From contig CABIKM010000022.1 of assembly GCA_902196205.1 (NCBI GenBank), positions 124,001 to 188,000 of the forward strand: a stretch of DNA of 64,000 nt, read 5' to 3'. Source of the stretch: Candidatus Methylomirabilis lanthanidiphila. Its GTDB lineage: Bacteria; Methylomirabilota; Methylomirabilia; Methylomirabilales; Methylomirabilaceae. Numbering within the stretch: position 1 is the first letter of the stretch; each line of letters begins with the position of its first letter. The notes beneath the pieces are model-generated. The model saw only the letters and a program-made list of their open reading frames with translations. It had not been told where the DNA came from and did not search any database. This document shows positions 1-64,000 of this stretch, in pieces. The position numbers and the translations under genes were made by a program.

Positions 1-2
1 TG

Positions 3-59
3 CGGGGCAAGAAGGCCGCGCAAATCGCTGAACTGGAACCCCTCCGCCAGATCGCGTGA
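3..59 (+). CDS. C-terminal end of an unidentified gene cut by the window edge
   Basis: An open frame enters from the left edge and stops with TGA at 57-59. It encodes 18 residues rich in Lys, Ala, Gln and Glu with helical character. Too little is visible to name a family, and it may be chance. It is followed within 30 bases by a different, decayed coding fragment. Confidence 0.25.
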   Translation, partial: RGKKAAQIAELEPLRQIA

Positions 60-86
60 CAAGCCGCCTGAACCCGCCCGCCGATC

Positions 87-242
87 GTGTCACCGGGACC
101 TTGCAAGGTTGACCAAGGTGTCGTTCACCTCATCGCCGAACACCTCCGGAAGCCGAAACTGCACGCCGTTTTCATCACCGCCCCCAGCCGCAACTACCAC
201 TACCCCATTTCGCATCCGCCGGTGGTACGCCTACGGAGATGA
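87..242 (+). pseudogene. Possible DnaE2-type polymerase C-terminal remnant
   Basis: In this frame a stretch reads ...DQGVVHLIAEHLRKPKL... followed by SRNYHYP before a stop at 240-242. Error-prone DnaE2-type DNA polymerases end with an OB-fold segment of the form GVVHLVA-x-RL and a terminal SRDFH motif, so this looks like a decayed end of such a gene. No start codon or upstream coding sequence is visible, and the base composition becomes pyrimidine-rich at the 3' end. It is a relic at best. Chance resemblance is possible because only about 50 residues can be compared. Confidence 0.4.
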
Positions 243-291
243 TAGCTCCCACCCTCCCCCTCGCCCCCATCTGGCAAACCAGAAATTCCTT

Positions 292-435
292 GCTAACTGC
301 TGAACAACGCAATAGAATTTGCATTGACGACGAAAATAGCTGATAAAGATAGGCTGACCAGCCTGCTTCATAGCTCTGCAGACAAAAATGCAGGGAATCA
401 TTTCGTCCGGGCCAGCGTCTGCATACGGGTTAGGT
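292..435 (+). repeat. Att-like element, copy 0 (most diverged)
   Basis: This stretch opens with GCTAAC at 292-297 and contains GGCTGACCAGC, then GTTAGGT at 429-435, which fits the GTTRRRY core of integron recombination sites. Its first 95 bases align loosely with two better elements at 2136-2283 and 4826-4963 (shared TTGCTAACT and GGCTGA-CAGC blocks at matching spacing). A short gene follows it, as with the other two copies. The site is diverged, so the assignment rests on the comparison among copies. Confidence 0.4.
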
Positions 436-467
436 GGTCTCCATTAATGCACCTCATGGGGGGAGTG

Positions 468-818
468 ATGAATCTGACGTGGAACAAGTGCGAGGGTGAC
501 AAGTGGTGCCCCTTCCTGACGGTGAACCTCGACCACCCTCATTTCCACCTCCTCGAAGGCGTCTACATCATCTGGCATGGGGGCCAAACGCCTCGGACTG
601 TTTACGTCGGGCAAGGGACAATCGCCGAGAGGCTCAGAGCTCATCGGCTAGAACAGGAGATTTTGCAGTACAGCCCTATGGGCCTCTTCGTGACCTGGGC
701 CCAAGTTGACCGAGCCAGCAGGGATGGAGTGGAACGCTTTCTCGCCGAAAGCCTGCGACCAATGGTAGGAACGCGCTCTCCACTCGCGGGGCCTATCCAG
801 GTGAATCTCCCGTGGTGA
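468..818 (+). CDS. Small GIY-YIG-like domain protein
   Basis: A 116-residue protein from the ATG at 468, which sits just behind a GGGGGAG purine run; in-frame ATGs at 447 and 456 are alternatives. Residues near 31-55 read EGVYIIWHGG, then TVYVGQG and a helix RLRAHR. That is the GIY...YVG...R arrangement of the GIY-YIG nuclease superfamily in its short stand-alone form. A conserved Glu (VERFLAE) follows downstream, in the place of the family's metal-ligand Glu. The function of these small proteins is not established; a nuclease or DNA-binding role is an inference from the fold. It stands alone behind att-like copy 0 and before a small membrane protein, an arrangement typical of integron cassette cargo. 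Confidence 0.7.
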   Translation: MNLTWNKCEGDKWCPFLTVNLDHPHFHLLEGVYIIWHGGQTPRTVYVGQGTIAERLRAHRLEQEILQYSPMGLFVTWAQVDRASRDGVERFLAESLRPMVGTRSPLAGPIQVNLPW

Positions 819-858
819 CGAGAATCGAAGCCGGTGCGCAGTAAGGAGTACATGCCAG

Positions 859-1236
859 ATGAGCTCGCCGCCCGACGAACCTCAGGTCATCACGCATCGG
901 ATTCCTCGAATCGAGGTCTACCAAGTCACGGACGATGAATTGAGGAGGATCGAGGATGGGTTTGGTCAGGTTGGTCAGGATCTCACCTTCGCTGTCGCGG
1001 CACTTTCGTTCTGCATCGCCTTCGTAATCGTCCTCGCCACAGTAAGCCTCTCAGAGGGGCTCTTCATCATCTTCCTGTCCCTTGTTGTCATCTCTGCCCT
1101 TGTGGCCCTGTATACTGGTGTCCGATGGTGGCGAGCCAAGAAGGCCGCCCCTGGGGTGATTGCGACGATACGAAGCCGACGAGTCGAGCCGCAGGCTAGC
1201 CAGGACGAACACGGCGCTAAAATGAGGGGGCCGTAG
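859..1236 (+). CDS. Small membrane protein with two transmembrane helices
   Basis: A 125-residue protein. AAGGAG lies about 10 bases before the ATG at 859. A polar N-terminal part of about 45 residues is followed by two hydrophobic segments at roughly residues 43-63 and 68-88, then the basic stretch RWWRAKKAAPG and a charged C-terminal tail. Both ends are therefore probably cytoplasmic. No family is recognised. It lies 40 bases downstream of the GIY-YIG-like gene and could be co-transcribed with it. The TAG stop at 1234-1236 lies inside the left core of a weak attC-like site, as often happens at the end of a gene cassette. Confidence 0.65.
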   Translation: MSSPPDEPQVITHRIPRIEVYQVTDDELRRIEDGFGQVGQDLTFAVAALSFCIAFVIVLATVSLSEGLFIIFLSLVVISALVALYTGVRWWRAKKAAPGVIATIRSRRVEPQASQDEHGAKMRGP

Positions 1237-1299
1237 AACAGCGGCATGCGCCTGGTAGCGTTGCCCACCGTAGCGTGCGACTCAACGCGGACGTTAGGC
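1233..1299 (+). repeat. Weak attC-like site
   Basis: The right end has a perfect GTTRRRY core (GTTAGGC, 1293-1299) preceded by CGGAC. The left end GTAGAAC (1233-1239) keeps the invariant AAC. Between them GCATGC can pair with GCGTGC through one G-T wobble, extended by TGG/CCA. The spacer lengths are not canonical, so this is weaker than the sites at 2708, 5999 and 7223. It sits exactly between two small genes. Confidence 0.35.
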
Positions 1300-1667
1300 A
1301 GAAACGGAGGCACATCATAGAACCCGTTTACGATCGTCAAGGCGCAGTAGTCGGGTGGATACATGAAGGTCGTATTCTCGACCGTTCAAATCGGTATCGA
1401 GGATTTCTTAACGGCAACGCTCTATACTCAATGTCAGGAAGGTACTTGGGTCGGTATCGCAACGGCTTCTTCCGCGATAGGTCCGGCAGCGCGGTCGCAT
1501 TTACGCAAGGCGCATCTGGCGGACCTATTCCGCCAATTCCGCACATCCCGCCGATTCCCCCAATTCCTCTAATTCCGCCGATCAACCCCATTCCACCAAT
1601 TGCACCGATTGCGCCAATCGAATCACTTGGCTGGGGCACCGACTGGGATTCGTACTTGAACGGGTGA
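1275..1667 (+). CDS. 4-fold beta-flower domain protein with Pro-Ile repeat tail
   Basis: The N-terminal 85 residues contain four related short beta units (VYDRQGAVVGWI, ILDRSNRYRGFL, LYSMSGRYLGRY, FFRDRSGSAVAF), the pattern of the 4-fold beta-flower family. A GGPIPP linker leads into about 12 imperfect PP-I or AP-I tripeptides and a short acidic/aromatic end. The only canonical upstream start is GTG 1275, inside the attC-like core. A good Shine-Dalgarno (CGGAGG, 1305-1310) instead points to 1317, where the codon is ATA before GAACCC. Family members I recall begin with Met at this place, so the start may have mutated from ATG or may be a rare initiation codon. The function of the family is unknown. 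Confidence 0.65.
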   Translation: MRLNADVRQKRRHIIEPVYDRQGAVVGWIHEGRILDRSNRYRGFLNGNALYSMSGRYLGRYRNGFFRDRSGSAVAFTQGASGGPIPPIPHIPPIPPIPLIPPINPIPPIAPIAPIESLGWGTDWDSYLNG

Positions 1668-1705
1668 TGCGTCTTGCCCAGTCCTCATCAGAAAGGGTAG
1701 CTACC

Positions 1706-1954
1706 ATGCGAAATCTAGCAATACTACTCAACATCGCCTTGATTGGCCTCTTCCTGTACTTTCTCGTGACGAAAGGCCTCCCTAAGGAAGGCTCCGAGTC
1801 CTTGATTGCACTTCTATTATTCGCTGCTCCAACCTCGACTCTATGGGCACTACTAATCGACAAGGACGAAAATTGGCTCTCATTGTATCTGAGGCGGAAA
1901 GCTCTCGAAGAGCGGAAGAAGATTCAAAGCCTCAGCTCCGACAAGCATTCGTAA
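1706..1954 (+). CDS. Small membrane protein
   Basis: From the ATG at 1706 (upstream purines AAAGGG) an 82-residue protein is encoded. One hydrophobic helix covers roughly residues 3-21, and a second covers 30-47 after the loop KGLPKEGSE. The C-terminal tail is strongly charged (SLYLRRKALEERKK), probably helical and cytoplasmic. It starts 38 bases after the beta-flower gene and may belong to the same transcript. No function can be assigned. Confidence 0.6.
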   Translation: MRNLAILLNIALIGLFLYFLVTKGLPKEGSESLIALLLFAAPTSTLWALLIDKDENWLSLYLRRKALEERKKIQSLSSDKHS

Positions 1955-2000
1955 CCACATCTAAAGAAGATAAGGACAATGCCCATGTCTGTTCAGTACA

Positions 2001-2118
2001 GTAGGCTGGGTTGAGGAAGCAAACCCAGCTCAATAACCCTGGCGGCATCGTGGGAAGTCGTGGCCTGTCAATGGGAGTAACCGGAGTGCTGGGATTCGCT
2101 TTGCTCATCCCAGCCTAC
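2001..2118. repeat. Interspersed inverted repeat, full copy
   Basis: GTAGGCTGGG at 2001-2010 is the exact reverse complement of CCCAGCCTAC at 2109-2118. Between them lie a TTGAGGAA..AACCCAGC half and a second half with ATGGGAGTAACCG and TTTGCTCATCCCAGCC. Single halves recur at about 3488-3521, 7912-7964 and 8849-8872. The gap between the genes at 1955 and 2317 holds only this repeat and att-like copy 1. Confidence 0.7.
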
Positions 2119-2135
2119 CGCACTATCGGAAAACC

Positions 2136-2283
2136 GGATAGGCTGACATAGGTGCAGCGTTTGCCGTCGTCCGGATTCATGCAAATTTCTTGTTAAGTGC
2201 TGGAAAAGGTTATAGAGTTGGGACCAGCTTCAAGAACGGCTGATCGACATAGATTGATCAGCTTACATGCATGATAGTTGGGC
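2136..2283 (+). repeat. Att-like element, copy 1
   Basis: It begins with a 31-base block (2136-2166) identical to 4826-4856 of copy 2. It contains GCTGATC..GATCAGC as a 7-bp stem with a 10-base loop and ends with GTTGGGC (2277-2283), a perfect GTTRRRY core. A small membrane protein gene begins 35 bases later. Whether it acted as attI or as a long attC cannot be decided by eye. Confidence 0.55.
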
Positions 2284-2317
2284 GGCGAGGAAGATAGCGA
2301 AAGGGCACTGCGTCTGA

Positions 2318-2674
2318 ATGGATCCTATATCTTGGTCTGCCTTAGGCGTCGTATTACGCAATGTGTCCTTTCCAATAGGCCTTTGCGCAATTCTGGGGCT
2401 CGGTCTTTTGGGCCTCGGGCTATCTTCGTCACAGTCGTCATTCACATGGGCCGCTGCCGCGCTGATCTTTACCTCTCTGGGCGGTTACACCTTCACCAAC
2501 CGAGCCGGAAGAATCTATTTTCCCGGCGAGCGACGTCGCTGGCACCAAGACATCTATTGGAAGAATTGCCTTGGGGCTGCGCTATGCTTCTCAGCTGCCC
2601 TTGCGTGCCTGTATTTCGCCCTCAAGCCGACCGAGGCGTCATGGTTGCTTCGAGCGACAACTGCTGACCCGTAG
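2318..2674 (+). CDS. Small multi-pass membrane protein, likely cassette gene
   Basis: A 118-residue hydrophobic protein. Segments at about residues 16-36, 43-61 and 83-101 are long enough to span the membrane, separated by the basic loop GERRRWHQDIYW. No family is recognised. The gene sits between att-like copy 1, whose core ends at 2283, and an attC-like site starting at 2708, which is the layout of a single integron cassette. An overlapping frame beginning at 2278 has no membrane pattern or domain and is judged a shadow. Confidence 0.55.
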   Translation: MDPISWSALGVVLRNVSFPIGLCAILGLGLLGLGLSSSQSSFTWAAAALIFTSLGGYTFTNRAGRIYFPGERRRWHQDIYWKNCLGAALCFSAALACLYFALKPTEASWLLRATTADP

Positions 2675-2707
2675 GTTGGTGATGTTACTGTCGAAATGCA
2701 ACTTGCC

Positions 2708-2816
2708 GCCCAACCAGGCGCTGCAGCGGACGGGGGGACCGTGGCGGTTTGCAGCTTGCTGGCCCAGTCACAGGCCAGTGGCAGTGCTGCCCCAGCCGCT
2801 GAGCTTTCCGTTTGAC
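2708..2816 (+). repeat. attC-like cassette recombination site A
   Basis: The left core GCCCAAC (2708-2714) fits RYYYAAC exactly. After a 5-base spacer comes GCTGCAGCGG, which pairs with CCGCTGAGC near the right end if one G stays extrahelical. A 5-base spacer then leads to the right core GTTTGAC (2810-2816). Core, spacer, stem with an unpaired base, spacer, core is the canonical attC architecture. The 31-base spacing from the upstream stop codon fits a cassette end. Confidence 0.7.
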
Positions 2817-2877
2817 AGACCTCGAGGTATTGTGTAGTGCCGGCAGGATGGTAAGATCCGGAACAGGGAGATGCGCG

Positions 2878-3429
2878 ATGAGTCGCTGGGTGTTTGAACC
2901 TGGACATACCGCAGCCGAGTTCTGCGTACGACACATGATGGTGACGTACGTCCGGGGTCACTTCAAGGACGTACATGGCACGCTGGAGTTCGATCCGGAG
3001 GCTCCCGCCGTGTCCGGCGTCGAGGCGGTCATCGATGCGCGCGGTCTCTGGAGCGGTGAGCCTGATCGCGATACCCACCTTAGGGGTCCTGACTTCCTCG
3101 ATGTCGAGCGCTTCCCCGAGATCACCTTTCGCGGACGCCAGGTCCGCCTCGCAGGGGCTAACGAGGCGGTGGTAGTCGGCGATCTCACGCTGCGCGGGGT
3201 GACCCGATCCGTCGACCTGCACGTCCGCTACCTCGGACAGTGGCAGACGCCGTGGTGGAAGGATGGTGTAGACACAGGACCCAAGACCCGCGCCGGGTTT
3301 CTTGCCACCGCCCGGATCAACCGTCACGACTTTGGCGTGAGCTGGAACAGTGCGCTCGATCGGGGCGGTGTGGTGGTTGGCGACGATGTGACGGTAACCA
3401 TCGACGCCGAGGCCATCCTTCAGTCCTAG
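2878..3429 (+). CDS. YceI family protein, copy 1
   Basis: A 183-residue protein starting at ATG 2878 behind AGGGAGA. The YceI pattern is clear: FEPGHTAAEFCVRHMMVTYVRGHF near the N-terminus, DARGLWSG, HLRGPDFLDVERFPEITF in the middle, GDLTLRGVTR, and a C-terminal DVTVTIDAEAIL strand. YceI proteins are lipocalin-like barrels that bind isoprenoid or other hydrophobic molecules. No signal peptide is visible, so this one is probably cytoplasmic. It starts 61 bases after attC-like site A. A near-identical copy lies at 7344-7895, and the two share flanking sequence from the attC right core onward. Confidence 0.9.
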   Translation: MSRWVFEPGHTAAEFCVRHMMVTYVRGHFKDVHGTLEFDPEAPAVSGVEAVIDARGLWSGEPDRDTHLRGPDFLDVERFPEITFRGRQVRLAGANEAVVVGDLTLRGVTRSVDLHVRYLGQWQTPWWKDGVDTGPKTRAGFLATARINRHDFGVSWNSALDRGGVVVGDDVTVTIDAEAILQS

Positions 3430-3487
3430 AGGGGCGCGCCGGAGGGTGTGTCACCGGGAACGGTGACCAGCCCTCGAATAAGCTCGG

Positions 3488-3521
3488 TAGGCTAGGTTGA
3501 GGAACGACACCCGGCTCAATG
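3488..3521. repeat. Half copy of the GTAGGCTGGG repeat
   Basis: GTAGGCTAGGTTGAGGAACG followed by ACCCGGCTCAA resembles the left half of the repeat at 2001-2118. Confidence 0.5.
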
Positions 3522-3544
3522 GCCTTCCCTCGACTCTCTTCCGC

Positions 3545-3573
3545 TTGACCAGAACAAGGACTCCTTGTATCCT
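3545..3573 (+). promoter_or_regulatory. Sigma-70-type promoter of the AbrB-PIN operon
   Basis: TTGACC (3545-3550), a 17-base spacer and TATCCT (3568-3573) lie 20 bases before the antitoxin start codon. Confidence 0.55.
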
Positions 3574-3593
3574 TACTTCAAGAGGAATAGGAA

Positions 3594-3833
3594 ATGCTGG
3601 CGAAAAAAACATCCAAGAATCAGATCACACTTCCGAAGGCCATCGTCACTCAACTTCCAGAGGTCGAGTACTTCGAGGTCTCGCTCCGGAAGGGCGAGGT
3701 AGTCTTAAAGCCGGTTGAGGTGACCGTTCCAGGAGAGAGACTGAAGGTGGTGCGCGCCAAGATCAGGGCGTTGGGGTTGACCGAGCAGGACGTTGATCGG
3801 GCGATCCGCTGGGCGCGAGATCGTCAGACCTGA
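3594..3833 (+). CDS. AbrB/SpoVT-type antitoxin
   Basis: A 79-residue protein. Residues 4-47 (KTSKNQITLPKAIVTQLP...YFEVSLRKGEVVLKPV) form the swapped-hairpin AbrB/MazE DNA-binding fold. The C-terminal helices (LKVVRAKIRALGLTEQDVDRAIRWAR) would wrap the toxin. It overlaps the PIN toxin by one base (TGATG), so translation is coupled. It probably represses its own promoter with the toxin, as is usual for this class. A decayed copy of its C-terminal half lies at 8889-8999. Confidence 0.85.
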   Translation: MLAKKTSKNQITLPKAIVTQLPEVEYFEVSLRKGEVVLKPVEVTVPGERLKVVRAKIRALGLTEQDVDRAIRWARDRQT

Positions 3834-4243
3834 TGCGCGTCGTACTGGATACGAACACGCTCATCTCGGCCCTTCTGTTCTCCGGTACCGCTTCCCGACT
3901 CGTTCCCTTGTGGCAATCTCAGCGCATCACGGTCCTACTGTCTAAAGCGATCCTCCAGGAATACCTCCGGGTCTTTACCTATCCGAAGTTCCGCTTAACC
4001 GACTGGGAGGTGAGAGGATTGATCGAAGAAGAGTTGTTGCCCTTTGTTGAAACGGTCAGGGTGAGGAAGCGTGTTACCGCCGTTCGGCGGGATCCTGAAG
4101 ATGATAAGTTTCTGGAGTGTGCTGTAGCCGGCCTGGCCGAGTATCTCGTGACAGGGGACCAGGATCTTTTGGAGCTAAGGACTTACCGTGGAATCGCGAT
4201 CTGCACAGTGGGGACGTTTTTAAAGATACATGGTGACGAGTAG
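3833..4243 (+). CDS. PIN-domain toxin (COG1569/PIN_3 type)
   Basis: A 136-residue PIN ribonuclease-like protein. Acidic metal-binding positions are visible: D6 in VVLDTNTL, a Glu in the early helix (LQEYLRVF), D85-D87 within RRDPEDDKFLECA, and D106/D108 in TGDQDLLEL. Length and order match the family in which the toxin cleaves RNA and is held by an AbrB- or RHH-type antitoxin. It is translationally coupled to the antitoxin upstream. All key acids are present, so it is probably functional. Confidence 0.85.
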   Translation: MRVVLDTNTLISALLFSGTASRLVPLWQSQRITVLLSKAILQEYLRVFTYPKFRLTDWEVRGLIEEELLPFVETVRVRKRVTAVRRDPEDDKFLECAVAGLAEYLVTGDQDLLELRTYRGIAICTVGTFLKIHGDE

Positions 4244-4274
4244 ACCTGAGACAGACTTCGAAGTGGATTGATCG

Positions 4275-4589
4275 ATGGAGTCCAGGACCGTCGAGCCGTT
4301 TCGGTTCGACTTCACCGGCAACATTGTCGGGCTCGGGTGCGGAATGGCCCTGGTCAATCTGCTGGGCATCAAGTTTCATGGTCGGGTCGGCTGGTGGCTC
4401 TACCGGATGATCCACCTACAGCGCCTGGTCAGCTTCAGAAATAAGGCATCGCTCGCCCTGACCCTCGCGCTGAATGCGATCTTCGATCGCGATCTCTCCT
4501 GCGAAACCTGGCCCGAGACCGACCAAAACATGAACAACGCAAGGATCTCCTCATCTCTCTCAGATTCCGGCGCGCCCGTCACCTCCTGA
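4275..4589 (+). pseudogene. C-terminal fragment of a type II NADH dehydrogenase-like flavoprotein
   Basis: The first 75 residues read like the extreme C-terminus of NDH-2 enzymes: NIVGLGCGMALVNLLGI, KFHGRVGWWLYRMIHLQRL, SFRNKASLALTLALNAIF. This is the membrane-anchoring region that follows the FAD- and NAD-binding domains. Both Rossmann domains, about 350 residues, are absent, so this is a relic. The ATG at 4275 is probably internal by origin. After residue 75 the frame runs into unrelated sequence. Confidence 0.6.
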
Positions 4590-4643
4590 CCACGCGCGCT
4601 CTGTCCCTCACCGCCCTCCCCTACCACGATTTTCACCGATACT

Positions 4644-4784
4644 CGCTATTCCTTTGCCACCGATCTGTAGAAGAGGATCACGATATCCTACAGTCCAGGA
4701 GCTGTTGGGTCATCGGGATGTCAGCATGCGATGACCTAGACCCATGTGCTGAACCGAGGCGGGATGGGGGTTTGCAGCCCTTAA
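4644..4784 (+). pseudogene. Decayed C-terminus of an integron-type tyrosine recombinase
   Basis: Reading across small indels gives RYSFATDL, then EEDHDI, TVQELLGHRDVS, and THVLNRGGMGVCSP followed by a stop at 4782-4784. These match, in order, box II of tyrosine recombinases (RHSFATHL, LLGH, and the catalytic Tyr region YTHVLNRGG). The GG-GVRSP ending is characteristic of integron integrases. At least one base is missing near 4673, an in-frame stop and shift lie near 4733, and the catalytic Tyr is lost. It is oriented the same way as the cassettes that follow, as in reverse integrons. Confidence 0.7.
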
Positions 4785-4825
4785 ATAGCCTCGGATGTGG
4801 TCCAGACGCTTCGCGGTCGGAGGCG

Positions 4826-4963
4826 GGATAGGCTGACATAGGTGCAGCGTTTGCCGCCGGCAGCATTGATAAGAATTTGTTGCTAACTACACGAGAAGGT
4901 TATACGATCTGCCTGATCTTAATAAACAGTTCGTCGGGCTGATCAGCATACATAGTAGTTAGC
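4826..4963 (+). repeat. Att-like element, copy 2
   Basis: A 31-base block identical to copy 1 (4826-4856) is followed by an 82-base element bounded by a perfect 9-bp inverted repeat: GCTAACTAC at 4882-4890 and GTAGTTAGC at 4955-4963. Inside, GCCTGATC pairs with GATCAGC if one C is extrahelical. It lies 98 bases after the integrase relic and 22 bases before the macro/TIR-like gene, the expected position for a primary attachment site in a reverse integron. Confidence 0.6.
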
Positions 4964-4985
4964 TGTCTGGGAGTCTGGGAGCGCC

Positions 4986-5984
4986 ATGAACGTCAAAGCG
5001 GGTTCGGATATCAGCATCGTCGTCGAACAAGGCGACGCCTTGCAATTCGATGCAGACGTATTGGTCTTGAAATACGCCGACGCCATGTACGGCGTGGATC
5101 GCGCCGCCGTACAGGCCCTCGCCAGGTCCGTACCAGATATCCAGGCTCGGTTGCCGAAACCCGCGGGGTTCTACATCACGCCGCCAACCGACGCCGTAGC
5201 CCCGGGTCGGGTTCTCTTTGTGGGAGTCGGTCCACTCCGCCAGTTCGGGTATGGGGAGATCCGCAAGTTTGGCCGGAAGGCACTGGAAGCTCTTGCCGGC
5301 GAGATGCCGCACGCGGGCCATGTGGCCTTGACAATTCACGGGCCGGGGTACGGTCTCGACGAGGCCGAGGCGTTTGAGTCAGAAGTCGCTGGGCTGCTGG
5401 ACGCAGTCGCCAGCGGTGACTTTCCAGCAGACCTCGCCAAGGTGACGATTGTCGAGGCGAATGCCGGGCGTGCGAAGCGCCTCAAAGCCCTGCTCGGTCA
5501 GCTCCTGCCTGGTGGACCACCTGGCTCTCGCAGCCGTCCCGCTCGACCGCTCTCTTTGGTACCGGATCGTCTGCGGTCAGTTGGCTACGACTCCCAGAGC
5601 AAGCCGCACGTCTTCGTTGCCATGCCCTTCGCAGACGAGATGGATGACGTGTTCCACTACGGGATTCAAGGTGCGGTGAATGCGGCTGGATTCCTCTGCG
5701 AGAGAGCGGATCTGTCAGCCTTCACCGGTGACGTGATGGAGTGGGTGAGGACACGCATCTCGAGCGCAACGCTCGTTATCGCTGATTTATCGGATGCGAA
5801 CCCAAACGTGTATCTCGAAGTAGGCTATGCATGGGGATGCGGTCGGCCTACGGTGTTGCTTGTGAAAGACACATCACAGCTGAAGTTCGACGTGAAGGGC
5901 CAAAGGTGTCTTGTCTACAAGAAGATCAAGGACCTGGAGACATCGCTCCGTTCGGAGCTCGACGGCCTTAAGGGAACCCTGTGA
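4986..5984 (+). CDS. Macro-like N-terminal plus TIR/deoxyribosyltransferase-like C-terminal protein, possible defence effector
   Basis: A 332-residue soluble protein. Residues 8-170 resemble the macro-like fold seen at the N-terminus of M17 peptidases (DALQFDADVLVLKYA, GRVLFVGVGPL, FGRKALEAL), but no peptidase domain follows. A Pro/Arg/Ser-rich linker spans about 175-205. Residues 207-325 form a nucleoside 2-deoxyribosyltransferase/TIR-like domain: HVFVAMPF at 208-215, a helix ending in CERADLSAF, and ADLSDANPNVYLEVGYA at 266-282, where E278 is the expected catalytic Glu. Such domains cleave or bind nucleotides, and TIR plus macro pairings occur in antiphage systems. A defence role here is inference. 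It occupies a complete cassette, between att-like copy 2 and attC-like site B. Confidence 0.75.
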   Translation: MNVKAGSDISIVVEQGDALQFDADVLVLKYADAMYGVDRAAVQALARSVPDIQARLPKPAGFYITPPTDAVAPGRVLFVGVGPLRQFGYGEIRKFGRKALEALAGEMPHAGHVALTIHGPGYGLDEAEAFESEVAGLLDAVASGDFPADLAKVTIVEANAGRAKRLKALLGQLLPGGPPGSRSRPARPLSLVPDRLRSVGYDSQSKPHVFVAMPFADEMDDVFHYGIQGAVNAAGFLCERADLSAFTGDVMEWVRTRISSATLVIADLSDANPNVYLEVGYAWGCGRPTVLLVKDTSQLKFDVKGQRCLVYKKIKDLETSLRSELDGLKGTL

Positions 5985-5998
5985 TGGCCGCGGGTGAC

Positions 5999-6057
5999 AG
6001 CTAACAGCAGCATCAGCGGACGGCGCTCCGCGCCGCCGCTGATGCTGGGCGTTGCGG
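5999..6057 (+). repeat. attC-like cassette recombination site B
   Basis: AGCTAAC (5999-6005) and GTTGCGG (6051-6057) flank an almost perfect hairpin. CAGCATCAGCGG (6008-6019) pairs with CCGCTGATGCTG (6036-6047), one A is left unpaired, and CGGCGC pairs with GCGCCG. The site starts 14 bases after the upstream stop codon. A Rho-independent terminator is less likely: no T run follows and the flanks carry the AAC/GTT cores. Confidence 0.7.
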
Positions 6058-6334
6058 CACACACTGGAAAATCGATCACGGCAGTCGGCTTCCGGTCAGG
6101 CGCGGACGTCCGTGGAACGTCAGAGCGGCGGCGGCGTTCCACAGGGTGCCGCTGAGGTTTCGTAGTAGCCGCTCTCCTAAGAGCGCCCCGTTCGATGGCG
6201 GTTCCGCGGCCCTAGCCTTCGGCCGGTGAAGCCGGGAAGAATGGTCCATCCCCGGAACGTGTTAACGTGTCCGCCGAAGCCGTGCGGAGTCCGCACCTTA
6301 TGTCGTCCACCCACTACACAATAGGAGAAACCCC
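6058..6334 (+). other. Leader region of the cytochrome P460 gene
   Basis: No gene is seen. A TGGAACG..CGTTCCA inverted repeat lies near 6113-6159. AGGAG lies just before the downstream ATG. Confidence 0.4.
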
Positions 6335-7126
6335 ATGAAAAAAGTGCTCGGATTGTCCATCGTTCTGACCGTCGCGCCGGTTGCTCAAGCTGCTGATATT
6401 GACGTCGGCAAAGCGACAGTCGCCACCGTGTGCGCGGCCTGCCACGGCCCGACCGGGGTGAGCGTGAGCGATACCATCCCCAATCTTGCGGCCCAGCGGA
6501 CCGGCTACCTCGAAGCACAACTGAAGGCGCTCAAGGAGGGCACACGCAAGAACCCTATCATGAACGCCATCGCCGCTCAACTGAGCCCAGAAGACATGGC
6601 GAACGTCGCCGCGTATTTCGCCGCGCAGCCCGGGCCGCAGGCGGGCGCCAAGTCAAGCTTTCTGCCGAACGTCGCGAAAACCCGCGTGACCTTCCCGGAG
6701 GGCTACAAGGACACGTTTACGAAGTACCACACGATCAATTTTCCCGCGACCAAGCAGGTGCGATACTACTATGCCAACAAGGCCGCCGTGCAGGCCGCTA
6801 AAGAAGGCAAGCCGCTGCCCGACGGCTCGATGCTGTTCGCCGAGGTCTACGCGGCAAAACTCGACGCCGACAGGAAACCGCTTATGGGCGGCGACGGCTT
6901 TTTCGTGGCGGAGAAGCTCCTCTTCTACACGGCGATGGCGCGAGGAGCAGGCTGGGGCAATGAGATGCCCGATATGCTGCGTAACGGGGACTGGAACTAC
7001 GCCATTTTCACCACCGACAAGCAACACCGACCGGGAGTGAACCAGGCCGAGTGCCTCGCCTGCCACAAGCCGCTCGACAATGCGAGCTATACCTTCACGC
7101 TGAAGCAGCTCGTAGAAGCGAAGTAG
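6335..7126 (+). CDS. Cytochrome c-cytochrome P460 fusion
   Basis: A 263-residue exported protein. The Sec signal peptide ends near AQAA (residues 17-20). Residues 21-98 form a class I cytochrome c with CAACH at 33-37 and PIMNAI supplying a possible distal Met76. Residues 115-263 form a cytochrome P460 domain: YHTINFPATKQVRYYY, GDGFFVAEK, a Trp-rich GAGWGNEM segment, and the C-terminal haem motif CLACH at 240-244. P460 haems oxidise hydroxylamine or NO in ammonia and methane oxidisers; the c domain would take up electrons. Several Lys residues (130, 140, 149) are candidates for the P460 Lys-haem crosslink, but which one, if any, crosslinks cannot be seen. The gene lies alone between two attC-like sites. 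Confidence 0.85.
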   Translation: MKKVLGLSIVLTVAPVAQAADIDVGKATVATVCAACHGPTGVSVSDTIPNLAAQRTGYLEAQLKALKEGTRKNPIMNAIAAQLSPEDMANVAAYFAAQPGPQAGAKSSFLPNVAKTRVTFPEGYKDTFTKYHTINFPATKQVRYYYANKAAVQAAKEGKPLPDGSMLFAEVYAAKLDADRKPLMGGDGFFVAEKLLFYTAMARGAGWGNEMPDMLRNGDWNYAIFTTDKQHRPGVNQAECLACHKPLDNASYTFTLKQLVEAK

Positions 7127-7222
7127 GCCGGGCGACGGTCGGTGCCTTGGCGGCGGCCAAGCTGCCCGCGCCGCGAATATCCGGAACAGGTCCAACGCGG
7201 ACACTTGGAGCGTCACAATGCC

Positions 7223-7282
7223 GCATAACCATCGCATGGACGGCGACGCGAGGTAAACCGCGCGTCATGCGGGGCGTTGGAC
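7223..7282 (+). repeat. attC-like cassette recombination site C
   Basis: The left core GCATAAC (7223-7229), a short spacer, GCATGGACG pairing with CGTCATGC with one extrahelical G, the spacer GGGGC and the right core GTTGGAC (7276-7282, perfect GTTRRRY) give a 60-base attC. Sequence shared with the first YceI copy begins within this right core. Confidence 0.75.
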
Positions 7283-7343
7283 AGACCTTGAGGTATGGTG
7301 TAGTGCCGGCGGGATGGTAAGATCCGGAACAGGGAGACGCGCG

Positions 7344-7895
7344 ATGAGTCGTTGGACGTTTGAACCTGGACATACCGCAGCCGAGTTCTGTGTGCGACAC
7401 ATGATGGTCACGTACATCCGGGGTCACTTCAAGCACGTGCACGGCACGCTGGAGTTCGATCCGGAGGCTCCCACCGAGTCTCGCGTCGAGGCCGTCATCG
7501 ATGCGCGGGGTCTCTGGAGCGGTGAGCGGGATCGCGATACCCACCTCACGGGTCCTGACTTCCTCGATGTCGAACGCTTTCCCGAGATCACCTTTCGCGG
7601 ACGCCAGGTCCGCCTCACAGGGGCCAACGAGGCTGTGGTGGTCGGCGATCTCACGCTGCGCGGGGTGACCCGATCCATCGACCTGCACGTCCGCTACCTC
7701 GGACAGTGGCAGACGCCGTGGTGGAAGGATGGGGTGGACACAGGACCCAAGACCCGCGCCGGGTTTCTTGCCACCGCACGGATCAACCGTCACCACTTTG
7801 GCGTGAGCTGGAACAGTGCGCTCGATCGGGGCGGTGTGGTTGTTGGCGACGATGTGACGGTAACCATCGACGCCGAGGCCATCCTTCAGTCCTAG
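7344..7895 (+). CDS. YceI family protein, copy 2
   Basis: A 183-residue protein starting at ATG 7344 behind AGGGAGA, in the same context as the copy at 2878. The two proteins differ at only about a dozen positions. The whole YceI barrel is kept (FCVRHMMVTYIRGHF, DFLDVERFPEITFRG, GVTRSIDLHV, DVTVTIDAEAIL). Homology continues about 60 bases upstream, to the core of attC-like site C, and about 16 bases past the stop codon, so the duplicated unit is about 635 bases. Like copy 1 it lacks a signal peptide. The role is presumably binding of an isoprenoid-like ligand. Confidence 0.9.
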   Translation: MSRWTFEPGHTAAEFCVRHMMVTYIRGHFKHVHGTLEFDPEAPTESRVEAVIDARGLWSGERDRDTHLTGPDFLDVERFPEITFRGRQVRLTGANEAVVVGDLTLRGVTRSIDLHVRYLGQWQTPWWKDGVDTGPKTRAGFLATARINRHHFGVSWNSALDRGGVVVGDDVTVTIDAEAILQS

Positions 7896-7911
7896 AGGGG
7901 CGCGCCGGAGC

Positions 7912-7964
7912 GATGGGAGTAACCGTCGCGCTGGGTTCGCTTTGCTCATCCCAGCCTACCGCAC
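7912..7964. repeat. Half copy of the GTAGGCTGGG repeat
   Basis: GATGGGAGTAACCG followed by GCTGGGTTCGCTTTGCTCATCCCAGCCTACCGCAC closely matches the right half of 2001-2118, split here across the text to show both parts of the match. Confidence 0.65.
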
Positions 7965-7981
7965 TGACTCCAACGAGTCCT

Positions 7982-8009
7982 TTGAGAAACGATAGCATTC
8001 TGCTATCAT
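7982..8009 (+). promoter_or_regulatory. higBA promoter with operator palindrome
   Basis: TTGAGA (7982-7987), a 16-base spacer and TATCAT (8004-8009) form a promoter seven bases before the toxin start. The perfect inverted repeat GATAGCA-TTC-TGCTATC (7991-8007) fills the spacer and enters the -10 box. This is the expected place for HigA autorepression. Confidence 0.6.
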
Positions 8010-8015
8010 TGCTCA

Positions 8016-8303
8016 ATGAAGCTCATCGGGCGGGATGTCATTCAACTATTCGTACGGAGACATCCCGATTCCAGGTCTTCTCTGAAGGGCTGGATCCAGG
8101 CCGCGGAGTCCAACAGCTTCAAGCATTTCGTCGATCTCAAGAAGACCTTTGGGTCAGCAGATCAGGTCAAGCCGCACACGGTGTTCGACATCTCCGGGAA
8201 TAAGTATCGGCTGATCGCTGTCGTAGACTATACCATTCAATCGGTGTCAATCGAGTGCGTCCTGACGCATGCCGTGTATGATGAGGGACGCTGGAGAAAG
8301 TGA
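8016..8303 (+). CDS. higB: HigB-type mRNA interferase toxin
   Basis: A 95-residue RelE/HigB-fold protein (HigB_toxin family). A basic N-terminal helix region with W25 and K36-H37 is followed by VKPHTVFDISGNKYRLIAVVDY, the central sheet of the family. The end is CVLTHAVYDEGRW, where the conserved H-x-x-Y-D is typical of ribosome-dependent mRNA cleavage toxins. The toxin precedes the antitoxin, as usual for hig loci, with one base between the TGA and the next ATG. The short leader means translation starts almost at the operator. Confidence 0.85.
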   Translation: MKLIGRDVIQLFVRRHPDSRSSLKGWIQAAESNSFKHFVDLKKTFGSADQVKPHTVFDISGNKYRLIAVVDYTIQSVSIECVLTHAVYDEGRWRK

Positions 8304-8304
8304 G

Positions 8305-8772
8305 ATGACGATCGCCACACTTGAAAAGAAACTCAAACCGCTGGAGTCCCCGGTAGACAACGAACTGCTTCGGTGGCTCTATCTCCATCTGCCGCCGCGG
8401 CCTATCAAGAGTAGGAAGATGCACCACAATTACAGCGAGGCGGTTCGCATTCTGATGCGGGAATCCGGAGGCCTGGACACCCATAACCGCACGGCTGTCG
8501 ACCAACACCTGAGCGCTGTCATTCCCTTCATCGAGGCGTATGAGAAAAGGGCGTTCGCCATCGGCTCGGCAACCCCTGAGGACATGCTTAGGTTCCTCAT
8601 GGAGCAGCACGAGCTCAGCCAGTACGATCTCGCGAAGGAGCTTGGAGGCCAGCCGGTCGTGTCGCAAATCCTCAGAGGGAAGCGAAGGCTTACACGAGAG
8701 CACATCGAGCGGTTGAGCAAGCGATTCGGGGTGACGCCGGCAACCTTCTACCCCGCAGGAACTACGACCTAA
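8305..8772 (+). CDS. higA: HigA-type antitoxin with XRE helix-turn-helix
   Basis: A 155-residue protein starting at ATG 8305. The N-terminal 95 residues form the long helical extension typical of the larger HigA antitoxins. Residues about 97-145 form the HTH: LRFLMEQHELSQYDLAKELG, then PVVSQILRGKRRLTREHIERLSKRFG. The last helix is the usual toxin/dimer segment, ending with VTPATFYPAG. It should bind HigB and repress the palindromic operator at 7991-8007. The complete pair suggests an active addiction module stabilising this accessory region. Confidence 0.85.
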   Translation: MTIATLEKKLKPLESPVDNELLRWLYLHLPPRPIKSRKMHHNYSEAVRILMRESGGLDTHNRTAVDQHLSAVIPFIEAYEKRAFAIGSATPEDMLRFLMEQHELSQYDLAKELGGQPVVSQILRGKRRLTREHIERLSKRFGVTPATFYPAGTTT

Positions 8773-8848
8773 TCCCTATGAGGCCCTCGGTCGTTACGGC
8801 CACAGAACTTCCTTGTGGTAGCCCGCTGCAATAACCGGGAGCCCGGTA

Positions 8849-8872
8849 GCCTGGGTTGAAGAACAGTTTGCC
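8849..8872. repeat. Fragment of the GTAGGCTGGG repeat
   Basis: GGTAGCCTGGGTTGAAGAAC resembles the start of the repeat at 2001. Confidence 0.4.
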
Positions 8873-8888
8873 GCCCACGCATTTGAGA

Positions 8889-8999
8889 GAGAGACTGAAG
8901 GCGGTGCGGGCCAAGCTCAGGGTCTTGGGGTTAACCCAGAAGGTTGTTGAGCAGGCGATCTGCTGGGCGCGAGGCCATCAGGGTAATAAGCAGACATGA
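8889..8999 (+). pseudogene. Antitoxin C-terminal relic (AbrB-PIN operon with toxin deleted)
   Basis: The frame reads ERLKAVRAKLRVLGLT, then AICWARGHQ, closely matching the C-terminal helices of the AbrB antitoxin encoded at 3594-3833. Immediately downstream, CGAAGCGGATTAATCGATTGAG matches in its two halves the sequence after the PIN toxin at about 4257. The toxin gene and the antitoxin's DNA-binding half are therefore missing, leaving only the two ends of the locus. The relic's TGA overlaps the ATG of the next gene. Confidence 0.65.
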
Positions 9000-9928
9000 A
9001 ACATATCTCGAAGCGGATTAATCGATTGAGGCCCTGGCGCGTGAGTCAGCGTAGCCCGTGGCCGTTCATCCTCGCTCTCATTCTTCTGCTGTCCACTGCT
9101 TCCTGTAGTGGTGCGACCGAAAGAAACACGCGCGGTGAAGGCGTTGCAGATGTGGCTGCGCCTGTCGTCGCAGAAGAACTGGTCCGAGTAAAGCGAGTAT
9201 TCGACGGGGATACCGTCCTGCTCGAAGATGGCCGGACGGTTCGGTATCTGGGCATCAACACGCCGGAATTTCAGGAGCCGTTCTACCTGAAAGCCAAACG
9301 GCTCAACGAGTCGCTTGTCCTGGGGCGAGATATTCGGCTGGAGTTCGATCAGGAGAAAACCGACGGCCACGATCGACTCTTGGCCTATGTCTATACGGGA
9401 GACGAACTGGTCAATGCCCGGTTAGTGCAGGAGGGCTTGGCGCACGCCTTCTTTATCGGACCCAATCGAAGGCATCACGCCCTGTTCCTTCGGCTCCAGG
9501 CCGAGGCGCAACAACGCAGGGTCGGTCTCTGGTCCGCCAGGGGTCGCATCAGAGACCTCAAAATTACCAACGTTCGTCCTGTCGATCTAAAAAAACACGA
9601 TCAATCCCACTCGTACGTTCGCATCACCAATCTCAGCAACGCTGCGATCAGGTTGGCGGGTTATACACTGTCAAGCGAAGAAGGCCAATCCTACCTCTTC
9701 CCCAACGTCAGCGTAGACCCGGGCCATACGGTCATTGTGGCTGGTGACGGCGGAAAGGACGGAGTTGACAGCAGGGGGCAACTGGTGGTCCATTGGCCCA
9801 CACAGGATTCGGTGTGGGATTCGGTCGAAGATACCGCCTTTCTCAAAGATCCTTCTGGAAACCTCGTGGATACGTTCCATTACAAGGGTAAGCGGATAAG
9901 GCAGTCGAAGTCGCGCAGGAGCAACTAA
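8996..9928 (+). CDS. Thermonuclease-like lipoprotein with lamin-tail domain
   Basis: A 310-residue protein. A basic N-terminus and hydrophobic stretch end in a lipobox-like STASC (Cys37), so it is probably an exported lipoprotein. Residues 60-180 form a staphylococcal-nuclease (SNase) OB-fold: VKRVFDGDTVLLEDG with the Ca-ligand Asp, then RYLGINTPEF (catalytic Arg region), HDRLLAYVY and NARLVQEGLAHAF. Residues about 187-300 form a lamin-tail (LTD) domain: HSYVRITNLSNAAIRLAGYTL, then DTFHYKG. The combination suggests an extracytoplasmic DNase. The first 13 residues are encoded in sequence shared with the toxin-antitoxin scar, so a later start is possible, although the signal peptide needs most of the N-terminus. 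Confidence 0.85.
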   Translation: MKHISKRINRLRPWRVSQRSPWPFILALILLLSTASCSGATERNTRGEGVADVAAPVVAEELVRVKRVFDGDTVLLEDGRTVRYLGINTPEFQEPFYLKAKRLNESLVLGRDIRLEFDQEKTDGHDRLLAYVYTGDELVNARLVQEGLAHAFFIGPNRRHHALFLRLQAEAQQRRVGLWSARGRIRDLKITNVRPVDLKKHDQSHSYVRITNLSNAAIRLAGYTLSSEEGQSYLFPNVSVDPGHTVIVAGDGGKDGVDSRGQLVVHWPTQDSVWDSVEDTAFLKDPSGNLVDTFHYKGKRIRQSKSRRSN

Positions 9929-9934
9929 CAGCCG

Positions 9935-10951
9935 TTACTTCAAGGCCTTCTCAAGGATCTTGCGGAGCTCGGTGCTGGGTTTCGCGAAGCCGAACCGGTC
10001 ATTGGGAGATACCCCGTACACCATCCCCACCACCTCACGCTTCAGGTTGAGGAGCGGCGCCCCGCTGCAGCCCTGTTGAATGCCATCCGACTGAAAGTCG
10101 GCGCTGAATGCCTGTCCGCCATTTAACGACTTTTCAAAAATCCCGATCCTTTTTCGGATGTCTCCGACCGGACCGCATACCGTACCGACCACCGTTTCGT
10201 TCTGGATGAGCTCCAGTCGATCAGGGAGCGTGGCGGCCGGAAGGGGTCGAGTCACTTTCTGTAAGCGGAGCAGGAGGATATCGGAACTCCCCAGTCGTCT
10301 TGTGATGTCAGCGCTATATTCCTTCCCAAGGTGCATGACTCGGATGTTGCCTCCTCTATCCAGGTGCGCGTTCGTGAGCACATATCCTCGAGGATCCGCG
10401 ATAAACCCGTGAGCAAACCCTTTGACGATCCCCTCGCCATCCACATTCTCAACCGTCACAAGGAACGGCGGCTCGCGCTCCAGTGTCCGTCGCATCTCCT
10501 CTTCCTCAGGCCGCACAACATTGATACTCTCTTTCTCCGCCTCTTTTTGGATCTTCTCGATGGCCTGAATGGCGCCCACGCGCTGGTTGAGATCATCAAT
10601 GCTTCTGGCAATGCGGAGCGCCTCCTCGATCTCGCCGCATTCCCCCGCCAGCGAGACAGCAATCCAGTACTGCTGCATGGAACGCGCTAACGGCGGAGTA
10701 ATGGCCCGCGAAAGCGTCAGGGCCTCCTGAAGCACTCGAACCCCCGGCTCCTTTGGAAACGACTGGCACATCAACTTCCCGATGCCGGCCACCGATTGCG
10801 TCTGCTCCTCCTTGTCACGAATCGAACGGGCCTGCTCCAGCAGAGGGGTAAACCGTTTTTCGATTGCCGTGTGCGCCTCACCCGAGCTTAATCGGGGCAC
10901 GATCAGTGCCAGGGCTGCAAGTAAGGCCGCCATCCTCATCTGTCGTTCCAT
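9935..10951 (-). CDS. Exported trypsin-like serine protease
   Basis: A 338-residue protein read from ATG 10951 behind GAGAGGA. A signal peptide (MRMAALLAALALIVPRLSSGEA) is followed by about 125 residues of helical, TPR-like sequence. A chymotrypsin-fold domain then shows all catalytic residues: His in VLTNAHLDRGG, Asp in GSSDILLLRL, and Ser in QQGCSGAPLLNL. Substrate residues are not evident. A longer reading frame extends upstream to 11113 but lacks a ribosome site there. It is convergent with the SNase gene, with only six bases between the two stop codons. A DegP-like PDZ domain is absent. Confidence 0.85.
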   Translation of the reverse strand: MERQMRMAALLAALALIVPRLSSGEAHTAIEKRFTPLLEQARSIRDKEEQTQSVAGIGKLMCQSFPKEPGVRVLQEALTLSRAITPPLARSMQQYWIAVSLAGECGEIEEALRIARSIDDLNQRVGAIQAIEKIQKEAEKESINVVRPEEEEMRRTLEREPPFLVTVENVDGEGIVKGFAHGFIADPRGYVLTNAHLDRGGNIRVMHLGKEYSADITRRLGSSDILLLRLQKVTRPLPAATLPDRLELIQNETVVGTVCGPVGDIRKRIGIFEKSLNGGQAFSADFQSDGIQQGCSGAPLLNLKREVVGMVYGVSPNDRFGFAKPSTELRKILEKALK

Positions 10952-11308
10952 GTTCGTTCCTCTCAATTCCCCCAGGACCTCTCGCCGTCGTTCTCTGGCG
11001 CGAATGCATCGCTTCTTCATGAGACGTGATAGGGAACGTACGCTGGCAGAGAAGATACCAGAATAGGAACCGAAGCGAAAGAGACTCGATCCGACGAGAC
11101 GCTCTACCCTCAAGGCCGGGCCATCGCGCCTAACATATGGACATCCGGCCCACGCTGTTGCCTCTCTATCGTGCAGTCAGGGCCGCGACAAGCGGTCCCT
11201 TCCAATTCGCTGTTGTACCCTAACTCCGTAATTTATTGGACTAGAACATCATTGGATGTGGCGGCTGCACAGTTGGCATCGTAATTGCGCACTCTTCAAT
11301 ACACAAAG

Positions 11309-11378
11309 GCCATCCGAGGTTGGGTGGCTTCACGACGGCAACGATGCCGGTTCCATAGAAGGGACCGGCATCGTTTTT
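11309..11378 (+). terminator. Leader hairpin plus intrinsic terminator before nirB
   Basis: GCCATCC-GAGGTT-GGGTGGC (11309-11328) can form a 7-bp stem with a 6-base loop. It is followed by an 11-bp perfect stem, ACGATGCCGGT (11341-11351) with ACCGGCATCGT (11364-11374), ending in five T residues, only 20 bases before the nirB start. A terminator inside a leader, preceded by a hairpin, fits transcription attenuation such as ANTAR/NasR-type antitermination known for nitrate and nitrite assimilation genes. The regulator is not in the window. The rest of 10952-11308 shows no gene. Confidence 0.6.
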
Positions 11379-11398
11379 CCGAGTAGTGGAGGCAGAGG

Positions 11399-13822
11399 AT
11401 GGATGGACAACACAGGCTGGTCGTCATCGGCAACGGCATGGCCGGGACCAGGGTCGTTCAAGAGATCCTACCCAGGAATCGTGACCGCTTTCATGTAGTG
11501 ATGTTCGGGGCGGAGCGGTACGGCAACTACGACCGTACCCTCCTCTCGGATGTGCTGGCCGGTTCCAAGGACGTCAAACAGGTCTTTCTGAACTCCCTGG
11601 AGTGGTACCGCGATCACAACATCGTACTGCATGCCGGGGTGGCGGCCACCGCGATCGATCGTGACAATAAGGTAGTAAGAGGCGCAGGCGGCGTGGAGGT
11701 ATCATACGATACGCTCATCATCGCCACCGGCAGCCGACCGTTTGTTCCGCCTGTCGATGGGATCGAGAAAACCGGTATGTTCGCCTACCGGACCCTCGAT
11801 GATTGTCAAGCTATCGAGGCATACGCGAGGGGATGCCGGAACGCTGCCGTCATGGGCGGCGGTCTGCTGGGTCTGGAGGCTGCGCGAGGCCTGCTCTCTC
11901 TCGGGCTTCAGGTCACGGTTGTGGAAATGATGCCATGGTTGATGGCCCAACAGTTGGACGCTGAAGGGGGCGCGCTGCTTCGACGGACGATGGAACAGAT
12001 GGGCGTGCAGACGCTCCTCGAAAAGCGTGTGACGCGCGCACTCGGGGGTGAGCGAATTACAGGTCTCGAGTTTCAGGACGGCACAACACTCAACGTTGAG
12101 ATGGTAGTAATGAGTTGCGGCATTCGGCCGGACGCCGAGCTTGCCGGAAGGTCCGGACTTGCGGTGGATCGGGGGATCGTCGTGAATGACCGAATGCAGA
12201 CCTCCGATCCGGCCATCTACGCCGTCGGCGAGTGCGCGCAGCACCGCGGGAAGCTCTATGGTCTCGTGGCGCCTCTGTACGATCAGGCCAGGGTACTGGC
12301 GGAGCACCTGACCGGCACATCCTCTAATGGCGGGTATCAGGGCTCCAAGCCGGTCAGCAAATTGAAGGTCATGGGCGTCCACCTTGTCTCGATGGGCGAC
12401 ACGACTCCGGCCGATCCCCTGGACGAGGTCGTCAGCTATGTCGAGCCGTCGCGGGGCGTCTACAAGAAGATGATCATACGCGACAACCGGCTCGTCGGCG
12501 TAACCCTGCTGGGCGAGACGGACACGGCCGGGGTGCTGACTCAGATGTTCCTGTTGGACGCGGTCCTTCCGGAGCGGCGGGCCGACCTGCTGTTCGGCAC
12601 CTCCACCGGCGCCCCGATCCTCTCGGTATTTGACCTGCCCGATCACGCCCAGATCTGCCACTGTCACGGCGTCACCAAGGGTCAGATCAGAGAGGCGATC
12701 GAGTTCGGCAAGTGTCGAACGGTCTCGCAGATTGGACTACAAACGAAGGCCGGCACGAGCTGCGGGGGGTGCAAGAAGCTCCTCGAACAGTTTCTTGAGG
12801 TCTATGCCGGAGAGGTGGCGGAAGAGCCGTCCGAACACTGGTATGTGCCGAGCGTCCCGATGACCAAGCCCGAACTGGTGGCCGCCATCAAGGCGAAAGG
12901 GATCAAGAGCGTCAGCGCGCTCTTCCGGGAGCTTAACGATGGGCGCGACGAGCCGAGCCACAAGACCGCGCTGGCATCGCTACTCAAGACCATCTGGGCC
13001 GGGGAGTACGAAGACGAACGCGACGCGCGGTTCATCAATGACCGGGTCCACGCCAACATCCAGAAAGATGGGACCTTCTCGGTCGTGCCGCGCATTTGCG
13101 GCGGCATCACGTCGGCGGCGGAGCTTCGGCGGATCGCCGATGTCGCGGAGAAGCATCAAATCCCGGCGATCAAGTTGACCAGCGGTCAGCGGATCGCGCT
13201 GGCGGGCATCAGGAAGGAGCAGCTTCCGTACGTCTGGAAAGATCTGGGAATGCCCAGCGGTCACGCATACGCCAAGGCGGTCCGTTCGTGCAACACCTGT
13301 GTCGGATCCGACTTCTGCCGTTTCGGGCTGGGCGATTCCATTGCGCTGGGCATCAAGATCGAAAAGCGGTTTCACGGCATCGAGACCCCGCACAAGATGA
13401 AGCTGGCTGCCGTCGGCTGCCCGAGGAACTGTGCCGAGGCCACCATCAAAGATCTTGGCGCCGTCGCCATTGAGGGCGGCTGGCAGATCTACGTGGGCGG
13501 CGGCGGCGCGACCCGGGTGCGGGCCGCAGATCTCCTGTGTACGGTCAGGATACACGAAGAGGTCCTGACATATATGGGCCGCTTCATTCAGTATTACCGG
13601 GAACACGGTAAGTACATGGAGCGGTCATACCGGCTTGTGGAACGAGTCGGCATTGAGCGGCTCCGCGAGCTGCTTGTCGAGGATGTCGAAGGGATCGGTG
13701 CGCGGTTGGATGCCGAGATCGAGCGGGCGGTCGCGGCCCGTACAGATCCTTGGGCCGAGGCGGAAGAACCCGTGCATCCGGCCCAGTTCAGCGGGCCCGT
13801 ACTGATAGAGCTCAAGAGGTGA
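11399..13822 (+). CDS. nirB: Assimilatory nitrite reductase [NAD(P)H], large subunit
   Basis: An 807-residue NirB, the usual length. The N-terminal pyridine nucleotide-disulphide oxidoreductase part has the FAD motif VIGNGMAG at 9-16, ATGSRPFVPP, and a second dinucleotide fold at VMGGGLLGLEAA. The BFD-like [2Fe-2S] domain begins at about residue 419 (CHCHGVT) and ends with CGGCKKLL. The C-terminal sulfite/nitrite reductase half supplies the sirohaem and [4Fe-4S] ligands: CNTCVGSDFC at about 631 and GCPRNCAEA at about 673. It reduces nitrite to ammonium in the cytoplasm. nirD follows after three bases, so the two form an operon behind the attenuator-like leader. Confidence 0.95.
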   Translation: MDGQHRLVVIGNGMAGTRVVQEILPRNRDRFHVVMFGAERYGNYDRTLLSDVLAGSKDVKQVFLNSLEWYRDHNIVLHAGVAATAIDRDNKVVRGAGGVEVSYDTLIIATGSRPFVPPVDGIEKTGMFAYRTLDDCQAIEAYARGCRNAAVMGGGLLGLEAARGLLSLGLQVTVVEMMPWLMAQQLDAEGGALLRRTMEQMGVQTLLEKRVTRALGGERITGLEFQDGTTLNVEMVVMSCGIRPDAELAGRSGLAVDRGIVVNDRMQTSDPAIYAVGECAQHRGKLYGLVAPLYDQARVLAEHLTGTSSNGGYQGSKPVSKLKVMGVHLVSMGDTTPADPLDEVVSYVEPSRGVYKKMIIRDNRLVGVTLLGETDTAGVLTQMFLLDAVLPERRADLLFGTSTGAPILSVFDLPDHAQICHCHGVTKGQIREAIEFGKCRTVSQIGLQTKAGTSCGGCKKLLEQFLEVYAGEVAEEPSEHWYVPSVPMTKPELVAAIKAKGIKSVSALFRELNDGRDEPSHKTALASLLKTIWAGEYEDERDARFINDRVHANIQKDGTFSVVPRICGGITSAAELRRIADVAEKHQIPAIKLTSGQRIALAGIRKEQLPYVWKDLGMPSGHAYAKAVRSCNTCVGSDFCRFGLGDSIALGIKIEKRFHGIETPHKMKLAAVGCPRNCAEATIKDLGAVAIEGGWQIYVGGGGATRVRAADLLCTVRIHEEVLTYMGRFIQYYREHGKYMERSYRLVERVGIERLRELLVEDVEGIGARLDAEIERAVAARTDPWAEAEEPVHPAQFSGPVLIELKR

Positions 13823-13825
13823 CAC

Positions 13826-14149
13826 ATGGAAAGTAAGCACGCTGCACTGGAGATCGTAATACCGCTTGGCCCGGTTGACGCGATCCCGCTCGGGCAGGGC
13901 TGCACCTACGTCGTAGACGGCTGTCCCATCGCCGTGTTCCGCCAGCGCGATGGGCAGCTCTTCGCCACTCAAAACGCCTGTCCGCATCGAGGCGGCTCGC
14001 TGGCCGAGGGCATCCTCGGGGACGGAAAGGTGATCTGCCCGCTTCACGCCCGGCAGTTCGATCTGAAGACGGGCGCATCGGGGGACTGCACCGTCCGAAC
14101 CTATCCGGTTCGCGTAGAAGGGGGCGAAATCATCCTCACGCTTGCGTGA
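13826..14149 (+). CDS. nirD: Nitrite reductase small subunit, Rieske type
   Basis: A 107-residue Rieske [2Fe-2S] protein. The cluster motifs are CPHRGG (residues 52-57) and CPLHARQFD (72-80), i.e. C-x-H and C-x-x-H. NirD proteins complete the NADH-dependent nitrite reductase. The three-base spacing to nirB and the shared direction support a complex. The end is the family's VEGGEIILTL strand. No signal or twin-arginine sequence is present, consistent with cytoplasmic assimilation. Confidence 0.9.
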   Translation: MESKHAALEIVIPLGPVDAIPLGQGCTYVVDGCPIAVFRQRDGQLFATQNACPHRGGSLAEGILGDGKVICPLHARQFDLKTGASGDCTVRTYPVRVEGGEIILTLA

Positions 14150-14207
14150 GACAACGGAGGGCTAAAGGGGTAACTCTGATGGGTACGAAGAAGAAGAGCT
14201 GATACCG

Positions 14208-14477
14208 TTACTTCTGCTCTGACCGCTCGCGAGCGTTGCCCTGCATTTTTCTGGAGATGGTATTCTTCAGCCGCCGCGCCTCACGCTTAAATCGAACCAA
14301 CAGCCTTCTCGCCCAGACGAACTCAGTGGCCAGGATTGCCAGACCGATTGGGATCACGACCGTAGCGGGTCCGGGGAGCACAATGAGCACGATGCCGATG
14401 ACCAGGACCGTGAAGCCGATGACGATGACGATAATGCGCTTCGCCTGTTTCAACGTGCTGATCATGACGCCGTGCAT
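14208..14477 (-). CDS. PGPGW-type small transmembrane protein
   Basis: An 89-residue protein with two hydrophobic helices (residues about 17-34 and 38-54) joined by LPGPATVVIPIGLAIL, matching the PGPGW family of putative transmembrane proteins. A strongly basic tail follows (ARRLLVRFKREARRLK). GAGGAGA lies 11 bases before the ATG at 14477; Met5 is an alternative start. It follows purC by 16 bases in the same direction and is likely co-transcribed. The function of the family is unknown. Confidence 0.75.
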   Translation of the reverse strand: MHGVMISTLKQAKRIIVIVIGFTVLVIGIVLIVLPGPATVVIPIGLAILATEFVWARRLLVRFKREARRLKNTISRKMQGNARERSEQK

Positions 14478-14493
14478 CAGTCGACGATTCTCC

Positions 14494-15420
14494 TCATGAC
14501 GACAGATCGGCTTCGGTCAGCCGCCGAAGGGCTTCCTGATACTTGGCGGAGGTTCGCTCCACAATGTCCGGGGGCAGTTCCGGTCCCGGCTCCTGCATTC
14601 CCCAGGCGATCGACTTCAGGTAGTCTCGCACAAACTGCTTGTCGAAGCTCGGTTGGGACCGGCCAGGCGTATAGGTATCGCACGGCCAGAAACGGGAGGA
14701 GTCGGGGGTCAGCGCCTCGTCGATCAGGATGAGATTGCCGTCCAGCAGCCCAAACTCGAACTTGGTGTCGGCGATGATGATCCCTCGCTCCAAGGCATGC
14801 GCCCGCGCTCGCTCGTACAGCGCCAGACTCGCCCCTCGCACACGCTCAGCCAGCTCCGAACCCACTTGGGATGCCGCCTCATGAAACGTGATGTTGATAT
14901 CATGCGCCCCCTGCTCCGCCTTTGTTGAAGGGGTAAAGAGCGGCGGGTCGAGGCGACAGGACTCCAGCAACCCCGCCGGAAGCGGGATGCCGCACACGGT
15001 CCCTGTCTTTTGGTATTCCGCCCAGCCGGAGCCGGACAGGTAACCCCGCACGATGCATTCAATGGACAGCGGCTTCGTCTTCTTGACCAGCATACTCCGT
15101 CCCTGGAGTATCTCGCGGTAGGGCCGACACGCCGGCGGGAAGGCATCGACCTCGGTCGTGATCAGGTGATTGGGCACCACGTCCGCGGTGACCTGAAACC
15201 AAAACGCCGAGAGTGCCGTGAGCACCCTCCCCTTTCCTGGAATGCCCGTCGGCAGAACCACATCAAATGCTGAAATTCGGTCTGTCGCGACCAGCAGCAG
15301 ACGATCACCAAAGTCATAGATGTCCCGGACCTTCCCCCTTGCGCAGAGGGCGAGATCAGGACACTCCGTTTTCAGCACCACCGGTTCCGTTACGTCCGTT
15401 GCGATATTATAGTTATCCAT
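14494..15420 (-). CDS. purC: Phosphoribosylaminoimidazole-succinocarboxamide (SAICAR) synthase
   Basis: A 308-residue PurC of the longer type (about 300 residues, against about 240 in enteric bacteria). Motifs: [25 protein letters not shown] near the N-terminus, split here as GKVRDIYD and [52 protein letters not shown]; and [12 protein letters not shown]. These bind ATP, CAIR and aspartate. It catalyses the ATP-dependent joining of CAIR and aspartate in purine synthesis. No other pur genes are adjacent. It is divergent from a LysR gene across 181 bases that could hold both promoters. Confidence 0.95.
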
Positions 15421-15601
15421 AGTTAGCTTAAAAGGCGAACTCCTTACAGGCAGGTGGGTTGATATGGCCGTGAATCAATGCCGCGCGGTCCAGCGTATTG
15501 CTGCAATATCGGTGTAGTGTGCAACAGTCTCGCGACAAAGTCAAATACAGTTATTCACGAAATATCTCCTCTATTTATAACAGTTTCTTTATAATAGAGC
15601 T
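15421..15601. promoter_or_regulatory. Divergent purC / lysR intergenic control region
   Basis: It is AT-rich near the LysR start, with two TTATAA blocks flanking CAGTTTCT. TTATTCACGAAATA has the T-N11-A spacing of LysR operators. The binding assignment is tentative. Confidence 0.35.
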
Positions 15602-16540
15602 ATGACCTTTCATCAGCTTCGCGTCTTTCTGGCAGTCGCCAGACACGGCAGCTACTCGCGCGCCGCCGCGGAGCTGTTTTTGTCCCAACCCGCCGTCTCG
15701 GCGCAGGTTCGCGAGCTCGAGCGGGCCCTTGAGGCGACCTTCTTCGAACGGGTCGGACGGACCATCGTCTTGACCGAGGCCGGCAAGGAACTCCTGCTCT
15801 ACGCCGAACGGATCTGCACGCTGACCGACGAAGCGAGGCTGGCGATGCAAGAGCTCGACGGCCTGAAGCGGGGACGGATTGCCGTCGCCGCCGTCAGCAC
15901 CGCCGGCGCCTATGTCCTGCCTTCATTGCTCGGCGCATTTCAGCAGCAGTATCCCGGTATCACTATCAATCTGGAGGTCACCAACCGCGCGCTGGCGCGA
16001 GATCGCCTGGTGCACAACGAGGTTGATCTCGTCGTCATGGGACGACCCCCTGAGGAGGTTCCGCATGTGGCCGAGCCGTTTCTCTCTGACGAGATCGTGG
16101 TTGTCGTCGCCCCATCTCATGCGCTTGCTGCAGCCAGGCGGATTCCGGTAGATCGTCTGGCGCAGGAGGTCTTTATCGCGCGCGAGGTGGGCTCAGGTAC
16201 CCGTCTGAATGCGGATGAATTCTTCCGGCAGCAAGGGGTGAAGCTCCGGGTTGGGTTGGAGCTGGGGGATAACAGCGCCGTCAAGGAGGCGGTCGCCGCC
16301 GGGCTTGGGATTGCCCTGCTCTCCCGTCACGTTCTTCGGATGGAACTCGCGCTCAAGCGTCTGGTGGTGCTGGATGTTCAGGGGCTTCCGCTGCGGCGGC
16401 AGTGGTTTGTGGTACACCGTGAAGACAAACACCTCAGTCGGGCGGCGATCGCGTTCAAGGCATTCCTGCTCACCTCGGCCGAGGCGGTATTGGCGTCTGC
16501 AGGTCAACCCCGGCACAGTAAAGGGCGCCCGCGCGACTGA
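15602..16540 (+). CDS. LysR-family transcriptional regulator (CbbR-like)
   Basis: A 312-residue LTTR. The N-terminal winged HTH (residues 3-62) reads FHQLRVFLAVARHGSYSRAAAELFLSQPAVSAQVRELE in outline, closest to CbbR/CysL-type regulators. The linker helix and the periplasmic-binding-like effector domain follow, with GRIAVAAVSTAGAYVLPSLL and VGSGTRLNADEFF, the latter resembling the effector-site turn of CbbR proteins. It is transcribed away from purC. No Calvin-cycle gene is in this window, so its target cannot be read from context. It probably activates genes elsewhere in response to a metabolic signal. Confidence 0.85.
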   Translation: MTFHQLRVFLAVARHGSYSRAAAELFLSQPAVSAQVRELERALEATFFERVGRTIVLTEAGKELLLYAERICTLTDEARLAMQELDGLKRGRIAVAAVSTAGAYVLPSLLGAFQQQYPGITINLEVTNRALARDRLVHNEVDLVVMGRPPEEVPHVAEPFLSDEIVVVVAPSHALAAARRIPVDRLAQEVFIAREVGSGTRLNADEFFRQQGVKLRVGLELGDNSAVKEAVAAGLGIALLSRHVLRMELALKRLVVLDVQGLPLRRQWFVVHREDKHLSRAAIAFKAFLLTSAEAVLASAGQPRHSKGRPRD

Positions 16541-16580
16541 ATCACCGCGTGCGTTGGAGCGTCACGACCCGCCAAAACAT

Positions 16581-18044
16581 TCAGCTTTTCGTCTGTTCCT
16601 CGTCGCCGCGACCAGGCGCGATTCCCAGCTCTCGGAGTTTCTTGCGAAGCGTGTTGCGATTAATCCCGAGCAACTCAGCCGCTCGAAGCTGGTTGCCGCC
16701 GGTTCTCTCCAGCACACGCAACAGCAGGGGTCGCTCGAGCGCCGCCAGAAAATACGCATAGATCTGTCCGTCTCGTTCCTGTTTCAGGCGGGCAAGCTCG
16801 CCCGTAATCCCCTGAGACAGCACCCGCTCAAAGGACGATCTGCCGGAGGCGGCGCCTGCTTCCTCCGCCTGCAGGAGCGCGGCAGGCAAATGCTCCGGCA
16901 AAATAAGAGAGGTCGGAGCCAGCACGCAAGCCCTTTTGACGGCGTTCTCCAGCTCGCGGACATTTCCCGGCCAGCGATACGCGAGCATCAGTTCAAGCGT
17001 CTCAGGCGGCAGGCTCTTTGGCTCCTGCTTCTGCTCTTCTGCAAACTGGTGGAGGAAGTGGTTGACAAGCAGCGGGATATCTTCGATTCGCTCTCGGAGA
17101 GGCGGAAGGGTAATGGCCACGACATTCAAACGGTAGTACAGGTCTTCTCGGAAGCTCTTCTGTGCGACGGCGGCTTCGAGGTATTGATTGGTGGCGGCAA
17201 TAACCCGCACATCGGCTGAGAGCGACCGTTCGCCTCCTACCCGCTCGAATTGCCGTTCCTGGAGCACGCGCAGGATTTTAGCCTGCAGGCCGATATCCAT
17301 GTCGCCGATCTCGTCAAGGAAGATCGTTCCGCCCTCGGCGAGCTCGAACTTGCCGCGTCGAAGCGCGCTGGCGCCCGTAAAGGCGCCGCGCTCATGGCCG
17401 AACAGCTCACTCTCCAGGAGTTCACGGGGGATGGCCGCACAGTTGATGGCGACGAACGGACGCGCCGATCGTCGGCTGTTGTAATGAATCGCCTTGGCCA
17501 GTAGCTCCTTGCCGGTCCCGCTCTCTCCCCTGATGAGGACGGTCAGGTCGCTGGCGGCCATCTTGCCCACCAGCTTGAAGATTTGCTGCATGGCCGGGCA
17601 GAGGCCGACCACTCCACCGAAGTCGAAGGGCCGACCGCCGAGGGCCTCCATCTGCGCGACACGCTCGGTAAGCTCGCGGATCTCGAACACCCGCTGTACG
17701 GCAATCGTGAGCTCACCGAAGTCGAAGGGTTTCGTAATGTAGTCGTAGGCGCCGCGCTTCATCGCCTGGACCGCAGCCTGGAGCGTACCGAAGGCGGTCA
17801 TGATGATGACGGGAAGCTCAGGACGGGCCTCTTTGATCTTGCTGAGCGTTTCCAGTCCCTCCGCGCCAGGCATCTTGATATCCATGAGGACAAGATCAAT
17901 GCCGGGCTCTGCGGCTCGAGCCAGTCCTTCCACTCCGTTGGCGGCCAGCACCACCCGATGCCCCTCGCGCTCGAGCGCCTTGCGCAAGGCCCAACGGATA
18001 CTTTCTTCGTCATCAACAACGAGAATCTGTCGTGTTGGATTCAT
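16581..18044 (-). CDS. NtrC-type sigma-54-dependent response regulator
   Basis: About 487 residues from ATG 18044; an ATG at 18071 would overlap the kinase gene. A receiver domain with the phospho-Asp in [10 protein letters not shown] and TAFGT/KPF switch residues is followed by an AAA+ domain. That domain has Walker A GESGTGKE, the sigma-54 contact loop GAFTGA, Walker [12 protein letters not shown] and WPGNVREL. The C-terminus is a Fis-type HTH ([18 protein letters not shown]). It would activate sigma-54 promoters when phosphorylated by the kinase encoded just upstream. The position a few genes from nirBD suggests nitrogen control, which is inference. Confidence 0.9.
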
Positions 18045-18055
18045 GGCATGAAGCC

Positions 18056-19258
18056 TTACGCGGTCCCCCAAGATTCATTGTGAGGCGAGACGGCCTCGGA
18101 TTGCTTCGCCAGAGGAAGCCAGACGCGAAACGTGCTGCCCCTGCCTGGTGAGCTTGTCGCCTCCATGGCCCCGCCATGGTCCTCTACGATCCGGAGGCAG
18201 ATGGCCAGCCCCAATCCCGTTCCTCCCTCCTTTGTCGTAAAGAACGGGGTGAACAGGTGGCGCTCGATCTCGGGATCGAACCCGCTTCCCTGATCGAGAA
18301 TCTCGGCCACCGCCACCGATCGGCCCCCGCAGCGTTTGGCCGACCGTTCATAACGTGTTCGGACAGTCAGATCCCCGCCGTCCGACATCGCCTCTGCCGC
18401 ATTGCGGATCAGGTTCAGAAAGAGTTGTCGGACTTCGGAGGGATCGGCGAGGATGTCCGGGAGTTGCGGGTCGTACTGCCGCTGAACTGCGATATGAGCG
18501 GCGTCCAGCGGCACCCGCTCTAAAAAGAGGAGACTGTCAAGAATTTCGTGCAAGTTGCACGAGCGAAGGACCGGACCTCGTGGTGTCGCAAACGACAGGA
18601 GGCGCTCGACGATTGCGCCGAGTCGATCAACCTCCTTCACGATGACCGAGGTGTATTCACTCAGGGCAGGAGGAAAGTCGGGCTCCCCCTCGAGTAGCTG
18701 CGCCGCCCCTCTAAGGCCGGCCAGCGGATTTCGGATCTCATGTGCCACCCCGGCGGCTACCGTTCCCAGCGCTGCCAGGCGGTCCGATCGCTGCAAGCGC
18801 TCCTCCAGCTCCCTGATCCCGGTCTGATCACGAATCGCCAGGACGATGCCGCGCGCCTGCCCCGTGCCATCGCTGATGAGGGAGGAGACGGCGCTGATGA
18901 CCACGTGCGAGCCGTCCTGCCTCGTTAATCGGGCATCGAAATCGGCGTGCGTCCGACCGCTCTCCATGGTTTTTCGCACCAACTCTCGCAGCGAGCGATC
19001 ATTCGGAAATACCTGCTCGAAGGGCCGACCATGAAACATCTGAGCCGACAGTCCCATCAGCTCCTCCGCTGCCTGATTGATGGAGCGGATACGGCCATCC
19101 GGTTCGACGGTGATAATGCCGTCCTGCAGGCTTCCCAGCAGATCCTCATAATAGGCCCGCAGCGACTCGATCGACGCGCTGAGTTCCTCACACTGTCGCC
19201 TGACTTCTTTCAACTTCGACGCACTGGGTGCGTCTGGCTTTTCAGACCTCCCCGGCAT
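18056..19258 (-). CDS. PAS-domain sensor histidine kinase, NtrB-like
   Basis: A 400-residue soluble kinase. A coiled-coil start (residues 15-45) leads into a PAS domain (GIITVEPDGRIRSINQAAEEL), then HisKA with the phospho-acceptor His in GVAHEIRNPLAG. The HATPase domain carries the N box LFLNLIRNAAEAM, G1 ILDQGSGF, the F box FTPFFTTKEGGTGLGLA split over FFTTKE and GTGLGLA, and GRGSTFRVWLP. No transmembrane helix is present, so it senses a cytoplasmic cue as NtrB does. It is transcribed first, with the regulator gene following within about 11 bases. Confidence 0.9.
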   Translation of the reverse strand: MPGRSEKPDAPSASKLKEVRRQCEELSASIESLRAYYEDLLGSLQDGIITVEPDGRIRSINQAAEELMGLSAQMFHGRPFEQVFPNDRSLRELVRKTMESGRTHADFDARLTRQDGSHVVISAVSSLISDGTGQARGIVLAIRDQTGIRELEERLQRSDRLAALGTVAAGVAHEIRNPLAGLRGAAQLLEGEPDFPPALSEYTSVIVKEVDRLGAIVERLLSFATPRGPVLRSCNLHEILDSLLFLERVPLDAAHIAVQRQYDPQLPDILADPSEVRQLFLNLIRNAAEAMSDGGDLTVRTRYERSAKRCGGRSVAVAEILDQGSGFDPEIERHLFTPFFTTKEGGTGLGLAICLRIVEDHGGAMEATSSPGRGSTFRVWLPLAKQSEAVSPHNESWGTA

Positions 19259-19609
19259 ACGACAACCTCTTCGATAACGCCATGCTCATTTGGCGTACCG
19301 GCCAATCAGCCCGGCCCTTCAACTCGGTGACACACCAGGCCGCGAGCACCGAACGATTGGCATCGGTATCGACATCTCGACCGCGCTGCACGGATTGAAG
19401 GTTCAGCGCCCACGCCCACTGTTGGGTCGGATCGCAGGCGTGACTGGTTGAATGGTCGAGACGATCGAGAGGAGCGTAGCGATGAAAGGGTGGGACGGGG
19501 CCAACACACTCGGCCCCGTCATGAGATTAACGGCGGCAGGCAGCCTGCGAGCCTGGCCGCCGGCACTATCAATGATGCAGTCCGAGCTGGTACCGACCTG
19601 CGCGCCAAT
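19259..19609. other. Gene-free stretch with a strong hairpin
   Basis: A perfect 9-bp stem GACGGGGCC / GGCCCCGTC with a 9-base loop lies at 19494-19520. Just downstream is a weaker stem around GGCGGCAGGC. There is no T run. A 43-codon frame from 19482 spans the hairpins and has a Shine-Dalgarno-like AGGAG, but no recognisable protein features. An untranslated structured RNA or terminator is equally possible. Confidence 0.35.
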
Positions 19610-19825
19610 CTAGGATTTACGGTGATGCTTTTGCTCGTGAGCCCGCTGGCTGTTGACGATCCAGTCTTCGATGGCCTCTTTTTTGAACCGCCAGACGTTC
19701 CCCAGCTTCCAAGCCGGGAGCGTCCCCTCTCTGGCCATCCGGTAGATCGTCGACTTGTTGAGCCGGAGGAAACGAGCGACCTCCTCCAGGGTCATGATTG
19801 TTGGCCGTCGCTCCTGCTTTTGCAT
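19610..19825 (-). CDS. BldC/excisionase-type helix-turn-helix protein
   Basis: A 71-residue protein from ATG 19825, behind a strong GGAGGGGG. Residues 9-57 read TIMTLEEVARFLRLNKSTIYRMAREGTLPAWKLG in outline, followed by WRFKKEAIEDWI. This is the HTH_17 (MerR-like, excisionase) DNA-binding domain, with the WRF wing and the closing W helix. Such proteins are either phage or mobile-element excisionases or small chromosomal regulators. No integrase is adjacent, so a regulator of nearby genes is as likely. The C-terminal tail is basic and His-rich (EQKHHRK). Confidence 0.8.
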   Translation of the reverse strand: MQKQERRPTIMTLEEVARFLRLNKSTIYRMAREGTLPAWKLGNVWRFKKEAIEDWIVNSQRAHEQKHHRKS

Positions 19826-20083
19826 TCGTCCCCCCTCCATCAGACTGACTCCGCAGGCTCCGTTGCCCGCTCCTGCCGTCATTGGCAGTTGTTGTTTGGT
19901 TGACCTCCTACGAACGCTCTTCCATATTACTGCGCGTAACTCTAAATGGCCAATACTGACCTTGTCAAGTGTTTTCTAACGGTCCAGCCGCTATTGCCGT
20001 CATTGAAACTCTTAGCCAAGACTACCCGCCACGTGCGCTGTGAGGTCACAACCAACACAATCGAAGGCGGCCAGGGCAAGGCA

Positions 20084-20317
20084 TCACTCTACAACGACGT
20101 TCGTTGTGGTGCGCAGCACCCCCGATACAGCCTGGATCCTCGAGATGATCGTGATCCCCAACGCGTTGATATCCGGCCCCTCCACAAAGGCGATGACGTC
20201 GTGTGGACCTGTCACAGCATGCGAGAGCTTCACTCCGGGAATACCGGATATCAGCTTGGCCACGTCTTTAGATCGACCTGCCACACACTCAAGGAAGACA
20301 AACGCGGACACCGCCAC
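20084..20317 (-). CDS. Stand-alone Lrp/AsnC ligand-binding (RAM) domain protein
   Basis: A 77-residue protein from GTG 20317 behind AAGGAGG. It consists only of the RAM fold: VSAFVFLECVAGRSKDVAKLIS, IPGVKLSHAVTGPHDVIAFVEG, LGITIISRIQAVSGVLRTTT. The DNA-binding helix-turn-helix of Lrp proteins is missing. Such short proteins form oligomers that bind amino acids or related ligands. It sits between a small HTH gene on the same strand and the divergent formate dehydrogenase operon. A regulatory partner role with either is inference. Confidence 0.8.
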   Translation of the reverse strand: MAVSAFVFLECVAGRSKDVAKLISGIPGVKLSHAVTGPHDVIAFVEGPDINALGITIISRIQAVSGVLRTTTNVVVE

Positions 20318-20641
20318 TTTCACCCTCCTTAGAATTGAACACCAGGCATCATATCCACACCCGTACAGGTCGTGCAACTGCACAGCCGTACACCTCTACA
20401 GTTCATGTAGCATCTTTAAAGCTAAATTGCAACAACAAAATAGCTTGCGGCACACTCCGACCTGACCTCACGATACACCACACAATACTGCGCCGTACCC
20501 CTTGACATGGAGACGGTCTTCATGCGACTGTCCGGGTACCTTTGGTCTGTTTGGTCATCTGGCCTGTTTGGTCTTTCTGGTCCAGACGTAACAGACGTGA
20601 TAGACGCAATGGACATTGGAGCTCGATCAGAGAGAGAAGCC
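20318..20641. other. Upstream region of the formate dehydrogenase operon with a TGTTTGGTC-type repeat tract
   Basis: From about 20539 to 20584 the words TTTGGTCTGTTTGGTC, CTGTTTGGTC and TTTCTGGTCCAGAC follow each other as imperfect short repeats. An open frame reaching back to 20507 crosses this tract, but the encoded residues are Trp/Ser/Gly-rich and unlike the protein family, so it is taken as non-coding. TTGACA occurs at 20502-20507. Confidence 0.4.
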
Positions 20642-22774
20642 GTGCCACAGGAAGACCATGACGTGATTCACGCGCCCATTGCGCATTTCCCGCGGGAGCG
20701 GACCTGGCTGCTGCCGGCATTGCAAGCGGCGCAGGAGGCTGAGGGCTGGCTGAGTCCGGAGAGCCTGATAGCAGTCGCCCGGCACCTTCGGGTTCCCAAC
20801 AGCGAGGTGTACGGCGTTGCCACCCACTACCCGGAGTTCCGGCTCGTCGAGCCAGGGTCGCACCTCGTTCGGGTATGCACCGGTGTGAGCTGCCGCATCC
20901 AGGGCGGCCCGACACTCCTTCACGCCCTGCAGGACCGTCTTGGGCTCCGAGTCGGCGAGACAGCACCGGATCATAGCATCACCCTCGAAGAGGCCGACTG
21001 CCTCTTCAGATGTGCGATGGCCCCTGTCGTCGAGGTAGATCATCGCTGCTATGGACGAGTGGGCGTGGATCAACTCGACAGACTGTTCGATCCCCCCGCC
21101 GCCCGGAAGTCTGCCGTCTCCGTCCCGGCCTTCTCGAAACCAGCCGCCAACACTCCAACAGCAACCCTGGAGCAACTCTTTGCGCAATCGCTCACCGATG
21201 CTGCTGCAGAGTTCAGGCTGGTGGTCAACGTGGGGAGTTGTAGCGAGTCGGTCGGAGCTCACCTCTTGGTGGATCGACTGACAGAAGAGATGCAGCGCCA
21301 GGGCCTGTCTGCAACCGTCGTGGAGGGCGGCTGTAACGGGATGTGCTATGCCGCTCCCGTTGTGGAACTGCACCGACCCGGCTGGCCAAGAATCAGCCTC
21401 AAGCGGGTGATACTGGAGCACATCCCCTCGTTGGTCTCGGCGCTGAAGGCTGATCGCTGTCCTGCTGACATTGAGGCGGTGGCCTGGCAGCCGTCGTCCT
21501 GGCGCGGGATTCCCGGACTCGATCAGGAGCCATTCCTTCGCGGCCAGCATCGAGCCGTCCTCGGGCGTTGTGGCACGGTCAATGCGAACGACTTGGCCGA
21601 CGCCCTGCGTCAAGGCAGCTACGCAACCTTCGCTCGCGTCCTTGAGCAAGGCGACCCAATGGCGGTCATCAACGAGGTCCAAGCCTCCGGCCTTGCGGGG
21701 CGGGGCGGGGCGTACTTCGGCGCCGCGCGCAAATGGGAGGCCTGCCGCAACGCATCAGGCTCTCCCAAGTATCTCGTGGTCAACGCCGAGGAGGGTGAGC
21801 CCGGCATCTTCAAGGACCGCCATCTGATGGAGGGCGATCCCCATCAGCTCTTAGAAGGGGTCCTCCTGGCGGCCTTTGCCTCCGGAGTCGGCAGCGGCAT
21901 TCTCTTCGTCAACGGCGAGGCCGACCTCGCGGCGCATCGCATGGAACACGCCCTCCGATCGGCTGAGGCTGCGGGACTGCTTGGCGAGCGGATCCTTGGC
22001 AGCGATTTCTCCTTCCAGCTTGAGCTTCGGCGAGGCGCGGGCGGCTTTATACTCGGAGAAGAGACGGCACTCATGGAGGCCATCGAAGGTAAACGCGCCA
22101 TGCCCCGTACCAAACCGCCGTTTCCGGTGGAGGCAGGGCTGTGGGGCAGGCCCACGGTGATCAATAACGTCGAAACGCTCGCTGCGGTGCCGCTGATCGT
22201 CAGTCGAGGGGCCGCGTGGTTTGCGGCCATCGGCGGAGGAATGGGAACCAAGCTGTTCGGTCTCTCCGGCCATCTTGCCCGACCCGGGATCGCGGAGGCG
22301 CCGATGGGCGTGACGCTCCGTCACCTGATCGAAGAGATCGGTGGCGGAGGCATAGATGGACAAACCCTTAAGGCGGCGCTCGTCGGCGGACCCTCCGGCA
22401 CAATCGTCCGCTCGAGCCGATTCGACGAGCCGCTGATCCCGGGTAAAACCATCTCACCGGGCAGCGGAGGTGTGGTCGCCCTCGGCGGTGGCGTCTCGAT
22501 CAACGACGTGACCCGGACCCTCCTCGCCTTCAATGCTCAGGAGTCGTGCGGCAAGTGTACGCCGTGTCGAGAGGGAACAGGCCGCCTCCTCGCGCTCCTT
22601 CAGCAGCCCCAGAACTCGGGCCGGCGAAGGGAGCTTGAGGAGTTGGCTGAGGTCGTACGGCTGGCGTCGTTGTGCGGCCTTGGTCAATCGGCGCCCTTAT
22701 CGCTCCTCTCGGCGCTTAATCAGTTTCCTCAAGAGATGACATCAACCCCGCCTAAGATCAACGAAAGGGGATGA
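20642..22774 (+). CDS. NAD-dependent formate dehydrogenase diaphorase subunit (NuoE-NuoF fusion)
   Basis: About 710 residues; the GTG at 20642 behind GAGAGAG is preferred, with ATGs at 20609 and 20507 as alternatives. The first domain is NuoE-like with [2Fe-2S] ligands CTGVSC and CLFRC. A second thioredoxin-like [2Fe-2S] domain carries GSCSES and GGCNGMC. The C-terminal 420 residues are NuoF/HoxF-like: GRGGAYFGAARKW (FMN and NAD site), NAEEGEPGIFKDRHLMEGDP, and the [4Fe-4S] ligands ESCGKCTPCREGTG plus SLCGLG. It passes electrons from the catalytic subunit to NAD+. The next gene overlaps or abuts at ATGA. The fusion replaces separate gamma and beta subunits. Confidence 0.9.
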   Translation: MPQEDHDVIHAPIAHFPRERTWLLPALQAAQEAEGWLSPESLIAVARHLRVPNSEVYGVATHYPEFRLVEPGSHLVRVCTGVSCRIQGGPTLLHALQDRLGLRVGETAPDHSITLEEADCLFRCAMAPVVEVDHRCYGRVGVDQLDRLFDPPAARKSAVSVPAFSKPAANTPTATLEQLFAQSLTDAAAEFRLVVNVGSCSESVGAHLLVDRLTEEMQRQGLSATVVEGGCNGMCYAAPVVELHRPGWPRISLKRVILEHIPSLVSALKADRCPADIEAVAWQPSSWRGIPGLDQEPFLRGQHRAVLGRCGTVNANDLADALRQGSYATFARVLEQGDPMAVINEVQASGLAGRGGAYFGAARKWEACRNASGSPKYLVVNAEEGEPGIFKDRHLMEGDPHQLLEGVLLAAFASGVGSGILFVNGEADLAAHRMEHALRSAEAAGLLGERILGSDFSFQLELRRGAGGFILGEETALMEAIEGKRAMPRTKPPFPVEAGLWGRPTVINNVETLAAVPLIVSRGAAWFAAIGGGMGTKLFGLSGHLARPGIAEAPMGVTLRHLIEEIGGGGIDGQTLKAALVGGPSGTIVRSSRFDEPLIPGKTISPGSGGVVALGGGVSINDVTRTLLAFNAQESCGKCTPCREGTGRLLALLQQPQNSGRRRELEELAEVVRLASLCGLGQSAPLSLLSALNQFPQEMTSTPPKINERG

Positions 22775-22776
22775 CG

Positions 22777-25473
22777 ATGGCCGATGCGGTCGTCAGCCTC
22801 ACCATCGACGGAACCAGTGTAGCGGTCCAGCCAGGCGCCACGGTCCTCGACGCCGTGAACCAGCTTGGCCTCCCGCTCCCGCAGCTTTGCAAGGACCCGG
22901 ATCGGCCGGCACTCGGCGCCTGCCGGACCTGTCTGGTCAAGGTCGAAGGGATGCGCGGCTTCCCGGCCTCTTGCCACCTCCCCGCCCGCGATGGAATGAT
23001 AGTCTCGACCAACGATCCCGAACTGGTACGAATCAGGCGAGGAGTCCTTGACCTCACGTGCGGTATGGCAACCCCTGCTTTCGATCGGCCGGGGTTCGGT
23101 CAACTCTCCGATGCCTGCGCCAGACTTGGGTTCTTCCAACGCCGCCATATGCCGTGGCGACATGTGCCTGTGGACGACACCAAGTCGTTTTTCATCCTCG
23201 ATCGGGACGCCTGCATCCTCTGTGGCCGCTGCACCGTCGCCTGCGACGATGTCCAACAGATCGGCGCTATCGCCCTGTTGGGACGCAGCAACTCAACCAA
23301 GGTGGGGGTCTTCGGCGACGACTCGCTCGCCTCCTCGGTCTGCACCTCATGCGGACAGTGTGTTGCCGCCTGCCCGACGGGGGCCATCCGTCCGAAAGAA
23401 GCGCCCTCGCCGTTCATGCGGGAGGTTGAGACGACCTGTCCCTACTGCGGCGTCGGCTGCGGCATCCGCCTTCGCGTCCGCGCCGATGGCCGCCTCGCGC
23501 TCATGGCCGACGATGTCCCCACAAATCGGTCGAGCCTCGGTATGCTCTGCGTGAAGGGGCGATTCGGGACAGGATTCGTCCATGCCGCCGACCGGATTAT
23601 CCATCCGATGGTGCGTCGTGATGGCCGCTGGCATCAGGTATCCTGGGATGAGGCGCTCGATACCGCAGCGGATGGCCTGGCCAGACATCGAGGACGTTTC
23701 GGGGCGCTGGCCTCAGCGAAGGCGACCAACGAGGAGGGCTATATCGTCCAGAAGTTCGTCCGGGCGGTGATGGGCACGAACAACATCGACCACTGCGCGC
23801 GCCTGTGCCATTCGCCCTCGGTGGTAGCCATGCTGCGCTCACTGGGCTCGGGGGCGACCTCCAACTCCTACGACGATTACGAGGAGGCCGGCTGCCTCAT
23901 GGTCGTGGGCTCCGACCCGTCGTCGAACCATCCGGTGATCGCCGTCCGCCTCCGCCGCGCCGTGAGTCGCGGCGCCAGACTGATTGTGATCAATCCGAAG
24001 CGGATCGAGCTGTGCGACCAGGCGGACCTCTGGTTGCGGCAGCGACCGGGGACCGACGTGACCCTCTTTAATGCGATGGCCCGCGTGATCGTCGACGAAG
24101 GGCTTGCGAATCTCGAGTTCGTGCGGCATCGGACCGAAGGGTTGGAGGCATGGCGCGAGTCGTTGGAACCGTACACACTGCAGTTCGCCGAACAGGTGAC
24201 CGGCGTCCCACAGGAGCAGATCGCGCAAGCCGCCCGGTGGTACGCCAGACCCGCCTTCGCCGGCTCGTGCCTCATGTGGGGGATGGGGATCACTCAGCAC
24301 ACCAATGGCACGGCGAATGTCCATGCCCTCGTCAACCTGTCCCTTGTGGCGGGACAGATGGGGTTTCCCGGCTCCGGCATCTCGCCGCTTCGAGGTCAGA
24401 ACAACGTGCAGGGATGCTGCGACGCCGGATGCCTCCCGGCACATCTCCCCGGGTATCAGGGATATAGCCCAGAGACATTGAATGCGTTCGAAGCGGTCTG
24501 GGGCATTCGACCTCCCGACAACGCAGGAATGGCCCTCACCGACATGATAGAGGCATGTCTGGATGGATCAATCCGGGCCATGTACATGGTCGGCGAGAAT
24601 CCTCTCCTCACGGAACCCGATCTTCACCACGCCACGCGGGCGCTCTCCAACCTCGACTGCCTCGTCGTCCAGGAGCTGTTCCTCCACGAAACTGCAGAAC
24701 TGGCCCACGTGTTCCTGCCCACAGCCGCCTTCGCCGAGAAGGAGGGGACGTTCACCAACTCGGAGCGTCGGGTTCAGCGGGTCAGAAAGGCGCTCGATCC
24801 GCCTGGAGAGGCAAGGCCGGACTGGTGGATTACATCCGAGCTGGCCAGACGGATCGCCGATAAACTCGGTCTGCCGGGCGCGGGATTTCACTATACTCAC
24901 TCAGCTGAGATCTTCGACGAGATGGCGAGGCTGGTTCCATTTCTTGGCGGGATCTCTCACGAGCGGCTGGACCGGGAAGGGGGGATTCAGTGGCCATGTC
25001 CGACGTCAGATCACCCGGGCACCCGCTTCCTGTTCGCCGAGTCGTTCCCCATCGGGAAGGCGAAATTTGTTCCTGTGGCGCAGACGGCCGAGGCGGCCGA
25101 ACTGCCCGATCATGATTATCCGTTTCTCCTGAACACCGGTCGTATCCTCTACCACTGGCACGGCGGGACACTCACCCGGCGCGTTCAGGGACTGCTCGAA
25201 CTGGCGCCACGACTTGAGGTCGCGATCAACCCGGAAGATGCCAGGCGACTCGGCATCGAGGAGGGAACGCCGATTCGACTTATCTCCCGTCGTGGCGAAC
25301 TGATCGGGTTCGCCCAGCCGACCGATGCCGTCAGGCCGGGCGAGATTTTCATCCCCTTCGTGAAACTCGCCGAGTCGGGCGCGAACATCCTGACCAACTC
25401 CGCCTTCGATCCATTCGCCAAGATCCCCGAATACAAGGTCTGCGCCATCAGGATCGAACGAGTCGGCGCGTAA
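22777..25473 (+). CDS. Formate dehydrogenase, molybdenum/tungsten catalytic subunit
   Basis: About 898 residues. ATG 22777 has AAAGGGG six bases upstream; ATG 22771, overlapping the previous stop, is the alternative. The N-terminal 2Fe-2S domain (CKDPDRPALGACRTC) and ferredoxin region (CILCGRCTVAC, CTSCGQCVAACPTG) are followed by the molybdopterin domain [4Fe-4S] site CPYCGVGC. The active site reads HCARLCHSPSV, so Cys replaces selenocysteine. The C-terminal dinucleotide-binding domain starts near FLLNTGRILYHWH. It oxidises formate to CO2 (or the reverse) and passes electrons to the NuoEF-like subunit. In methane or C1 oxidisers this is the last step of C1 oxidation. Confidence 0.95.
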   Translation: MADAVVSLTIDGTSVAVQPGATVLDAVNQLGLPLPQLCKDPDRPALGACRTCLVKVEGMRGFPASCHLPARDGMIVSTNDPELVRIRRGVLDLTCGMATPAFDRPGFGQLSDACARLGFFQRRHMPWRHVPVDDTKSFFILDRDACILCGRCTVACDDVQQIGAIALLGRSNSTKVGVFGDDSLASSVCTSCGQCVAACPTGAIRPKEAPSPFMREVETTCPYCGVGCGIRLRVRADGRLALMADDVPTNRSSLGMLCVKGRFGTGFVHAADRIIHPMVRRDGRWHQVSWDEALDTAADGLARHRGRFGALASAKATNEEGYIVQKFVRAVMGTNNIDHCARLCHSPSVVAMLRSLGSGATSNSYDDYEEAGCLMVVGSDPSSNHPVIAVRLRRAVSRGARLIVINPKRIELCDQADLWLRQRPGTDVTLFNAMARVIVDEGLANLEFVRHRTEGLEAWRESLEPYTLQFAEQVTGVPQEQIAQAARWYARPAFAGSCLMWGMGITQHTNGTANVHALVNLSLVAGQMGFPGSGISPLRGQNNVQGCCDAGCLPAHLPGYQGYSPETLNAFEAVWGIRPPDNAGMALTDMIEACLDGSIRAMYMVGENPLLTEPDLHHATRALSNLDCLVVQELFLHETAELAHVFLPTAAFAEKEGTFTNSERRVQRVRKALDPPGEARPDWWITSELARRIADKLGLPGAGFHYTHSAEIFDEMARLVPFLGGISHERLDREGGIQWPCPTSDHPGTRFLFAESFPIGKAKFVPVAQTAEAAELPDHDYPFLLNTGRILYHWHGGTLTRRVQGLLELAPRLEVAINPEDARRLGIEEGTPIRLISRRGELIGFAQPTDAVRPGEIFIPFVKLAESGANILTNSAFDPFAKIPEYKVCAIRIERVGA

Positions 25474-25547
25474 TCGCGAAACACGAGAGGCTTGCCGCGG
25501 TCCAGTACAGCAATGGCGCACGAGATCGCCGCCTCTCTCACCTTACC

Positions 25548-25590
25548 CCTCACCCTCAATCCCTCTCCCCACTGGGGCGAGGGTGATCGA
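25548..25590. repeat. CCCTCACCCT-type dispersed repeat
   Basis: CCTCACCCTCAATCCCTCTCCCC and a following GGGGCGAGGGTGA form a loose hairpin. This word is widely dispersed in many bacterial genomes, often between genes. Confidence 0.45.
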
Positions 25591-25684
25591 AGATCAAGCG
25601 GGGGGGGCGGAGTCTGAGGGATCAGGTGTCCGGACAATTGACGCGAAGCATGACGCACTCGGGCGGTGAACGAAAGGAAGGGGC

Positions 25685-25713
25685 TTGACGCAAGGCCCGC
25701 CGCGAAGTAGGGT
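25685..25713 (+). promoter_or_regulatory. Promoter of the RHH antitoxin gene
   Basis: TTGACG (25685-25690), a 17-base spacer and TAGGGT (25708-25713) precede the antitoxin start by 36 bases. Confidence 0.45.
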
Positions 25714-25748
25714 GAGTCATAACAAGTATGAAGAAGAAGGAGGTTGTC

Positions 25749-25985
25749 ATGCGGACCAGCAAGATCCTCTCCCTCTCGCTTCCGCCCGCCCTACTTCGGG
25801 AGGCGGAACGTCTGGCCAAAAAGGAAGGGCGGACCAAAAGCGAACTTTTCCGTGAGGCGTTCCGCCGGTATCTGCACGAACGTCGCTGGGCCGAGCTGCG
25901 CCGGCACGGAGCCAGGCAGGTGCGCGCGCTCGGGCTGAAAGAGACCGACGTTGCGCGTCTTGTCGAGGAATACCGGATGGATTGA
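25749..25985 (+). CDS. Ribbon-helix-helix (CopG-type) antitoxin
   Basis: A 78-residue protein from ATG 25749 behind AAGGAGG; an in-frame ATG at 25728 has no such site. RTSKILSLSLPPALLREAERLAKKEGRTKSELFREAFRRYL, read as strand then two helices, is the RHH DNA-binding fold. The C-terminal part (GARQVRALGLKETDVARLVEEYR) resembles the tail of antitoxins paired with PIN toxins of the COG1569 type. The toxin that follows has lost its N-terminal half, so this antitoxin is probably an orphan. Confidence 0.8.
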   Translation: MRTSKILSLSLPPALLREAERLAKKEGRTKSELFREAFRRYLHERRWAELRRHGARQVRALGLKETDVARLVEEYRMD

Positions 25986-26233
25986 TCCTCTGGTCTGCCA
26001 GGGCCACCTGCGACGCCATCGCCTCCATCCAGGAGTTCACGCGGCTTGTCCACCCGAAAGACACGATCGACCTCATTACCGAAGACGAACCGGACAATCG
26101 CATCCTCGAATGCGCCATCGAGGCGAGCGCTGATGTCGTGATTACCGGAGATCGCCACCTGCTGGCGTTACAAACGTTTCGAGGCATGCCCATCGTGAGT
26201 CCAGGGGAATTTGTGGCGGCTCATGGGGACTGA
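25986..26233 (+). pseudogene. PIN-domain toxin, N-terminally truncated
   Basis: The frame from about 25982 encodes ASIQEFTRLVHPKDTIDLI, DEPDNRILECAIEASADVVITGDRHLLAL and GMPIVSPGEFVA. These are the C-terminal half of a PIN_3 toxin with the later acids (DEPDN, GDRHL). The N-terminal strand with the first catalytic Asp (DTN motif) and about 50 residues are missing, while the antitoxin upstream is intact. A deletion at the gene junction near 25985 explains this. It is not expected to be active. Confidence 0.7.
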
Positions 26234-26402
26234 GATTTTGTGGAGAGAGGGGACTTCGTTGCTGCCGCCGGCGCCCATGTAGGAGCGATGGGCCGTTTCT
26301 GCCTTTGACTCAAGGGTGTTACCCATACGATTTCCGGAAGAGTCGATGTTTCTTGTCAAGGATCTCCCGGCCGAGGTCTGTGACTACCGGCCGTGACGAG
26401 CG

Positions 26403-26882
26403 CTACGCGGCATACGTTCGCAGGTAGTCGAGGCTGCCGGGCAGATCGCGAATCACGCGAAGCAGCATGTCCATCGACGCCGTCTGTACGTTTCGGCCCG
26501 CTTCCCAGCGCGAGATGGTGTTTGCGCCCAAACGCAGCAGCCGCGCGAGTTCAGCTTGCGTAAGCCAGAAGCGCTCACGGATTGAGCGGATCTCCTCGGC
26601 AGACAGAAGCCCATACGTTTGTCGGTATATCTCCAGTGCCCGCTGTCGAAGCTTTCTCGCGTCATCGAATCGCAAGACAACTTCATCGCACTTCGGACAG
26701 TTCAGGTGGGGCGACCCGGCCACTACAATCTCTTCGCCGTTCACCGGCAGTGTGAGCCTACCCTTCTTCTCCCTCATCGGGTTGCCGCATTCCGGACAAG
26801 CATCGTCAGGCAACACCGCCCGCCGCTTTGTTTGCGGCCCGGACCCGCTATTCGTCTTCACCGCTGTGGCCCTCTTCTTCAT
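26403..26882 (-). CDS. MqsA-like zinc-finger/XRE antitoxin, orphan
   Basis: A 159-residue protein. A basic N-terminal tail precedes CPECGNPM and, later, CPKCDEVV, two CxxC knuckles of a YgiT/MqsA-type zinc-binding domain. A linker helix is followed by an XRE HTH: LTQAELARLLRLGANTISRWEAGRNVQTASMD in outline. The architecture matches MqsA, which neutralises the MqsR RNase and represses transcription. No MqsR-like gene lies on either side, so it is either an orphan antitoxin or a stand-alone repressor. Confidence 0.8.
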   Translation of the reverse strand: MKKRATAVKTNSGSGPQTKRRAVLPDDACPECGNPMREKKGRLTLPVNGEEIVVAGSPHLNCPKCDEVVLRFDDARKLRQRALEIYRQTYGLLSAEEIRSIRERFWLTQAELARLLRLGANTISRWEAGRNVQTASMDMLLRVIRDLPGSLDYLRTYAA

Positions 26883-26960
26883 GAAACGAGATAACTACAC
26901 AATCGCTACAAAGGACGACTTTCACGTAAACAGCGACGCAGGCCTCTGAAAACAGAACAG

Positions 26961-26988
26961 CCCTTTGGCTCTTACGGTACCCCAAGGG
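26961..26988 (-). terminator. Hairpin after the xre-relE pair
   Basis: CCCTTTGG and CCCAAGGG form an 8-bp stem with one mismatch and a 12-base loop. On the minus strand it is followed by a U-rich stretch (CTGTTCTGTTTTC), suiting termination of the toxin-antitoxin transcript. Confidence 0.5.
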
Positions 26989-27030
26989 GCTGCAATAGAT
27001 TCCTTCCGCTGGACGCGGGTGCGGTTTGCT

Positions 27031-27291
27031 TTATGCCGCAGCGTCGCTGGGGAGTTCCCAGCCCGGAAAGACGAGAACACCAGGGTGACACTTGAGCGCG
27101 CGCGCCAAGATTTTGGCGCGTTCAACGCCGAGGCGAACCCGATCATTCTCAATGGCTGAGATAGTCGCTTGTGGGATGCCCGTAAGCCTGGCCAACTGGT
27201 TCTGGCTCAGCCCCTGGAGTTCGCGGACGATGCGCACCGACTCTCCGACTGAAACAGCAATGCGCTTTTTTGCGGGGCAGTATTCTTTCAT
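27031..27291 (-). CDS. XRE-family antitoxin of a RelE-type pair
   Basis: An 86-residue helix-turn-helix protein: VRIVRELQGLSQNQLARLTGIPQATISAIEN is the DNA-binding core, and GVERAKILARALKCHPGVLVFPGWEL the C-terminal part. It starts on the base after the toxin's TAA, with its ribosome site inside the toxin gene, so the two are translated together. With the toxin it should repress the palindrome at 27588-27603. Confidence 0.85.
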   Translation of the reverse strand: MKEYCPAKKRIAVSVGESVRIVRELQGLSQNQLARLTGIPQATISAIENDRVRLGVERAKILARALKCHPGVLVFPGWELPSDAAA

Positions 27292-27573
27292 TTATGGCCT
27301 CCGGTACTCGTGTGCGGCTATCACAGCAACTTGGAATACGAGATCTTTCGGAATCACCCGGTAGATGACTCGCCACTTATCGCTGAGGCGTGAGGACCGA
27401 TAGCCCACCCACCGGCCGGATAGAGCCTCGTCATGGAACCCCTTGATCAGGCGCAACCCGGGCGGACCTGACATGGTGGCGATGTCCTTCCATTTTTCGT
27501 AGCGCTTGAGGATTTCGGTCGGAGCTGAGGCCAGTTGTTTGTCAACCCGCCGGTGCTCCTCGATTCGCCACAT
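27292..27573 (-). CDS. RelE/ParE-superfamily toxin
   Basis: A 93-residue protein. Helical start RRVDKQLASAPTEILKRYEKWKD, then LRLIKGFHDEALSGRWVGYRSSRLSDKWRVIYRV in outline and FQVAVIAAHEYRRP at the end. The order of two helices and a four-stranded sheet, with Arg/Tyr/His near the C-terminus, matches RelE-type mRNA interferases. Toxin before antitoxin is the reversed order typical of hig-like loci. All family features are present, so it is probably active. Confidence 0.85.
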   Translation of the reverse strand: MWRIEEHRRVDKQLASAPTEILKRYEKWKDIATMSGPPGLRLIKGFHDEALSGRWVGYRSSRLSDKWRVIYRVIPKDLVFQVAVIAAHEYRRP

Positions 27574-27578
27574 GCCCC

Positions 27579-27608
27579 ACTATAGCTATACCTTATATGG
27601 TATGTCAA
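27579..27608 (-). promoter_or_regulatory. Promoter and operator of the relE-xre pair
   Basis: On the minus strand TTGACA (complement of 27603-27608), an 18-base spacer and TATAGT (complement of 27579-27584) lie directly before the toxin start. The inverted repeat ATACC-TTATAT-GGTAT (27588-27603) fills the spacer, as expected for autorepression. Confidence 0.6.
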
Positions 27609-27694
27609 GCGAGCCATGGTTCCGTTGATGTCGCGAAACGGTTGAGCGCACTGGTCAACCTGCCGAACCGCTGACAGTCGCCCGCCAGATCCCC

Positions 27695-27723
27695 TTGACG
27701 GCACTGCCGACAGCATATAGTAG
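27695..27723 (+). promoter_or_regulatory. Promoter of the VapB-like gene
   Basis: TTGACG (27695-27700) is followed by TATAGT at 15 bases or TAGTAG at 17 bases. The start codon is about 25 bases downstream. Confidence 0.45.
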
Positions 27724-27747
27724 AGTCATCACAAGGAGGTGCTTGCA

Positions 27748-27996
27748 ATGCGAACCACGATCACTCTGGTTGACGATCTGATCAAGGAGCTGATGCGCGT
27801 GTCAGGGGTCAAGCGGAAGAGGGAGGCTATCCACTTAGCGATCTCTGAGTTTCTTCGGAGGAAGAAGATCAAGGGATTGCTTGCCCTGGAGGGCAAGGTC
27901 CACCTGGACCTCGATTGGCGCAAGCTGGAAGAACAGGAACTGAATCGCCATCGAACAAGCTTGCCCCCTCCCTGCATGAGGTTGATTCTATTCTGA
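27748..27996 (+). CDS. VapB-type ribbon-helix-helix antitoxin, orphan
   Basis: An 82-residue protein from ATG 27748 behind AAGGAGGT. MRTTITLVDDLIKELMRVSGVKRKREAIHLAISEFLRRKK is the typical N-terminal VapB RHH of the type with KGLLALEGKV in the linker. The last 20 residues (SLPPPCMRLILF) do not look like the usual short acidic toxin-binding end, and no PIN toxin follows. The 3' part was probably altered when the partner gene was lost. Another antitoxin scrap begins 36 bases later. Confidence 0.7.
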   Translation: MRTTITLVDDLIKELMRVSGVKRKREAIHLAISEFLRRKKIKGLLALEGKVHLDLDWRKLEEQELNRHRTSLPPPCMRLILF

Positions 27997-28032
27997 GGCA
28001 ATGTATACTGTGATACGTTCCAGGAGGAAGAT

Positions 28033-28114
28033 ATGTGTCGGACGGTTCGGAAGCAGATCTATTTAGAACCCGAGCGCTGAGCGTGTTATCAAGCGCCGGC
28101 AGGGAAGCGAGTGA
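28033..28114 (+). pseudogene. Frameshifted ribbon-helix-helix antitoxin scrap
   Basis: ATG 28033, behind AGGAGGAAG, starts MCRTVRKQIYLEPER, then a TGA. Shifting frame at about 28076 continues with ERVIKRRQGSE and a stop at 112-114. This matches the start of CopG-type antitoxins of the form TVRKQIYIEPEQERVLKR. A small indel broke the gene and the rest is gone. The next gene begins immediately. Confidence 0.6.
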
Positions 28115-28131
28115 AGAAGACACACGATAAA

Positions 28132-29601
28132 ATGAGCTACACCGGACCGGGACATCGTCACGACCTGCAGGCGATTGCCCGTCAGGCAATGCTGGCGCGC
28201 GGACTTCTCCCGGATTTTTCACCTGCGGTCATGCTGGAGGTCAGCAGGCTGATACGCCCGGTCACCACACGCACTCCAGCCATTCGGGATCTGCGAGGTC
28301 TGCTCTGGTGTTCGATCGACAACGACGACTCCCGCGACCTCGATCAGCTCACGGTTGCCGAGCCTCTCGGCGATGGAGCGGTGAAGATTCTGGTGGCGGT
28401 CGCAGATGTCGACGCGCTGGCGCCCAGGGGATCGGCTACCGATGCTCACGCCCAGCACAACACTACGTCCGTCTACACGGCGGCCGAGACATTCCCGATG
28501 CTCCCCCTGGCCCTCTCTACGGATCTCACGTCGCTGGGCGAGGATGAGGACAGGCTGGCCATCGTCATCGAAATGGTCGTGAATCCGGATGGCTCACTCG
28601 AGGGCTCGAACATCTTTCGCGCACGGGTCGCCAACCACGCGAAGTTGACCTATAACAGCGTAGCCGTATGGCTTGACGGTCAGGGCCCCGCTCCAGAGCG
28701 AGTCGCCACCGTAGACGGACTCGACGAGCAGCTCCGGATCCAGGATCGGGTAGCTCAGACGCTCAGGACGGTGCGGCATCGGCATGGCGCGCTCAGCCTG
28801 GAGACGATCGAGCCGCGCGCCGTATTTGACGACGGCGTGCTGACCGATCTGCGGGTGGAGGAAAAGAATCGCGCCCGCGAGTTGATCGAAGACCTGATGA
28901 TCGCGGCCAATCGCGTCACGTCCGGATATCTGGAAACGCTGGGCCTGCCGTCATTACGCCGAATCCTGCGCTCACCGCAGCGATGGCAACGGATCGTAGA
29001 GTTGGCGGCCGACCAGCACGAGCGGCTCCCGCCGGAACCCGATGCCGCGGCCCTGGAGGCATTCCTGTCGAAGCGCCGGCGGATCGATCCGGCGCGGTTT
29101 CCTGATCTCTCGCTGACCGTCGTCAAGCTGATCGGACGAGGCGAATACGTGGCGGAGGGTCCAGGCGAGACGTCGCCGGGTCACTTTGGCTTGGCGGTCC
29201 AGGACTACACCCATTCTACGGCCCCGAACCGGCGCTTCCCCGATCTGATTACACAGCGGTTGCTGAAGGCCGCACTGGGTGGGCGCCAGGCCCCCTACAG
29301 GATCGAAGAGCTGAGCGCGCTCGCCCGACACTGTACCGAGCAGGAAGACAACGCCAGCAAGGTCGAGCGGCGGGTCCGCAAGTCGGCGGCCGCGCTGCTC
29401 CTCGAATCACAGATCGGACAGCGCTTCGACGCCATCGTCACCGGCGCGGCCGAGAAAGGGACCTGGGTGCGGATTGTTCGCCCTCCCGCAGAAGGCAAGC
29501 TGGTCCAAGGGTTCAAGGGGCTTGACGTCGGCGACCGGCTCCACGTCGAACTGATCAGCACCGACGTGGAGCGAGGGCTCATCGATTTCGCGCGGGCGTA
29601 G
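28132..29601 (+). CDS. RNB-domain exoribonuclease (RNase II/R family)
   Basis: About 489 residues from ATG 28132; a GTG at 28111 would overlap the antitoxin scrap. The catalytic RNB motif SIDNDDSRDLDQL has the Asp cluster that binds Mg2+. Further RNB signatures are ADVDALAP, DTEDRLAI-like EDEDRLAIVIEM, LIEDLMIAANRV, and DYTHSTAPNRRFPDLITQRLL. A short OB/S1-like C-terminus follows (GVDVGDRLHVELISTD-like). It lacks the N-terminal cold-shock domains of full RNase R/II, so it is a compact form that degrades single-stranded RNA 3' to 5'. It stands intact among toxin-antitoxin relics. Confidence 0.9.
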   Translation: MSYTGPGHRHDLQAIARQAMLARGLLPDFSPAVMLEVSRLIRPVTTRTPAIRDLRGLLWCSIDNDDSRDLDQLTVAEPLGDGAVKILVAVADVDALAPRGSATDAHAQHNTTSVYTAAETFPMLPLALSTDLTSLGEDEDRLAIVIEMVVNPDGSLEGSNIFRARVANHAKLTYNSVAVWLDGQGPAPERVATVDGLDEQLRIQDRVAQTLRTVRHRHGALSLETIEPRAVFDDGVLTDLRVEEKNRARELIEDLMIAANRVTSGYLETLGLPSLRRILRSPQRWQRIVELAADQHERLPPEPDAAALEAFLSKRRRIDPARFPDLSLTVVKLIGRGEYVAEGPGETSPGHFGLAVQDYTHSTAPNRRFPDLITQRLLKAALGGRQAPYRIEELSALARHCTEQEDNASKVERRVRKSAAALLLESQIGQRFDAIVTGAAEKGTWVRIVRPPAEGKLVQGFKGLDVGDRLHVELISTDVERGLIDFARA

Positions 29602-29633
29602 CGACAACATTATACGGTGACCCCAAGCTGACT

Positions 29634-29834
29634 TTGGGCGTATTGGCCGGCGGCTGGAGCTTCGAGCCGATCCGCGACAATTACCCGGGAATCGACGATG
29701 CCGACATACGGGCCTGCATCGCTTACGGAGCTGAGATATCCCGCAAGCGCTACGTCGAGCTGCCTGTAGCGCCTCTACCATGGACCTTAAGGAGTAGGGA
29801 GCCAGGCACCACCACTCTCGAGATCCTGGTCTGA
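29634..29834 (+). pseudogene. DUF433-type antitoxin, N-terminally truncated
   Basis: The frame begins at a TTG and reads LGVLAGGWSFEPIRDNYPGI, DADIRACIAYGAEISRKR and ELPVAP. These are the C-terminal two thirds of a DUF433 antitoxin (winged-helix DNA-binding protein normally paired with a DUF5615/PIN-like toxin). The N-terminal part with the GKP-x-I-x-G-T-R motif is absent. The frame then runs into unrelated sequence after about residue 49, and no toxin follows. Confidence 0.65.
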
Positions 29835-29881
29835 ACGTAAGATATTCGGCAGCCGACCTGAGAATCAAATAGAAATAGGTG

Positions 29882-30034
29882 ATGAGTCCCCAGAATCGCG
29901 GCTGGTTCGAGGTGACACAACTCACCACTCCCACCGGCACCCGCGAGGTGCGTTTTCAAAGCGCGGTTGGAGTTCATCTGCGGACCATCCCGTTTCGCGT
30001 TCTCAAGCGACTACCAGTGGAGGCGAACCTGTGA
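29882..30034 (+). pseudogene. C-terminal fragment of an unidentified gene before capA
   Basis: Fifty codons in good coding style (WFEVTQLTTPTGTREVRFQ, then IPFRVLKRLPVEANL) end in TGA overlapping the GTG of the CapA-like gene. The overlap shows it was once the first gene of that operon. The upstream part is cut off by stops. The family is not recognised. Confidence 0.4.
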
Positions 30035-30641
30035 AGCGTGGTTTGCAGACGGCAGTCATCGTTTTGGTGGTGCTGCTCGGCGCTTGCCGTTCCGACTCGG
30101 TGAACGTGGCGGCGTGGCGCGATTGGACGCCAAGCTTCTTTCGTCGCTGATAGCGGAATTGCGCCGCCGACATCCGGGGATTTTCATCATTGCGTTTCCA
30201 CACTGGGGTTGGAACTACGACTGGAAAAGTATCCGGCAGGAACAGGAGGCCAAGAACCTGTTGGCTGCCGGTGTCGATTTGGTGCTGGGGCACAGCGCGC
30301 ACCGGATGCAGGAAGTGGAGCGAGTTGAAGGCCGGTGGGTCGTGTACAGCTTGGGAAATTTTATGTTTGGCTCGCCGGGTCGGTACGCGGAACTTCACTC
30401 GCCGCCATTCAGTTTGGTGGCGATGCTGATGTTCCGAGTCGTCGATCGTCAACTGCAACCGTTCTTGAAGCTTTACCCGATTCTGTCCGACAACCTACAG
30501 ACCGGCTACCGGCCGCGACTGGTGAATGAAACGGAATTTGCTGATGTGGTTCAACTGTTGCGGCAACGAAGTTCATCGCACGATTTGATGCGGACCGGTG
30601 TGGACAATCTGGGGTCGCACCTGAGGCTGGAGTTGCGATGA
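30031..30641 (+). pseudogene. CapA-type poly-gamma-glutamate/capsule protein with a large internal deletion
   Basis: A GTG at 30031 behind GGAGGCG starts a lipoprotein signal (KRGLQTAVIVLVVLLGAC). Near 30119 the frame breaks, and the C-terminal third of a CapA metallophosphatase continues in another frame: LLSSLIAELRRRHPGIFIIAFPHWGWNYDW, split here as IAELRRRHPG and FPHWGWNYDW, then DLVLGHSAHRMQEVE and VVYSLGNFMFGSPG. The N-terminal catalytic part, about 200 residues with the metal-binding Asp/His, is missing, so the gene cannot work. Its stop overlaps the next start (ATGA). Confidence 0.7.
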
Positions 30642-31954
30642 ACCGCCAATTCTCCCTCAGATACCGGTTGCGGAGCTGGTGGTGTATCAAGAGGTACCAG
30701 TGGGAGGCGCGGTTTGTCGTTCGACTGGCGGTGTGGTTGCGTGGCGTGCCGGTCGTGGCCGTGACGGGTACGAACGGTAAAACGACAACGGTCCACCTCA
30801 TTGACCGCTTATTGCGCGCGGCCGGGTACCACGTCGGCAGTTGTACTACCTACGGCGTGTATCACGATGGGATCCGTGTCGCGGGGGGTGACAAGGCCGG
30901 CCACCGGGGCATCTGGCGAGCGTTGCATTGCCGCCGCTTGCAGGTGATCGTCGCGGAAGTCGGTCGCGGCGGCATGCTGCGGTACGGTACGGGATTCTCG
31001 CAATGCCGCGTCGGCGTGGTGACGAATGTCTTGGCCGATCACCTCGGCTTGGACGGTGTGTGGACGGTGGACCAGATGGCGGTCGCGAAGGCTGAGATCA
31101 TTCGGCGCACAGACCCGGCGGGCGCGGTGGTCTTAAACGCCGACGATCCGCGAGTAGCAGCGATGGCGCAACGGATGGTGGCCCAGCCGGTGTGGTTCAC
31201 CGTTGAGGGGCGAGAGCGCGAGTTCGATCGCGGCTGGTTTCTGCGCGACGGCGCGTTGTGGCGAAAAGACGGTACCGGCGAGGAACGCCTGTTGGCTACC
31301 ACCGAGATGCCGATGACCCATGGCGGCCACCAGCGCTACAACATCGCCAATGCCCTCGCTGCCTTGGCCGCCGTCGAGGCGATGGGCGATCGGTTCGCCG
31401 TACCGCGTACCGCGCAATGTGCGGTTTTGCGCGAGTACGAACGCGATCATCGGGTGTACCCACCCGGTCGGTTCATCTTGGCCCGCTTCCGTGGCCATTA
31501 TGTTCTCCTGCTGCACCTCAAGAACCCCGATGCTTACCGGCTGGAGGCGCCGTTTATCCGCCGTGTGCAAGCCGCGCTCGGCTGCCGTTACCTCCTTGGC
31601 GTGGCGACCTCGATTGGCAACCGCCTGGAGGAGTACCACCGCGCGGAGTCTCAGGAGCTGGCCAGCTTGTGCGACGGCGTGTTCCTGCGGCCACCGGTGG
31701 ACAAGTACCTGCGCGGTTTGCCGTCCGACGAGATGCTCCGGCGGTTGTCAGTGGCCCTGAAACCAGGGCAACTGCTTAGCACCGAACCACTGCCTGCCGA
31801 GGAGATGCTCGAACGGGCCCGACAGTTGTTTGGCGACTCGTTCATTCTGGTGTACTGCCGGACGCACGCCGACCCAGCATTCAACTTAGAGACTTTCCTG
31901 TGCGAGGCCGAGGTGTTGCCGCTCCCGGCGGCGGCGTTGGCGGGAGCGGCGTAA
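30638..31954 (+). CDS. Mur-ligase-like protein (PgsB/CapB type)
   Basis: A 438-residue ATP-dependent ligase. The P-loop VTGTNGKTTTVHLIDRLL lies at about residues 42-60, EVGRGGMLRYG and VVTNVLADHLGLDG follow, and NADDPRV and MTHGGHQRYNIANALAALAA are the Mur central-domain motifs. Members of this branch (CapB/PgsB and cyanophycin-synthetase-like) add amino acids to polymer chains. The preceding gene is a broken CapA, so the pair was once a poly-gamma-glutamate or capsule module. Whether this intact partner still has a role is uncertain. Confidence 0.8.
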   Translation: MNRQFSLRYRLRSWWCIKRYQWEARFVVRLAVWLRGVPVVAVTGTNGKTTTVHLIDRLLRAAGYHVGSCTTYGVYHDGIRVAGGDKAGHRGIWRALHCRRLQVIVAEVGRGGMLRYGTGFSQCRVGVVTNVLADHLGLDGVWTVDQMAVAKAEIIRRTDPAGAVVLNADDPRVAAMAQRMVAQPVWFTVEGREREFDRGWFLRDGALWRKDGTGEERLLATTEMPMTHGGHQRYNIANALAALAAVEAMGDRFAVPRTAQCAVLREYERDHRVYPPGRFILARFRGHYVLLLHLKNPDAYRLEAPFIRRVQAALGCRYLLGVATSIGNRLEEYHRAESQELASLCDGVFLRPPVDKYLRGLPSDEMLRRLSVALKPGQLLSTEPLPAEEMLERARQLFGDSFILVYCRTHADPAFNLETFLCEAEVLPLPAAALAGAA

Positions 31955-32022
31955 CATGGCGCGGCGCCGGCTCACTTGCCTACACTCTTGTCACAGGGGA
32001 AAGGGGGGCTAAGATAAAATAC

Positions 32023-32051
32023 TTGACGGCGTGAGAAGCTGATGATACGAA
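32023..32051 (+). promoter_or_regulatory. Sigma-70 promoter of the lasso-type peptide gene
   Basis: TTGACG (32023-32028), exactly 17 bases, then TACGAA (32046-32051). The start codon lies 58 bases downstream. Confidence 0.55.
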
Positions 32052-32108
32052 AATGCTTTAAGTCTTAAAGAGGTGATGGACGAAACTACTTTGAAAAGGA
32101 GGAAATCA

Positions 32109-32240
32109 ATGAAGGAAGTCCAGGAACAGCACGTCTGTGAGACGGACACGAAAAAGCTCTATACGAAGCCGACCCTTACGAAGCACAAGACCCTGCGGGA
32201 CATCACTGCTGGTCCTGCCCCATCCGTTATTGGCGACTGA
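32109..32240 (+). CDS. Lasso-type RiPP leader peptide, possible precursor
   Basis: A 43-residue peptide, ATG 32109 behind AAAAGGAGG. The middle reads KLYTKPTLTKHKTLRDITAG, which carries the Y-x-x-P-x-L...T-x-G signature of lasso-peptide leaders recognised by the RRE protein. If cleavage follows the conserved Thr-x, the core starts with Gly and is GPAPSVIGD, ending at Asp9. Position 9 is one of the allowed ring-closing positions, but then no tail would remain to thread. No B1, B2 or C processing gene lies nearby. It may be an orphan precursor used by enzymes elsewhere, or a leader reused for another role. Confidence 0.65.
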   Translation: MKEVQEQHVCETDTKKLYTKPTLTKHKTLRDITAGPAPSVIGD

Positions 32241-32719
32241 TTGATAAAATCTCTGCGAGCATTCATCAGCGGGGTAATGGTGTGTCGAGAAGGCGCCTAC
32301 CCGTGCCGATTCGCAAGCAGCGAGGACAATTCCGGGGGCAGATTACTTATTTCTCCTTGATTGGAAAGGTTTAAATCGGGTGCTATCCGCCGGCTACCCC
32401 CCTGATGATCATGCAGGGGGGGCGGGCCATCCTCCGGAGGTCTACTGCAGCCGGTACGGGCGCCAGAGATCAGCTAGGGAGAGTCTACCTACATCACCTT
32501 CTCTCGTCTGTCATCCACCGTTGGTCCAATTCGGCGAATTGGCGGAGCCGTCTATTCACCACGTTCGGATCGTCCGGTCGCCCCTTCACCCACCTCTTGG
32601 TCAGCCCGCCGAGCTGGCTCAACTCCTCGGCTATCAGCAGCTTGGCTAGGTTGCACCGCTCCACGATGCGCATCCTCACCGGCTGCCTGCCGCCCAGCTC
32701 AGGACACTAGCGTAGCCGA
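32241..32719. other. Gene-free junction region with fragments
   Basis: No complete gene. At about 32665-32696, ACGATGCGCATCCTCACCGG followed by CTGCCTGCCGCCCAGC is nearly identical to codons for TMRILTGCLPPS in the ABC ATPase gene at about 36565-36600. A minus-strand frame at 32494-32679 has coding-like composition (GGLTKRWVKGRPDDPN) but starts within that copied fragment and is not identified. Confidence 0.4.
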
Positions 32720-35401
32720 CTAGGGATTGATTTTTATCTGAGTATTCGAAGCGCGGCAGTTGTTCGTCTCATCGCTCTCCGCCACGACCTTCGTATCATC
32801 CGCGCAGGCCAGCAGCACGTAGGTGCCCAATGCCGTTCCGGAGGGGATGGTCACGGTGGTCGTCCCCGTGGACGATGCGCCGGCCGCCAGGCTGAATACG
32901 CTTCGACTCCCGCTCAGGAGCAGGTCGCCATTGTTCTTGACCCCATCGAGCGAGAGGTAGTAGCGGAGCGTCGAGCTGCCGGCAGAGAGGAGTCCCTGGT
33001 TCTTCACGGTGGCGGTCACTGAGAAACTGCTACCCGGGCGGATGGCGCTGGGTGGGTTTGTAAGGGCAGTTACCGTAAGGTCAGGTCTGCGGCTGAAGCT
33101 CGCCGTACAGGTCTTGTCGGCATCCGGGATGACGCTTCCGTCCGTACAGTCGGGGTCGCCAGACCAGCCGGCAAAGGCCGAGCCCGCCGCGGGGGTTGCG
33201 GTGAGGCTGACGGGCGTGCCGACGGCAAAGGGGGCGCTACAGGTCGCGCCGCAGTTGATCCCGGCGGGGCTGCTAGTCACAGTGCCGGTGCCGGTACCGG
33301 CTTTGGTGATGGCGAGGAGCGGACCCGTCAGTCCTACCTCAACGGCGGTCAGCTCTACCCCGCTGGCGCTGGCGCCGAAGCCATCGAGGTTGAAGGTGAT
33401 CCGGTGGGTCCCAGGAGGCAGGGGACCCGCATCGTCGCCGATGAAGATTTTCTCCGTGACCAGCGAGGACGGCGTCACATGACGCTGGTCGATCTGGCGC
33501 ACCAAGTGGCCGTTCACGAACACCCTGAGCAAGCCCTCACCGGCGGTATCGAAGCTCCAGTTAAAGCGCAGCGTGTTGACCGGCGTCGTGGTCGTCACGT
33601 TGACTGTGAGATAGGAAGGTTCTTCGGTAACAGCAGCGCCGTTGACGGTAACTTGCTCGGCGGCTGCCAGTGTCCGTTGCAGGGCAGAGTTCGTGACCCA
33701 GGCCAGCCCCATCTTGATCGAGTCGTACAGGTAAGCGCCCGTTCCCACTATATACTCAATCGCGCCTATAACTTTCGCAGCCGATGCTTCCGCGTTCTGC
33801 GCGGCTCGATAATCCACGTAGCTTGGTATGGGATGATAGTTCGGAACACAGGAAGTCCCTGATACCCCGCACGTCTTACCTTTCGGAAAGAGGTGTTTCA
33901 GGTCGGTGTCGTCTACCGAACGACCTTCTTTCACAGATAGCGGGTAGCCCATCCCGACGGTCGGACCAATCGGGTCGACGCCTTGGTATTCCTTGTACTC
34001 AACCGTGTCCGCCAAGTCGGTACTGACCGATAGCCCATAGAACCGATAGGGTCGACTGTGCCGACACTTAATCTCTTCTACAAGGTTTAGTCTAAAACCG
34101 CAGTACCAGGCCGGCGTGACATCAACGTTGTAAGCCTCCTTGAGGAAAAGTTTCGTGCCGTCGAAGAGGTCCACGCTGCGGGTATCGACATAGTTGTCCG
34201 CCCAATCCGCCAGATACCCATACGACGACGCCTCCTTCCAAGGATCATAGGCATCCAGGAAGGTTTCATGGATCTTGATTATCGGAGGCGGTATGTCTAT
34301 CTTCAGGTAAGCCGTCGCGGTATCGATGAGCTTGGCCCGCGCGCTATGTGCAATAAAATGGATGTGCTGGTAATTCTTCTCCCTCAATTTCGTCGCTAGC
34401 GCGTCGCCATGCTGCATGGCGAACGGAAGTATGTCCTTTGGGGATTTGTATGAGTCTTCACCCGTCACATGCAGAAGGGAACTCACTTCAGCATCGGTCT
34501 GCCAGTCATATACCCACACATCCCATAGATTGTTATCCTTGTTCACCTGGCACATCGGGGTCAAATCGTTCGAATTGACCTTCTTGAAGGGATCGTTGAA
34601 GCCAAGCTTTGCGCAAATCGCTTTTGCCATTTCTTGTACCCATGTCGAGGCGCTCGAGTTCCAGCCATGGGTAATCACAACAGCCTTGCTACCCGGGGCG
34701 ACCGTCGTGTTCCCCAATATGTCTACTCGCTTCGGGGTCGTGTCCTCCCCGTCAATAATTCCATCCCCATCGGTATCGCGGTTGTGGGAATCGGTGCCGG
34801 CCTGGAACTCTTGGAGATTCGTGAGCCCGTCGCCATCGGGGTCCTGGGCCGCGTCTGCGGGATCATTCGGGTTGAGGCCGTGCGCAACCTCCCAGGCATC
34901 CGACATACCGTCGCCATCGGCGTCAACACCGACCACTGGCGAGAGTTCGGCAAGGAAGATCTCCCGGCTGCCATGCCAGGTGTTGCTGCCGGTCAGGTTG
35001 TGGATGGAGTGAAAGGCGATCCGGGTGCCGTCGGCGCTGATGGAGGGGGCCGCATTGCCGGAGCCGGAGTTACCGCCTGTGGAGCTGGTGATCTGGGTGA
35101 GGCCGCTCCCTTGGGTCCAGAGGAAGATCTCCCGGTTGTAATCGGGGTTGCCGCCGGTCAGGTCGTTGAAAGACGCAAAAGCAATCCGGGTGCCGTCAGT
35201 GTAGAAGGTGACCGGATTCAGCTTCAGGTCGTCGGCAGCGTCGTCCTCCGCACCGCCGGGAGCCTTGCCGCGGCAGGCCCCCCGCTCTCGGCAGAAGAAC
35301 TGCGCCGTGCCGCTGAGGATGCCATCGCCGCCGATGCCATCGAACGGCACCGGTTGTGACCGCGCCATTTCTGGACACCAATATCCTGCTTCAACCGCCA
35401 C
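32720..35401 (-). CDS. Large multi-domain surface or exported protein (beta-propeller, Ca repeats, lipase-like, CARDB), 5' end damaged
   Basis: Up to 893 residues. The family-like part begins near residue 60 ([14 protein letters not shown], about 35220) with two TolB/PD40 propeller repeats. Thrombospondin-type-3 calcium repeats follow ([27 protein letters not shown]). A lipase-like alpha/beta-hydrolase region has [10 protein letters not shown], then [14 protein letters not shown], where the usual G-H-S-x-G elbow is altered. A jelly-roll segment, an InlB-like B repeat (GWSGDPDC) and a C-terminal CARDB domain end the protein. The first 58 residues are encoded by the antisense of a vapBC scar, and there is no signal peptide. 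The original start is therefore lost and expression is doubtful. Confidence 0.65.
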
Positions 35402-35409
35402 TTCGATAG
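35237..35409 (+). pseudogene. vapBC scar: antitoxin tail and toxin head
   Basis: The plus-strand frame ending at 35359 reads [20 protein letters not shown], then [11 protein letters not shown], like the C-terminus of an antitoxin. Its TGA overlaps GTG 35356, which starts [12 protein letters not shown], the first strand of a PIN toxin with the catalytic Asp. After DTNILL the homology ends and a stop follows at 35407. Both genes are cut, and the scar is fused to the start of the large minus-strand gene. Confidence 0.6.
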
Positions 35410-35524
35410 AATACCCGGCATCGTCAGGCGCGAGCCATGAGGACGCTACCGGAATACGTACGATCTGCTCCAGAGCTCATCACCAAACTGATTGACATCA
35501 CGAAGCTGGGCTACCGCTACCGCC

Positions 35525-35851
35525 TCACGGTGTGATAGCTACGCCATGCCCCAGGATATACGCCGCGAAACTGGCGGGTTCGGGTTGGTGCAGTGAGCGA
35601 GCGGGGAAGAAGTGAAGCTCGATATCATCGCCTGCCTCCTTCTGAACTAGCGCTGCGGTATGCGCACGGGTTGTCACGTCCCACGATTCGATACCCTCCA
35701 GGAAGGCCGCGAGATCGATATCGCTCCATTCATTGGCGCTCCCTTCCACCCGAGAACCAAACAGGTAGGCCGCCGCCACAGGGGCATATCGGGAAAGCAC
35801 CTCCACGGCATACCGAGAGCGGCGTTCGATCACAGGATCGATTGCAGCCAT
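35525..35851 (-). CDS. MNT-domain nucleotidyltransferase (HEPN-MNT module)
   Basis: A 108-residue minimal nucleotidyltransferase: AAAYLFGSRVEGSANEWSDIDLAAFLEG has the GSRxxG and S-DID metal-binding motif, and DIELHFF supplies the third acid. MntA-type proteins neutralise the HEPN toxin by transferring AMP to it. Its start overlaps the end of the HEPN gene by 22 bases, so the two are coupled. Confidence 0.85.
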   Translation of the reverse strand: MAAIDPVIERRSRYAVEVLSRYAPVAAAYLFGSRVEGSANEWSDIDLAAFLEGIESWDVTTRAHTAALVQKEAGDDIELHFFPARSLHQPEPASFAAYILGHGVAITP

Positions 35852-36210
35852 CGCACCAACTCCTCCGTTTTCTCTATAACCTGTCGCGCCTGCTGGACGG
35901 ACACCTGCGATGACATATCCTCAATCTCCTCAGGATAACGACACTGAATGTAATACATCGAAAGTTCCCGCAAGAAATCCGCCTGTGTCTCATTGAGAGG
36001 AACCTGCGCACTCTCGGCGAGACGAACAAGCTGATGTAGTCTTGGAGGAAACGCTTCGGACCGTTTCGCGATCACAGCCTTGAGCAGCTTTTCAACCGCT
36101 TGTTGGCAACAGAACAGGACGTAGAGATAGCGCTTGGCCTCCAACATCGCGCGAGCCGTATCAAGGTCATAGACGGCTCGTTCGGCCCACTTGTGGGGGA
36201 TATCGGCCAT
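35830..36210 (-). CDS. HEPN-domain protein (HEPN-MNT module)
   Basis: A 126-residue all-helical protein: ERAVYDLDTARAMLEAKRYLYVLFCCQQAVEKLLKAVIAKR in outline is the first HEPN helix pair, and PPRLHQLVRLAES the next segment. It belongs to the branch encoded before an MNT nucleotidyltransferase. HEPN toxins are RNases with an R-x4-6-H motif. Here Arg and His lie close together in PPRLHQL, so the catalytic motif is not clearly standard. It is most likely the toxin half of a pair; substrate-binding helper roles are also known for the family. Confidence 0.8.
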   Translation of the reverse strand: MADIPHKWAERAVYDLDTARAMLEAKRYLYVLFCCQQAVEKLLKAVIAKRSEAFPPRLHQLVRLAESAQVPLNETQADFLRELSMYYIQCRYPEEIEDMSSQVSVQQARQVIEKTEELVRWLQSIL

Positions 36211-36439
36211 TGATCAGCTCTCACTGCAAGGTTTTTGAATGAGCGTACGCCGCTTATAATCGATCCAGCAACGTCACAAACATATCATATCCCACCGTCT
36301 CGTGCACTGCCAGACTTAGGTGGCAGAAGGGGGAACGCGTCTCAGTATTGCATCGGGTGGACCTCATTGTGTATGATATGAGGTTGTCTCTCGAATTGAT
36401 TCTTCCTGGCAGACAGGGCGGGTACGCCTAGGAGACGGA

Positions 36440-37393
36440 ATGATTGAAGCAGACAGGCTGACGAAATATTACGATAAGCATACCGCCATTCGCGATGTTT
36501 CGTTCACAGTCGAGAAGGGCGAGGTTGTAGGGTTCCTGGGGCCGAACGGCGCCGGGAAGACGACCACGATGCGCATCCTCACCGGTTGTCTGCCGCCCAG
36601 CGGCGGGACGGCGCGCGTCGCCGGGTACGATATCCTGACCGAGTCGCTTCAGGTGCGGCGGCGTATCGGCTACCTGCCGGAGAACATACCGCTGTACACC
36701 GATATGAAGGTCGTCGACTACCTGACGTTCGTGGCTGAGGTCAAAGGTCTGGAGCGCGGCACACGACGTCAGCGGATCGGCGAGATTATGGAGAAGTGCG
36801 GCGTGGCCAAGGTCCGGCGGACCTTGATCGGGGCGCTCTCGCGCGGCTACCGGCAGCGGGTCGGGATCGCGCAGGCGCTGCTCAACGCTCCCGAGGTGCT
36901 CATCCTGGACGAGCCGACCATCGGGCTCGACCCACGGCAGATCATCGAGATCAGGCAACTCATCAAGGAGCTGGCCGGTCAAAGTACGGTCATCCTGTCA
37001 ACACACATCCTGCCAGAGGTCAGCATGCTCTGCCATCGGGTGATTATCATCAACAACGGCCAGATCGTGGCGGTCGATACCCCGGAGAATCTGACGACCG
37101 GACTGCAGAGCTCCACCAAACTGCGAATCAGGGTAGAGGGACCGGTAGACCAGATCGGGATGGCCCTGACTCAGCTTCCAGGCGTCCTGCGGGTCGTCGC
37201 GGAGGATGAGGTGCACGAGACCGCTCATAGCTTCGTCGTCGAGTCGGAGCGGAATTGCGACCTGCGCCGCGAGGTGTCGCGCCTGATCATTGAGCGCGGG
37301 TGGGGTCTGCTGGAGCTTCGACCTGCCGACATGAGTCTGGAGGAGATATTCGTCCGCCTGGTCACCAAAGAGACGCAGGAGGTGCGGGCATGA
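36440..37393 (+). CDS. ABC transporter ATP-binding protein (GldA-like)
   Basis: A 317-residue ATPase: Walker A GPNGAGKTT at about residues 36-44, signature LSRGYRQRVGIAQALL, Walker B VLILDEPTIGLD, and a C-terminal regulatory region. It is closest in style to GldA of gliding/secretion-type ABC systems, followed here by a GldF-like permease (ATGA overlap), a GldG-like protein and a DUF4340 protein. The set is widespread beyond gliding bacteria, and its substrate is unknown. It is the first gene of a four-gene operon. Confidence 0.9.
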   Translation: MIEADRLTKYYDKHTAIRDVSFTVEKGEVVGFLGPNGAGKTTTMRILTGCLPPSGGTARVAGYDILTESLQVRRRIGYLPENIPLYTDMKVVDYLTFVAEVKGLERGTRRQRIGEIMEKCGVAKVRRTLIGALSRGYRQRVGIAQALLNAPEVLILDEPTIGLDPRQIIEIRQLIKELAGQSTVILSTHILPEVSMLCHRVIIINNGQIVAVDTPENLTTGLQSSTKLRIRVEGPVDQIGMALTQLPGVLRVVAEDEVHETAHSFVVESERNCDLRREVSRLIIERGWGLLELRPADMSLEEIFVRLVTKETQEVRA

Positions 37394-38157
37394 ACGTCCT
37401 GGCGATCTTCAAAAAAGAGTGGCGGGCCTACTTTGCGTCGCCGATCGCCTACGTCGTCTTGACGATCTTTGCGCTCATCTCGGGCTACTTTTTCTATAGC
37501 CTCCTCGCCTTCTTCTCGCTCAGCAGCCTCCAGGCCACCATGAATCCAGGGTTCGGTCCAGGTCTGAACGTCTCCGAGTGGATCGTCCGCCCGCTGTTCC
37601 GCGATATCGCCATCACCATGCTGCTGCTGATGCCCGCGGCAACCATGCGGCTGTTCTCCGAAGAGAAGAAGACGGGAACCATCGAACTCCTCTTCTCGTA
37701 CCCGATCCGGGACTGGGAACTGCTGTTGGGTAAGTTCCTGGCGGCGCTCGCGCTGTATTCGGCGATGCTCGGAATCAGTCTGGTGGACATCGCGATGCTT
37801 GGGTCCCTGGCAACGCTGGAATGGGGCCTCATCCTGAGCGGCTATCTCGGTCTGCTGCTCCTCGGGATGGCCTTCCTGGGACTCGGGATACTCGCCTCTT
37901 CTCTCACCGAAAACCAGGTCGTTGCCGCTGTCGGGGCCTTCGGCGTCCTTCTGTTACTGTGGGTCATCGGTTGGTCCACCGAGGCGGCCGGGCCGACGCT
38001 GGGCCCTATCCTCTCGCATCTCTCGATCATCAACCATTACGACAGCTTCGCCAAAGGCACGATTGAAAGTCGTGACGTCATCTTCTACCTCAACTTTACG
38101 CTCCTCTGCCTCTTTCTGACACTCCGTTCTCTGGAATCGAAGCGGTGGAGGGGGTAG
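37390..38157 (+). CDS. ABC-2-type permease (GldF-like)
   Basis: A 255-residue membrane protein from ATG 37390, overlapping the ATPase stop. After the amphipathic start MNVLAIFKKEWRAYFASPIA come six hydrophobic segments. The loop ending FSEEKKTGTIELLFSYPIRDWELLLGKF, given here as EEKKTGTIELL and DWELLLGK, is the conserved ABC-2 cytoplasmic coupling region. It is the membrane half of the GldA-like transporter. Confidence 0.9.
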   Translation: MNVLAIFKKEWRAYFASPIAYVVLTIFALISGYFFYSLLAFFSLSSLQATMNPGFGPGLNVSEWIVRPLFRDIAITMLLLMPAATMRLFSEEKKTGTIELLFSYPIRDWELLLGKFLAALALYSAMLGISLVDIAMLGSLATLEWGLILSGYLGLLLLGMAFLGLGILASSLTENQVVAAVGAFGVLLLLWVIGWSTEAAGPTLGPILSHLSIINHYDSFAKGTIESRDVIFYLNFTLLCLFLTLRSLESKRWRG

Positions 38158-38161
38158 GCCG

Positions 38162-39760
38162 GTGGATAAGCTGACACGCTTCGCCATACCTGTCGGTCTC
38201 TTCCTCCTTGCCGCGGGCGGGATTGCCTACAACATCCGTCCGAATCTGAAGGCGTGGATGGGGAGCATCCTCCTGCTCGGAGCAATCCTGATCCTTGCGG
38301 GGGCCTATCGTTTCTTCGGCGATATCACGGCCTGGCTGAATCGGCGTTCTACGATGACCGGACTGAACGTCGCCCTGATGACCATGCTGGTGGTGGGGAT
38401 CATCGGTCTGGTCGAGGTCATTTCGGCCAAGCACAATACGCGGTTCGACCTGACCGCAGGGAAGCGGTATACCCTTTCCGATCAGACCAGAAAGGTCGTC
38501 CGAGCACTCGCCAAGGATGTCCAGGTCACCGCCTTCTTTCGAGCCGATCAGGCGGAGCGCCGCCCTGCTGAAGACCTGCTGCGCCAGTATGCCGACCTGT
38601 CGCCGCACTTTCGTTTTGAGGTCGTCGATCCTGACAGGAATCCCGGCAGGGCCAAGCGATACGGCATCGCCACGTACGGCACCACGATCTTAGAGACCCA
38701 GGAGAAGGAGGAAAAGATCGCCGAGGTGGATGAGGAGCACCTGACGAATGGGCTGCTGAAACTGCTGCGCGAAGGGAAGCGGACGATCTATTTTCTGAAG
38801 GGGCACGGGGAAAACGAATTGGAGGACAAATCGCGAAACGGCTACCGACAGGCAAAAGAGGCGATCGAAAAGGCCAACTACCAGGTGAAGGAGCTGTTGC
38901 TCCTGCGCGAACGCGAGGTCCCCAAAGACGCCTCAATGCTTGTCATCAGCGGGCCGAAGCGCGACCTGGCCGAATCGGAGTTGCAGGCCCTGCAGGTGTT
39001 TGTTGAGCGGGGCGGCAAGCTGCTCATACAGCTCGATCCGTATACGACGCCGAGCCTCAAAACCTTTGTGGGCCGATATGGCATTACGGTTGGAGATGAT
39101 GTGATTGTGGATCAGTATGCTCGCACCATGGGCGGCGATTACCTGATGCCTATCGTCTCAACCTACTATCCGCACGCGATCACCCAGAACTTCACACTCG
39201 CCTCCCTCTTTCCCTTTACGCGCTCTGTCGATGTCGCGAAGCCGTCGCCGGAAGGAGCGACGGTCCAGAAGCTCGGAGAGACTGGACCGGGAAGCTGGGC
39301 GGAGACCGACAGGGCCGAGTTGAATCGCGGCCAGATCAGCTTTGAGCAAGGACACGATCGGCCGGGACCGGTCCCGGTGGGCGTTATCGCCACGGTGCAG
39401 GTGAAACAGGCGGCAGCACACGCGGCGGCGGATCAGGCCGCTACAGGAAAGAGTGACCAGGCAGGTGAGACACAGCAGCAGACCAGCCTGGCCAGGCTGG
39501 TGGTATACGGCAACTCCGGATTCGCCAGCAACAACTTCCTGAATTTTTCGGGAAACCGCGATCTCTTCTTGAACAGCATCAGTTGGCTGGCTGAAGACGA
39601 GGCCATGATCTCTATTCGACCGCAAGAGGCCACAACGACCCCCATCATCCTGAGCGCAGCGCAGGGACGGATGGTCTTTTGGATGTTGGTTATCGTGATG
39701 CCCGGCCTGTTCCTGATTTCCGGGACATCGGTGGTTCTCAGGCGGAGACGATCGCGATGA
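38162..39760 (+). CDS. GldG-like ABC-associated protein
   Basis: A 532-residue protein with two or three N-terminal transmembrane helices (residues about 6-25, 36-52 and 70-88). A large extracytoplasmic domain follows, with RFDLTAGKRYTLSDQTRKVV and VQVTAFFR, the signature of the GldG/DUF7088 family. The rest includes a Rossmann-like region (FLKGHGENELEDKS, MLVISGPKRDLAESEL) and a C-terminal transmembrane helix before RRRRSR. It works with the GldA/F transporter. It starts four bases after the permease gene and overlaps the next gene at ATGA. Confidence 0.85.
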   Translation: MDKLTRFAIPVGLFLLAAGGIAYNIRPNLKAWMGSILLLGAILILAGAYRFFGDITAWLNRRSTMTGLNVALMTMLVVGIIGLVEVISAKHNTRFDLTAGKRYTLSDQTRKVVRALAKDVQVTAFFRADQAERRPAEDLLRQYADLSPHFRFEVVDPDRNPGRAKRYGIATYGTTILETQEKEEKIAEVDEEHLTNGLLKLLREGKRTIYFLKGHGENELEDKSRNGYRQAKEAIEKANYQVKELLLLREREVPKDASMLVISGPKRDLAESELQALQVFVERGGKLLIQLDPYTTPSLKTFVGRYGITVGDDVIVDQYARTMGGDYLMPIVSTYYPHAITQNFTLASLFPFTRSVDVAKPSPEGATVQKLGETGPGSWAETDRAELNRGQISFEQGHDRPGPVPVGVIATVQVKQAAAHAAADQAATGKSDQAGETQQQTSLARLVVYGNSGFASNNFLNFSGNRDLFLNSISWLAEDEAMISIRPQEATTTPIILSAAQGRMVFWMLVIVMPGLFLISGTSVVLRRRRSR

Positions 39761-40755
39761 GGTGGCGCTCGCTTGGTCTGCTGACGCTGTTGCTGGCGCT
39801 TGTCGTCGTGGCCTACTATGCCCTGGAGCGCAAGGACGCCGTATCCGAGTCGGATGCCAACCGATTATTTTACGCCGAGGAGAAGGACGTCGAGACCATC
39901 TCCATCAGGAAGGGCGACGCGCTGATCGTACTGAAGCGTAAAGGCGACCTGTCTGCCGAACAGGCTGGCGGGTGGCAATTGACCGAGCCTGTGCAGACTG
40001 CGGCCGACAGTACAGAGGTTGCCTCGCTGCTCCATACGCTGTTGGAAACCGGGGAAGAACGACGCATCGAGGAGACGCCGAAGAGCCTGGCCGACTACGG
40101 ACTGGACCATCCTTCACTCCACCTTAGCCTGGCACTGAAGGGCGGACAGATGTTACCGGCTCTGCTGCTGGGCGATCTGAATCCGAATGGCCGGTCGGTC
40201 TATGCGAAGCGCCCAGACAAGCCGGCGGTCTTTCTGGTCACCGTCAAGGTGCGGATCCGCGCGGACAAGAAACCGGACGATTTCCGCGACAAGACCCTGC
40301 TCGCCCTGGAACCGAACCAGGTCACCCAAGTTGAGCTAATCGGCAAGGGACAGCCGATCAGCCTGATTCAAGCTGATGGAAAGGGATGGGAAATCAGCAA
40401 GCCGATCAAGTCGAAGGCAGACTCGGCGGTCGTCGGACAGTTATTGTGGAAGATCAAGGATACGCGCGTAGACGCGTTTGTCGATTCCGGTCCTGACGCC
40501 AAGCGGAGGTACGGCCTGGAGCGTCCAGACCTCATCGTAGAGCTAAAGGGCGCAGGTAGCGTCGCGCGGCTCCTGCTCAAGAAGGCCGCCGACCCTAAAG
40601 TCGGGCTCTACGCCATGACCGAGCCTGGAGCAAATGTCGTGACCCTCGATGCTGCCCTTCTCACTGATCTCGCCAAGTCGCCATCCGATTTTGTAGACCG
40701 ATCCACACCGGAGAGCCAGTCCCTTACCGGAGATATTGAGGAGAGCACTAGATAG
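39757..40755 (+). CDS. DUF4340 domain protein
   Basis: A 332-residue protein from ATG 39757. A single N-terminal transmembrane helix (SLGLLTLLLALVVVAYYAL) is followed by tandem DUF4340 repeats: ISIRKGDALIVLKR..GGWQLTEPV, and IQADGKGWEISKPIKSKAD with DTRVDAF. DUF4340 proteins are typically encoded after GldG-like genes and are probably extracytoplasmic partners of the transporter. No enzymatic motif is seen. The gene ends the operon; a terminator-like hairpin follows. Confidence 0.85.
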   Translation: MRWRSLGLLTLLLALVVVAYYALERKDAVSESDANRLFYAEEKDVETISIRKGDALIVLKRKGDLSAEQAGGWQLTEPVQTAADSTEVASLLHTLLETGEERRIEETPKSLADYGLDHPSLHLSLALKGGQMLPALLLGDLNPNGRSVYAKRPDKPAVFLVTVKVRIRADKKPDDFRDKTLLALEPNQVTQVELIGKGQPISLIQADGKGWEISKPIKSKADSAVVGQLLWKIKDTRVDAFVDSGPDAKRRYGLERPDLIVELKGAGSVARLLLKKAADPKVGLYAMTEPGANVVTLDAALLTDLAKSPSDFVDRSTPESQSLTGDIEESTR

Positions 40756-40782
40756 ATTGCGCTGTTGCACAACATCTCAACC

Positions 40783-40803
40783 CCCCCCTTTGGAGAAGGG
40801 GGG
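40783..40803. terminator. Bidirectional hairpin between convergent operons
   Basis: CCCCCCTT (40783-40790), loop TGGAG, AAGGGGGG (40796-40803), with outer CATC/GATG able to extend the stem. It lies between the DUF4340 gene and the convergent phosphatidylcholine-synthase-like gene. The T tract is weak. Confidence 0.5.
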
Positions 40804-40827
40804 ATGTAAGCTATTTAATGCTCTGAG

Positions 40828-41562
40828 TTAGGTTTGGGAAGACGTTCGTCTGCCTTCCAACCGGACGCGCCAGTGCAGCGCAAACGAAAGCGCGGTATAG
40901 TAGATCGGATATACCAGAGACCAGGCGACCAGCGAGGGTGAGGGATCGGGAAGCTGCCAGAGGAGAATCAGGAGTGCTGCGCACCACAGGATACCTAATC
41001 CGATGGTGAGAGGGCGAAGGGTTCGAGTCCGGCCGGGGTAGACATACGTGATCGGCACCAGCACCATGATAGCCGCAAAGAGGGAAAACACCGCATTAAA
41101 CCAGAGGGGACTCCCCCCCACAAAATAGTAGAAGACCAGGATGTTCCAGTACGAAGGAAACCCGGTGAAAAAGTGATCCGGCGTCTTAGCCGAGACGTGA
41201 CAGAAGCGGTAGGCGCTGGCAAGCAACGGTAACGGCAGGATCCAGAGCGAGACCGACGCCGGCAGCAGGTTGGCTTCATGGATCAAGACAATCGGGACGA
41301 CGACATAATTCAGATAATCAACGATGTCGTCCAACTTCGCCCCATCGAACTGGGGCAGGATTTCTTTGACACGAGTGAGTCGCGCCAGCGGTCCATCTAC
41401 AGCATCAAATACAACAGCCAGCACCATCCCGAAGAACGCCCCTCGATAATCACCCCTGTGTATGGCGATGAGGCACCAGACCCCGATGACCGCTCCACAA
41501 GCGGTGAACAGGTGCACCGCCCACGCCATCATCTGTGGCCACACGCGCGCTCCCATTTTCAC
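40828..41562 (-). CDS. pcs: Phosphatidylcholine synthase-like CDP-alcohol phosphatidyltransferase
   Basis: A 244-residue membrane enzyme. The CDP-alcohol phosphotransferase motif is complete: DAVDGPLARLTRV followed by FDGAKLDDIVDYLNYV, i.e. D-x2-D-G-x2-A-R...G-x3-D-x3-D. FTGFPSYWNILVFYYF is the Pcs-family segment that distinguishes it from PssA/PgsA. About eight hydrophobic helices span the length, as expected for Pcs, which joins CDP-diacylglycerol and free choline. A Met nine residues in is an alternative start. It lies at the end of the minus-strand cytochrome cluster but has no evident functional link to it. Confidence 0.8.
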   Translation of the reverse strand: MKMGARVWPQMMAWAVHLFTACGAVIGVWCLIAIHRGDYRGAFFGMVLAVVFDAVDGPLARLTRVKEILPQFDGAKLDDIVDYLNYVVVPIVLIHEANLLPASVSLWILPLPLLASAYRFCHVSAKTPDHFFTGFPSYWNILVFYYFVGGSPLWFNAVFSLFAAIMVLVPITYVYPGRTRTLRPLTIGLGILWCAALLILLWQLPDPSPSLVAWSLVYPIYYTALSFALHWRVRLEGRRTSSQT

Positions 41563-41649
41563 GCCGACCTTCCCGTCCCTCCTTCACTGCGCTACCAGTG
41601 AACGGTAGGCGCTGCCGATGGTGTCACTCCTTACAAGGCGGAAGTCGTG

Positions 41650-42264
41650 TTAGTGATCTGCTCGCGTCCCTGTCCCGGCGCTTTCCTTCTGAGAGGTACC
41701 GGGTTGGGCCAGTTCGGCGATCCATCCCTTGACCCGCTTGGCATCGTCTGAGTCGGACGGCACAAGCGCGAGAAATCGCTGGAACGCCTCAGTCGCCCCC
41801 TTCGCATCCCCCTTCTCCTTCAAGGCCTGCCCCTTATCGAACAGCGCGTGAGCGTACTGGGGGTTCAGGCTCAGCGCCCGATCATACAGCTTGATAGCCT
41901 CATCCGGGCGGTTGCTTCCCATCATGATAACACCGAGGTGTGTCAGCGCCTCAAACTGGCCGGGATCGCTTATCAGAATCTGATGATATTTGTCCCAGGC
42001 CGCGTTGAGGTCACCGGCTTCGAGCGAGGCGTGGGCCGCCTTCAAGGCCGAATCGATCTCCGAGGGCGAGAGCTTGGGGCCGGGAGCGGCTGACGTCGAT
42101 GTGGCGGCCGATTGTGGTTGCGGGACGAGCGGGACAAAGGCCGAGGCCACGTACCCGAGGAGAAAGCCTACGGCTAAGGTACTGCTCAACATGATGGCCA
42201 GACGTCCCTTGCCGCCGGACCGTGGTTCTTCTTCGACCTTTTCTGAGTTCTCTCTGGTTGTCAT
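41650..42264 (-). CDS. Membrane-anchored TPR protein
   Basis: About 204 residues from ATG 42264; Met codons 24 and 45 bases upstream are alternatives. One transmembrane helix (LAIMLSSTLAVGFLLGYVAS) follows a short charged cytoplasmic tail. After a Ser/Pro/Ala-rich linker come three TPR units: AAHASLEAGDLNAAWDKYHQILISDP, LGVIMMGSNRPDEAIKLYDRALSLNP, given here by their repeats GDLNAAW and RPDEAIKLYDRAL, and KGDAKGATEAFQRFLAL. Such anchored TPR proteins (CcmI/NrfG-like) help assemble c-type cytochromes. A role for the haem-rich proteins encoded upstream is a reasonable inference. Confidence 0.8.
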   Translation of the reverse strand: MTTRENSEKVEEEPRSGGKGRLAIMLSSTLAVGFLLGYVASAFVPLVPQPQSAATSTSAAPGPKLSPSEIDSALKAAHASLEAGDLNAAWDKYHQILISDPGQFEALTHLGVIMMGSNRPDEAIKLYDRALSLNPQYAHALFDKGQALKEKGDAKGATEAFQRFLALVPSDSDDAKRVKGWIAELAQPGTSQKESAGTGTRADH

Positions 42265-42283
42265 AGCTTCGAAAGTCTCCCGT

Positions 42284-42373
42284 GTCATTGCGAGGCGGAG
42301 CCGAAGCAATCTCGCAGTCCTTCAGGTCAACGACGGTGAGATTGCCACGCTCCCTTCGGTCGCTCGCAATGAC
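42284..42373. repeat. GTCATTGCGAG dispersed palindromic repeat, copy 1
   Basis: GTCATTGCGAG at 42284-42294 is the exact reverse complement of CTCGCAATGAC at 42363-42373, with GAAGCAATCTC and GAGATTGCC inside. A second copy lies at 63421-63502. The element is common in intergenic DNA of many bacteria. Confidence 0.75.
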
Positions 42374-42492
42374 GAAGTGGTGAGCCGCATGGACGAGCCG
42401 GCTACACATGGGGCATTGCAGTTGCGAGTTCGTCAGCAACAATCTTTGCGACAAGATCCCCCTTCCCTTCATCCGAATATTAGCACAGATAC

Positions 42493-44688
42493 TTACCGGC
42501 TTAGCAGACTCACAGCCCGCTGAGCCGACCCTTTCGCTTTGGCCAAGACCGCCTGCGCCAGATCAGGATTGTGCACACCGCCGGCCTTGACGACCAGATC
42601 GAGGTCTCCTTTTACTGCCGTAAGCAGGACGCGTACCTCAGACGCCATGGAGTGGTCCGGAGCACGACGCAGACCGGACTCCCCTTTCCTGACGAGGCGT
42701 CTGACCTCTTCCAGACCGTGATCTATCTCCCTCCGCCGCTGCGCGAACGTCTTCAAGTATGTACCGTCATGACAACCAAGACAGCGCGTAGCCACCGCCT
42801 GCCTGGAATGCTTCGTTTGCACGTCGTGACACCCTACGCAATCCGTAAACGCCGCATGGCTACTTGGGGCCGGCTCACCTGCCTGAGTCTCGATCGTGCC
42901 GGAGAAGAAGGCATGTTGAGCTCTGTGACAGGCGATGCACCGCTCGTTGTCATTGCCTGCGCGGTGATGACAGCCCAGACAGGTAGTTTTTGTTGCGGTC
43001 ACCGCCTTATGTCGCTCTGCCGAGTGGCATGCCGTACACGTGACCCCGAAATCGGTCACGTGGCGGACATGCGGAATCGTCTCGGCCCCGAAGTTTACCG
43101 TCTCCGGCGCCCGGACCCTCGCCTGATTATGACACAGTACCGCGCAGTAGCCTCCCCGGATGAGGGTCTCGTCGGCAACCTTCAGCGGCGATTGCCCGAC
43201 GGTGACCATCGACTGGTCCAGGTAACCGTCCGCGACCTTTAGCAGGTCGGCGGCAAAGAAGACGTTATGAACGCCCTTTCCGTTGATGACGAATTCGACA
43301 TTGTGCCGCGCATCGCTGGCCAACTTCCAGGCCTTTGCGAACTGCGGGTGGGTTCGAAAGGTCGTTTGCAATGTCTGCTCCACCGACAAGAGCTTCCCGC
43401 TGACCGCCGCCTGCATACCAGCCATGGTCGTCGTCCAGCGTTCCAGCATGCCCTTGTACCGCGTACCATGGCAGCCCAGACACGCGCGTTCGGATGGTCG
43501 GAAGGTCCGCCCCGCGAATGTCTCGATGGCCTTATCCTTCCCCAGCTCTATATGACAGGCGACACATTCCACCCGGACCTGAAACATGTGGCCTGGAATC
43601 ATCGGCGTTCCCTTCCCCCCCATGCCGATATACATCTCGAGGACCCCCCGGTGGGTAGCCTGATGGCAGGTCTTGCAATCGAGCTCGCGATCCCGAGCGG
43701 GAGGGTGTGCCTCCGGCGTCTTTACCGCCGGCGGCTGCAACCCGCGCTTCGGCTGGACCTGGGCGTTGTTCTCGACAGCCTCGGCGCTGGAAGGTTCGAC
43801 CAGCCATTCCAATAACCGACTGATGGATAGGCCGATGGGTGGGGGGAGTGCGTGTTTGATCTCGCTGTGGCAACGGGTGCACTCGATGTGATGACCGGCT
43901 ACGTGGAAGTCATGCATAAATGGGGTATCGGCGTACTTTTGCAGCTTCTCCGGCTGATTGTGGCAGGCGTAGCAGCGCTCTCGTGGCGCCTGGCCATCCC
44001 CCTCAACCACGTTGAGATGGCACTTCTCGCACCCAACATTCCGCTTGACCACCGACTCATGGTTGAAGGTGATGGTCCCCAGCTTGATGTCGCCCTTTGG
44101 CGCAGTATGGCAGACAGTGCAACCCCCAAGAGGATGAAATTCCCGTGCGGTTTTCATCCCCTTGAAGTGGCAGAGGTAACAGGTAGTCGTTGTCACCTCA
44201 ATGTGGGTTCCCACCACGATCTGAGAGTGACAACTTGTACAACGGAGCTGTCGCCCACGGCGTTCCTCTTTCAGGTGAGGACCGTGGTCAAAGATAATCC
44301 CCCGCTTGAAGGTCACCTTCCCCTCCAGCAGGCGGCTCGCATGACAACCCGAGCGAAGACAGCTCGCATCCTCCACCTCGGCGAACGGCTTCGAACTGTA
44401 GGTCTGCGTCGCCCACTTCGCCACCTGGGCCAGCGCCTGGTATTTGACCCAGATGGTCCCACGAAGCTCAGGAGGGTAATGGCAGTCGATACAGGTGACG
44501 TTATTGTGCTTGGAGGCCTTCCATGCCTGAACATACGGTTTCATGATGTGGCAGGAATTACACAGCATCGGGCTCGAACTGAGGCGATAGAGACCGCCGA
44601 GCGCGAGCATTCCAGCGACGATGCAGGTAGCTGCGGCAATTAGAAGAAAGTGCTTACCTCGTCGTCGAGTAGGCGGCTGCTCAGCCAT
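42493..44688 (-). CDS. NapC-headed multihaem cytochrome c, about 18 haems
   Basis: A 731-residue protein. A transmembrane helix (residues about 12-32) is followed by LCNSCHIMKPYVQAWKASKH and CIDCHYPP, the NapC/NrfH quinol-dehydrogenase pattern. I count 16 CxxCH motifs, plus CLRSGCH (C-x4-CH) and CAVLCH (C-x3-CH), so up to 18 haems. It is anchored in the inner membrane with the bulk in the periplasm. It overlaps the preceding haem/b561 gene by eight bases. It could take electrons from quinol and spread them along the periplasm. Members of this size are rare outside metal-reducing, anammox and NC10-type bacteria. Confidence 0.85.
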   Translation of the reverse strand: MAEQPPTRRRGKHFLLIAAATCIVAGMLALGGLYRLSSSPMLCNSCHIMKPYVQAWKASKHNNVTCIDCHYPPELRGTIWVKYQALAQVAKWATQTYSSKPFAEVEDASCLRSGCHASRLLEGKVTFKRGIIFDHGPHLKEERRGRQLRCTSCHSQIVVGTHIEVTTTTCYLCHFKGMKTAREFHPLGGCTVCHTAPKGDIKLGTITFNHESVVKRNVGCEKCHLNVVEGDGQAPRERCYACHNQPEKLQKYADTPFMHDFHVAGHHIECTRCHSEIKHALPPPIGLSISRLLEWLVEPSSAEAVENNAQVQPKRGLQPPAVKTPEAHPPARDRELDCKTCHQATHRGVLEMYIGMGGKGTPMIPGHMFQVRVECVACHIELGKDKAIETFAGRTFRPSERACLGCHGTRYKGMLERWTTTMAGMQAAVSGKLLSVEQTLQTTFRTHPQFAKAWKLASDARHNVEFVINGKGVHNVFFAADLLKVADGYLDQSMVTVGQSPLKVADETLIRGGYCAVLCHNQARVRAPETVNFGAETIPHVRHVTDFGVTCTACHSAERHKAVTATKTTCLGCHHRAGNDNERCIACHRAQHAFFSGTIETQAGEPAPSSHAAFTDCVGCHDVQTKHSRQAVATRCLGCHDGTYLKTFAQRRREIDHGLEEVRRLVRKGESGLRRAPDHSMASEVRVLLTAVKGDLDLVVKAGGVHNPDLAQAVLAKAKGSAQRAVSLLSR

Positions 44689-46903
44689 CTGATCCTCTAT
44701 CGGGACCGTCCCGCAGTTCTGTCATCTCGTCCGGCGACACTGGGCTTGGCGCGGATTCCGCCGCGAGCATCTCCTCCAGTTCGGCGGCGTGATCCTGAGC
44801 CATCTGTTCCCCTGTGAGCCTCCCCGTCAACCAGACCGGACTCATCGGGTAGACATCGGGCCGGAAGATAACGCTGTAGAAGTGCCAGACCAGGACGGCC
44901 AGCGTAGCCAGCCACGCCTCGTAATAATGGACGACAGTCGCCAGGTCAATCACCGCAAGCGGCCAGCGTGTCAGCACCCCGGTCTGGAACCACATGATAA
45001 ACCCGGTGCCGGCCATCACGACAGTTCCCCATACGACCGCCCAATACTCCAGCTTTTCCGCATAGGTGAACCGGTGGAAACGCGGCCGATGTGGTCGCCA
45101 GCCCAGGTTAAAGGCCACCATGTCCCACGCCTGGCTGATATCCCGCCGGCAGGGTCGCATCAGCCGGAACTGCGTCCGGCCACGCTGGGTCCAGAAAAGA
45201 TACGCCAGATGGTAGACAGCCGCCACCGTCATCATCGCGCCGGCGATCCGATGGAGCCATGCGCGGACGGCATATCCCTTTTCGATCCAGACCAGCGGCC
45301 GCACCCACCACGCATCGGGAAACTTCAGCGCAAATCCGCTGAGTACCAGGATCGTAAAGGTGACCAACAGTGTGACATGCTGAATCCGCTCATTGAGTGT
45401 GAAGCGCTCAAAGAGGCGGTGCGCGACCTCCGACGGCACGCGGAATCTGCCGGTCTCCCGCTCCTCTGCCCGCCAACGCTCCCGCAGACGCGCCAGAAAG
45501 TCAAGCGCGTTGTGCAGGCTCATCCCGCCGATGACGATCACGATCATCACCAGGTAGATCCGTCGGATCAGTGTCACCCATGGGTGTTCGCCGAACCCAG
45601 GGGCCACGTGAATCCTGGCGGCGGCCAATTGCATGCCCGCGCCTCCATGGCACTGGCCGCAGGTTTGCGAGAGGTTCATCGGGTTGACGGTCGAGCGTGG
45701 ATCGGCGGAAGGTCGGATGTTGTGAGTTCCATGGCAGCTTGCACAGTTGGCCACAACGGGAGAACCGCCCCTTACCGCAAGGCCGTGGAAGCTCTCAAAG
45801 AACGTCCCGGCGCGACCCGGCGCGAGGCCGAACTCCTCGACCACGGGCGCCGCCTCGTGACAGGCCGCGCAGGTCTTGGAGATCGTCAACGGCGCGACCC
45901 GCGATCCCGGCGCGCGGGTCCCGGTAATCCCGTGCTCTCCGTGGCAATCAGTGCATGTCGGCGCCGCCGAAATTCCGCGCGAGACGGCCCCCCCGTGGAC
46001 GCTATCCTGAAACTGCGCGGCCTCATTGGCGTGGCAACGGCTGCACGTTGCAGCGACGTTCCCTTTGAAGATACCCGAGGCAGGATCAGCGCCTCGTCGG
46101 ATCTCGTGAGCGCCATGGCAATCGGTGCAGGTGGCAGCGGCGAGATTGCCTTTCTGCAAGATGGCCTGTCCGTGGATACTCTGCTCGAAGAGCGCCACGA
46201 CCCGCGGCCTGGCGATCCGCTCTTTGGCGATGACTTTCGGATCGGCATGGCAGCGGGCACAAATTTCGTGAATCTGCGAGCGATGGGTGGACGACGCGGG
46301 ATCGCGGCGGGATCTGACGGTATGGGCTGCATGACATGTCACGCAGGTAGGCAGGCTCCGAGCCGGCTCCCCGCGGACCTCAGCGTGAATACCGACCGCC
46401 ATCTGTTTTGCCTGGCTGCCATGGCACGCCGCGCAGATGACGTCGACAGCGGCGGTTATCTTCCGAATTCGGTGACTGCCGTGGCAGGCGACGCAATTGG
46501 CGCTGGGGCCGCTGCCACCCAGCTTCGCATGAGCGCTTTCCAGAATCTGCTCATGGGACTTACGATGACATGTGTTACAACGGACCGGCTGCGGTATTTC
46601 GGTGTGAGGCCCTTCCGAGATGTCGGCATGACACGCGGCGCAGGTAAGCGTTTTATGCGGCGATTGAGCCAAGTCTGACGGCTCTACGAACAGTGAAGTG
46701 CGTCGTTCCTTCCCGGTCTCCTTCTTCAAGTCGGGATCGTTATGGCAGGTCAGGCACTCCTCTGGGACGGAAGACGGCTCCGTGAAGGCCACAACGGCAT
46801 TCGGAACGATCGTCAGGCACAGCCACGCAAGGAAAAGGGCTCCTGCCGCCTTTCCGCAGCGTACGCTCCTGGTTATCACACGCGATATGGTGTCGCTACC
46901 CAC
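44681..46903 (-). CDS. 13-haem cytochrome c fused to a cytochrome b561-type membrane domain
   Basis: 740 residues from GTG 46903. After a signal peptide, residues 45-430 contain 13 CxxCH motifs (from ECLTCH to TCGQCH) with many spaced His as distal ligands. Residues about 440-700 are a four- to five-helix b561/Ni-Fe-hydrogenase-b-type domain: RRIYLVMIVIVIGGMSLHNALDF, LNERIQHVTLLVTFTILVLSGFAL, WLHRIAGAMM and HYYEAWLATLAVLVWHFYSV, each supplying His for haem b. The protein can move electrons between membrane quinone and periplasmic haems. The C-terminal tail is acidic. Confidence 0.85.
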   Translation of the reverse strand: MGSDTISRVITRSVRCGKAAGALFLAWLCLTIVPNAVVAFTEPSSVPEECLTCHNDPDLKKETGKERRTSLFVEPSDLAQSPHKTLTCAACHADISEGPHTEIPQPVRCNTCHRKSHEQILESAHAKLGGSGPSANCVACHGSHRIRKITAAVDVICAACHGSQAKQMAVGIHAEVRGEPARSLPTCVTCHAAHTVRSRRDPASSTHRSQIHEICARCHADPKVIAKERIARPRVVALFEQSIHGQAILQKGNLAAATCTDCHGAHEIRRGADPASGIFKGNVAATCSRCHANEAAQFQDSVHGGAVSRGISAAPTCTDCHGEHGITGTRAPGSRVAPLTISKTCAACHEAAPVVEEFGLAPGRAGTFFESFHGLAVRGGSPVVANCASCHGTHNIRPSADPRSTVNPMNLSQTCGQCHGGAGMQLAAARIHVAPGFGEHPWVTLIRRIYLVMIVIVIGGMSLHNALDFLARLRERWRAEERETGRFRVPSEVAHRLFERFTLNERIQHVTLLVTFTILVLSGFALKFPDAWWVRPLVWIEKGYAVRAWLHRIAGAMMTVAAVYHLAYLFWTQRGRTQFRLMRPCRRDISQAWDMVAFNLGWRPHRPRFHRFTYAEKLEYWAVVWGTVVMAGTGFIMWFQTGVLTRWPLAVIDLATVVHYYEAWLATLAVLVWHFYSVIFRPDVYPMSPVWLTGRLTGEQMAQDHAAELEEMLAAESAPSPVSPDEMTELRDGPDRGSDG

Positions 46904-47010
46904 GTTCCCAAGCAGGATGCATGATAGTAGCGATCGGGAACAGGCAGTCTCTCAAGTCGGCTGCCCGCCCCGGCTCAGTCGCTATGTCTTGGTGCTGTAC
47001 AGGTGCGGGA

Positions 47011-47400
47011 CTACGACGATGACGGGACCTTATGGCACTTCAGGCAGCTATCCTTCTCCTTCGTCGAGAATGCGATCTTCCCGTTATGGCAGGTGCCACA
47101 CGCCTTCCCTTCATCGTAAGCCTTCATGGTCAGGTCCGGGGAGGTTCCAATCTTGGTCTTGAACGGTTTACCCTTGCCGTGGCAGTTCAGACACTTTTGA
47201 CCTTTTTCAATATGCGTCTTATGATTGAACGTCACCTTCCCGGGACTCCGATTTCCCTGCTCATCTGTAGTCTTCTGCTCGAACGCGAATGGAGGTGGGA
47301 TCTTGGGCTTTGCCTGGGCGAGACTGCGAATCGGTGTAAAGCTGACGATCAGAAGACACGCCAGAGCGAGCGTCGTGCCCCTTCGGATCATTCGTCCCAT
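47011..47400 (-). CDS. Trihaem cytochrome c7-type protein
   Basis: 129 residues from ATG 47400, behind AAGGAGGAG. A signal peptide (residues about 8-30, ending SLAQA) is followed by three CxxCH motifs: CLNCH, CGTCH and CLKCH. The VTFNHKTHIEKG segment supplies distal His residues as in c7/c3 proteins. The family acts as a small periplasmic electron shuttle. An upstream frame extension lacks a ribosome site. It lies between two large multihaem genes in the same direction. Confidence 0.85.
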   Translation of the reverse strand: MGRMIRRGTTLALACLLIVSFTPIRSLAQAKPKIPPPFAFEQKTTDEQGNRSPGKVTFNHKTHIEKGQKCLNCHGKGKPFKTKIGTSPDLTMKAYDEGKACGTCHNGKIAFSTKEKDSCLKCHKVPSSS

Positions 47401-47557
47401 ATCTCCTCCTTTTCGCGTGGAATCTTTTCGAACCGTAAGTATCGTACCAAGCTTCACGGCTACATCCTGCCGGCGTCTTCTGACACTCCACCGGCGTGTT
47501 TCACGCACGATTGAACTATAGTCACTTTGCTCAATTGTGTCAATGCCGGTAGTGCTA

Positions 47558-48820
47558 TCAATCAGGCCTTCCTCGCCGATCGACTTCTCTGATCTTCAAG
47601 AAGAGGCCGACCAGGACCGCGACAATAATCAGCATGGAGGCCGCCAGCCCCTTTCGACGAAACTGCACCTCGGCCAGGAGACCTTGGCCGCTTTCAAGAC
47701 TCTTCTGAGCCACGATCGACCCCGCGTCGGTAGCGGTCTTGATCTGTTCCATGTCGAGCGAATGAGTGGCTGCCCTGGCCTTAATCAAGGACTCTTGTGC
47801 GGTCAGCAGTTCGAACCGTGGAGAACCGATCTCCATCCCTGCGTGCTCGGCCCTGGTCAGGATCGCCGTCGCCTGATCGATCCGGCTTGAAAGACCCCCA
47901 ATCATGGTTCGCAATTCGGCGGCCTTCTTGAGCGGCGCAGAGTCGGATTCATGGCACGTCGCACACGGGGTGTCCTCACCGCCGCCCAGCATCGCATCCG
48001 ACGGTTGCGTGATATCGTGATTGCTATGACATGTCACGCACGCCGGCATCCCCAGTTCGTCGAACGCCGACTTGTGCGGACTCTTGGCAAAGAGGTCGGC
48101 CGTCACAACATGACAGTGGCTGCACACATTCGCTACCGAATCGACGCCGGGAGGAGCAGCGCCGTGACTGCCGTGGCAGCTACTGCATGTCGGCGAGGCA
48201 AGATCGGCCCGCTTGGTCAACATCTCGTAATGAACGCTCTGCTTATACTTCTCAAGCTGATCGGTGGCGATCTTGTACGGTTTCATGTACTCCGCATTGC
48301 CGTGGCATCCGCCGCAAGTCTCGGCCACATTCGTCGGATAGGTCCAGGCCATCTGATCCTTGACGGCGCGTATCGCGTGCACATCATGACAACTGGTACA
48401 GACAGCGACCTTCTGATCGCCCTCGCGCAGCTTCTTGCCATGGACACTGCTATAGTATTCCTTGACCTGATCCGTTCGAATAGACGGATTAAACGACCGC
48501 ATAAAGTTTGGATCGCTATGGCATCTCCCGCAGGACTCAGGAATCGCGTACCGCTTCGGTTTACCCAGGAATCCCTTGGCCGGGCTGTGGGCCTGCGCCT
48601 TATTGTCAAGCGCGGTCTGATCGCCGCCGTGGCAGCTATGGCATCCCAATCCTCGCGCCACGTGGTAATCGTCTTTAATCTTGAAGGCCGGACGATTGAG
48701 GCGCTCCTCTCGTAACGACTTGTGACAGTCGGTGCACGCATCCTCTGCGGCAGCGAAGGGGACACGGATCAGGACAGCCGCGGCCAGGAGAAGGCCAAAG
48801 CACATGATGCGCAGCAGCAT
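47558..48820 (-). CDS. Nine-haem cytochrome c with C-terminal membrane anchor
   Basis: About 420 residues from ATG 48820, 13 bases after the cytochrome b stop; ATG 48859 would overlap that gene. After a signal peptide there are nine CxxCH motifs (CTDCH, CHSCH, CGRCH, CTSCH, CGGCH, CSSCH, CSHCH, CVTCH, CATCH). The last 130 residues are a long helical, coiled-coil-like stretch (AAELRTMIGGLSSRIDQA, ESLIKARAATHSL) ending in a transmembrane helix and a basic tail. It likely accepts electrons from the bc-type complex encoded immediately upstream. Confidence 0.85.
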   Translation of the reverse strand: MLLRIMCFGLLLAAAVLIRVPFAAAEDACTDCHKSLREERLNRPAFKIKDDYHVARGLGCHSCHGGDQTALDNKAQAHSPAKGFLGKPKRYAIPESCGRCHSDPNFMRSFNPSIRTDQVKEYYSSVHGKKLREGDQKVAVCTSCHDVHAIRAVKDQMAWTYPTNVAETCGGCHGNAEYMKPYKIATDQLEKYKQSVHYEMLTKRADLASPTCSSCHGSHGAAPPGVDSVANVCSHCHVVTADLFAKSPHKSAFDELGMPACVTCHSNHDITQPSDAMLGGGEDTPCATCHESDSAPLKKAAELRTMIGGLSSRIDQATAILTRAEHAGMEIGSPRFELLTAQESLIKARAATHSLDMEQIKTATDAGSIVAQKSLESGQGLLAEVQFRRKGLAASMLIIVAVLVGLFLKIREVDRRGRPD

Positions 48821-48833
48821 CCTCACGGCTGCA

Positions 48834-49919
48834 TCATTTGACGGGCGCCACATATCCAAGAAACGTAAATATCACGATGTACGCAATGATGCCGATCCCG
48901 ATCAAACGGAAGAGCGGGCTCGGCTCTCCCATGGCCGATCGTTTGTCCAGAAATGGGACCAGCAAGAGGAATAGTCCGCCCAGGCTGAACCCCAGAACGC
49001 CCAAGACCTCGCCCTCAAATGGGCCGATCTTGGCCGGGATGTACTTCAAACTCTGGAACATGAAGACGAAGAACCATTCCGGTCGGATTCCGGCAGGCGC
49101 CGGCGCGAAGGGATCGGCCTTTTGTCCCAGCTCCCACGGGAACAGCGCGGCCAGTGCGGCCAAAAGTCCCAGCGCAACAAACCAGCCAAAGAGATCTCGC
49201 AATAGAAAATTGGGGACAAACGGCATCGTTCTGAGCGGCTGCCCCCTGTGTGCGCGCTCGACGGCGAGAGGAACGCTCATCCCCTGCTTCTGGACCAGGA
49301 ACAGGTGGAGGCCGAGAATCGCCGTCATGAGCGCCGGCAGAATGGCAATGTGCATACCATAAAACCTAGACACCGTCGCGCCGGTGACCTCATCGCTGCC
49401 TCGGAGCAACCGCATCAGCACCGGACCGACAAGCGGGAACTGTCCGACGATCTCCGTTCCGACCTTTGTGGCAAAATACGACAACACATTCCAGGGCAGC
49501 AGATAGCCGCTGAAGCCGAAGAACAGTACGATGCCGAACAGCAGTATTCCGGTCACCCATGTCAGTTCTCGCGGCTTTCGGTAGGCCTGAGTCAGATAGA
49601 CGCTGAACATGTGGATCATCATCGTCAGCACCATCAGGTTAGCCGACCAGCTATGGATTGAGCGGACCAGCCATCCGAATTGGACGTCGGTCATGATAAA
49701 CTGCACGCTCTCGTATGCCTCTTCGCCGCTGGGCCTGTAGTAGAGCGTCAACAGGATGCCGGTCGCGACTTGAATCCCGAAGAGAAAGAGCGTCATCCCG
49801 CCGAAATAATACCAGACGGTATGCCGATGGACCGGGATGACCTTTTTCTGAACGAAATGTCTGAGCGGCCAGAGATCGATTCGCTCTTCGAGCCAGGCCG
49901 CAATTCGGACTCCTGCCAC
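48834..49919 (-). CDS. Cytochrome b of a bc-type quinol oxidising complex
   Basis: A 361-residue membrane protein that fuses cytochrome b6-like and subunit-IV-like parts. The haem b His pairs are in [17 protein letters not shown] (14 apart) and [17 protein letters not shown] (15 apart, the b6-type spacing). FSGYLLPW is conserved, and the quinol site reads RPEWFF, a PEWF variant of the usual PEWY. With the Rieske protein encoded five bases upstream and the 9-haem protein downstream replacing cytochrome c1, it forms an alternative complex III. Confidence 0.9.
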
Positions 49920-49924
49920 CTCGG

Positions 49925-50380
49925 TTATCCTTTCATGACGATAATCTGCTCGCCCCTGACGTTCAACTTCAGTGGTTCCAAGGGCCGTGGCGGCGGACCG
50001 CTGATGTTCTTCCCATTGAGGTCGTATACGCCGTTATGACAGGCGCACCAGATGTCCTGTCGATCTTCCCGGTATTGCACCGTACATTGCAGGTGGGTGC
50101 AGACGGCAGAGAAGGCCCGCAACTCGCCCGCCGATGTCTTCACCACGATGCCGGGAAGACTCCTGAAGCGGAAGATTCGCCCAGTGTTCGCCTTCAACTC
50201 GGCCAGTTTCCAGGGAAGGGTTACGCTGAATGTCGTCGGCTCGGCCAGTTTTGGAGGAATCAGATATTTGACGACCGGATAAACGATAGATAGAAAGAGC
50301 ACGCCGAGAGAACTCCCCAGCAGCCAATTTACCGTCCGACGCCCATGATCGACCTGTTCATCTTGCTCCGGCACGACCAT
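49925..50380 (-). CDS. Rieske iron-sulfur protein of the bc-type complex
   Basis: About 151 residues from ATG 50380; a GTG at 50392 is possible, and AAGGAGGGA overlaps this region. One N-terminal transmembrane helix ([21 protein letters not shown]) leads to the Rieske fold. The ligands are CTHLQC and CACHNGVYD, including the two extra Cys of the disulfide found in respiratory Rieske proteins. [11 protein letters not shown] is the conserved Pro loop. It precedes cytochrome b by five bases. Confidence 0.9.
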
Positions 50381-50405
50381 TCCCTCCTTCACTCATAAAT
50401 ATGAA

Positions 50406-50442
50406 AAGCCAGCCTACCAGACAACACCCGGCAGGCTGGCTT
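50406..50442 (-). terminator. Intrinsic terminator after the outer-membrane barrel gene
   Basis: A perfect 10-bp stem AAGCCAGCCT (50406-50415) / AGGCTGGCTT (50433-50442) with a 17-base loop. On the minus strand it runs into TTTTCATATTT. It separates the barrel gene from the Rieske gene, so the bc complex genes may have their own promoter or rely on read-through. Confidence 0.65.
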
Positions 50443-50506
50443 GCCTGCTCTGTTCGCAGGCAACATACTAACACATCAGTGAGATGTCTGGAATATGTAG
50501 ACTCGC

Positions 50507-52906
50507 TCAGAACTGATAGCGAAGCGTGAACGCTCCGATATGCGCGTCGTAATTCTGGAGAAACCGAGCACCCAAATAGGTGTCGGTCGTTGGTGACAGG
50601 TTCGTCAGGCCGGATTGCCCGATCTGATCGGTCGCCCAGTCCTTTTCCCGAAACTGCTCAAATCGATATTCGCCCTTGAGGCTCCAGTTTCTGGTCAGGT
50701 GGTAGCGAAGCGCAGCAATCAGCGTGTGTAGATTCGTGTTTGACAGCGGATAGCGGACGGCTTTCGCGCTGGTTTGCTGGGCCGGGGTACCACTGGTCGG
50801 CGCGACAGGGTTGAACGAATTGATGATCGTGTCGGCATCAGAAAAGGTGTACGTCAGCCGAAAATCGAGGCGTTTGGGAATCAGGTTGACGTCAGCGCCG
50901 ATCCCATAGGTATCCACTTTATCTCTGTTGAGGCTCCGCCAGTTGAAATCGGAAAAGTCACAGACGACGTTACTGTTTGTCGCTGTAGGAGTGGTAAATA
51001 CACACCCCGGCGCCAGGACAGTCGTCGTCGCGACGTTGCCGGTAACCGGCCTGGAGCGCGAGAGTTGATCGTACTTGAACTCCTCTCTCATGTAATTCAC
51101 GAAAAAAGAAAGCCACGGAAGGGGGCTATACGTCAGATCACCGCCAAGGCTCCATCCTCTCGAATCCTGCAGCCCAAGCGGAGACTTATTAAAATCATCC
51201 CGGATGAGGCTATAGGTCGTCGTAAAGTTCAGCGTCTCAACGGGGGTAAATGAGGCCAGAATCTCAACCCTGTCACGGGTTCGGTCGGCCTCGTCAAATT
51301 TCCGGAGCAGAGCCGATTGACCCTGAAGGTTCAGAGCAAATTCCTCTCCTTCGATATCCGTCACGACGTGCTGTTGGTGAGCCTGGGTGTTGTAATTACT
51401 GATGTCACGCCAGCTCCGGCGATAGGCAGTGCGAAGCAGGAGCCAGTCGAACGGCGAGTAATCGAAGCTGCTCTTCAGGAAATGCTCATCACTGGTTGGC
51501 ACCTCGCGGACCTTCGCATCGCGGTCCCATCGCTCCCATTCGTAGCCCACCTTGAAATGAAGATCGCTGAGCAGCGCATAACCCGCATCCAGGTGCGCGT
51601 TGTGCTTCGTATAGGAGTACGGCGCATTAACCCGCGTCTCGGTTGTCAGCGAGGTATCCCGCACCGTATGCGCAGCAAACTCGATCTCTGACGATCGGTT
51701 GTCGAAGTCATAGAAGCGGTAGCCGCCGTAGAGCGTCAGGGGCCAAGCAGCGAGCGGGCGGCTTGTCGCATTGAGTGTCACAAGGGCCGTCCTGATATCG
51801 CCGTCGAGGTCCTGACGCGGCAGCGCCAATTGAGGATCGGCGGCCAAGGCAGCGTTAATGGTGTGCGGGACGAAGTTCTCATCCTGAAATCGCCAGCCGT
51901 AGGAAAACTTCCCCGTAATCCGCGTGCGCAGCGGCAGCAAGACACCGCCCGCCAAAAACACATTATGGGCTTGGTTGCTCGGATCCATAGTGGTCCGGCC
52001 GCGCGCCGACGCAGTTGCGCTGCTGGTCGCTGAAAGCGGGTTGTCAAATACGACCTTCTCGATCCCCTGGTCGAAGATCGAGGCGGCATAACCGAGGCCG
52101 ATATTCCATCCGGGCCTCGCATACTCAGTCTTGATCTCAACCTGGTGCGTCCGATCAAAGCGAGGGGCCGGCAACTCAACGATGCTGCCACCCGGACTGC
52201 TGAAACCTGCGCCAAAGGGGATCGTCCCGTCCTTTTCCGTATAGGTGTAACGAGCCCCCGCATTGAGCGACTCGCTCAGGACGTACTTGAATCGAAATCC
52301 TGCCTTGCTTGTTAAAAACGACAGATCGACCGGCGCGGCGTTGGCCAGAAAGCCGGCCAATACCGAGGCTCTTGTTGCGGGGGTAGCAGCCTGCACTGTC
52401 GATGCGACACCAGGCGGCAGGGTCAGATTGACGGTGCTGTCTTCATGTGTCGTGGCGAACAGGGTCCGTCCGGTAGTGCTCAACAGGTGCGGGACCTGGT
52501 CCCAGAAAATCTCCAACTCATAGCCGCCGTACTGCCCTGTTCGAAACAGGTAGCTCTGATCCTGTTTGAAGCTGTCTATCGCGGTAAAGTCGATGTAACG
52601 CTTTTTGTCTTTGGTCTCCAGGGAGAGACGAAGGTGGTCCAAGAATGGGCTCTCTTCAAGGACACGGTACTCCTGGAACTTGGCCGAGCTCCGACGGCCA
52701 TCGATGTCGCGATAGCCGCCCTCAACATCGAGTCCGGTCAGCTCAAAATCGAATGGCAGCCCGGCGTTCAGCCAGTTGACCCACGAAGGGATATCCTCCT
52801 GCGGCGGGGGTTGTTCGGCGAAGCCGGACGCAACGATAGTCAGTGATAGGGCGACAACAAGCAGGAACGCTTGACTGATCCGTCTCTTCCCACACGATAC
52901 GCCCAT
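50507..52906 (-). CDS. MtrB/PioB-like outer-membrane beta-barrel
   Basis: A 799-residue exported protein. After a signal peptide (ending SGFAEQ), the sequence shows a long series of alternating strands with aromatic girdles (for example YGGYRFYDFDN, FKVGYEWERWD, WSLGGDLTYSPLPWLSFFVNY, WSLKGEYRFEQF). It ends in LRYQF, the terminal Phe recognised by the BAM complex. N-terminal GGYRDIDGRRSSAKFQEYR matches the MtrB/PioB family that sheathes a decahaem cytochrome across the outer membrane. The DmsE/MtrA-like decahaem gene lies 34 bases upstream in the same operon. Confidence 0.85.
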   Translation of the reverse strand: MGVSCGKRRISQAFLLVVALSLTIVASGFAEQPPPQEDIPSWVNWLNAGLPFDFELTGLDVEGGYRDIDGRRSSAKFQEYRVLEESPFLDHLRLSLETKDKKRYIDFTAIDSFKQDQSYLFRTGQYGGYELEIFWDQVPHLLSTTGRTLFATTHEDSTVNLTLPPGVASTVQAATPATRASVLAGFLANAAPVDLSFLTSKAGFRFKYVLSESLNAGARYTYTEKDGTIPFGAGFSSPGGSIVELPAPRFDRTHQVEIKTEYARPGWNIGLGYAASIFDQGIEKVVFDNPLSATSSATASARGRTTMDPSNQAHNVFLAGGVLLPLRTRITGKFSYGWRFQDENFVPHTINAALAADPQLALPRQDLDGDIRTALVTLNATSRPLAAWPLTLYGGYRFYDFDNRSSEIEFAAHTVRDTSLTTETRVNAPYSYTKHNAHLDAGYALLSDLHFKVGYEWERWDRDAKVREVPTSDEHFLKSSFDYSPFDWLLLRTAYRRSWRDISNYNTQAHQQHVVTDIEGEEFALNLQGQSALLRKFDEADRTRDRVEILASFTPVETLNFTTTYSLIRDDFNKSPLGLQDSRGWSLGGDLTYSPLPWLSFFVNYMREEFKYDQLSRSRPVTGNVATTTVLAPGCVFTTPTATNSNVVCDFSDFNWRSLNRDKVDTYGIGADVNLIPKRLDFRLTYTFSDADTIINSFNPVAPTSGTPAQQTSAKAVRYPLSNTNLHTLIAALRYHLTRNWSLKGEYRFEQFREKDWATDQIGQSGLTNLSPTTDTYLGARFLQNYDAHIGAFTLRYQF

Positions 52907-52940
52907 GGCCCACCTCCTCCGTGTGCTTCAGATCGCGACC

Positions 52941-53945
52941 TCAGTTCGTGAAGGCGAACCCTGAGGGATGGTTTGATCCATGGATCTTCTGGTGACAGTT
53001 GGTGCAGCCTCTATTGACAACATACCGTGATCCGGTCGTCGGATCGTAGGGATTCGTGGGATGTCGGGTCTCGATGTGGCACTGCTGGCAGAGGCGGGGA
53101 ATCCTGACCTTCAGGAGCCTCGCATTCGTGGAGCCGTGCGGCTCGTGACAGTTTGTACAGCTCTCGATGACGGGCGCATGCTCCCACAGGAACGGCCCCC
53201 GTTTCTCGGCATGGCACGTATAGCAGTTTTCGTTGACCGAGTCTTCCCGCAGCATCGCCTGCGTCGCGGTTCCATGAGGGTTATGGCAGTCGCTGCAACT
53301 GATCTTTCCCTCGCGTAACGGCATGTGGGAGCTGCGCTGGAGCTGAGCCCGCCGGTTCTGGTGGCACTGCGAACAGACCTCGATCGCGGTCGGCTTCGCC
53401 AGGTTGTACCGGTCCGACACCGACGTCATCACCTTGTGGCAGGAGACGCACGCCACACCCCGTACCTCGTGGGTGCTTCCCCTCCAGAAGGTGTGCTCGC
53501 CCTTTTCGTGGCAGCCGTTCACACAGGTGGCATTCTGCGCCTCGACCGGCTCTGCCCCCTTCCTGAAGGTCGTTAATGTCCCCAGGGCGCCCCCCTCCGT
53601 CTCCACGTGCGAGCCCCCCGGGCCGTGACACGACTCGCAATTCCGCTGCTCTTGCGGAGTGCGCGGGTTGATGGACATGATCCGCCCCATCATCGTCTTA
53701 TGGAAGCGCTTGGCCGACTCCTCATGACACGCCAGGCAGGACTCGCTCCCCACATATTTGGCGGCCGGCGGCGGACCGGTCCACTGAGGCCGGGACGCAC
53801 CGGCGCCGGCAGCGGACGACGCTTGAGGATGAAGAGCTTGGGAGGAGCCGGATGACGGCGGGCTGAATCGACTACAGGCCCATCCAACAAGGAGGGCGAC
53901 AGCCAGTAAGGGCAGCAGGGCGACAACAGCGTTACGTTTCTTCAT
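52941..53945 (-). CDS. Decahaem cytochrome c, DmsE/MtrA-like
   Basis: A 334-residue protein with a lipoprotein-like signal (LLVGWAC at residues 18-24) and a Ser/Ala/Pro-rich linker. There are nine CxxCH motifs plus CVNGCH (C-x3-CH), giving ten haem sites, evenly spread as in DmsE/MtrA/PioA. YVGSESCLACHEES at the start and HQKIHGSNHPSGFAF at the end are typical. In known systems such a protein passes electrons through the barrel partner to the cell surface. It is the first gene of the minus-strand cluster. Confidence 0.85.
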   Translation of the reverse strand: MKKRNAVVALLPLLAVALLVGWACSRFSPPSSGSSQALHPQASSAAGAGASRPQWTGPPPAAKYVGSESCLACHEESAKRFHKTMMGRIMSINPRTPQEQRNCESCHGPGGSHVETEGGALGTLTTFRKGAEPVEAQNATCVNGCHEKGEHTFWRGSTHEVRGVACVSCHKVMTSVSDRYNLAKPTAIEVCSQCHQNRRAQLQRSSHMPLREGKISCSDCHNPHGTATQAMLREDSVNENCYTCHAEKRGPFLWEHAPVIESCTNCHEPHGSTNARLLKVRIPRLCQQCHIETRHPTNPYDPTTGSRYVVNRGCTNCHQKIHGSNHPSGFAFTN

Positions 53946-54204
53946 CTCTGAACCTTATGTAGTGTGGGGTGCGACTGGAAACGCAACTCTGGATTCGAGT
54001 AGCGGGTGTACTATATGACTGGTTGCATTCGATGTCAAGGTATTTGACGGTCTCGCTGTACTTGTTACACCTCCGCTGAATGAGCCGGACCAGGGCACGC
54101 TACCTCGCTGCGCGACTTCCAGCTACATTAAGAGCCGCTCCCTCCACCTCCATGCAGTGACGAGGAGCAAGAATAAAGTAAGCCCAACTACGGCGGCTTA
54201 GGGT

Positions 54205-55923
54205 TTACGCGAAGAGTTCGCGATCACGGATCTTTCGAGGATCGCTGTAGCATTCAACCCACCAAGCCTTTTCTTCCGATTTGCGGGGAGGCTTGGCAAG
54301 ATGCAGCTTTTTCTTCTGCTTTTGTGCATCGAGTTGAGCCACCCTGAAATGATAGTGATCAAAGAGACGCAGCGCCTCGATCATATAGGACACCGCGATG
54401 CGACGGTTGCGGATGAGCAGCAGATGTTCTCCGTTTTTGGTGTCGGCGGGCACGGAGAAATTGTAGGAGCCAAAATAGACGCGGGCAGTCGGCTTGTTAA
54501 AATCTATCACCACAAACTTGTGGTGCATACGATTACCGCCGCCACCCGTCGGCTCTGACTTGAACGGCTCCGGGACTGTTTGCCCGGTCAGCGCCGAAGG
54601 AAAGACCGGCGAGACATTGCCGTCCGGCTTCTGAAGGTCGATACCGCCGACCTTCCTGTCGGAGATGCCGTAGACAAAGACTGCCTGATCGTTCGAGACC
54701 TTCTTGATGGCGTCCTGTATGACGCCTGGCGTCTGGTAGAGAAATGCCAGTGAATAAAAGAGAGACGATGTGGTCTTTTCGCCGATATCATCCGCAATCG
54801 AGTGCAGCAGCGCGTTTGATTCGCCGTGGGGCGAAAACGTCACCAGCGCGTTGATCCCGGTAAGGCCGAGATCTGCCCACCTCGCAGAGTCGGTCACGCC
54901 AAAGCCGGCCGGCGTATCATGGTTCCAGTAATTGTCGAATGCCATCAGGAACGGCCTACTCGCGCTCTTACCTCGCAGCACTACAGCGTTATTGGATTGC
55001 ACAAAAAAGCCGCGCCACGTGAAATTGGTTGAGCCGCACACAACAGCTTTCACCTTTGGACCGTTGACGACGATGGTCTTGTTGTGCTGAAGCTTGCCCA
55101 TGTGCTGTCGTTTTACGTTGTTCTGTCCGGCAGAGATCGACAGGCGCTGCTCAGCCTGAATCTCCGCAGAATCAGGCTTGCCGTGAGAGCCGTCATCGTC
55201 GATGATGATCTTGAGTCGTGAGCCCAACCTTTCGAGACGGGACACAATCTCCGGCTCGTTCAGATCGTAGGCCACCACCCGGACTTGAGCCTTCGTGTCG
55301 GCGATCGCTTCATCAAGCACCTCGATCATAGCCTGCCACGCCTCGAAGCCCATCCACGCCAAGGCCTCGTCAGACTTAGGATGTGTCGGAACAAAGGTCA
55401 GCCCCTCATCTGCCTTCGGCGGCAGCAGGGTCGACATCGGTCCCTTCGATTCGTATCGATCTACGAATGCTTGGGATGACACAAAGCCACGGGTGAAGGC
55501 CACATTAAGTCGGCCCGGATAGGTCTCGCGTCGGAGTTCGATGGGGGCTTCCTGTGACTCGCCGTAGCTCAGCTCGTCCTGTTCATTCATGAAGACCGGA
55601 GTGACTCTATAGACAAACTCTCCGGGGAGCTCCGCATTGCGCGGGAAGTGGATCCAACGAAATTTCTGGATCGGCGAGAGCCTGGTCGACAATCGGTTCG
55701 GGTTGACATCACCCTCGACATCAGTGAAAGCCAGACGATTTTTCAGCGGGAAGAATTTGTGGCCATCGGGTTCCTTATATTCGATGGCGAAACCCACAAA
55801 GTCATGCGGCGGCTCCCCCTTCTTCCAGTTCATCGCCACAAGGGTCATGCCGTCGCCGCGATGCAGTTTGAGCGTAAACGGCGCAGCGGCGCTCTTTCCA
55901 CTCACTTGAAAGTCATGACCCAT
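54205..55923 (-). CDS. Phospholipase D-fold protein with two HKD-type motifs
   Basis: A 572-residue protein with no signal peptide. The first 165 residues form a beta-rich, fibronectin-like region (FAIEYKEPDGHKFFPLKNRL). The PLD part follows with two catalytic motifs: LQHNKTIVVNG..CGSTNFTWRG and MHHKFVVID..YFGSYNFS, each an H-x-K-x4-D-like pair with Asn/Asp changes. Such proteins act as phospholipases or nucleases. The linker ISAGQNNVKRQHMGKLQ separates substrate loops. The neighbours give no context. Bacterial forms of this size often act in defence or as effectors, which is only a possibility here. Confidence 0.8.
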   Translation of the reverse strand: MGHDFQVSGKSAAAPFTLKLHRGDGMTLVAMNWKKGEPPHDFVGFAIEYKEPDGHKFFPLKNRLAFTDVEGDVNPNRLSTRLSPIQKFRWIHFPRNAELPGEFVYRVTPVFMNEQDELSYGESQEAPIELRRETYPGRLNVAFTRGFVSSQAFVDRYESKGPMSTLLPPKADEGLTFVPTHPKSDEALAWMGFEAWQAMIEVLDEAIADTKAQVRVVAYDLNEPEIVSRLERLGSRLKIIIDDDGSHGKPDSAEIQAEQRLSISAGQNNVKRQHMGKLQHNKTIVVNGPKVKAVVCGSTNFTWRGFFVQSNNAVVLRGKSASRPFLMAFDNYWNHDTPAGFGVTDSARWADLGLTGINALVTFSPHGESNALLHSIADDIGEKTTSSLFYSLAFLYQTPGVIQDAIKKVSNDQAVFVYGISDRKVGGIDLQKPDGNVSPVFPSALTGQTVPEPFKSEPTGGGGNRMHHKFVVIDFNKPTARVYFGSYNFSVPADTKNGEHLLLIRNRRIAVSYMIEALRLFDHYHFRVAQLDAQKQKKKLHLAKPPRKSEEKAWWVECYSDPRKIRDRELFA

Positions 55924-55999
55924 GGCGCCTCCTTAGCCCACATCGGGGCCATTTACAGGGCTTTGTTGATCGTCGTTCTTTCATGACACTGTATAGGCA

Positions 56000-56611
56000 T
56001 CAATAAAGATCGAATCCGCCGCGAACTTCCGACTCGGCCAGTTGATTGCCATATACCTTCAGTACGATCTCATAGTGACCCGGTGGAAATTGACCGGCCA
56101 TTCCAATCGGAACCGTGTCGACGGGGCCAATAATAAGAGCTGCCGGGTCATCGGCGCCCCACGTGGATTCCCTGACACCGCTTGCGACGGATTTACCCCC
56201 TGCATCAACAGTCGTCCAATGAACGACAAACCTGATTGAGCGGCCCGGAGGGACACGAGACTTCAGTCGCGCCTCCCAGTACAGCCACTGCGGTTTGCCG
56301 CTCGCAAAGCTGCTGCTGTATGTGCGTTGGTCGTCTGGCGGAATCTTGGGCACACTTCCGGGATGGGTCGACGCATCCCGCTCAAGCGGCTTCGCCGCCG
56401 GATGCCATGCGAATACTCTCAGGTCGGATTCGCCGATTTGGGCTATCAAACAAAACGCGTTCATACGGTGCTCATAACACAGATGATCCCTGACCGCCGG
56501 CACAGTCGCAAGTGCCGCCCCCGCTGCGATAAGGGACACGATCACGGCGATGCAGGCCACCATCAATCGGTGCCGACGCTTCTGTTTGGAGTGAAGGGAT
56601 TCAGGATTCAC
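56000..56611 (-). CDS. Membrane-anchored protein of unknown function
   Basis: 203 residues. A basic start (KQKRRHRLMVACIAVIVSLIAAGAALATV) is a signal anchor. The rest is a beta-rich extracytoplasmic domain with PQWLYWEARLKSRVPPGRSIRF, HWTTVDAGGKSVA and FPPGHYEIVLKVYGNQLAESE, resembling the shape of DUF2914-type or FxLYD-type sandwich domains. No clear family match can be made by eye. It follows the PLD-fold gene in the same direction 77 bases away on the upstream side. Confidence 0.6.
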   Translation of the reverse strand: MNPESLHSKQKRRHRLMVACIAVIVSLIAAGAALATVPAVRDHLCYEHRMNAFCLIAQIGESDLRVFAWHPAAKPLERDASTHPGSVPKIPPDDQRTYSSSFASGKPQWLYWEARLKSRVPPGRSIRFVVHWTTVDAGGKSVASGVRESTWGADDPAALIIGPVDTVPIGMAGQFPPGHYEIVLKVYGNQLAESEVRGGFDLY

Positions 56612-56719
56612 TGACGCTCGCCTTTGCAGCTGTGACGCCTGACAACCGCCTTCACCGTCGCAACACCAGTAAGCGAGGCGCCGCTAGTTGACCCGCCGAG
56701 CGAGATTAGGTGTGGGGTT

Positions 56720-57739
56720 TCAAAATAAATATAGGTCCGAGGACTCATAGTGAAGATCACTCTTCAGTATCGTGCGTACGAAATAAGTCTGCACCGCTCT
56801 CTTTTTCTTTTCGGACCACGTATGAAAGTAATCTGGCGATAAGACAAAATTCTCGCAGCTATCCAGAATCAAACGAGAAAGCTCGTATCGTTGATATGAA
56901 CCCTGCGACCTAAGGATTCGGTTGAGAGAAGCGCGCGCGTGGGATGCATCGGCCTGAAGATAGGAGAACAGGACTACTGTTCTCGTCGGCTGGATTGGCA
57001 AGACATTAAGGTGAATGCGGAGCACATCGTTTCTCTGGTGGAAGTGATCTGTGGTGAATAGTGCACAGGCTGCGATGGTCGCCAGTTCGGCGTCGAAATT
57101 GATGACGTCGTGGGTCATCGCTGCGAAATCTCTTTCAGCGTACGCGGCGTCCAGGAGGGATTTGTAGTTAAAGGTCTGCCAAGAGATCATCATACGCTGA
57201 AACGTTAAAAGACTTGCTGGACTCGGAGAGTCCTTCGACTCGAGCCCGCGCTCGGCACGGTCGATATAGGCACGTTGGATCTTTAGGTAACCCTCCATTG
57301 TCGCATGCAACGCGCGGAAAGCAGCACGATACGCAAGCAAGAAACAGTGCTCCGGGTCTGCAAGGTTCAGTTCGTTCTTCTCGATCGGCGCGAAGATTTG
57401 CCCATCGTGAAGCGTGCATAGACCGGTAAAAGTTGTAGCTTGATTCCTTCCGACGAGCCCAAACTCGATTATGGGGCCTTGATCATAACCGACTGATCGC
57501 TTCAGCCCGATTACATGACCGTTTCGGACTAACTGCTCGAGCACGCGAGCGTTCTGAACTGAATGCGCACGAACGGCGCGTTCGGCACATTGGAACGACG
57601 GCTCAAGGCACCGACTGAACTGTGTCTTATCAATTTGCAAGGTTGATGCAAAGAGGTCTTTGTGTGGAGGCCACTGGTCCGGTTTTGTCATCCAGCCACC
57701 CGATAGACCTAACGACGATTCTACTAGTCTGCGTAGCAC
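56720..57739 (-). CDS. Hypothetical protein, helical, unknown family
   Basis: 339 residues; Met17 (57691) is an alternative start. The middle is mostly helical (YRAAFRALHATMEGYLKIQR, LLTFQRMMISWQTFNYKSLLDAAY). Several Cys and His are spread through the chain without a recognisable metal motif. The end reads SSDLYLF. Codon use is more A/T-rich than in the neighbours, which suggests transfer. It is surrounded by unrelated genes and no function is proposed. Confidence 0.6.
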   Translation of the reverse strand: MLRRLVESSLGLSGGWMTKPDQWPPHKDLFASTLQIDKTQFSRCLEPSFQCAERAVRAHSVQNARVLEQLVRNGHVIGLKRSVGYDQGPIIEFGLVGRNQATTFTGLCTLHDGQIFAPIEKNELNLADPEHCFLLAYRAAFRALHATMEGYLKIQRAYIDRAERGLESKDSPSPASLLTFQRMMISWQTFNYKSLLDAAYAERDFAAMTHDVINFDAELATIAACALFTTDHFHQRNDVLRIHLNVLPIQPTRTVVLFSYLQADASHARASLNRILRSQGSYQRYELSRLILDSCENFVLSPDYFHTWSEKKKRAVQTYFVRTILKSDLHYESSDLYLF

Positions 57740-58010
57740 CAGGCTGAGTCGCTTGGCTAAACCGAATTCTCTGGTCTTTCCTCACACATGTCAACGATAT
57801 TTGAACAGAGCTTTTAAGCGTGAAGGCCGTCCCTGCCGGTTCGCAGCTTCGCGGGCATGACGCCTTAAATCAGACCAATCTCATCTTCGAGTGAAACGAC
57901 GATAGACGAGGCTGCAGGCGCGAAATTCGCTTGTCGCGTGGGGCGGGTTCGCCTATGATGAGGGCGAGATTGTTGAGTTGTATCGGCCAACCACGGAGGG
58001 ATGCGCTGAC

Positions 58011-60206
58011 GTGAGATCTGATACGATAGTCGCCGATCTGAACCCGCGACAAGCGGAGGCGGTTCTGCACACCGAGGGGCCGCTCCTGGTGTTGGCGGGA
58101 GCCGGGTCCGGGAAGACTAGGGTCATCACCCGACGGATCGCCTACCTGATCGACCACTGCGGGGTCCCGCCCTGGAATATCCTGGCGGTCACGTTTACCA
58201 ATAAGGCCGCCGGTGAGATGAAGCGGCGGGTAGCGGATCTGCTGGGACAGAACGGCTCTGAGCCTGGTCTCAGGGATAGCGGCAGCGTCTGGGTCGGGAC
58301 GTTTCATTCCACATGCGTCCGGATTCTGCGGAAGCACGGCGCGGCGCTGGGCATCAAGAGCTCTTTCGTCATTTACGACGACGGCGATCAGTTGAGCCTC
58401 ATGCGGGACTGCCTGCGAGCGCAGGGTCTGTCCGAGCGCTCCCTGAACCCTCGCGCGATCCTTTCCCGTATCAGCCGCGCGAAGAATGAGCTGCTTACCG
58501 CCGAGGAGTACACGTTACAGGCCAACGACCGGATGGAAGAGCGAACCGCCAAGCTGTACCTCATGTATCAGGAGCGGCTGGATAGCCTGCAGGCGCTCGA
58601 CTTCGACGATCTGCTTATGGCGACGGTACGCCTCTTCGAGCAACATCCTGAGGCGCTGGCGGCCTACCAGGACCTGTGGCGCTACATCCTGGTGGATGAG
58701 TACCAGGATACAAACCACGCTCAGTACCGCCTCGTCCATCTGTTGACCGGCAATCACGGAAACCTCTGCGTGGTGGGCGATGACGACCAGTCGATCTATC
58801 GGTGGCGCGGCGCCGACCTGAACAATATCCTGGACTTCGAACGGGACCATTCGGGGTGCATCGTGATCCGGCTGGAACAGAACTATCGATCGACCCAACA
58901 GATCCTCCAGGGCGCCGGAGGCGTGGTGGCCCACAACTACGGTCGAAAGGGCAAGACCCTGTGGACCGAGAACGAGGTTGGGGACCCGATCGTCCTCTAC
59001 CGGGCCCTCGATGAAAACGATGAGGCCCTCTTCGCCGCCAGGACGATCCAAGGTCGGGCCGCCGATGGAGGGACGGGGTACGACGACTACGCGATCTTCT
59101 ACCGGACGAACGCGCAGTCGCGCGTCCTGGAGGAGGCGCTGCGGCAGGCCCTGATCCCGTACGTCATCGTGGGCGGACTCCGCTTCTATGAACGGAAGGA
59201 GATCAAGGACCTGTTGGCTTATCTGCGCTGGGTCGTCAATCCCGCGGACAGCGTCAGCTTTAAGCGGCTGGTGAATGCGCCGACGCGCGGCATCGGGCCC
59301 GCCACGATCGCCAAGCTCGAACTGCTGGCGATGCAAGGGAAGACCACGATCTGGGAGGCCTGTCAACGCGCGGTACGGGAGAAGCTGCTCAATACTAAGC
59401 AGCAGGCGGCCATGGAGGGATTACTGCGCCTCATTGAAGAGGTGCGGTCGAAAACCGCTCTTAGTCCCATTTCAGATCTGATTGGAGAGCTGATTACCGG
59501 GTCCGGATACGCGGAGGAGCTGGAGCACGAGCGAACGCCGGAGGCCGAGAGCCGCCTGGAAAACCTGAAAGAGCTAGTGACCGCCGCCCAGGAGTTTGCG
59601 GAGCGCAATGGCGACGGCGGGCTGGCAGCGTTCCTCGATTCCGTCGCCCTGGTCAGCGACCTCGACGAGTACGCCGAAGGCCGGGGCGTGGTGACGCTCA
59701 TGACGCTTCATACGGCCAAGGGCCTGGAGTTTGATACCGTCTTCATGGTCGGACTGGAGGAAGGGATCTTCCCGCACGCCCTTGCCATGCCCGACGAGCG
59801 GGAGCTTGAGGAGGAACGGCGGCTCTGTTATGTCGGCATGACCAGGGCCAGGCGGCGGCTCTATCTCGCGTCGGCGCGGCAGCGACGCCTGTACGGCAAC
59901 CGGAGTTTTAACCTGCCGTCGCGGTTCCTGGATGAAATCCCGCCGGATGTCCTGCAGGTTCGCGATCCGTGGGAATCCCGGTCCGTCGCCCCGCCACCCT
60001 CTACCCCTTCTCGTCCCCAACACCACGATGGCGAGCCGTTCGTCGATCGCCTGTTTCCTGGAGCCCGCATCCGGCATCCCGACTTCGGCGTCGGGGTGAT
60101 CCGCGAACGGAGCGGCAGCGGGGACGATCTGAAGGTCGTCGTCAGGTTCAAGGCCGCCGGTGAGAAGAAGCTGATGGTCAAGTATGCCCAATTGGAACAG
60201 GCCTAG
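58011..60206 (+). CDS. pcrA: UvrD/PcrA-family ATP-dependent DNA helicase
   Basis: 731 residues from GTG 58011, nine bases after GGAGGGA. Superfamily 1A helicase motifs run in order: Q-motif LNPRQAEAV, I GAGSGKT, Ia VTFTNKAAGEM, II VDEYQDTN, III VVGDDDQSIYRWRGA, IV EQNYRST, V TLHTAKGLEFDTV, VI YVGMTRARRRL. The C-terminal Tudor-like tail (IRHPDFGVGVIRERSG) is typical of PcrA/UvrD and binds RNA polymerase. It unwinds DNA 3' to 5' in repair and plasmid replication. A CDF transporter gene starts right after its stop. Confidence 0.95.
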   Translation: MRSDTIVADLNPRQAEAVLHTEGPLLVLAGAGSGKTRVITRRIAYLIDHCGVPPWNILAVTFTNKAAGEMKRRVADLLGQNGSEPGLRDSGSVWVGTFHSTCVRILRKHGAALGIKSSFVIYDDGDQLSLMRDCLRAQGLSERSLNPRAILSRISRAKNELLTAEEYTLQANDRMEERTAKLYLMYQERLDSLQALDFDDLLMATVRLFEQHPEALAAYQDLWRYILVDEYQDTNHAQYRLVHLLTGNHGNLCVVGDDDQSIYRWRGADLNNILDFERDHSGCIVIRLEQNYRSTQQILQGAGGVVAHNYGRKGKTLWTENEVGDPIVLYRALDENDEALFAARTIQGRAADGGTGYDDYAIFYRTNAQSRVLEEALRQALIPYVIVGGLRFYERKEIKDLLAYLRWVVNPADSVSFKRLVNAPTRGIGPATIAKLELLAMQGKTTIWEACQRAVREKLLNTKQQAAMEGLLRLIEEVRSKTALSPISDLIGELITGSGYAEELEHERTPEAESRLENLKELVTAAQEFAERNGDGGLAAFLDSVALVSDLDEYAEGRGVVTLMTLHTAKGLEFDTVFMVGLEEGIFPHALAMPDERELEEERRLCYVGMTRARRRLYLASARQRRLYGNRSFNLPSRFLDEIPPDVLQVRDPWESRSVAPPPSTPSRPQHHDGEPFVDRLFPGARIRHPDFGVGVIRERSGSGDDLKVVVRFKAAGEKKLMVKYAQLEQA

Positions 60207-61223
60207 GTGAGTCCAGCCATGGTCGGCGCACATTCAGTAGAAGCCGGCAGTCAACCAACCGGTCATAGGTTCACGGACTCGGCAACGCTCGATTCCGGGA
60301 TCAGGGCGCTGGTGATCTCCAGCGTGGGCCTGTTGGCGACCTGCATCATACAGATTGCGGTCGTCTGGGTCGGGCAAAGCGCAGCGCTCCTGGCCGATGC
60401 ACTCCACAATCTGGTCGATGTCTTCACCTCGATTCCGCTCTGGATCGCATTTGCCCTCTCTCGCCGTCTGGCCACTCGACGGTTTACGTACGGCTACGCC
60501 CGTGCCGAGGACGTCGCCGGCGTAACCATCATTCTCTTTATCGTCGGCAGCGCGATTCTTGCGGGGTATGCCGCGCTGCACAAGTGGTCCAGCGGGGCGC
60601 CAACGACTCACCTGGGGCTTGGGATGGCGGCGGCCCTGGTCGGGGCTATCGGCAATGAGCTGGTTGCCGTGTATAAGATCCGGGTCGGGAAGGCGATCGG
60701 CAGTGCGGCGCTGGTGGCTGATGGCCAGCACTCCCGTGCCGATGCGCTGACCTCTGTCGGGGCGTTCGTCGGCATCCTCGGGGTCTTTTGGGGATTTCCC
60801 TGGGCCGACCCGCTCATGGGCCTCGTAATCGGCGCGGCCATCCTGTACATCGCCTGGGAGGCAGGCCAAGAGGTGCTGGCGCGTATCATGGATGCTATCG
60901 AACCGGAGACGGTCAACCAGATCGAGCAGATCGCCGGCGCGGTCGCCGGGGTGCACCGGGTCGATGAGGTACGAGCCCGCTGGATCGGACACCAGGTGAT
61001 GGTCGAGCTGTCGATCGAGGTCGGCCCGCGCTTGACCGTTACCAAAGGCCACCAAATCGCTGAAACGGTACGGCATGAACTATTCCACCACATCCCTCGG
61101 CTGGCTGACGCCGTCGTACACGTCAACCCCGCATGGGAAGGGGCCGACCCCTACCACGCCCTGACGGCCGACCACCAACCGGAATCTCTGAGACACTCCG
61201 TATCAAAAGGGAACACGCCATGA
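60207..61223 (+). CDS. Cation diffusion facilitator transporter
   Basis: 338 residues; GTG 60207 follows the helicase stop directly, with ATG 60219 as the alternative. Six transmembrane helices carry the metal-site motifs SAALLADALHNLVDV (HxxxD) in helix 2 and ADGQHSRADALTSV in helix 5. The C-terminal ferredoxin-like cytoplasmic domain (VHRVDEVRARWIGHQVMVELSIEV) completes the CDF fold. It exports divalent metals such as Zn, Fe or Mn; the exact ion cannot be read from the motif alone. It overlaps gatC by ATGA. Confidence 0.9.
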   Translation: MSPAMVGAHSVEAGSQPTGHRFTDSATLDSGIRALVISSVGLLATCIIQIAVVWVGQSAALLADALHNLVDVFTSIPLWIAFALSRRLATRRFTYGYARAEDVAGVTIILFIVGSAILAGYAALHKWSSGAPTTHLGLGMAAALVGAIGNELVAVYKIRVGKAIGSAALVADGQHSRADALTSVGAFVGILGVFWGFPWADPLMGLVIGAAILYIAWEAGQEVLARIMDAIEPETVNQIEQIAGAVAGVHRVDEVRARWIGHQVMVELSIEVGPRLTVTKGHQIAETVRHELFHHIPRLADAVVHVNPAWEGADPYHALTADHQPESLRHSVSKGNTP

Positions 61224-61510
61224 AGATCACGCTTGCAGAGGTTGAGCATGTGGCCAGGCTGGCCCGGCTGGAGCTGACGGCGGAGGAGAAGGAGCGGATG
61301 CGGGCCCAGCTCGACTCCATCCTGAGCTACATCGATAAGCTGAATGAACTGGATACGTCGGCCGTCGAGCCGACCTCCCACGTCCTGCCGATGACCAACG
61401 TCTTCCGCGAGGATGAGGTCGCGCCTTCGATTGCCCAGGAGGCCGTCCTGGCGAATGCGCCGGATCGCCATGACCTCTTCTTCCGAGTCCCAAGAATCCT
61501 GGAGGAGTAA
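61220..61510 (+). CDS. gatC: Aspartyl/glutamyl-tRNA amidotransferase subunit C
   Basis: 96 residues from ATG 61220, behind AAAAGGGAA. The GatC signature is clear: [55 protein letters not shown] as the belt region, and [17 protein letters not shown] at the end. It holds GatA and GatB together in the enzyme that makes Gln-tRNA or Asn-tRNA by transamidation. gatA follows by four bases; gatB is not in the window. Confidence 0.95.
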
Positions 61511-61514
61511 CGAC

Positions 61515-62975
61515 GTGGACCTTACCCGACTCACCATCCACGAGATACAGCAACTGCTTGCAAGGCGCGAGGTCAGCGCAACCGAGTTGGTCCGCTCGGT
61601 GTTGGATCGGATCGGGCGCGTCGACGGACAGGTCAAGGCATACACCACCCTGACTGAGGAGACAGCCCTGGAGCAGGCTGAGACGGTCGATCGGCTGCGC
61701 GCGACCGGCACACCGCTCCCGCCATTGGCCGGCATCCCGCTGGCGATCAAGGATGTCATCTGCACACAAGGGGTGCGGACGACCTGCGCCTCGAAGATTC
61801 TGGAACCGTACGTGCCGCCGTACGATGCGACGGTCATCCGACGGCTGAAGGCGCAAGAGGCGATCCTGCTCGGGAAAACCAACATGGACGAATTCGCCAT
61901 GGGCTCCTCGACGGAGAACTCGGCCTTTTTCCAAACGCGCAATCCCTGGGCGCTCGACTACGTCCCGGGCGGCTCCTCCGGCGGCTCTGCCGCTGCTGTC
62001 GCGGCCGACCTGTGCGCCGCCTCGCTCGGCACCGACACGGGGGGCTCGATCCGGCAGCCGGCCAGTTTCTGCGGCATTGCGGGCCTGAAGCCGACCTACG
62101 GCCGGGTCTCCCGATACGGCCTGGTGGCCTTCGCCTCATCCCTTGACCAGATCGGGCCGTTCACCAAAGATATCCGGGATTGCGCCACAATGCTGCAGGC
62201 CATCGCCGGACACGATCCCCACGATTCGACCTCGGCGGACCTGCCGGTTCCCGATTACGGCGCCGCCCTGACCGGAGACGTTCGGGGGGTACGCATCGGG
62301 ATTCCCGACGACTATTTCGTCGAGGGGATGGACCCGGAGGTCGAATCAGCCGTCTGGACGGCGATCCGAACGCTGGAGGAGCTGGGCGGGAAGCAGGAAA
62401 AGGTCTCACTCCCCCACACCCCGTACGCCATCGCGACCTACTACCTGGTGGCCACCGCCGAGGCCAGCAGCAACCTGGCCCGGTACGATGGGGTCAGATA
62501 TGGCTATCGAACCTCGAAACCGGCCGACCTGCTGGAGATGTACCAACGCAGCCGACGGGAGGGGTTCGGGCCAGAGGTCAAGCGCCGGATTATGCTCGGA
62601 ACCTATGCGCTGTCTGCCGGGTACTACGATGCCTATTACCTCAAGGCCCAGAAGGTCCGGACGCTGATCCGCCGGGACTTTGAGCGGGCATTTGAGACGT
62701 GCGAGGTGATCGTCACCCCCACCTCACCGACGCCGCCGTTCAAGTTCGGCGAGAAGATGGACGATCCGCTTCAGATGTACCTGTCGGATATCTTCACGAT
62801 CTCAGTCAACCTGGCCGGACTGCCGGGCATCTCGATCCCGTGCGGGTTCACGAAGGCGGGACTACCGATCGGGCTGCAACTGATCGGCAAACCGTTCGAC
62901 GAGGCGACGATCCTGAAGGTGGCACATGCCTATGAGCAGGCGACCGACTGGCGCCGCCGAACGCCGCCTGTGTAA
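61515..62975 (+). CDS. gatA: Aspartyl/glutamyl-tRNA amidotransferase subunit A
   Basis: 486 residues from GTG 61515, with GGAGGAG upstream. The amidase catalytic triad is present: Lys in [11 protein letters not shown], Ser in [13 protein letters not shown] and Ser in [41 protein letters not shown], given here by its halves [11 protein letters not shown] and [10 protein letters not shown], is the GatA signature. It releases ammonia from glutamine and channels it to GatB. Length is normal (about 485). Confidence 0.95.
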
Positions 62976-62976
62976 G

Positions 62977-63387
62977 ATGACGCGCACGGCGGCCGGCTCA
63001 CTTCTCATGGCCTTGCTCCTGGCGGCCAGCGTGCTGCCCCGCCAGGCATTAGCCGGCAACAACGAGCTGGTCATCCTCAACTCGGAGCGGTGGATCGATA
63101 CGCTCAAAGGCACGGTCAAAAATATGAGCAGCGATCGGGCTGAAGAGGTCGTCATCGTTGTCCAATTCTTTGGCGAGGCGGTCAACCAGGCCGTACCGCG
63201 CAAGCGGAAGGCCGCCCCCCGACAAGAGTTAGGCCAACAAACGGTGAAGCTGCCACCCCTTGATGCGGGCCAGGAAGCGCCCTTCGAGGTTGACATCGCC
63301 GAGCAGCACCGTACAGCCCCATCGTTCAAGTTCGAGCCCCACGCGATCTGGAGCAAGCGAAGCGGAGATCGCGCTCGGAAGCATTAA
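62977..63387 (+). CDS. Small secreted protein of unknown function
   Basis: 136 residues from ATG 62977, one base after the gatA stop. A signal peptide (SLLMALLLAASVLPRQALA) is followed by one beta-sandwich-like domain: ERWIDTLKGTVKNMSSDRAEEVVIVVQFF, given here as LKGTVKNMSSDRAEE and VVIVVQFF, then KLPPLDAGQEAPFEVDI. This is the shape of FxLYD-like domains that bind nothing known. It is probably co-transcribed with gatCA. Confidence 0.65.
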   Translation: MTRTAAGSLLMALLLAASVLPRQALAGNNELVILNSERWIDTLKGTVKNMSSDRAEEVVIVVQFFGEAVNQAVPRKRKAAPRQELGQQTVKLPPLDAGQEAPFEVDIAEQHRTAPSFKFEPHAIWSKRSGDRARKH

Positions 63388-63420
63388 GTATTCTGATTCC
63401 AGGTAATCAGCCAGGCACAC

Positions 63421-63502
63421 GTCGTTGCGAGGAGCGTAGCGACGAAGCAATCTCGCTTCCTCAGACCGCGACTCAGAGATTGCTTCGCTTCGTTCGCAAT
63501 GA
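63421..63502. repeat. GTCATTGCGAG dispersed palindromic repeat, copy 2
   Basis: The ends GTCGTTGCGAG and CGCAATGAC match the copy at 42284-42373. Inside, GAAGCAATCTC and GAGATTGCTTC form an exact 11-bp inverted repeat, so this copy folds into a long hairpin. Confidence 0.75.
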
Positions 63503-63520
63503 CACACCTTGTGAGGGTTA

Positions 63521-63964
63521 ATGTTCTACTTCGCCTACGGTTCAAACATGGAGCGGGTCCAGCTCAAACGTCTCTGTCCAACGGCGAAGTTTGTCGCAGC
63601 GGCAACCCTCGCGGACTGCGAGCTGACCTTCTCCGGAAACTCCCCGATGTGGGGCGGCGGCATCGCAGACATCCGCGAGCGGCCCGGAAAAACCGTCGAA
63701 GGGGTGGTATGGGAGATCAGCGAGGCCGACCGAAAGGTGTTGGACGGGTACGAAGGCTACCCCGCGCTCTACCTACACAAGGAGATTCAGGTGAGCAGCC
63801 GCGAAGGCAAGACGATCAGGGCGTTTGCCTACAGTATGGCCAATCCGGGCCGTGAGATGTCGCCTTCGAAACGGTATAAACAGTTGCTGATCGCCGGCGC
63901 CGAGGAACACGGCCTGTCCGATGAGTACATTGATTTTCTGGAGTCCATTCGACCTCTGACGTAA
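63521..63964 (+). CDS. Gamma-glutamylcyclotransferase-fold protein
   Basis: 147 residues. MFYFAYGSNMERVQLKRLCP contains the YGSN substrate loop, and LDGYEGYPALY the catalytic Glu and conserved aromatic residues of the GGCT/AIG2 fold. Members cleave gamma-glutamyl amines or dipeptides, forming 5-oxoproline; the exact substrate is unknown here. It is preceded by the palindromic repeat and has GTGAGGG before its ATG. Confidence 0.85.
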   Translation: MFYFAYGSNMERVQLKRLCPTAKFVAAATLADCELTFSGNSPMWGGGIADIRERPGKTVEGVVWEISEADRKVLDGYEGYPALYLHKEIQVSSREGKTIRAFAYSMANPGREMSPSKRYKQLLIAGAEEHGLSDEYIDFLESIRPLT

Positions 63965-64000
63965 TAAGGAATCGAGACATGGAACTCGAAACTCGAAACT

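Follow-up and report, generated by a model that had tools for sequence, protein, structure and literature searches.

A cytochrome c joined to a cytochrome c'-beta-like haem domain in a decaying chromosomal integron of Candidatus Methylomirabilis lanthanidiphila

What could a protein made of a cytochrome c and a P460-fold haem domain do in a methane-oxidising bacterium, and how did its gene come to lie among the remains of a chromosomal integron? The question is raised by an open reading frame of Candidatus Methylomirabilis lanthanidiphila found in the stretch of 64,000 nucleotides that was analysed (the window, to which coordinates refer unless another contig or locus is named). The domains, haem motifs, pocket residues and relatives of its product, and the integron anatomy of the locus, have been established and are described below. 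The preferred reading, with a probability of roughly 0.5, is that of a periplasmic diheme cytochrome with an NO-scavenging or other redox role, obtained by gene transfer and now the cargo of a decaying integron.

The open reading frame (6335-7126, plus strand), which corresponds to 130335-131126 of contig 22, is intact and encodes 263 residues, comprising a signal peptide (approximately residues 1-20), a class I cytochrome c (21-98), a linker and a P460/c'-beta domain (118-262). Matches to the Pfam families Cytochrome c (residues 25-94) and Cytochrome_P460 (residues 121-255, 74 bits, with a C-terminal CxxCH) are both above the gathering cut-offs. The N-terminal domain has the features expected of a class I cytochrome c, namely an N-terminal CxxCH (CAACH, C33-C36-H37) and an axial Met towards its C-terminus (Met76), while the haem motif of the C-terminal domain is CLACH (C240-C243-H244). 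All of these residues are invariant in an alignment of 28 full-length fusions, each of which contains both domains. Thus, the original prediction that a single polypeptide joins a class I cytochrome c (CAACH) to a P460-fold domain (CLACH) is borne out by the Pfam matches and by the invariant haem ligands, and, because length, domain order and linker are all conserved, the fusion is a genuine family rather than an accidental read-through. An AlphaFold model, calculated without haem and of only moderate confidence (mean pLDDT 74), finds its best PDB match in the cytochrome c'-beta of Nitrosomonas europaea (7s5o, E 1.8e-12), and its N-terminal half matches cytochromes c552/c554 in the same type of structure search. 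The N-terminal domain shares CAACH and the axial Met with the class I cytochromes c552/c554/c4, which, however, are stand-alone or tandem proteins, whereas here the module is joined to a c'-beta domain. In the genome searched (3,048,664 bases in 90 contigs) this gene is the sole member of the Cytochrome_P460 family.

The locus is a degenerate 'inverted' chromosomal integron, and its geometry is that of an intact integrase locus elsewhere in the genome. The only intact intI of M. lanthanidiphila (469 bits) lies on contig C37 at 5082-6026 (minus strand of locus L010, 5079-6158). Beyond its 3' end lie, in turn, the core GTTGGGT, one gene and an attC site, the R'' box of which (ACCCAAC) is the exact complement of that core, so that integrase, attI core and attC are found together and, from their order, intI is directed at attI and the cassette array. 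From its sequence, this intI is presumably the last gene of an imuA/imuB/dnaE2 operon for SOS mutagenesis, in which start and stop codons overlap; such an apparent coupling of an integrase to error-prone polymerase genes would be unusual. The C37 geometry recurs twice in the window, where platforms with attI and attC retain only remnant intI. The arrangement is similar to that of the Treponema-type chromosomal integrons, in which intI is transcribed toward attI, and intI, attI and cassettes have the same direction (PMC3607928), but here the host belongs to the NC10/Methylomirabilis bacteria and only intI remnants are left on the platforms adjoining the cytochrome gene. Literature searches found no description of integrons in NC10 bacteria. 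The locus provides a record, for this group, of attI and attC sites, of cassettes and of an intI that has decayed repeatedly.

All elements of the two platforms are on the plus strand. In platform A, an attI-like region (2136-2283), the core of which (GTTGGGC at 2277) is the exact complement of the R'' box at 2708, is followed by cassette A1, with an open reading frame that has no Pfam match (2318-2674) and an attC at 2708-2816 (R'' GCCCAAC, R' GTTTGAC), and then by a YceI cassette identified by Pfam (copy 1, 2810-3429). Platform B begins with a remnant of the intI 3' end (4650-4771, with 73.8% of its DNA identical to the intact copy on contig C37) and an attI-like region (4816-4964) with core GTTAGCT at 4958, again the exact complement of the R'' box of the next site, at 5999. 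Cassette B1 (limits 4959-6051) contains an open reading frame with weak Nuc_deoxyrib_tr similarity (4986-5984) and ends in an attC at 5999-6057 (R'' AGCTAAC, R' GTTGCGG; a 12-bp stem with a bulged A). A leader (6058-6334), the fusion gene, an attC-like site with a degenerate interior (7190-7282; R'' GTCCAAC, R' GTTGGAC) and a second YceI cassette (copy 2, 7314-7895) complete the series. The cytochrome gene does lie, as originally predicted, between two attC-like sites (5999-6057 and 7190-7282), and is the second gene of a decaying integron with its integrase pointing toward the cassettes.

The attC at 5999-6057, the DNA strand of which folds with z = −5.5, has the top hairpin score among all sites in the window, but four sites scored as high in 30 dinucleotide shuffles of the whole window, and by score alone it is suggestive rather than decisive. 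The score is a stem-anchored one, used in place of a first scanner based on RNA folding, which gave many background hits and did not pick up the site at 5999. In the attC-like site at 7190-7282 the outer boxes pair over 9 bp around a branched interior (z = −3.7), and a shorter alternative at approximately 7222-7282, with a poor fold, is possible. At both platforms and at the C37 integrase locus the first cassette begins with a 7-mer exactly complementary to its own R'' (3 of 3). Of the 37 GTTRRRY cores in the window, 4, two of them those of platforms A and B, have a complementary partner 420-1100 nt downstream; three matches out of three are therefore unlikely by chance, although a single case would not be decisive. 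The DNA pattern of the 2708 attC occurs in the genome only at that site and, with three mismatches, at one other, and attC-site DNA gave only chance-level matches to plasmids. Rfam and tRNA scans of the window returned nothing, and the MAFFT alignment of the attI regions was too gappy for an attI consensus.

The boundaries of the supposed cytochrome cassette differ in quality. Copies 1 and 2 of YceI share 94% identity from a GTT onwards and are unrelated before it, the similarity starting exactly at C|GTT, at 2809 and 7275, that is, for copy 2, at the attC crossover (7275/7276). In other Methylomirabilis genomes YceI also starts at or near GTT, preceded by an attI-like region in one (G013) and by a canonical attC in another (G009). 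Starting at or near GTT behind differing sequences, YceI is thereby marked as a cassette, and this also fixes where the crossover lies in the site that follows the cytochrome gene. The right end of the cytochrome gene is thus probably a cassette end, defined by the YceI boundary. In the second Methylomirabilis carrying the fusion (G014) the attC-like site is likewise kept with the cytochrome gene and abuts YceI. On the left, where the TTRRRY crossover of a cassette is expected to agree with the R'' of that cassette, the start, GTTGCGG, does not complement the R'' box, GTCCAAC. The leader, which at 277 nt between attC and start codon is unusually long, is approximately 94-95% identical to that of G014 only from about 6068 on, so that homology begins approximately 16 nt inside the supposed cassette; a promoter scan found none. 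The left end is non-canonical in G014 as well. There, the open reading frame downstream of the attI core GTTAGCC continues into the leader of the cytochrome gene, and no GGCTAAC box intervenes, as would be expected if a deletion had occurred at this junction. As that open reading frame has no homologue elsewhere in the genus, the ancestral left junction could not be told.

These irregularities of the left junction in both carriers, together with the long leader, would also fit a different arrival of the gene, a matter independent of the biochemical alternatives discussed below: an ordinary chromosomal gene may have entered the integron region by illegitimate recombination, the flanking attC sites being those of the neighbouring cassettes. 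The betaproteobacterial copies, which have no detectable attC, are in keeping with it. However, the gene is separated from YceI by an attC-like site, the YceI boundary coincides exactly with the crossover point, and both site and YceI remain with the gene in G014, so that this route, although a serious contender, is judged somewhat the less probable. It is concluded that the cytochrome gene is carried by the integron as cargo and that its left boundary has eroded; it may or may not have entered as a cassette. The part of the original prediction that saw a two-domain haem protein as integron cargo stands, and the organism is a methane oxidiser (PmoA is present).

The fusion is not a one-off of Methylomirabilis. 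Of 15 genomes searched within the genus, 2 encode it (M. lanthanidiphila and G014, 97% protein identity); it was also found in a Rokubacterium (G035, 76%) and, among approximately 85,000 species genomes scanned, in about 30 more, nearly all Betaproteobacteria MAGs or isolates and some of them cut by contig ends. The family search called for at the outset has brought to light a two-domain architecture encoded by some 30 other genomes, the betaproteobacterial proteins (L054-L064 and others) reaching 83% identity to the M. lanthanidiphila product. In the tree of fusions the Methylomirabilis pair groups among the Betaproteobacteria and apart from the Rokubacterial copy, but inner support is weak and the donor is therefore not resolved. 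A Betaproteobacteria-centred family would have reached Methylomirabilis by horizontal transfer, possibly effected by the integron itself. DNA similarity between the M. lanthanidiphila and betaproteobacterial copies ends within about 40 nt of the gene, and the leader is absent from the latter except for at most approximately 40 nt 5' of the ATG. The cargo hypothesis had been said to fall if the same fusion were common on chromosomes at one fixed locus lacking attC sites; chromosomal copies are indeed common, and the scan beside those in Betaproteobacteria, of a kind that can miss degenerate sites, gave no convincing attC, so that the gene was not met between attC sites in these genomes, but its neighbours vary and the locus is not fixed. 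No fixed neighbour emerged from a conserved-neighbour search with a simple gene caller that confused strands in places, and the presence of an NDH-2 gene near a few copies is probably a coincidence. A plasmid protein search did not find the full-length fusion. As no attC was detected around the betaproteobacterial copies, the integron may have caught a gene that was not previously a cassette.

A 2025 review of the superfamily distinguishes three pocket features, the cross-link Lys, a distal carboxylate and a capping residue; solved proteins without the first two are entered as not oxidising NH2OH (its Table 2), and those with a hydrophobic pocket are proposed to be gas binders (PMC11928373). 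By sequence alignment to 7s5o and to the P460 of Methylococcus capsulatus, Ala169 of the fusion falls opposite Met79 in N. europaea c'-beta and Lys78 in M. capsulatus P460 and, in the 7s5o alignment, Thr199 aligns with Ala109 (carboxylate position) and Phe136 with Arg46 (cap position). Across the 28 fusions, position 169 is A/V/L/I/G and never Lys, position 199 is T/A/S/V with no carboxylate, and the cap is Phe in 25. The NH2OH-oxidising cytochromes P460 of N. europaea (2je3) and M. capsulatus (6hiu) share fold and Pfam family with the C-terminal domain but have the cross-link Lys (Lys70 and Lys78, respectively) and the carboxylate (Glu96 and Asp102) where the fusion has Ala169 and Thr199. The domain instead combines the P460 fold and C-terminal CxxCH with Ala169 at the cross-link position and Phe136 as the cap, in keeping with cytochromes c'-beta, which have a non-Lys, usually hydrophobic residue at the former and Phe or Arg at the latter; it agrees with 7s5o in fold, CxxCH, hydrophobic cross-link position and lack of the distal carboxylate, and differs in having Phe rather than Arg as cap and in the fused cytochrome c. 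From these residues the second haem domain looks cytochrome c'-beta-like rather than a true P460. Given Ala169, Thr199 and Phe136, and no Lys at 169 in any of the 28 fusions, hydroxylamine oxidation appears unlikely, and binding of NO (and CO) by the second haem is predicted to be more likely. Of the P460 identity originally proposed, fold and family hold, but the residues for NH2OH oxidation are missing. Hydroxylamine detoxification by this domain with a Lys-haem cross-link is not supported, since the cross-link position is Ala169, the distal carboxylate is absent and the best structural match is c'-beta. The structural model suggested for locating a Lys-haem cross-link led to 7s5o, and the candidates K130, K140 and K149 all lie away from the aligned position and are not invariant (Lys in 21, 17 and 14 of the 28, respectively).

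Cytochromes c'-beta are thought to trap NO. In the proposed mechanism the fusion would be a secreted, periplasmic diheme cytochrome, in which the N-terminal low-spin His/Met cytochrome c may act as an electron wire to the C-terminal haem, keeping it in the right redox state. The latter, presumably five-coordinate in a putative c'-beta pocket, would most likely bind NO (and CO), so that the protein might buffer or scavenge NO in a cell producing it from nitrite. In Methylomirabilis, NO is made by NirS, and HAO is already there for hydroxylamine (PMC6094997). As NO is a central intermediate in the host, the fusion could matter for nitrite-dependent methane oxidation. A fusion of a c'-beta/P460 domain with an electron-wire cytochrome finds no mention in the 2025 review (PMC11928373); with a natural one, how the haem stays reduced and whether NO is turned over become testable in one polypeptide. 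On a bolder view, an anaerobic methanotroph that produces NO has received a diheme NO-handling enzyme equipped with its own electron wire, brought in by an integron that trades in genes for the respiration of nitrogen oxides and not in those for resistance or of unknown function; this is tentative and on balance doubtful.

In Rokubacteria (L025 1501-2298; L026) a P460-fold domain is followed, in the same open reading frame, by what we take, by eye, to be a cupredoxin-like domain, so that the fold would occur in another redox fusion as well. Such parallel fusions, and the fact that a fused electron-transfer domain suits turnover better than mere binding, favour a diheme peroxidase-like or NO-reducing enzyme, in which the wire haem would feed a five-coordinate haem that reduces H2O2 or NO. 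The nearest solved relative, N. europaea c'-beta, has a reported peroxidase-like activity (PMC11928373), but this is ascribed to its Arg cap, replaced by Phe in nearly all fusions, and catalysis of this kind is considered unlikely, if still worth bearing in mind. That the gene is a non-functional relic of a decaying region could be argued from the adjoining intI, reduced to fragments, and from the truncation in G014 of the YceI copy next to it, but it is quite improbable for an intact open reading frame that keeps every haem ligand and whose product has a 97% identical counterpart in another species. A true cytochrome P460 oxidising hydroxylamine and passing the electrons to the fused cytochrome c has in its favour the Pfam family name and a methane-oxidising host in which pMMO, found in the genus, can form hydroxylamine from ammonia, but it is very improbable indeed, the cross-link Lys and the proton-accepting carboxylate, both tied to activity (PMC11928373), being absent in 28 of 28 fusions and HAO being already encoded in the genome (PMC6094997).

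In both M. lanthanidiphila and G014 the same variable island is flanked by ammonium-transporter/response-regulator/NDH-2 and nuclease/protease/nirB clusters and contains an intI remnant; from this shared location and remnant, the platform was probably present in their common ancestor. A second copy of the 3' end of an NDH-2 gene lies at 4293-4591, the full copy being just upstream of the window, and an intI remnant follows the NDH-2 sequence at both, which suggests that the platform was duplicated in tandem long ago. Orphan pieces of intI, made up of its final 40-60 codons, are scattered through the genomes of Methylomirabilis (window 4650-4771; L011 19210-19312; L013 1184 and 3240; L014 10306; and other genomes of the genus), several starting in the same codon region (HTFRHSFATHLL) with a hairpin-like or attI-like sequence next. 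Overlapping HigB-like toxin and HTH antitoxin genes (8016-8303 and 8269-8772) adjoin the YceI cassette, and a short AbrB-like open reading frame followed by a PIN_3 domain protein (3594-4243) is probably another toxin-antitoxin pair. Short REP-like repeats in both orientations, with core CCCAGCCTAC/GTAGGCTGGG, occur at 2092-2124, 7933-7965, 2001-2034 and 3487-3520 of the window.

Follow-up and report, generated by a model that had tools for sequence, protein, structure and literature searches.

A cyanophycin synthetase-like Mur ligase gene paired with a short YxxP leader peptide gene may represent a new route to decorated ribosomal peptides

The window analysed here, a stretch of 64,000 nucleotides from Candidatus Methylomirabilis lanthanidiphila, lies on contig C22 of genome G000 (3.05 Mb). 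On its forward strand, a 43-codon gene (32109–32240) encodes the peptide MKEVQEQHVCETDTKKLYTKPTLTKHKTLRDITAGPAPSVIGD, in which a leader of 34 residues with the Y-x-x-P-x-L motif (32109–32210, +) precedes the core GPAPSVIGD (32211–32237, +), followed by the stop codon (32238–32240). The predicted border between leader and core was placed from the Thr at the penultimate leader position. A previous reading of the DNA without database searches (the sequence-only reading) had described this ORF, its motif, the penultimate Thr and a core stopping at Asp9, and all of these were confirmed, as was a strong ribosome site, the Shine–Dalgarno sequence AAGGAGG (32096–32102, +), 6 nt before the ATG. The clear promoter that it had also described was not recovered, since the lone sigma-70-like site in our scan (31988–32015) showed 9/12 matches and no matching −10 element was found for the TTGACG at 32022. 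This site falls in a spacer of 154 bp (31955–32108, +) that separates the precursor gene from the gene of a stand-alone Mur ligase (30638–31954, +, 438 aa), and the presence of this gene upstream on the same strand contradicts the earlier statement that no processing genes were near. The spacer scan found no terminator-like site between the two genes, so read-through from the upstream gene is possible.

Other features of the window were noted in passing. A PGA_cap (capsule synthesis) gene, represented by its C-terminal half only (29967–30641, +; profile positions 166–254 of 255), overlaps the start of the Mur ligase gene and is likely truncated; it weakly matches the model of the lasso Trp-epimerase MslH (20 bits, with a cut-off of 700), a member of the same family as PGA_cap. 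An HTH_3 regulator and an adjoining small ORF (27031–27291 and 27292–27573, both −) were also present, the latter resembling a RelE/ParE toxin by eye and having no Pfam match at E 0.001, and an MNT-type nucleotidyltransferase (35525–35851, −) and a HEPN gene (35830–36210, −) form a toxin–antitoxin-like arrangement.

The window peptide has its closest homologues in two congeneric genomes, G034 and G033 (77 and 74 % protein identity, respectively), and both stop at the same residue. When the window gene was compared with its counterpart at locus L032, the leader gave a dN of 0.093 and a dS of 0.41, while the nine-residue core gave a dN of 0.41 and a dS of 0.30. On these values the leader is under purifying selection and the core is drifting, which is the pattern expected of a precursor; Gly35, Pro36, Ser39, Gly42 and Asp43 remained unchanged despite the drift. 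A chance ORF was rejected because orthologues are kept in two genomes and the leader is under selection. Truncation was likewise discarded: the orthologues finish at the same Asp, the sister precursors are equally short and, instead of the longer conserved C terminus that would have marked the window peptide as cut short, homologues commonly carried short cores. Taken together, sequence comparisons indicate that the window gene is a real precursor peptide gene.

The Mur ligase was assigned to the cyanophycin synthetase (CphA) M-domain type from Mur_ligase_M and TIGR02068 profiles, comparison with the PDB, a tree and a structural model. It consists of the M domain only, without N, ATP-grasp or UDP-binding N domains, and its best profile was that of cyanophycin synthetase (230 bits, under that model's full-length cut-off), as compared with 21 bits for PgsB. 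The closest solved structure was also CphA (E 5e-42). In fold comparisons with VIA-align, its AlphaFold model (mean pLDDT 83, pTM 0.85) matched CphA (7wae) with a Z of 44.9 and an rmsd of 2.5 over 379 residues, while MurC, MurE and FolC all gave about 30 or less (MurC ~30, FolC 27), a closeness to CphA that may be partly built in because the alignment behind the model held CphA-type homologues. The P-loop, E107, D134, H135, K151, R278, R329 and R359 were kept in the window ligase, as in 28/28 homologues; a second Mur type, found at loci L035 and L037, is without equivalents of R278 and R329. D134 and H135 appear to correspond to D585 and H586 of CphA, and the double change D585A H586A kills the activity of the CphA M domain, according to excerpts of PMC9262961. 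The same excerpts describe an M domain for which the acceptor of Arg is the side chain of a newly added C-terminal Asp and which adds one residue per Asp, and in those of PMC9427784 it binds only if the C-terminal Asp is unmodified. In place of the CphA motif GDRRDED, which varies little among homologues, the window ligase has GNRLEEY, suggesting that the amino acid it would add is probably not Arg.

We then built a leader model of 20 rows and ran it on 95 genomes of the phylum. Matches were obtained in 11 of them, eight within the genus; the other three (G052, G068 and G083) matched weakly, and a YGDLRxLT type was common there. The family shares the leader pattern Y-x-x-P-x-L-x-x-x-x-x-L-R-D-[IV]-T-x. 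Of the 36 leader segments in the fetched loci, two were set aside, the first because a contig end interrupts it and the second because it lacks the LRD motif, so that 34 cores were scored. Core length was 5–13 residues in 33/34, the remaining core of 21 residues resembling a run-on, so the short core of the window peptide is not a truncation; short cores were thus found family-wide by the family search that the sequence-only reading had proposed as a check. The one near-constant core feature was a Ser at position 3, 4 or 5, present in 33/34. The window peptide therefore had to be regarded not as an orphan, as first thought, since the same genome carries five sister precursors on another contig (C26, locus L031), with RRE and B2 protease genes alongside, and on these comparisons it is a member of a genus-wide family of non-lasso modified-peptide (RiPP) precursors.

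The L031 sisters adjoin genes for a PqqD/RRE protein, a lasso-type B2 protease, a radical SAM/SPASM protein, an HprK-related kinase and an NTP_transf_5 protein, and most family members are housed in clusters of this kind, with RRE (PqqD), B2, radical SAM, HprK-like kinase and nucleotidyltransferase genes and no lasso cyclase. The set of RRE, HprK-like kinase, NTP transferase and ABC exporter, again with no cyclase, was present in both L031 and L037. Across the genus, B2 was detected in 9/15 genomes, seven of these being among the eight leader-bearing genomes. The genome of the window has one PqqD and one B2, adjacent to each other on a contig other than that of the window. Of the lasso machinery that the sequence-only reading had suggested searching for, B1 (RRE) and B2 were thus found, while cyclase C was not found beside B2: none of the six PF00733 matches in the genome was an Asn-synthetase-type cyclase next to its sole B2, the nearest on that contig being 137 kb away (24 bits), and no cyclase was detected among the ten L031 proteins scanned. 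Asn-synthetase domains do occur in 15/15 genus genomes, though not at the C26 cluster, and in G028 and G030 B2 and an Asn-synthase lie close together, where the YxxP ORFs differ and have longer tails. No archaeal-type signal peptidase I was found among the cluster proteins scanned, the B2 protease standing in its place.

Two further features of these clusters were observed. A secreted-looking protein similar to PAP2/vanadium chloroperoxidases is encoded between precursor genes in L031 (7390–8685, by Pfam), with copies recognized by similarity in L040 (4023–5321) and L038 (3039–4271). In five genomes, T2SSE/T2SSF genes (type II secretion/type IV pilus) flank the RiPP cluster (L031, 11605–14747; equivalents in L035, L037, L038 and L041).

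A five-row Mur model was searched against the 95 phylum genomes at E <= 1e-40 and gave eight matches in seven genomes. Seven of the eight formed one clade (support 100/98) from six genomes of the genus, a grouping to be read with caution since its two halves, which meet there, are long-branched. A leader gene was the same-strand neighbour of the Mur gene in 7/7 of this clade (the window, L032, L033, L035, L036, L037 and L132), where the five model rows came from these seven genes and six of the loci had first been fetched via the peptide, while the seventh, in G022, was reached via the ligase. The G022 leader gene had been missed by the first peptide search and was found beside its Mur ligase. 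The pairing spans two Mur subtypes that are 32 % identical. A transposase lies between the two genes in L033 and an opposite-strand SDR-like ORF in L036; in L037 the Mur gene is located between leader and radical SAM genes within the cluster, and in L035 it directly precedes the RRE gene. As for the complete RRE/B2/HprK/NTP_transf_5/radical SAM cluster, the Mur gene is inside it in G025 and at its edge in G021. The remaining match came from G092; its protein is longer and extended at the N terminus, and the 3,017 bases examined there revealed no leader.

Beyond these genomes, a scan of named genomes with the Mur alignment yielded at least 80 loci. A P-loop motif could be placed in 70 of the listed loci; 65 of these resembled CphA in having it 350 residues or more from the start of the frame, and a leader regular expression run over the at least 80 loci gave, among the matches listed, seven odd ones, none judged to be a leader gene. 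Stand-alone Mur ligases were also present among 301 genomes of the phylum of G095, several beside a CphA-length gene, and in the 10 loci examined there none had a neighbour judged to be a real leader gene. Pairing is therefore seen only within one genus among the genomes searched, shallowly so beyond the genus. In five genomes of the latter phylum (G118, G284, G109, G268 and G344), the CphA-M-like Mur ligase gene lies next to and opposite the CphA-length gene, an arrangement that is perhaps a two-gene cyanophycin system.

Defining as paired the leader nearest to a Mur gene, we obtained 10 paired cores: GPAPSVIGD, GPVISRTGD (twice), QQISPSVD, GQPVSLGRF (run-on), QASIDTIE, NGSTDT, QASPDLAQ, VAFSIRGTDATEE and NTSPGTDTE; the clusters of L035 and L037 contain a Mur gene together with further leaders that count as unpaired. 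In tests that were chosen after viewing the cores, that overlap and whose counts are phylogenetically non-independent, an Asp downstream of the Ser was present in 9/10 paired and 3/24 unpaired cores (p 4e-5; 7/8 with near-copies collapsed, p 3e-4), an Asp or Glu at core positions 7–9 in 7/10 and 0/24 (p 2e-5; collapsed 5/8, p 3e-4), and an acidic C terminus in 7/10 and 2/24 (p 7e-4; collapsed 5/8, p 0.005), while a C-terminal Asp gave a weak difference (4/10 and 2/24, p 0.048; collapsed 2/8, p 0.25). The paired precursor without Asp (L036, 9068–9235) is probably a run-on.

We favour over all rivals, with a probability of roughly 45 %, the reading in which the core Asp of a short non-lasso RiPP precursor receives an amino acid from the Mur ligase, because the CphA M domain acts on a C-terminal Asp and the window peptide offers such an end. 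In the proposed sequence of events, the YxxP leader would be bound in trans by the single PqqD-type RRE of the genome, core Ser5 would probably be phosphorylated by the HprK-like kinase, the phospho-Ser core would be decorated further by the NTP_transf_5 enzyme, and the B2 protease would cut after Thr33-Ala34. All four proteins are encoded on the other contig and would act in trans; from the sister clusters, we infer that this applies to Ser phosphorylation and cleavage. On the last core residue, Asp, the Mur ligase would phosphorylate the carboxylate of the side chain (or of the terminus) and attach an amino acid to it, the ribosomal peptide serving as acceptor for a branched, non-ribosomal residue. 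Whether a ribosomal leader peptide replaces poly-Asp as the substrate of a CphA-type Mur ligase, yielding an isopeptide on, or a small ring via, the Asp of a phospho-Ser core and thus a Mur-defined RiPP class, we regard as an even call. Counting against the favoured reading, RRE, B2 and kinase are absent from the window locus, and no B2 was found in G022 (80 % complete). With a probable dedicated enzyme gene adjacent, the decoy or other role considered by the sequence-only reading is not needed.

In the main rival reading, the ligase would instead close a ring by activating the acid at core positions 7–9 for attack by the N-terminal amine freed by B2, giving a tail-less macrolactam. Mur ligases join a carboxylate and an amine, the acid is found at 7–9 in 7/10 paired and in no unpaired cores, and GPAPSVIGD would give a Gly1–Asp9 link. 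This alternative is nevertheless unlikely: three paired cores have no acid at 7–9 (NGSTDT, QASPDLAQ and the L036 run-on; two have Asp5), one paired core of 13 residues has a further acidic end beyond its D9, G022 shows no B2 to free the N terminus, and we know of no Mur ligase that closes a peptide ring. The tail-less macrolactam of the sequence-only reading survives as a rival on one condition, namely that ring closure is the work of the Mur ligase. Slightly more doubtful is that the window peptide is an ordinary linear phosphopeptide-like member and that the Mur ligase is merely co-transcribed, working on a small metabolite or cell-wall peptide. Its substrate cannot be read from sequence, and 24/34 scored members have no Mur neighbour; on the other hand, same-strand pairing holds in 7/7 loci across the two divergent subtypes, survives the transposase insertion in L033, occurs inside the core cluster in L037 and is accompanied by an altered make-up of the paired cores.

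We consider it improbable that the ligase extends the peptide iteratively into a poly-amino-acid tail, with the leader peptide as primer, in the manner of PgsB or folylpolyglutamate synthase. The fold match to FolC, the missing UDP-binding N domain (as in PgsB, FolC and the CphA M domain), the truncated PGA_cap gene just upstream and the acidic ends of 7/10 paired cores are consistent with such a tail, but the PgsB score is far below that of CphA, the locus showed no partner for capsule transport and the excerpted PMC9262961 has the CphA M domain adding a single residue per Asp. That the gene encodes a lasso precursor, possibly degenerate, is very improbable despite its YxxP leader, penultimate Thr, Asp9 and the B1 and B2 of the genome, given that the genome's only cluster has no cyclase beside B2, that sister cores have 5–7 residues with Ser rather than a ring acid conserved, and that the G028 and G030 loci carry other, longer-tailed YxxP ORFs.

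Should the peptide prove to be the substrate of the ligase, the acyl-phosphate chemistry of Mur enzymes would enter the RiPP tailoring tool kit, and a route would be suggested by which a polymer-making enzyme is retargeted to a genetically encoded acceptor; the pairing of leader peptide and CphA-like Mur ligase may offer ribosomal peptides a new kind of decoration. For genome mining, it matters that a YxxP leader with a penultimate Thr is insufficient for a lasso call. Searches of open-licence PMC articles found, among the matches listed, no on-topic paper joining a Mur ligase or cyanophycin synthetase with RiPP, lasso, leader or precursor peptides, and nothing relevant on RiPPs in Methylomirabilis.

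As compared with known systems, the leader does belong to the YxxP (RRE-binding) kind, as the sequence-only reading had proposed, while lasso membership is unsupported because there is no cyclase beside B2, 24/24 unpaired cores are without Asp or Glu at 7–9 and the conserved residue is Ser. In agreement with this, the NCBIfam lasso model NF033528 gave 13 bits (cut-off 33), and Asp9 is the last residue, whereas in lasso peptides an Asp or Glu at core 7–9 is followed by a threading tail. The YxxP leader set resembles that of the linear polyphosphorylated peptides (LPP) of Bacillota, which, in the excerpts of PMC13381572, combine a YxxP leader, a discrete RRE, an HprK-like kinase, an NTP transferase and an ABC exporter with no macrolactam cyclase. 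The kinase acts there on core Ser3, and a Ser near the core start and a variable C terminus are shared with the present family, so that by analogy the Ser at positions 3–5 is suggestive of a phosphorylation site. LPP membership is not claimed, because the leader motif (YxxPxVLxHQxIxFETxxS in the PMC13381572 excerpts, YxKPTLxKHKxLRDITA here) and the leader peptidase (an archaeal-type signal peptidase there, a lasso-type B2 in the cluster proteins scanned here) differ; this family also has a radical SAM enzyme, cores mostly of 5–13 residues and a Mur ligase at some loci. The window ligase shares with the CphA1 M domain, which binds a peptide ending in Asp, its fold, catalytic residues and presumed ATP-dependent ligation, and differs in being stand-alone without N and ATP-grasp domains, in its altered GDRRDED motif and in being paired with a ribosomal precursor. 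Finally, the lasso peptides paeninodin and pseudomycoidin, as described in excerpts of PMC8498205, likewise involve an RRE, B2, an HprK-like kinase, a nucleotidyltransferase and a phosphorylated Ser, but there the Ser is C-terminal and a macrolactam cyclase and a threaded tail are present.
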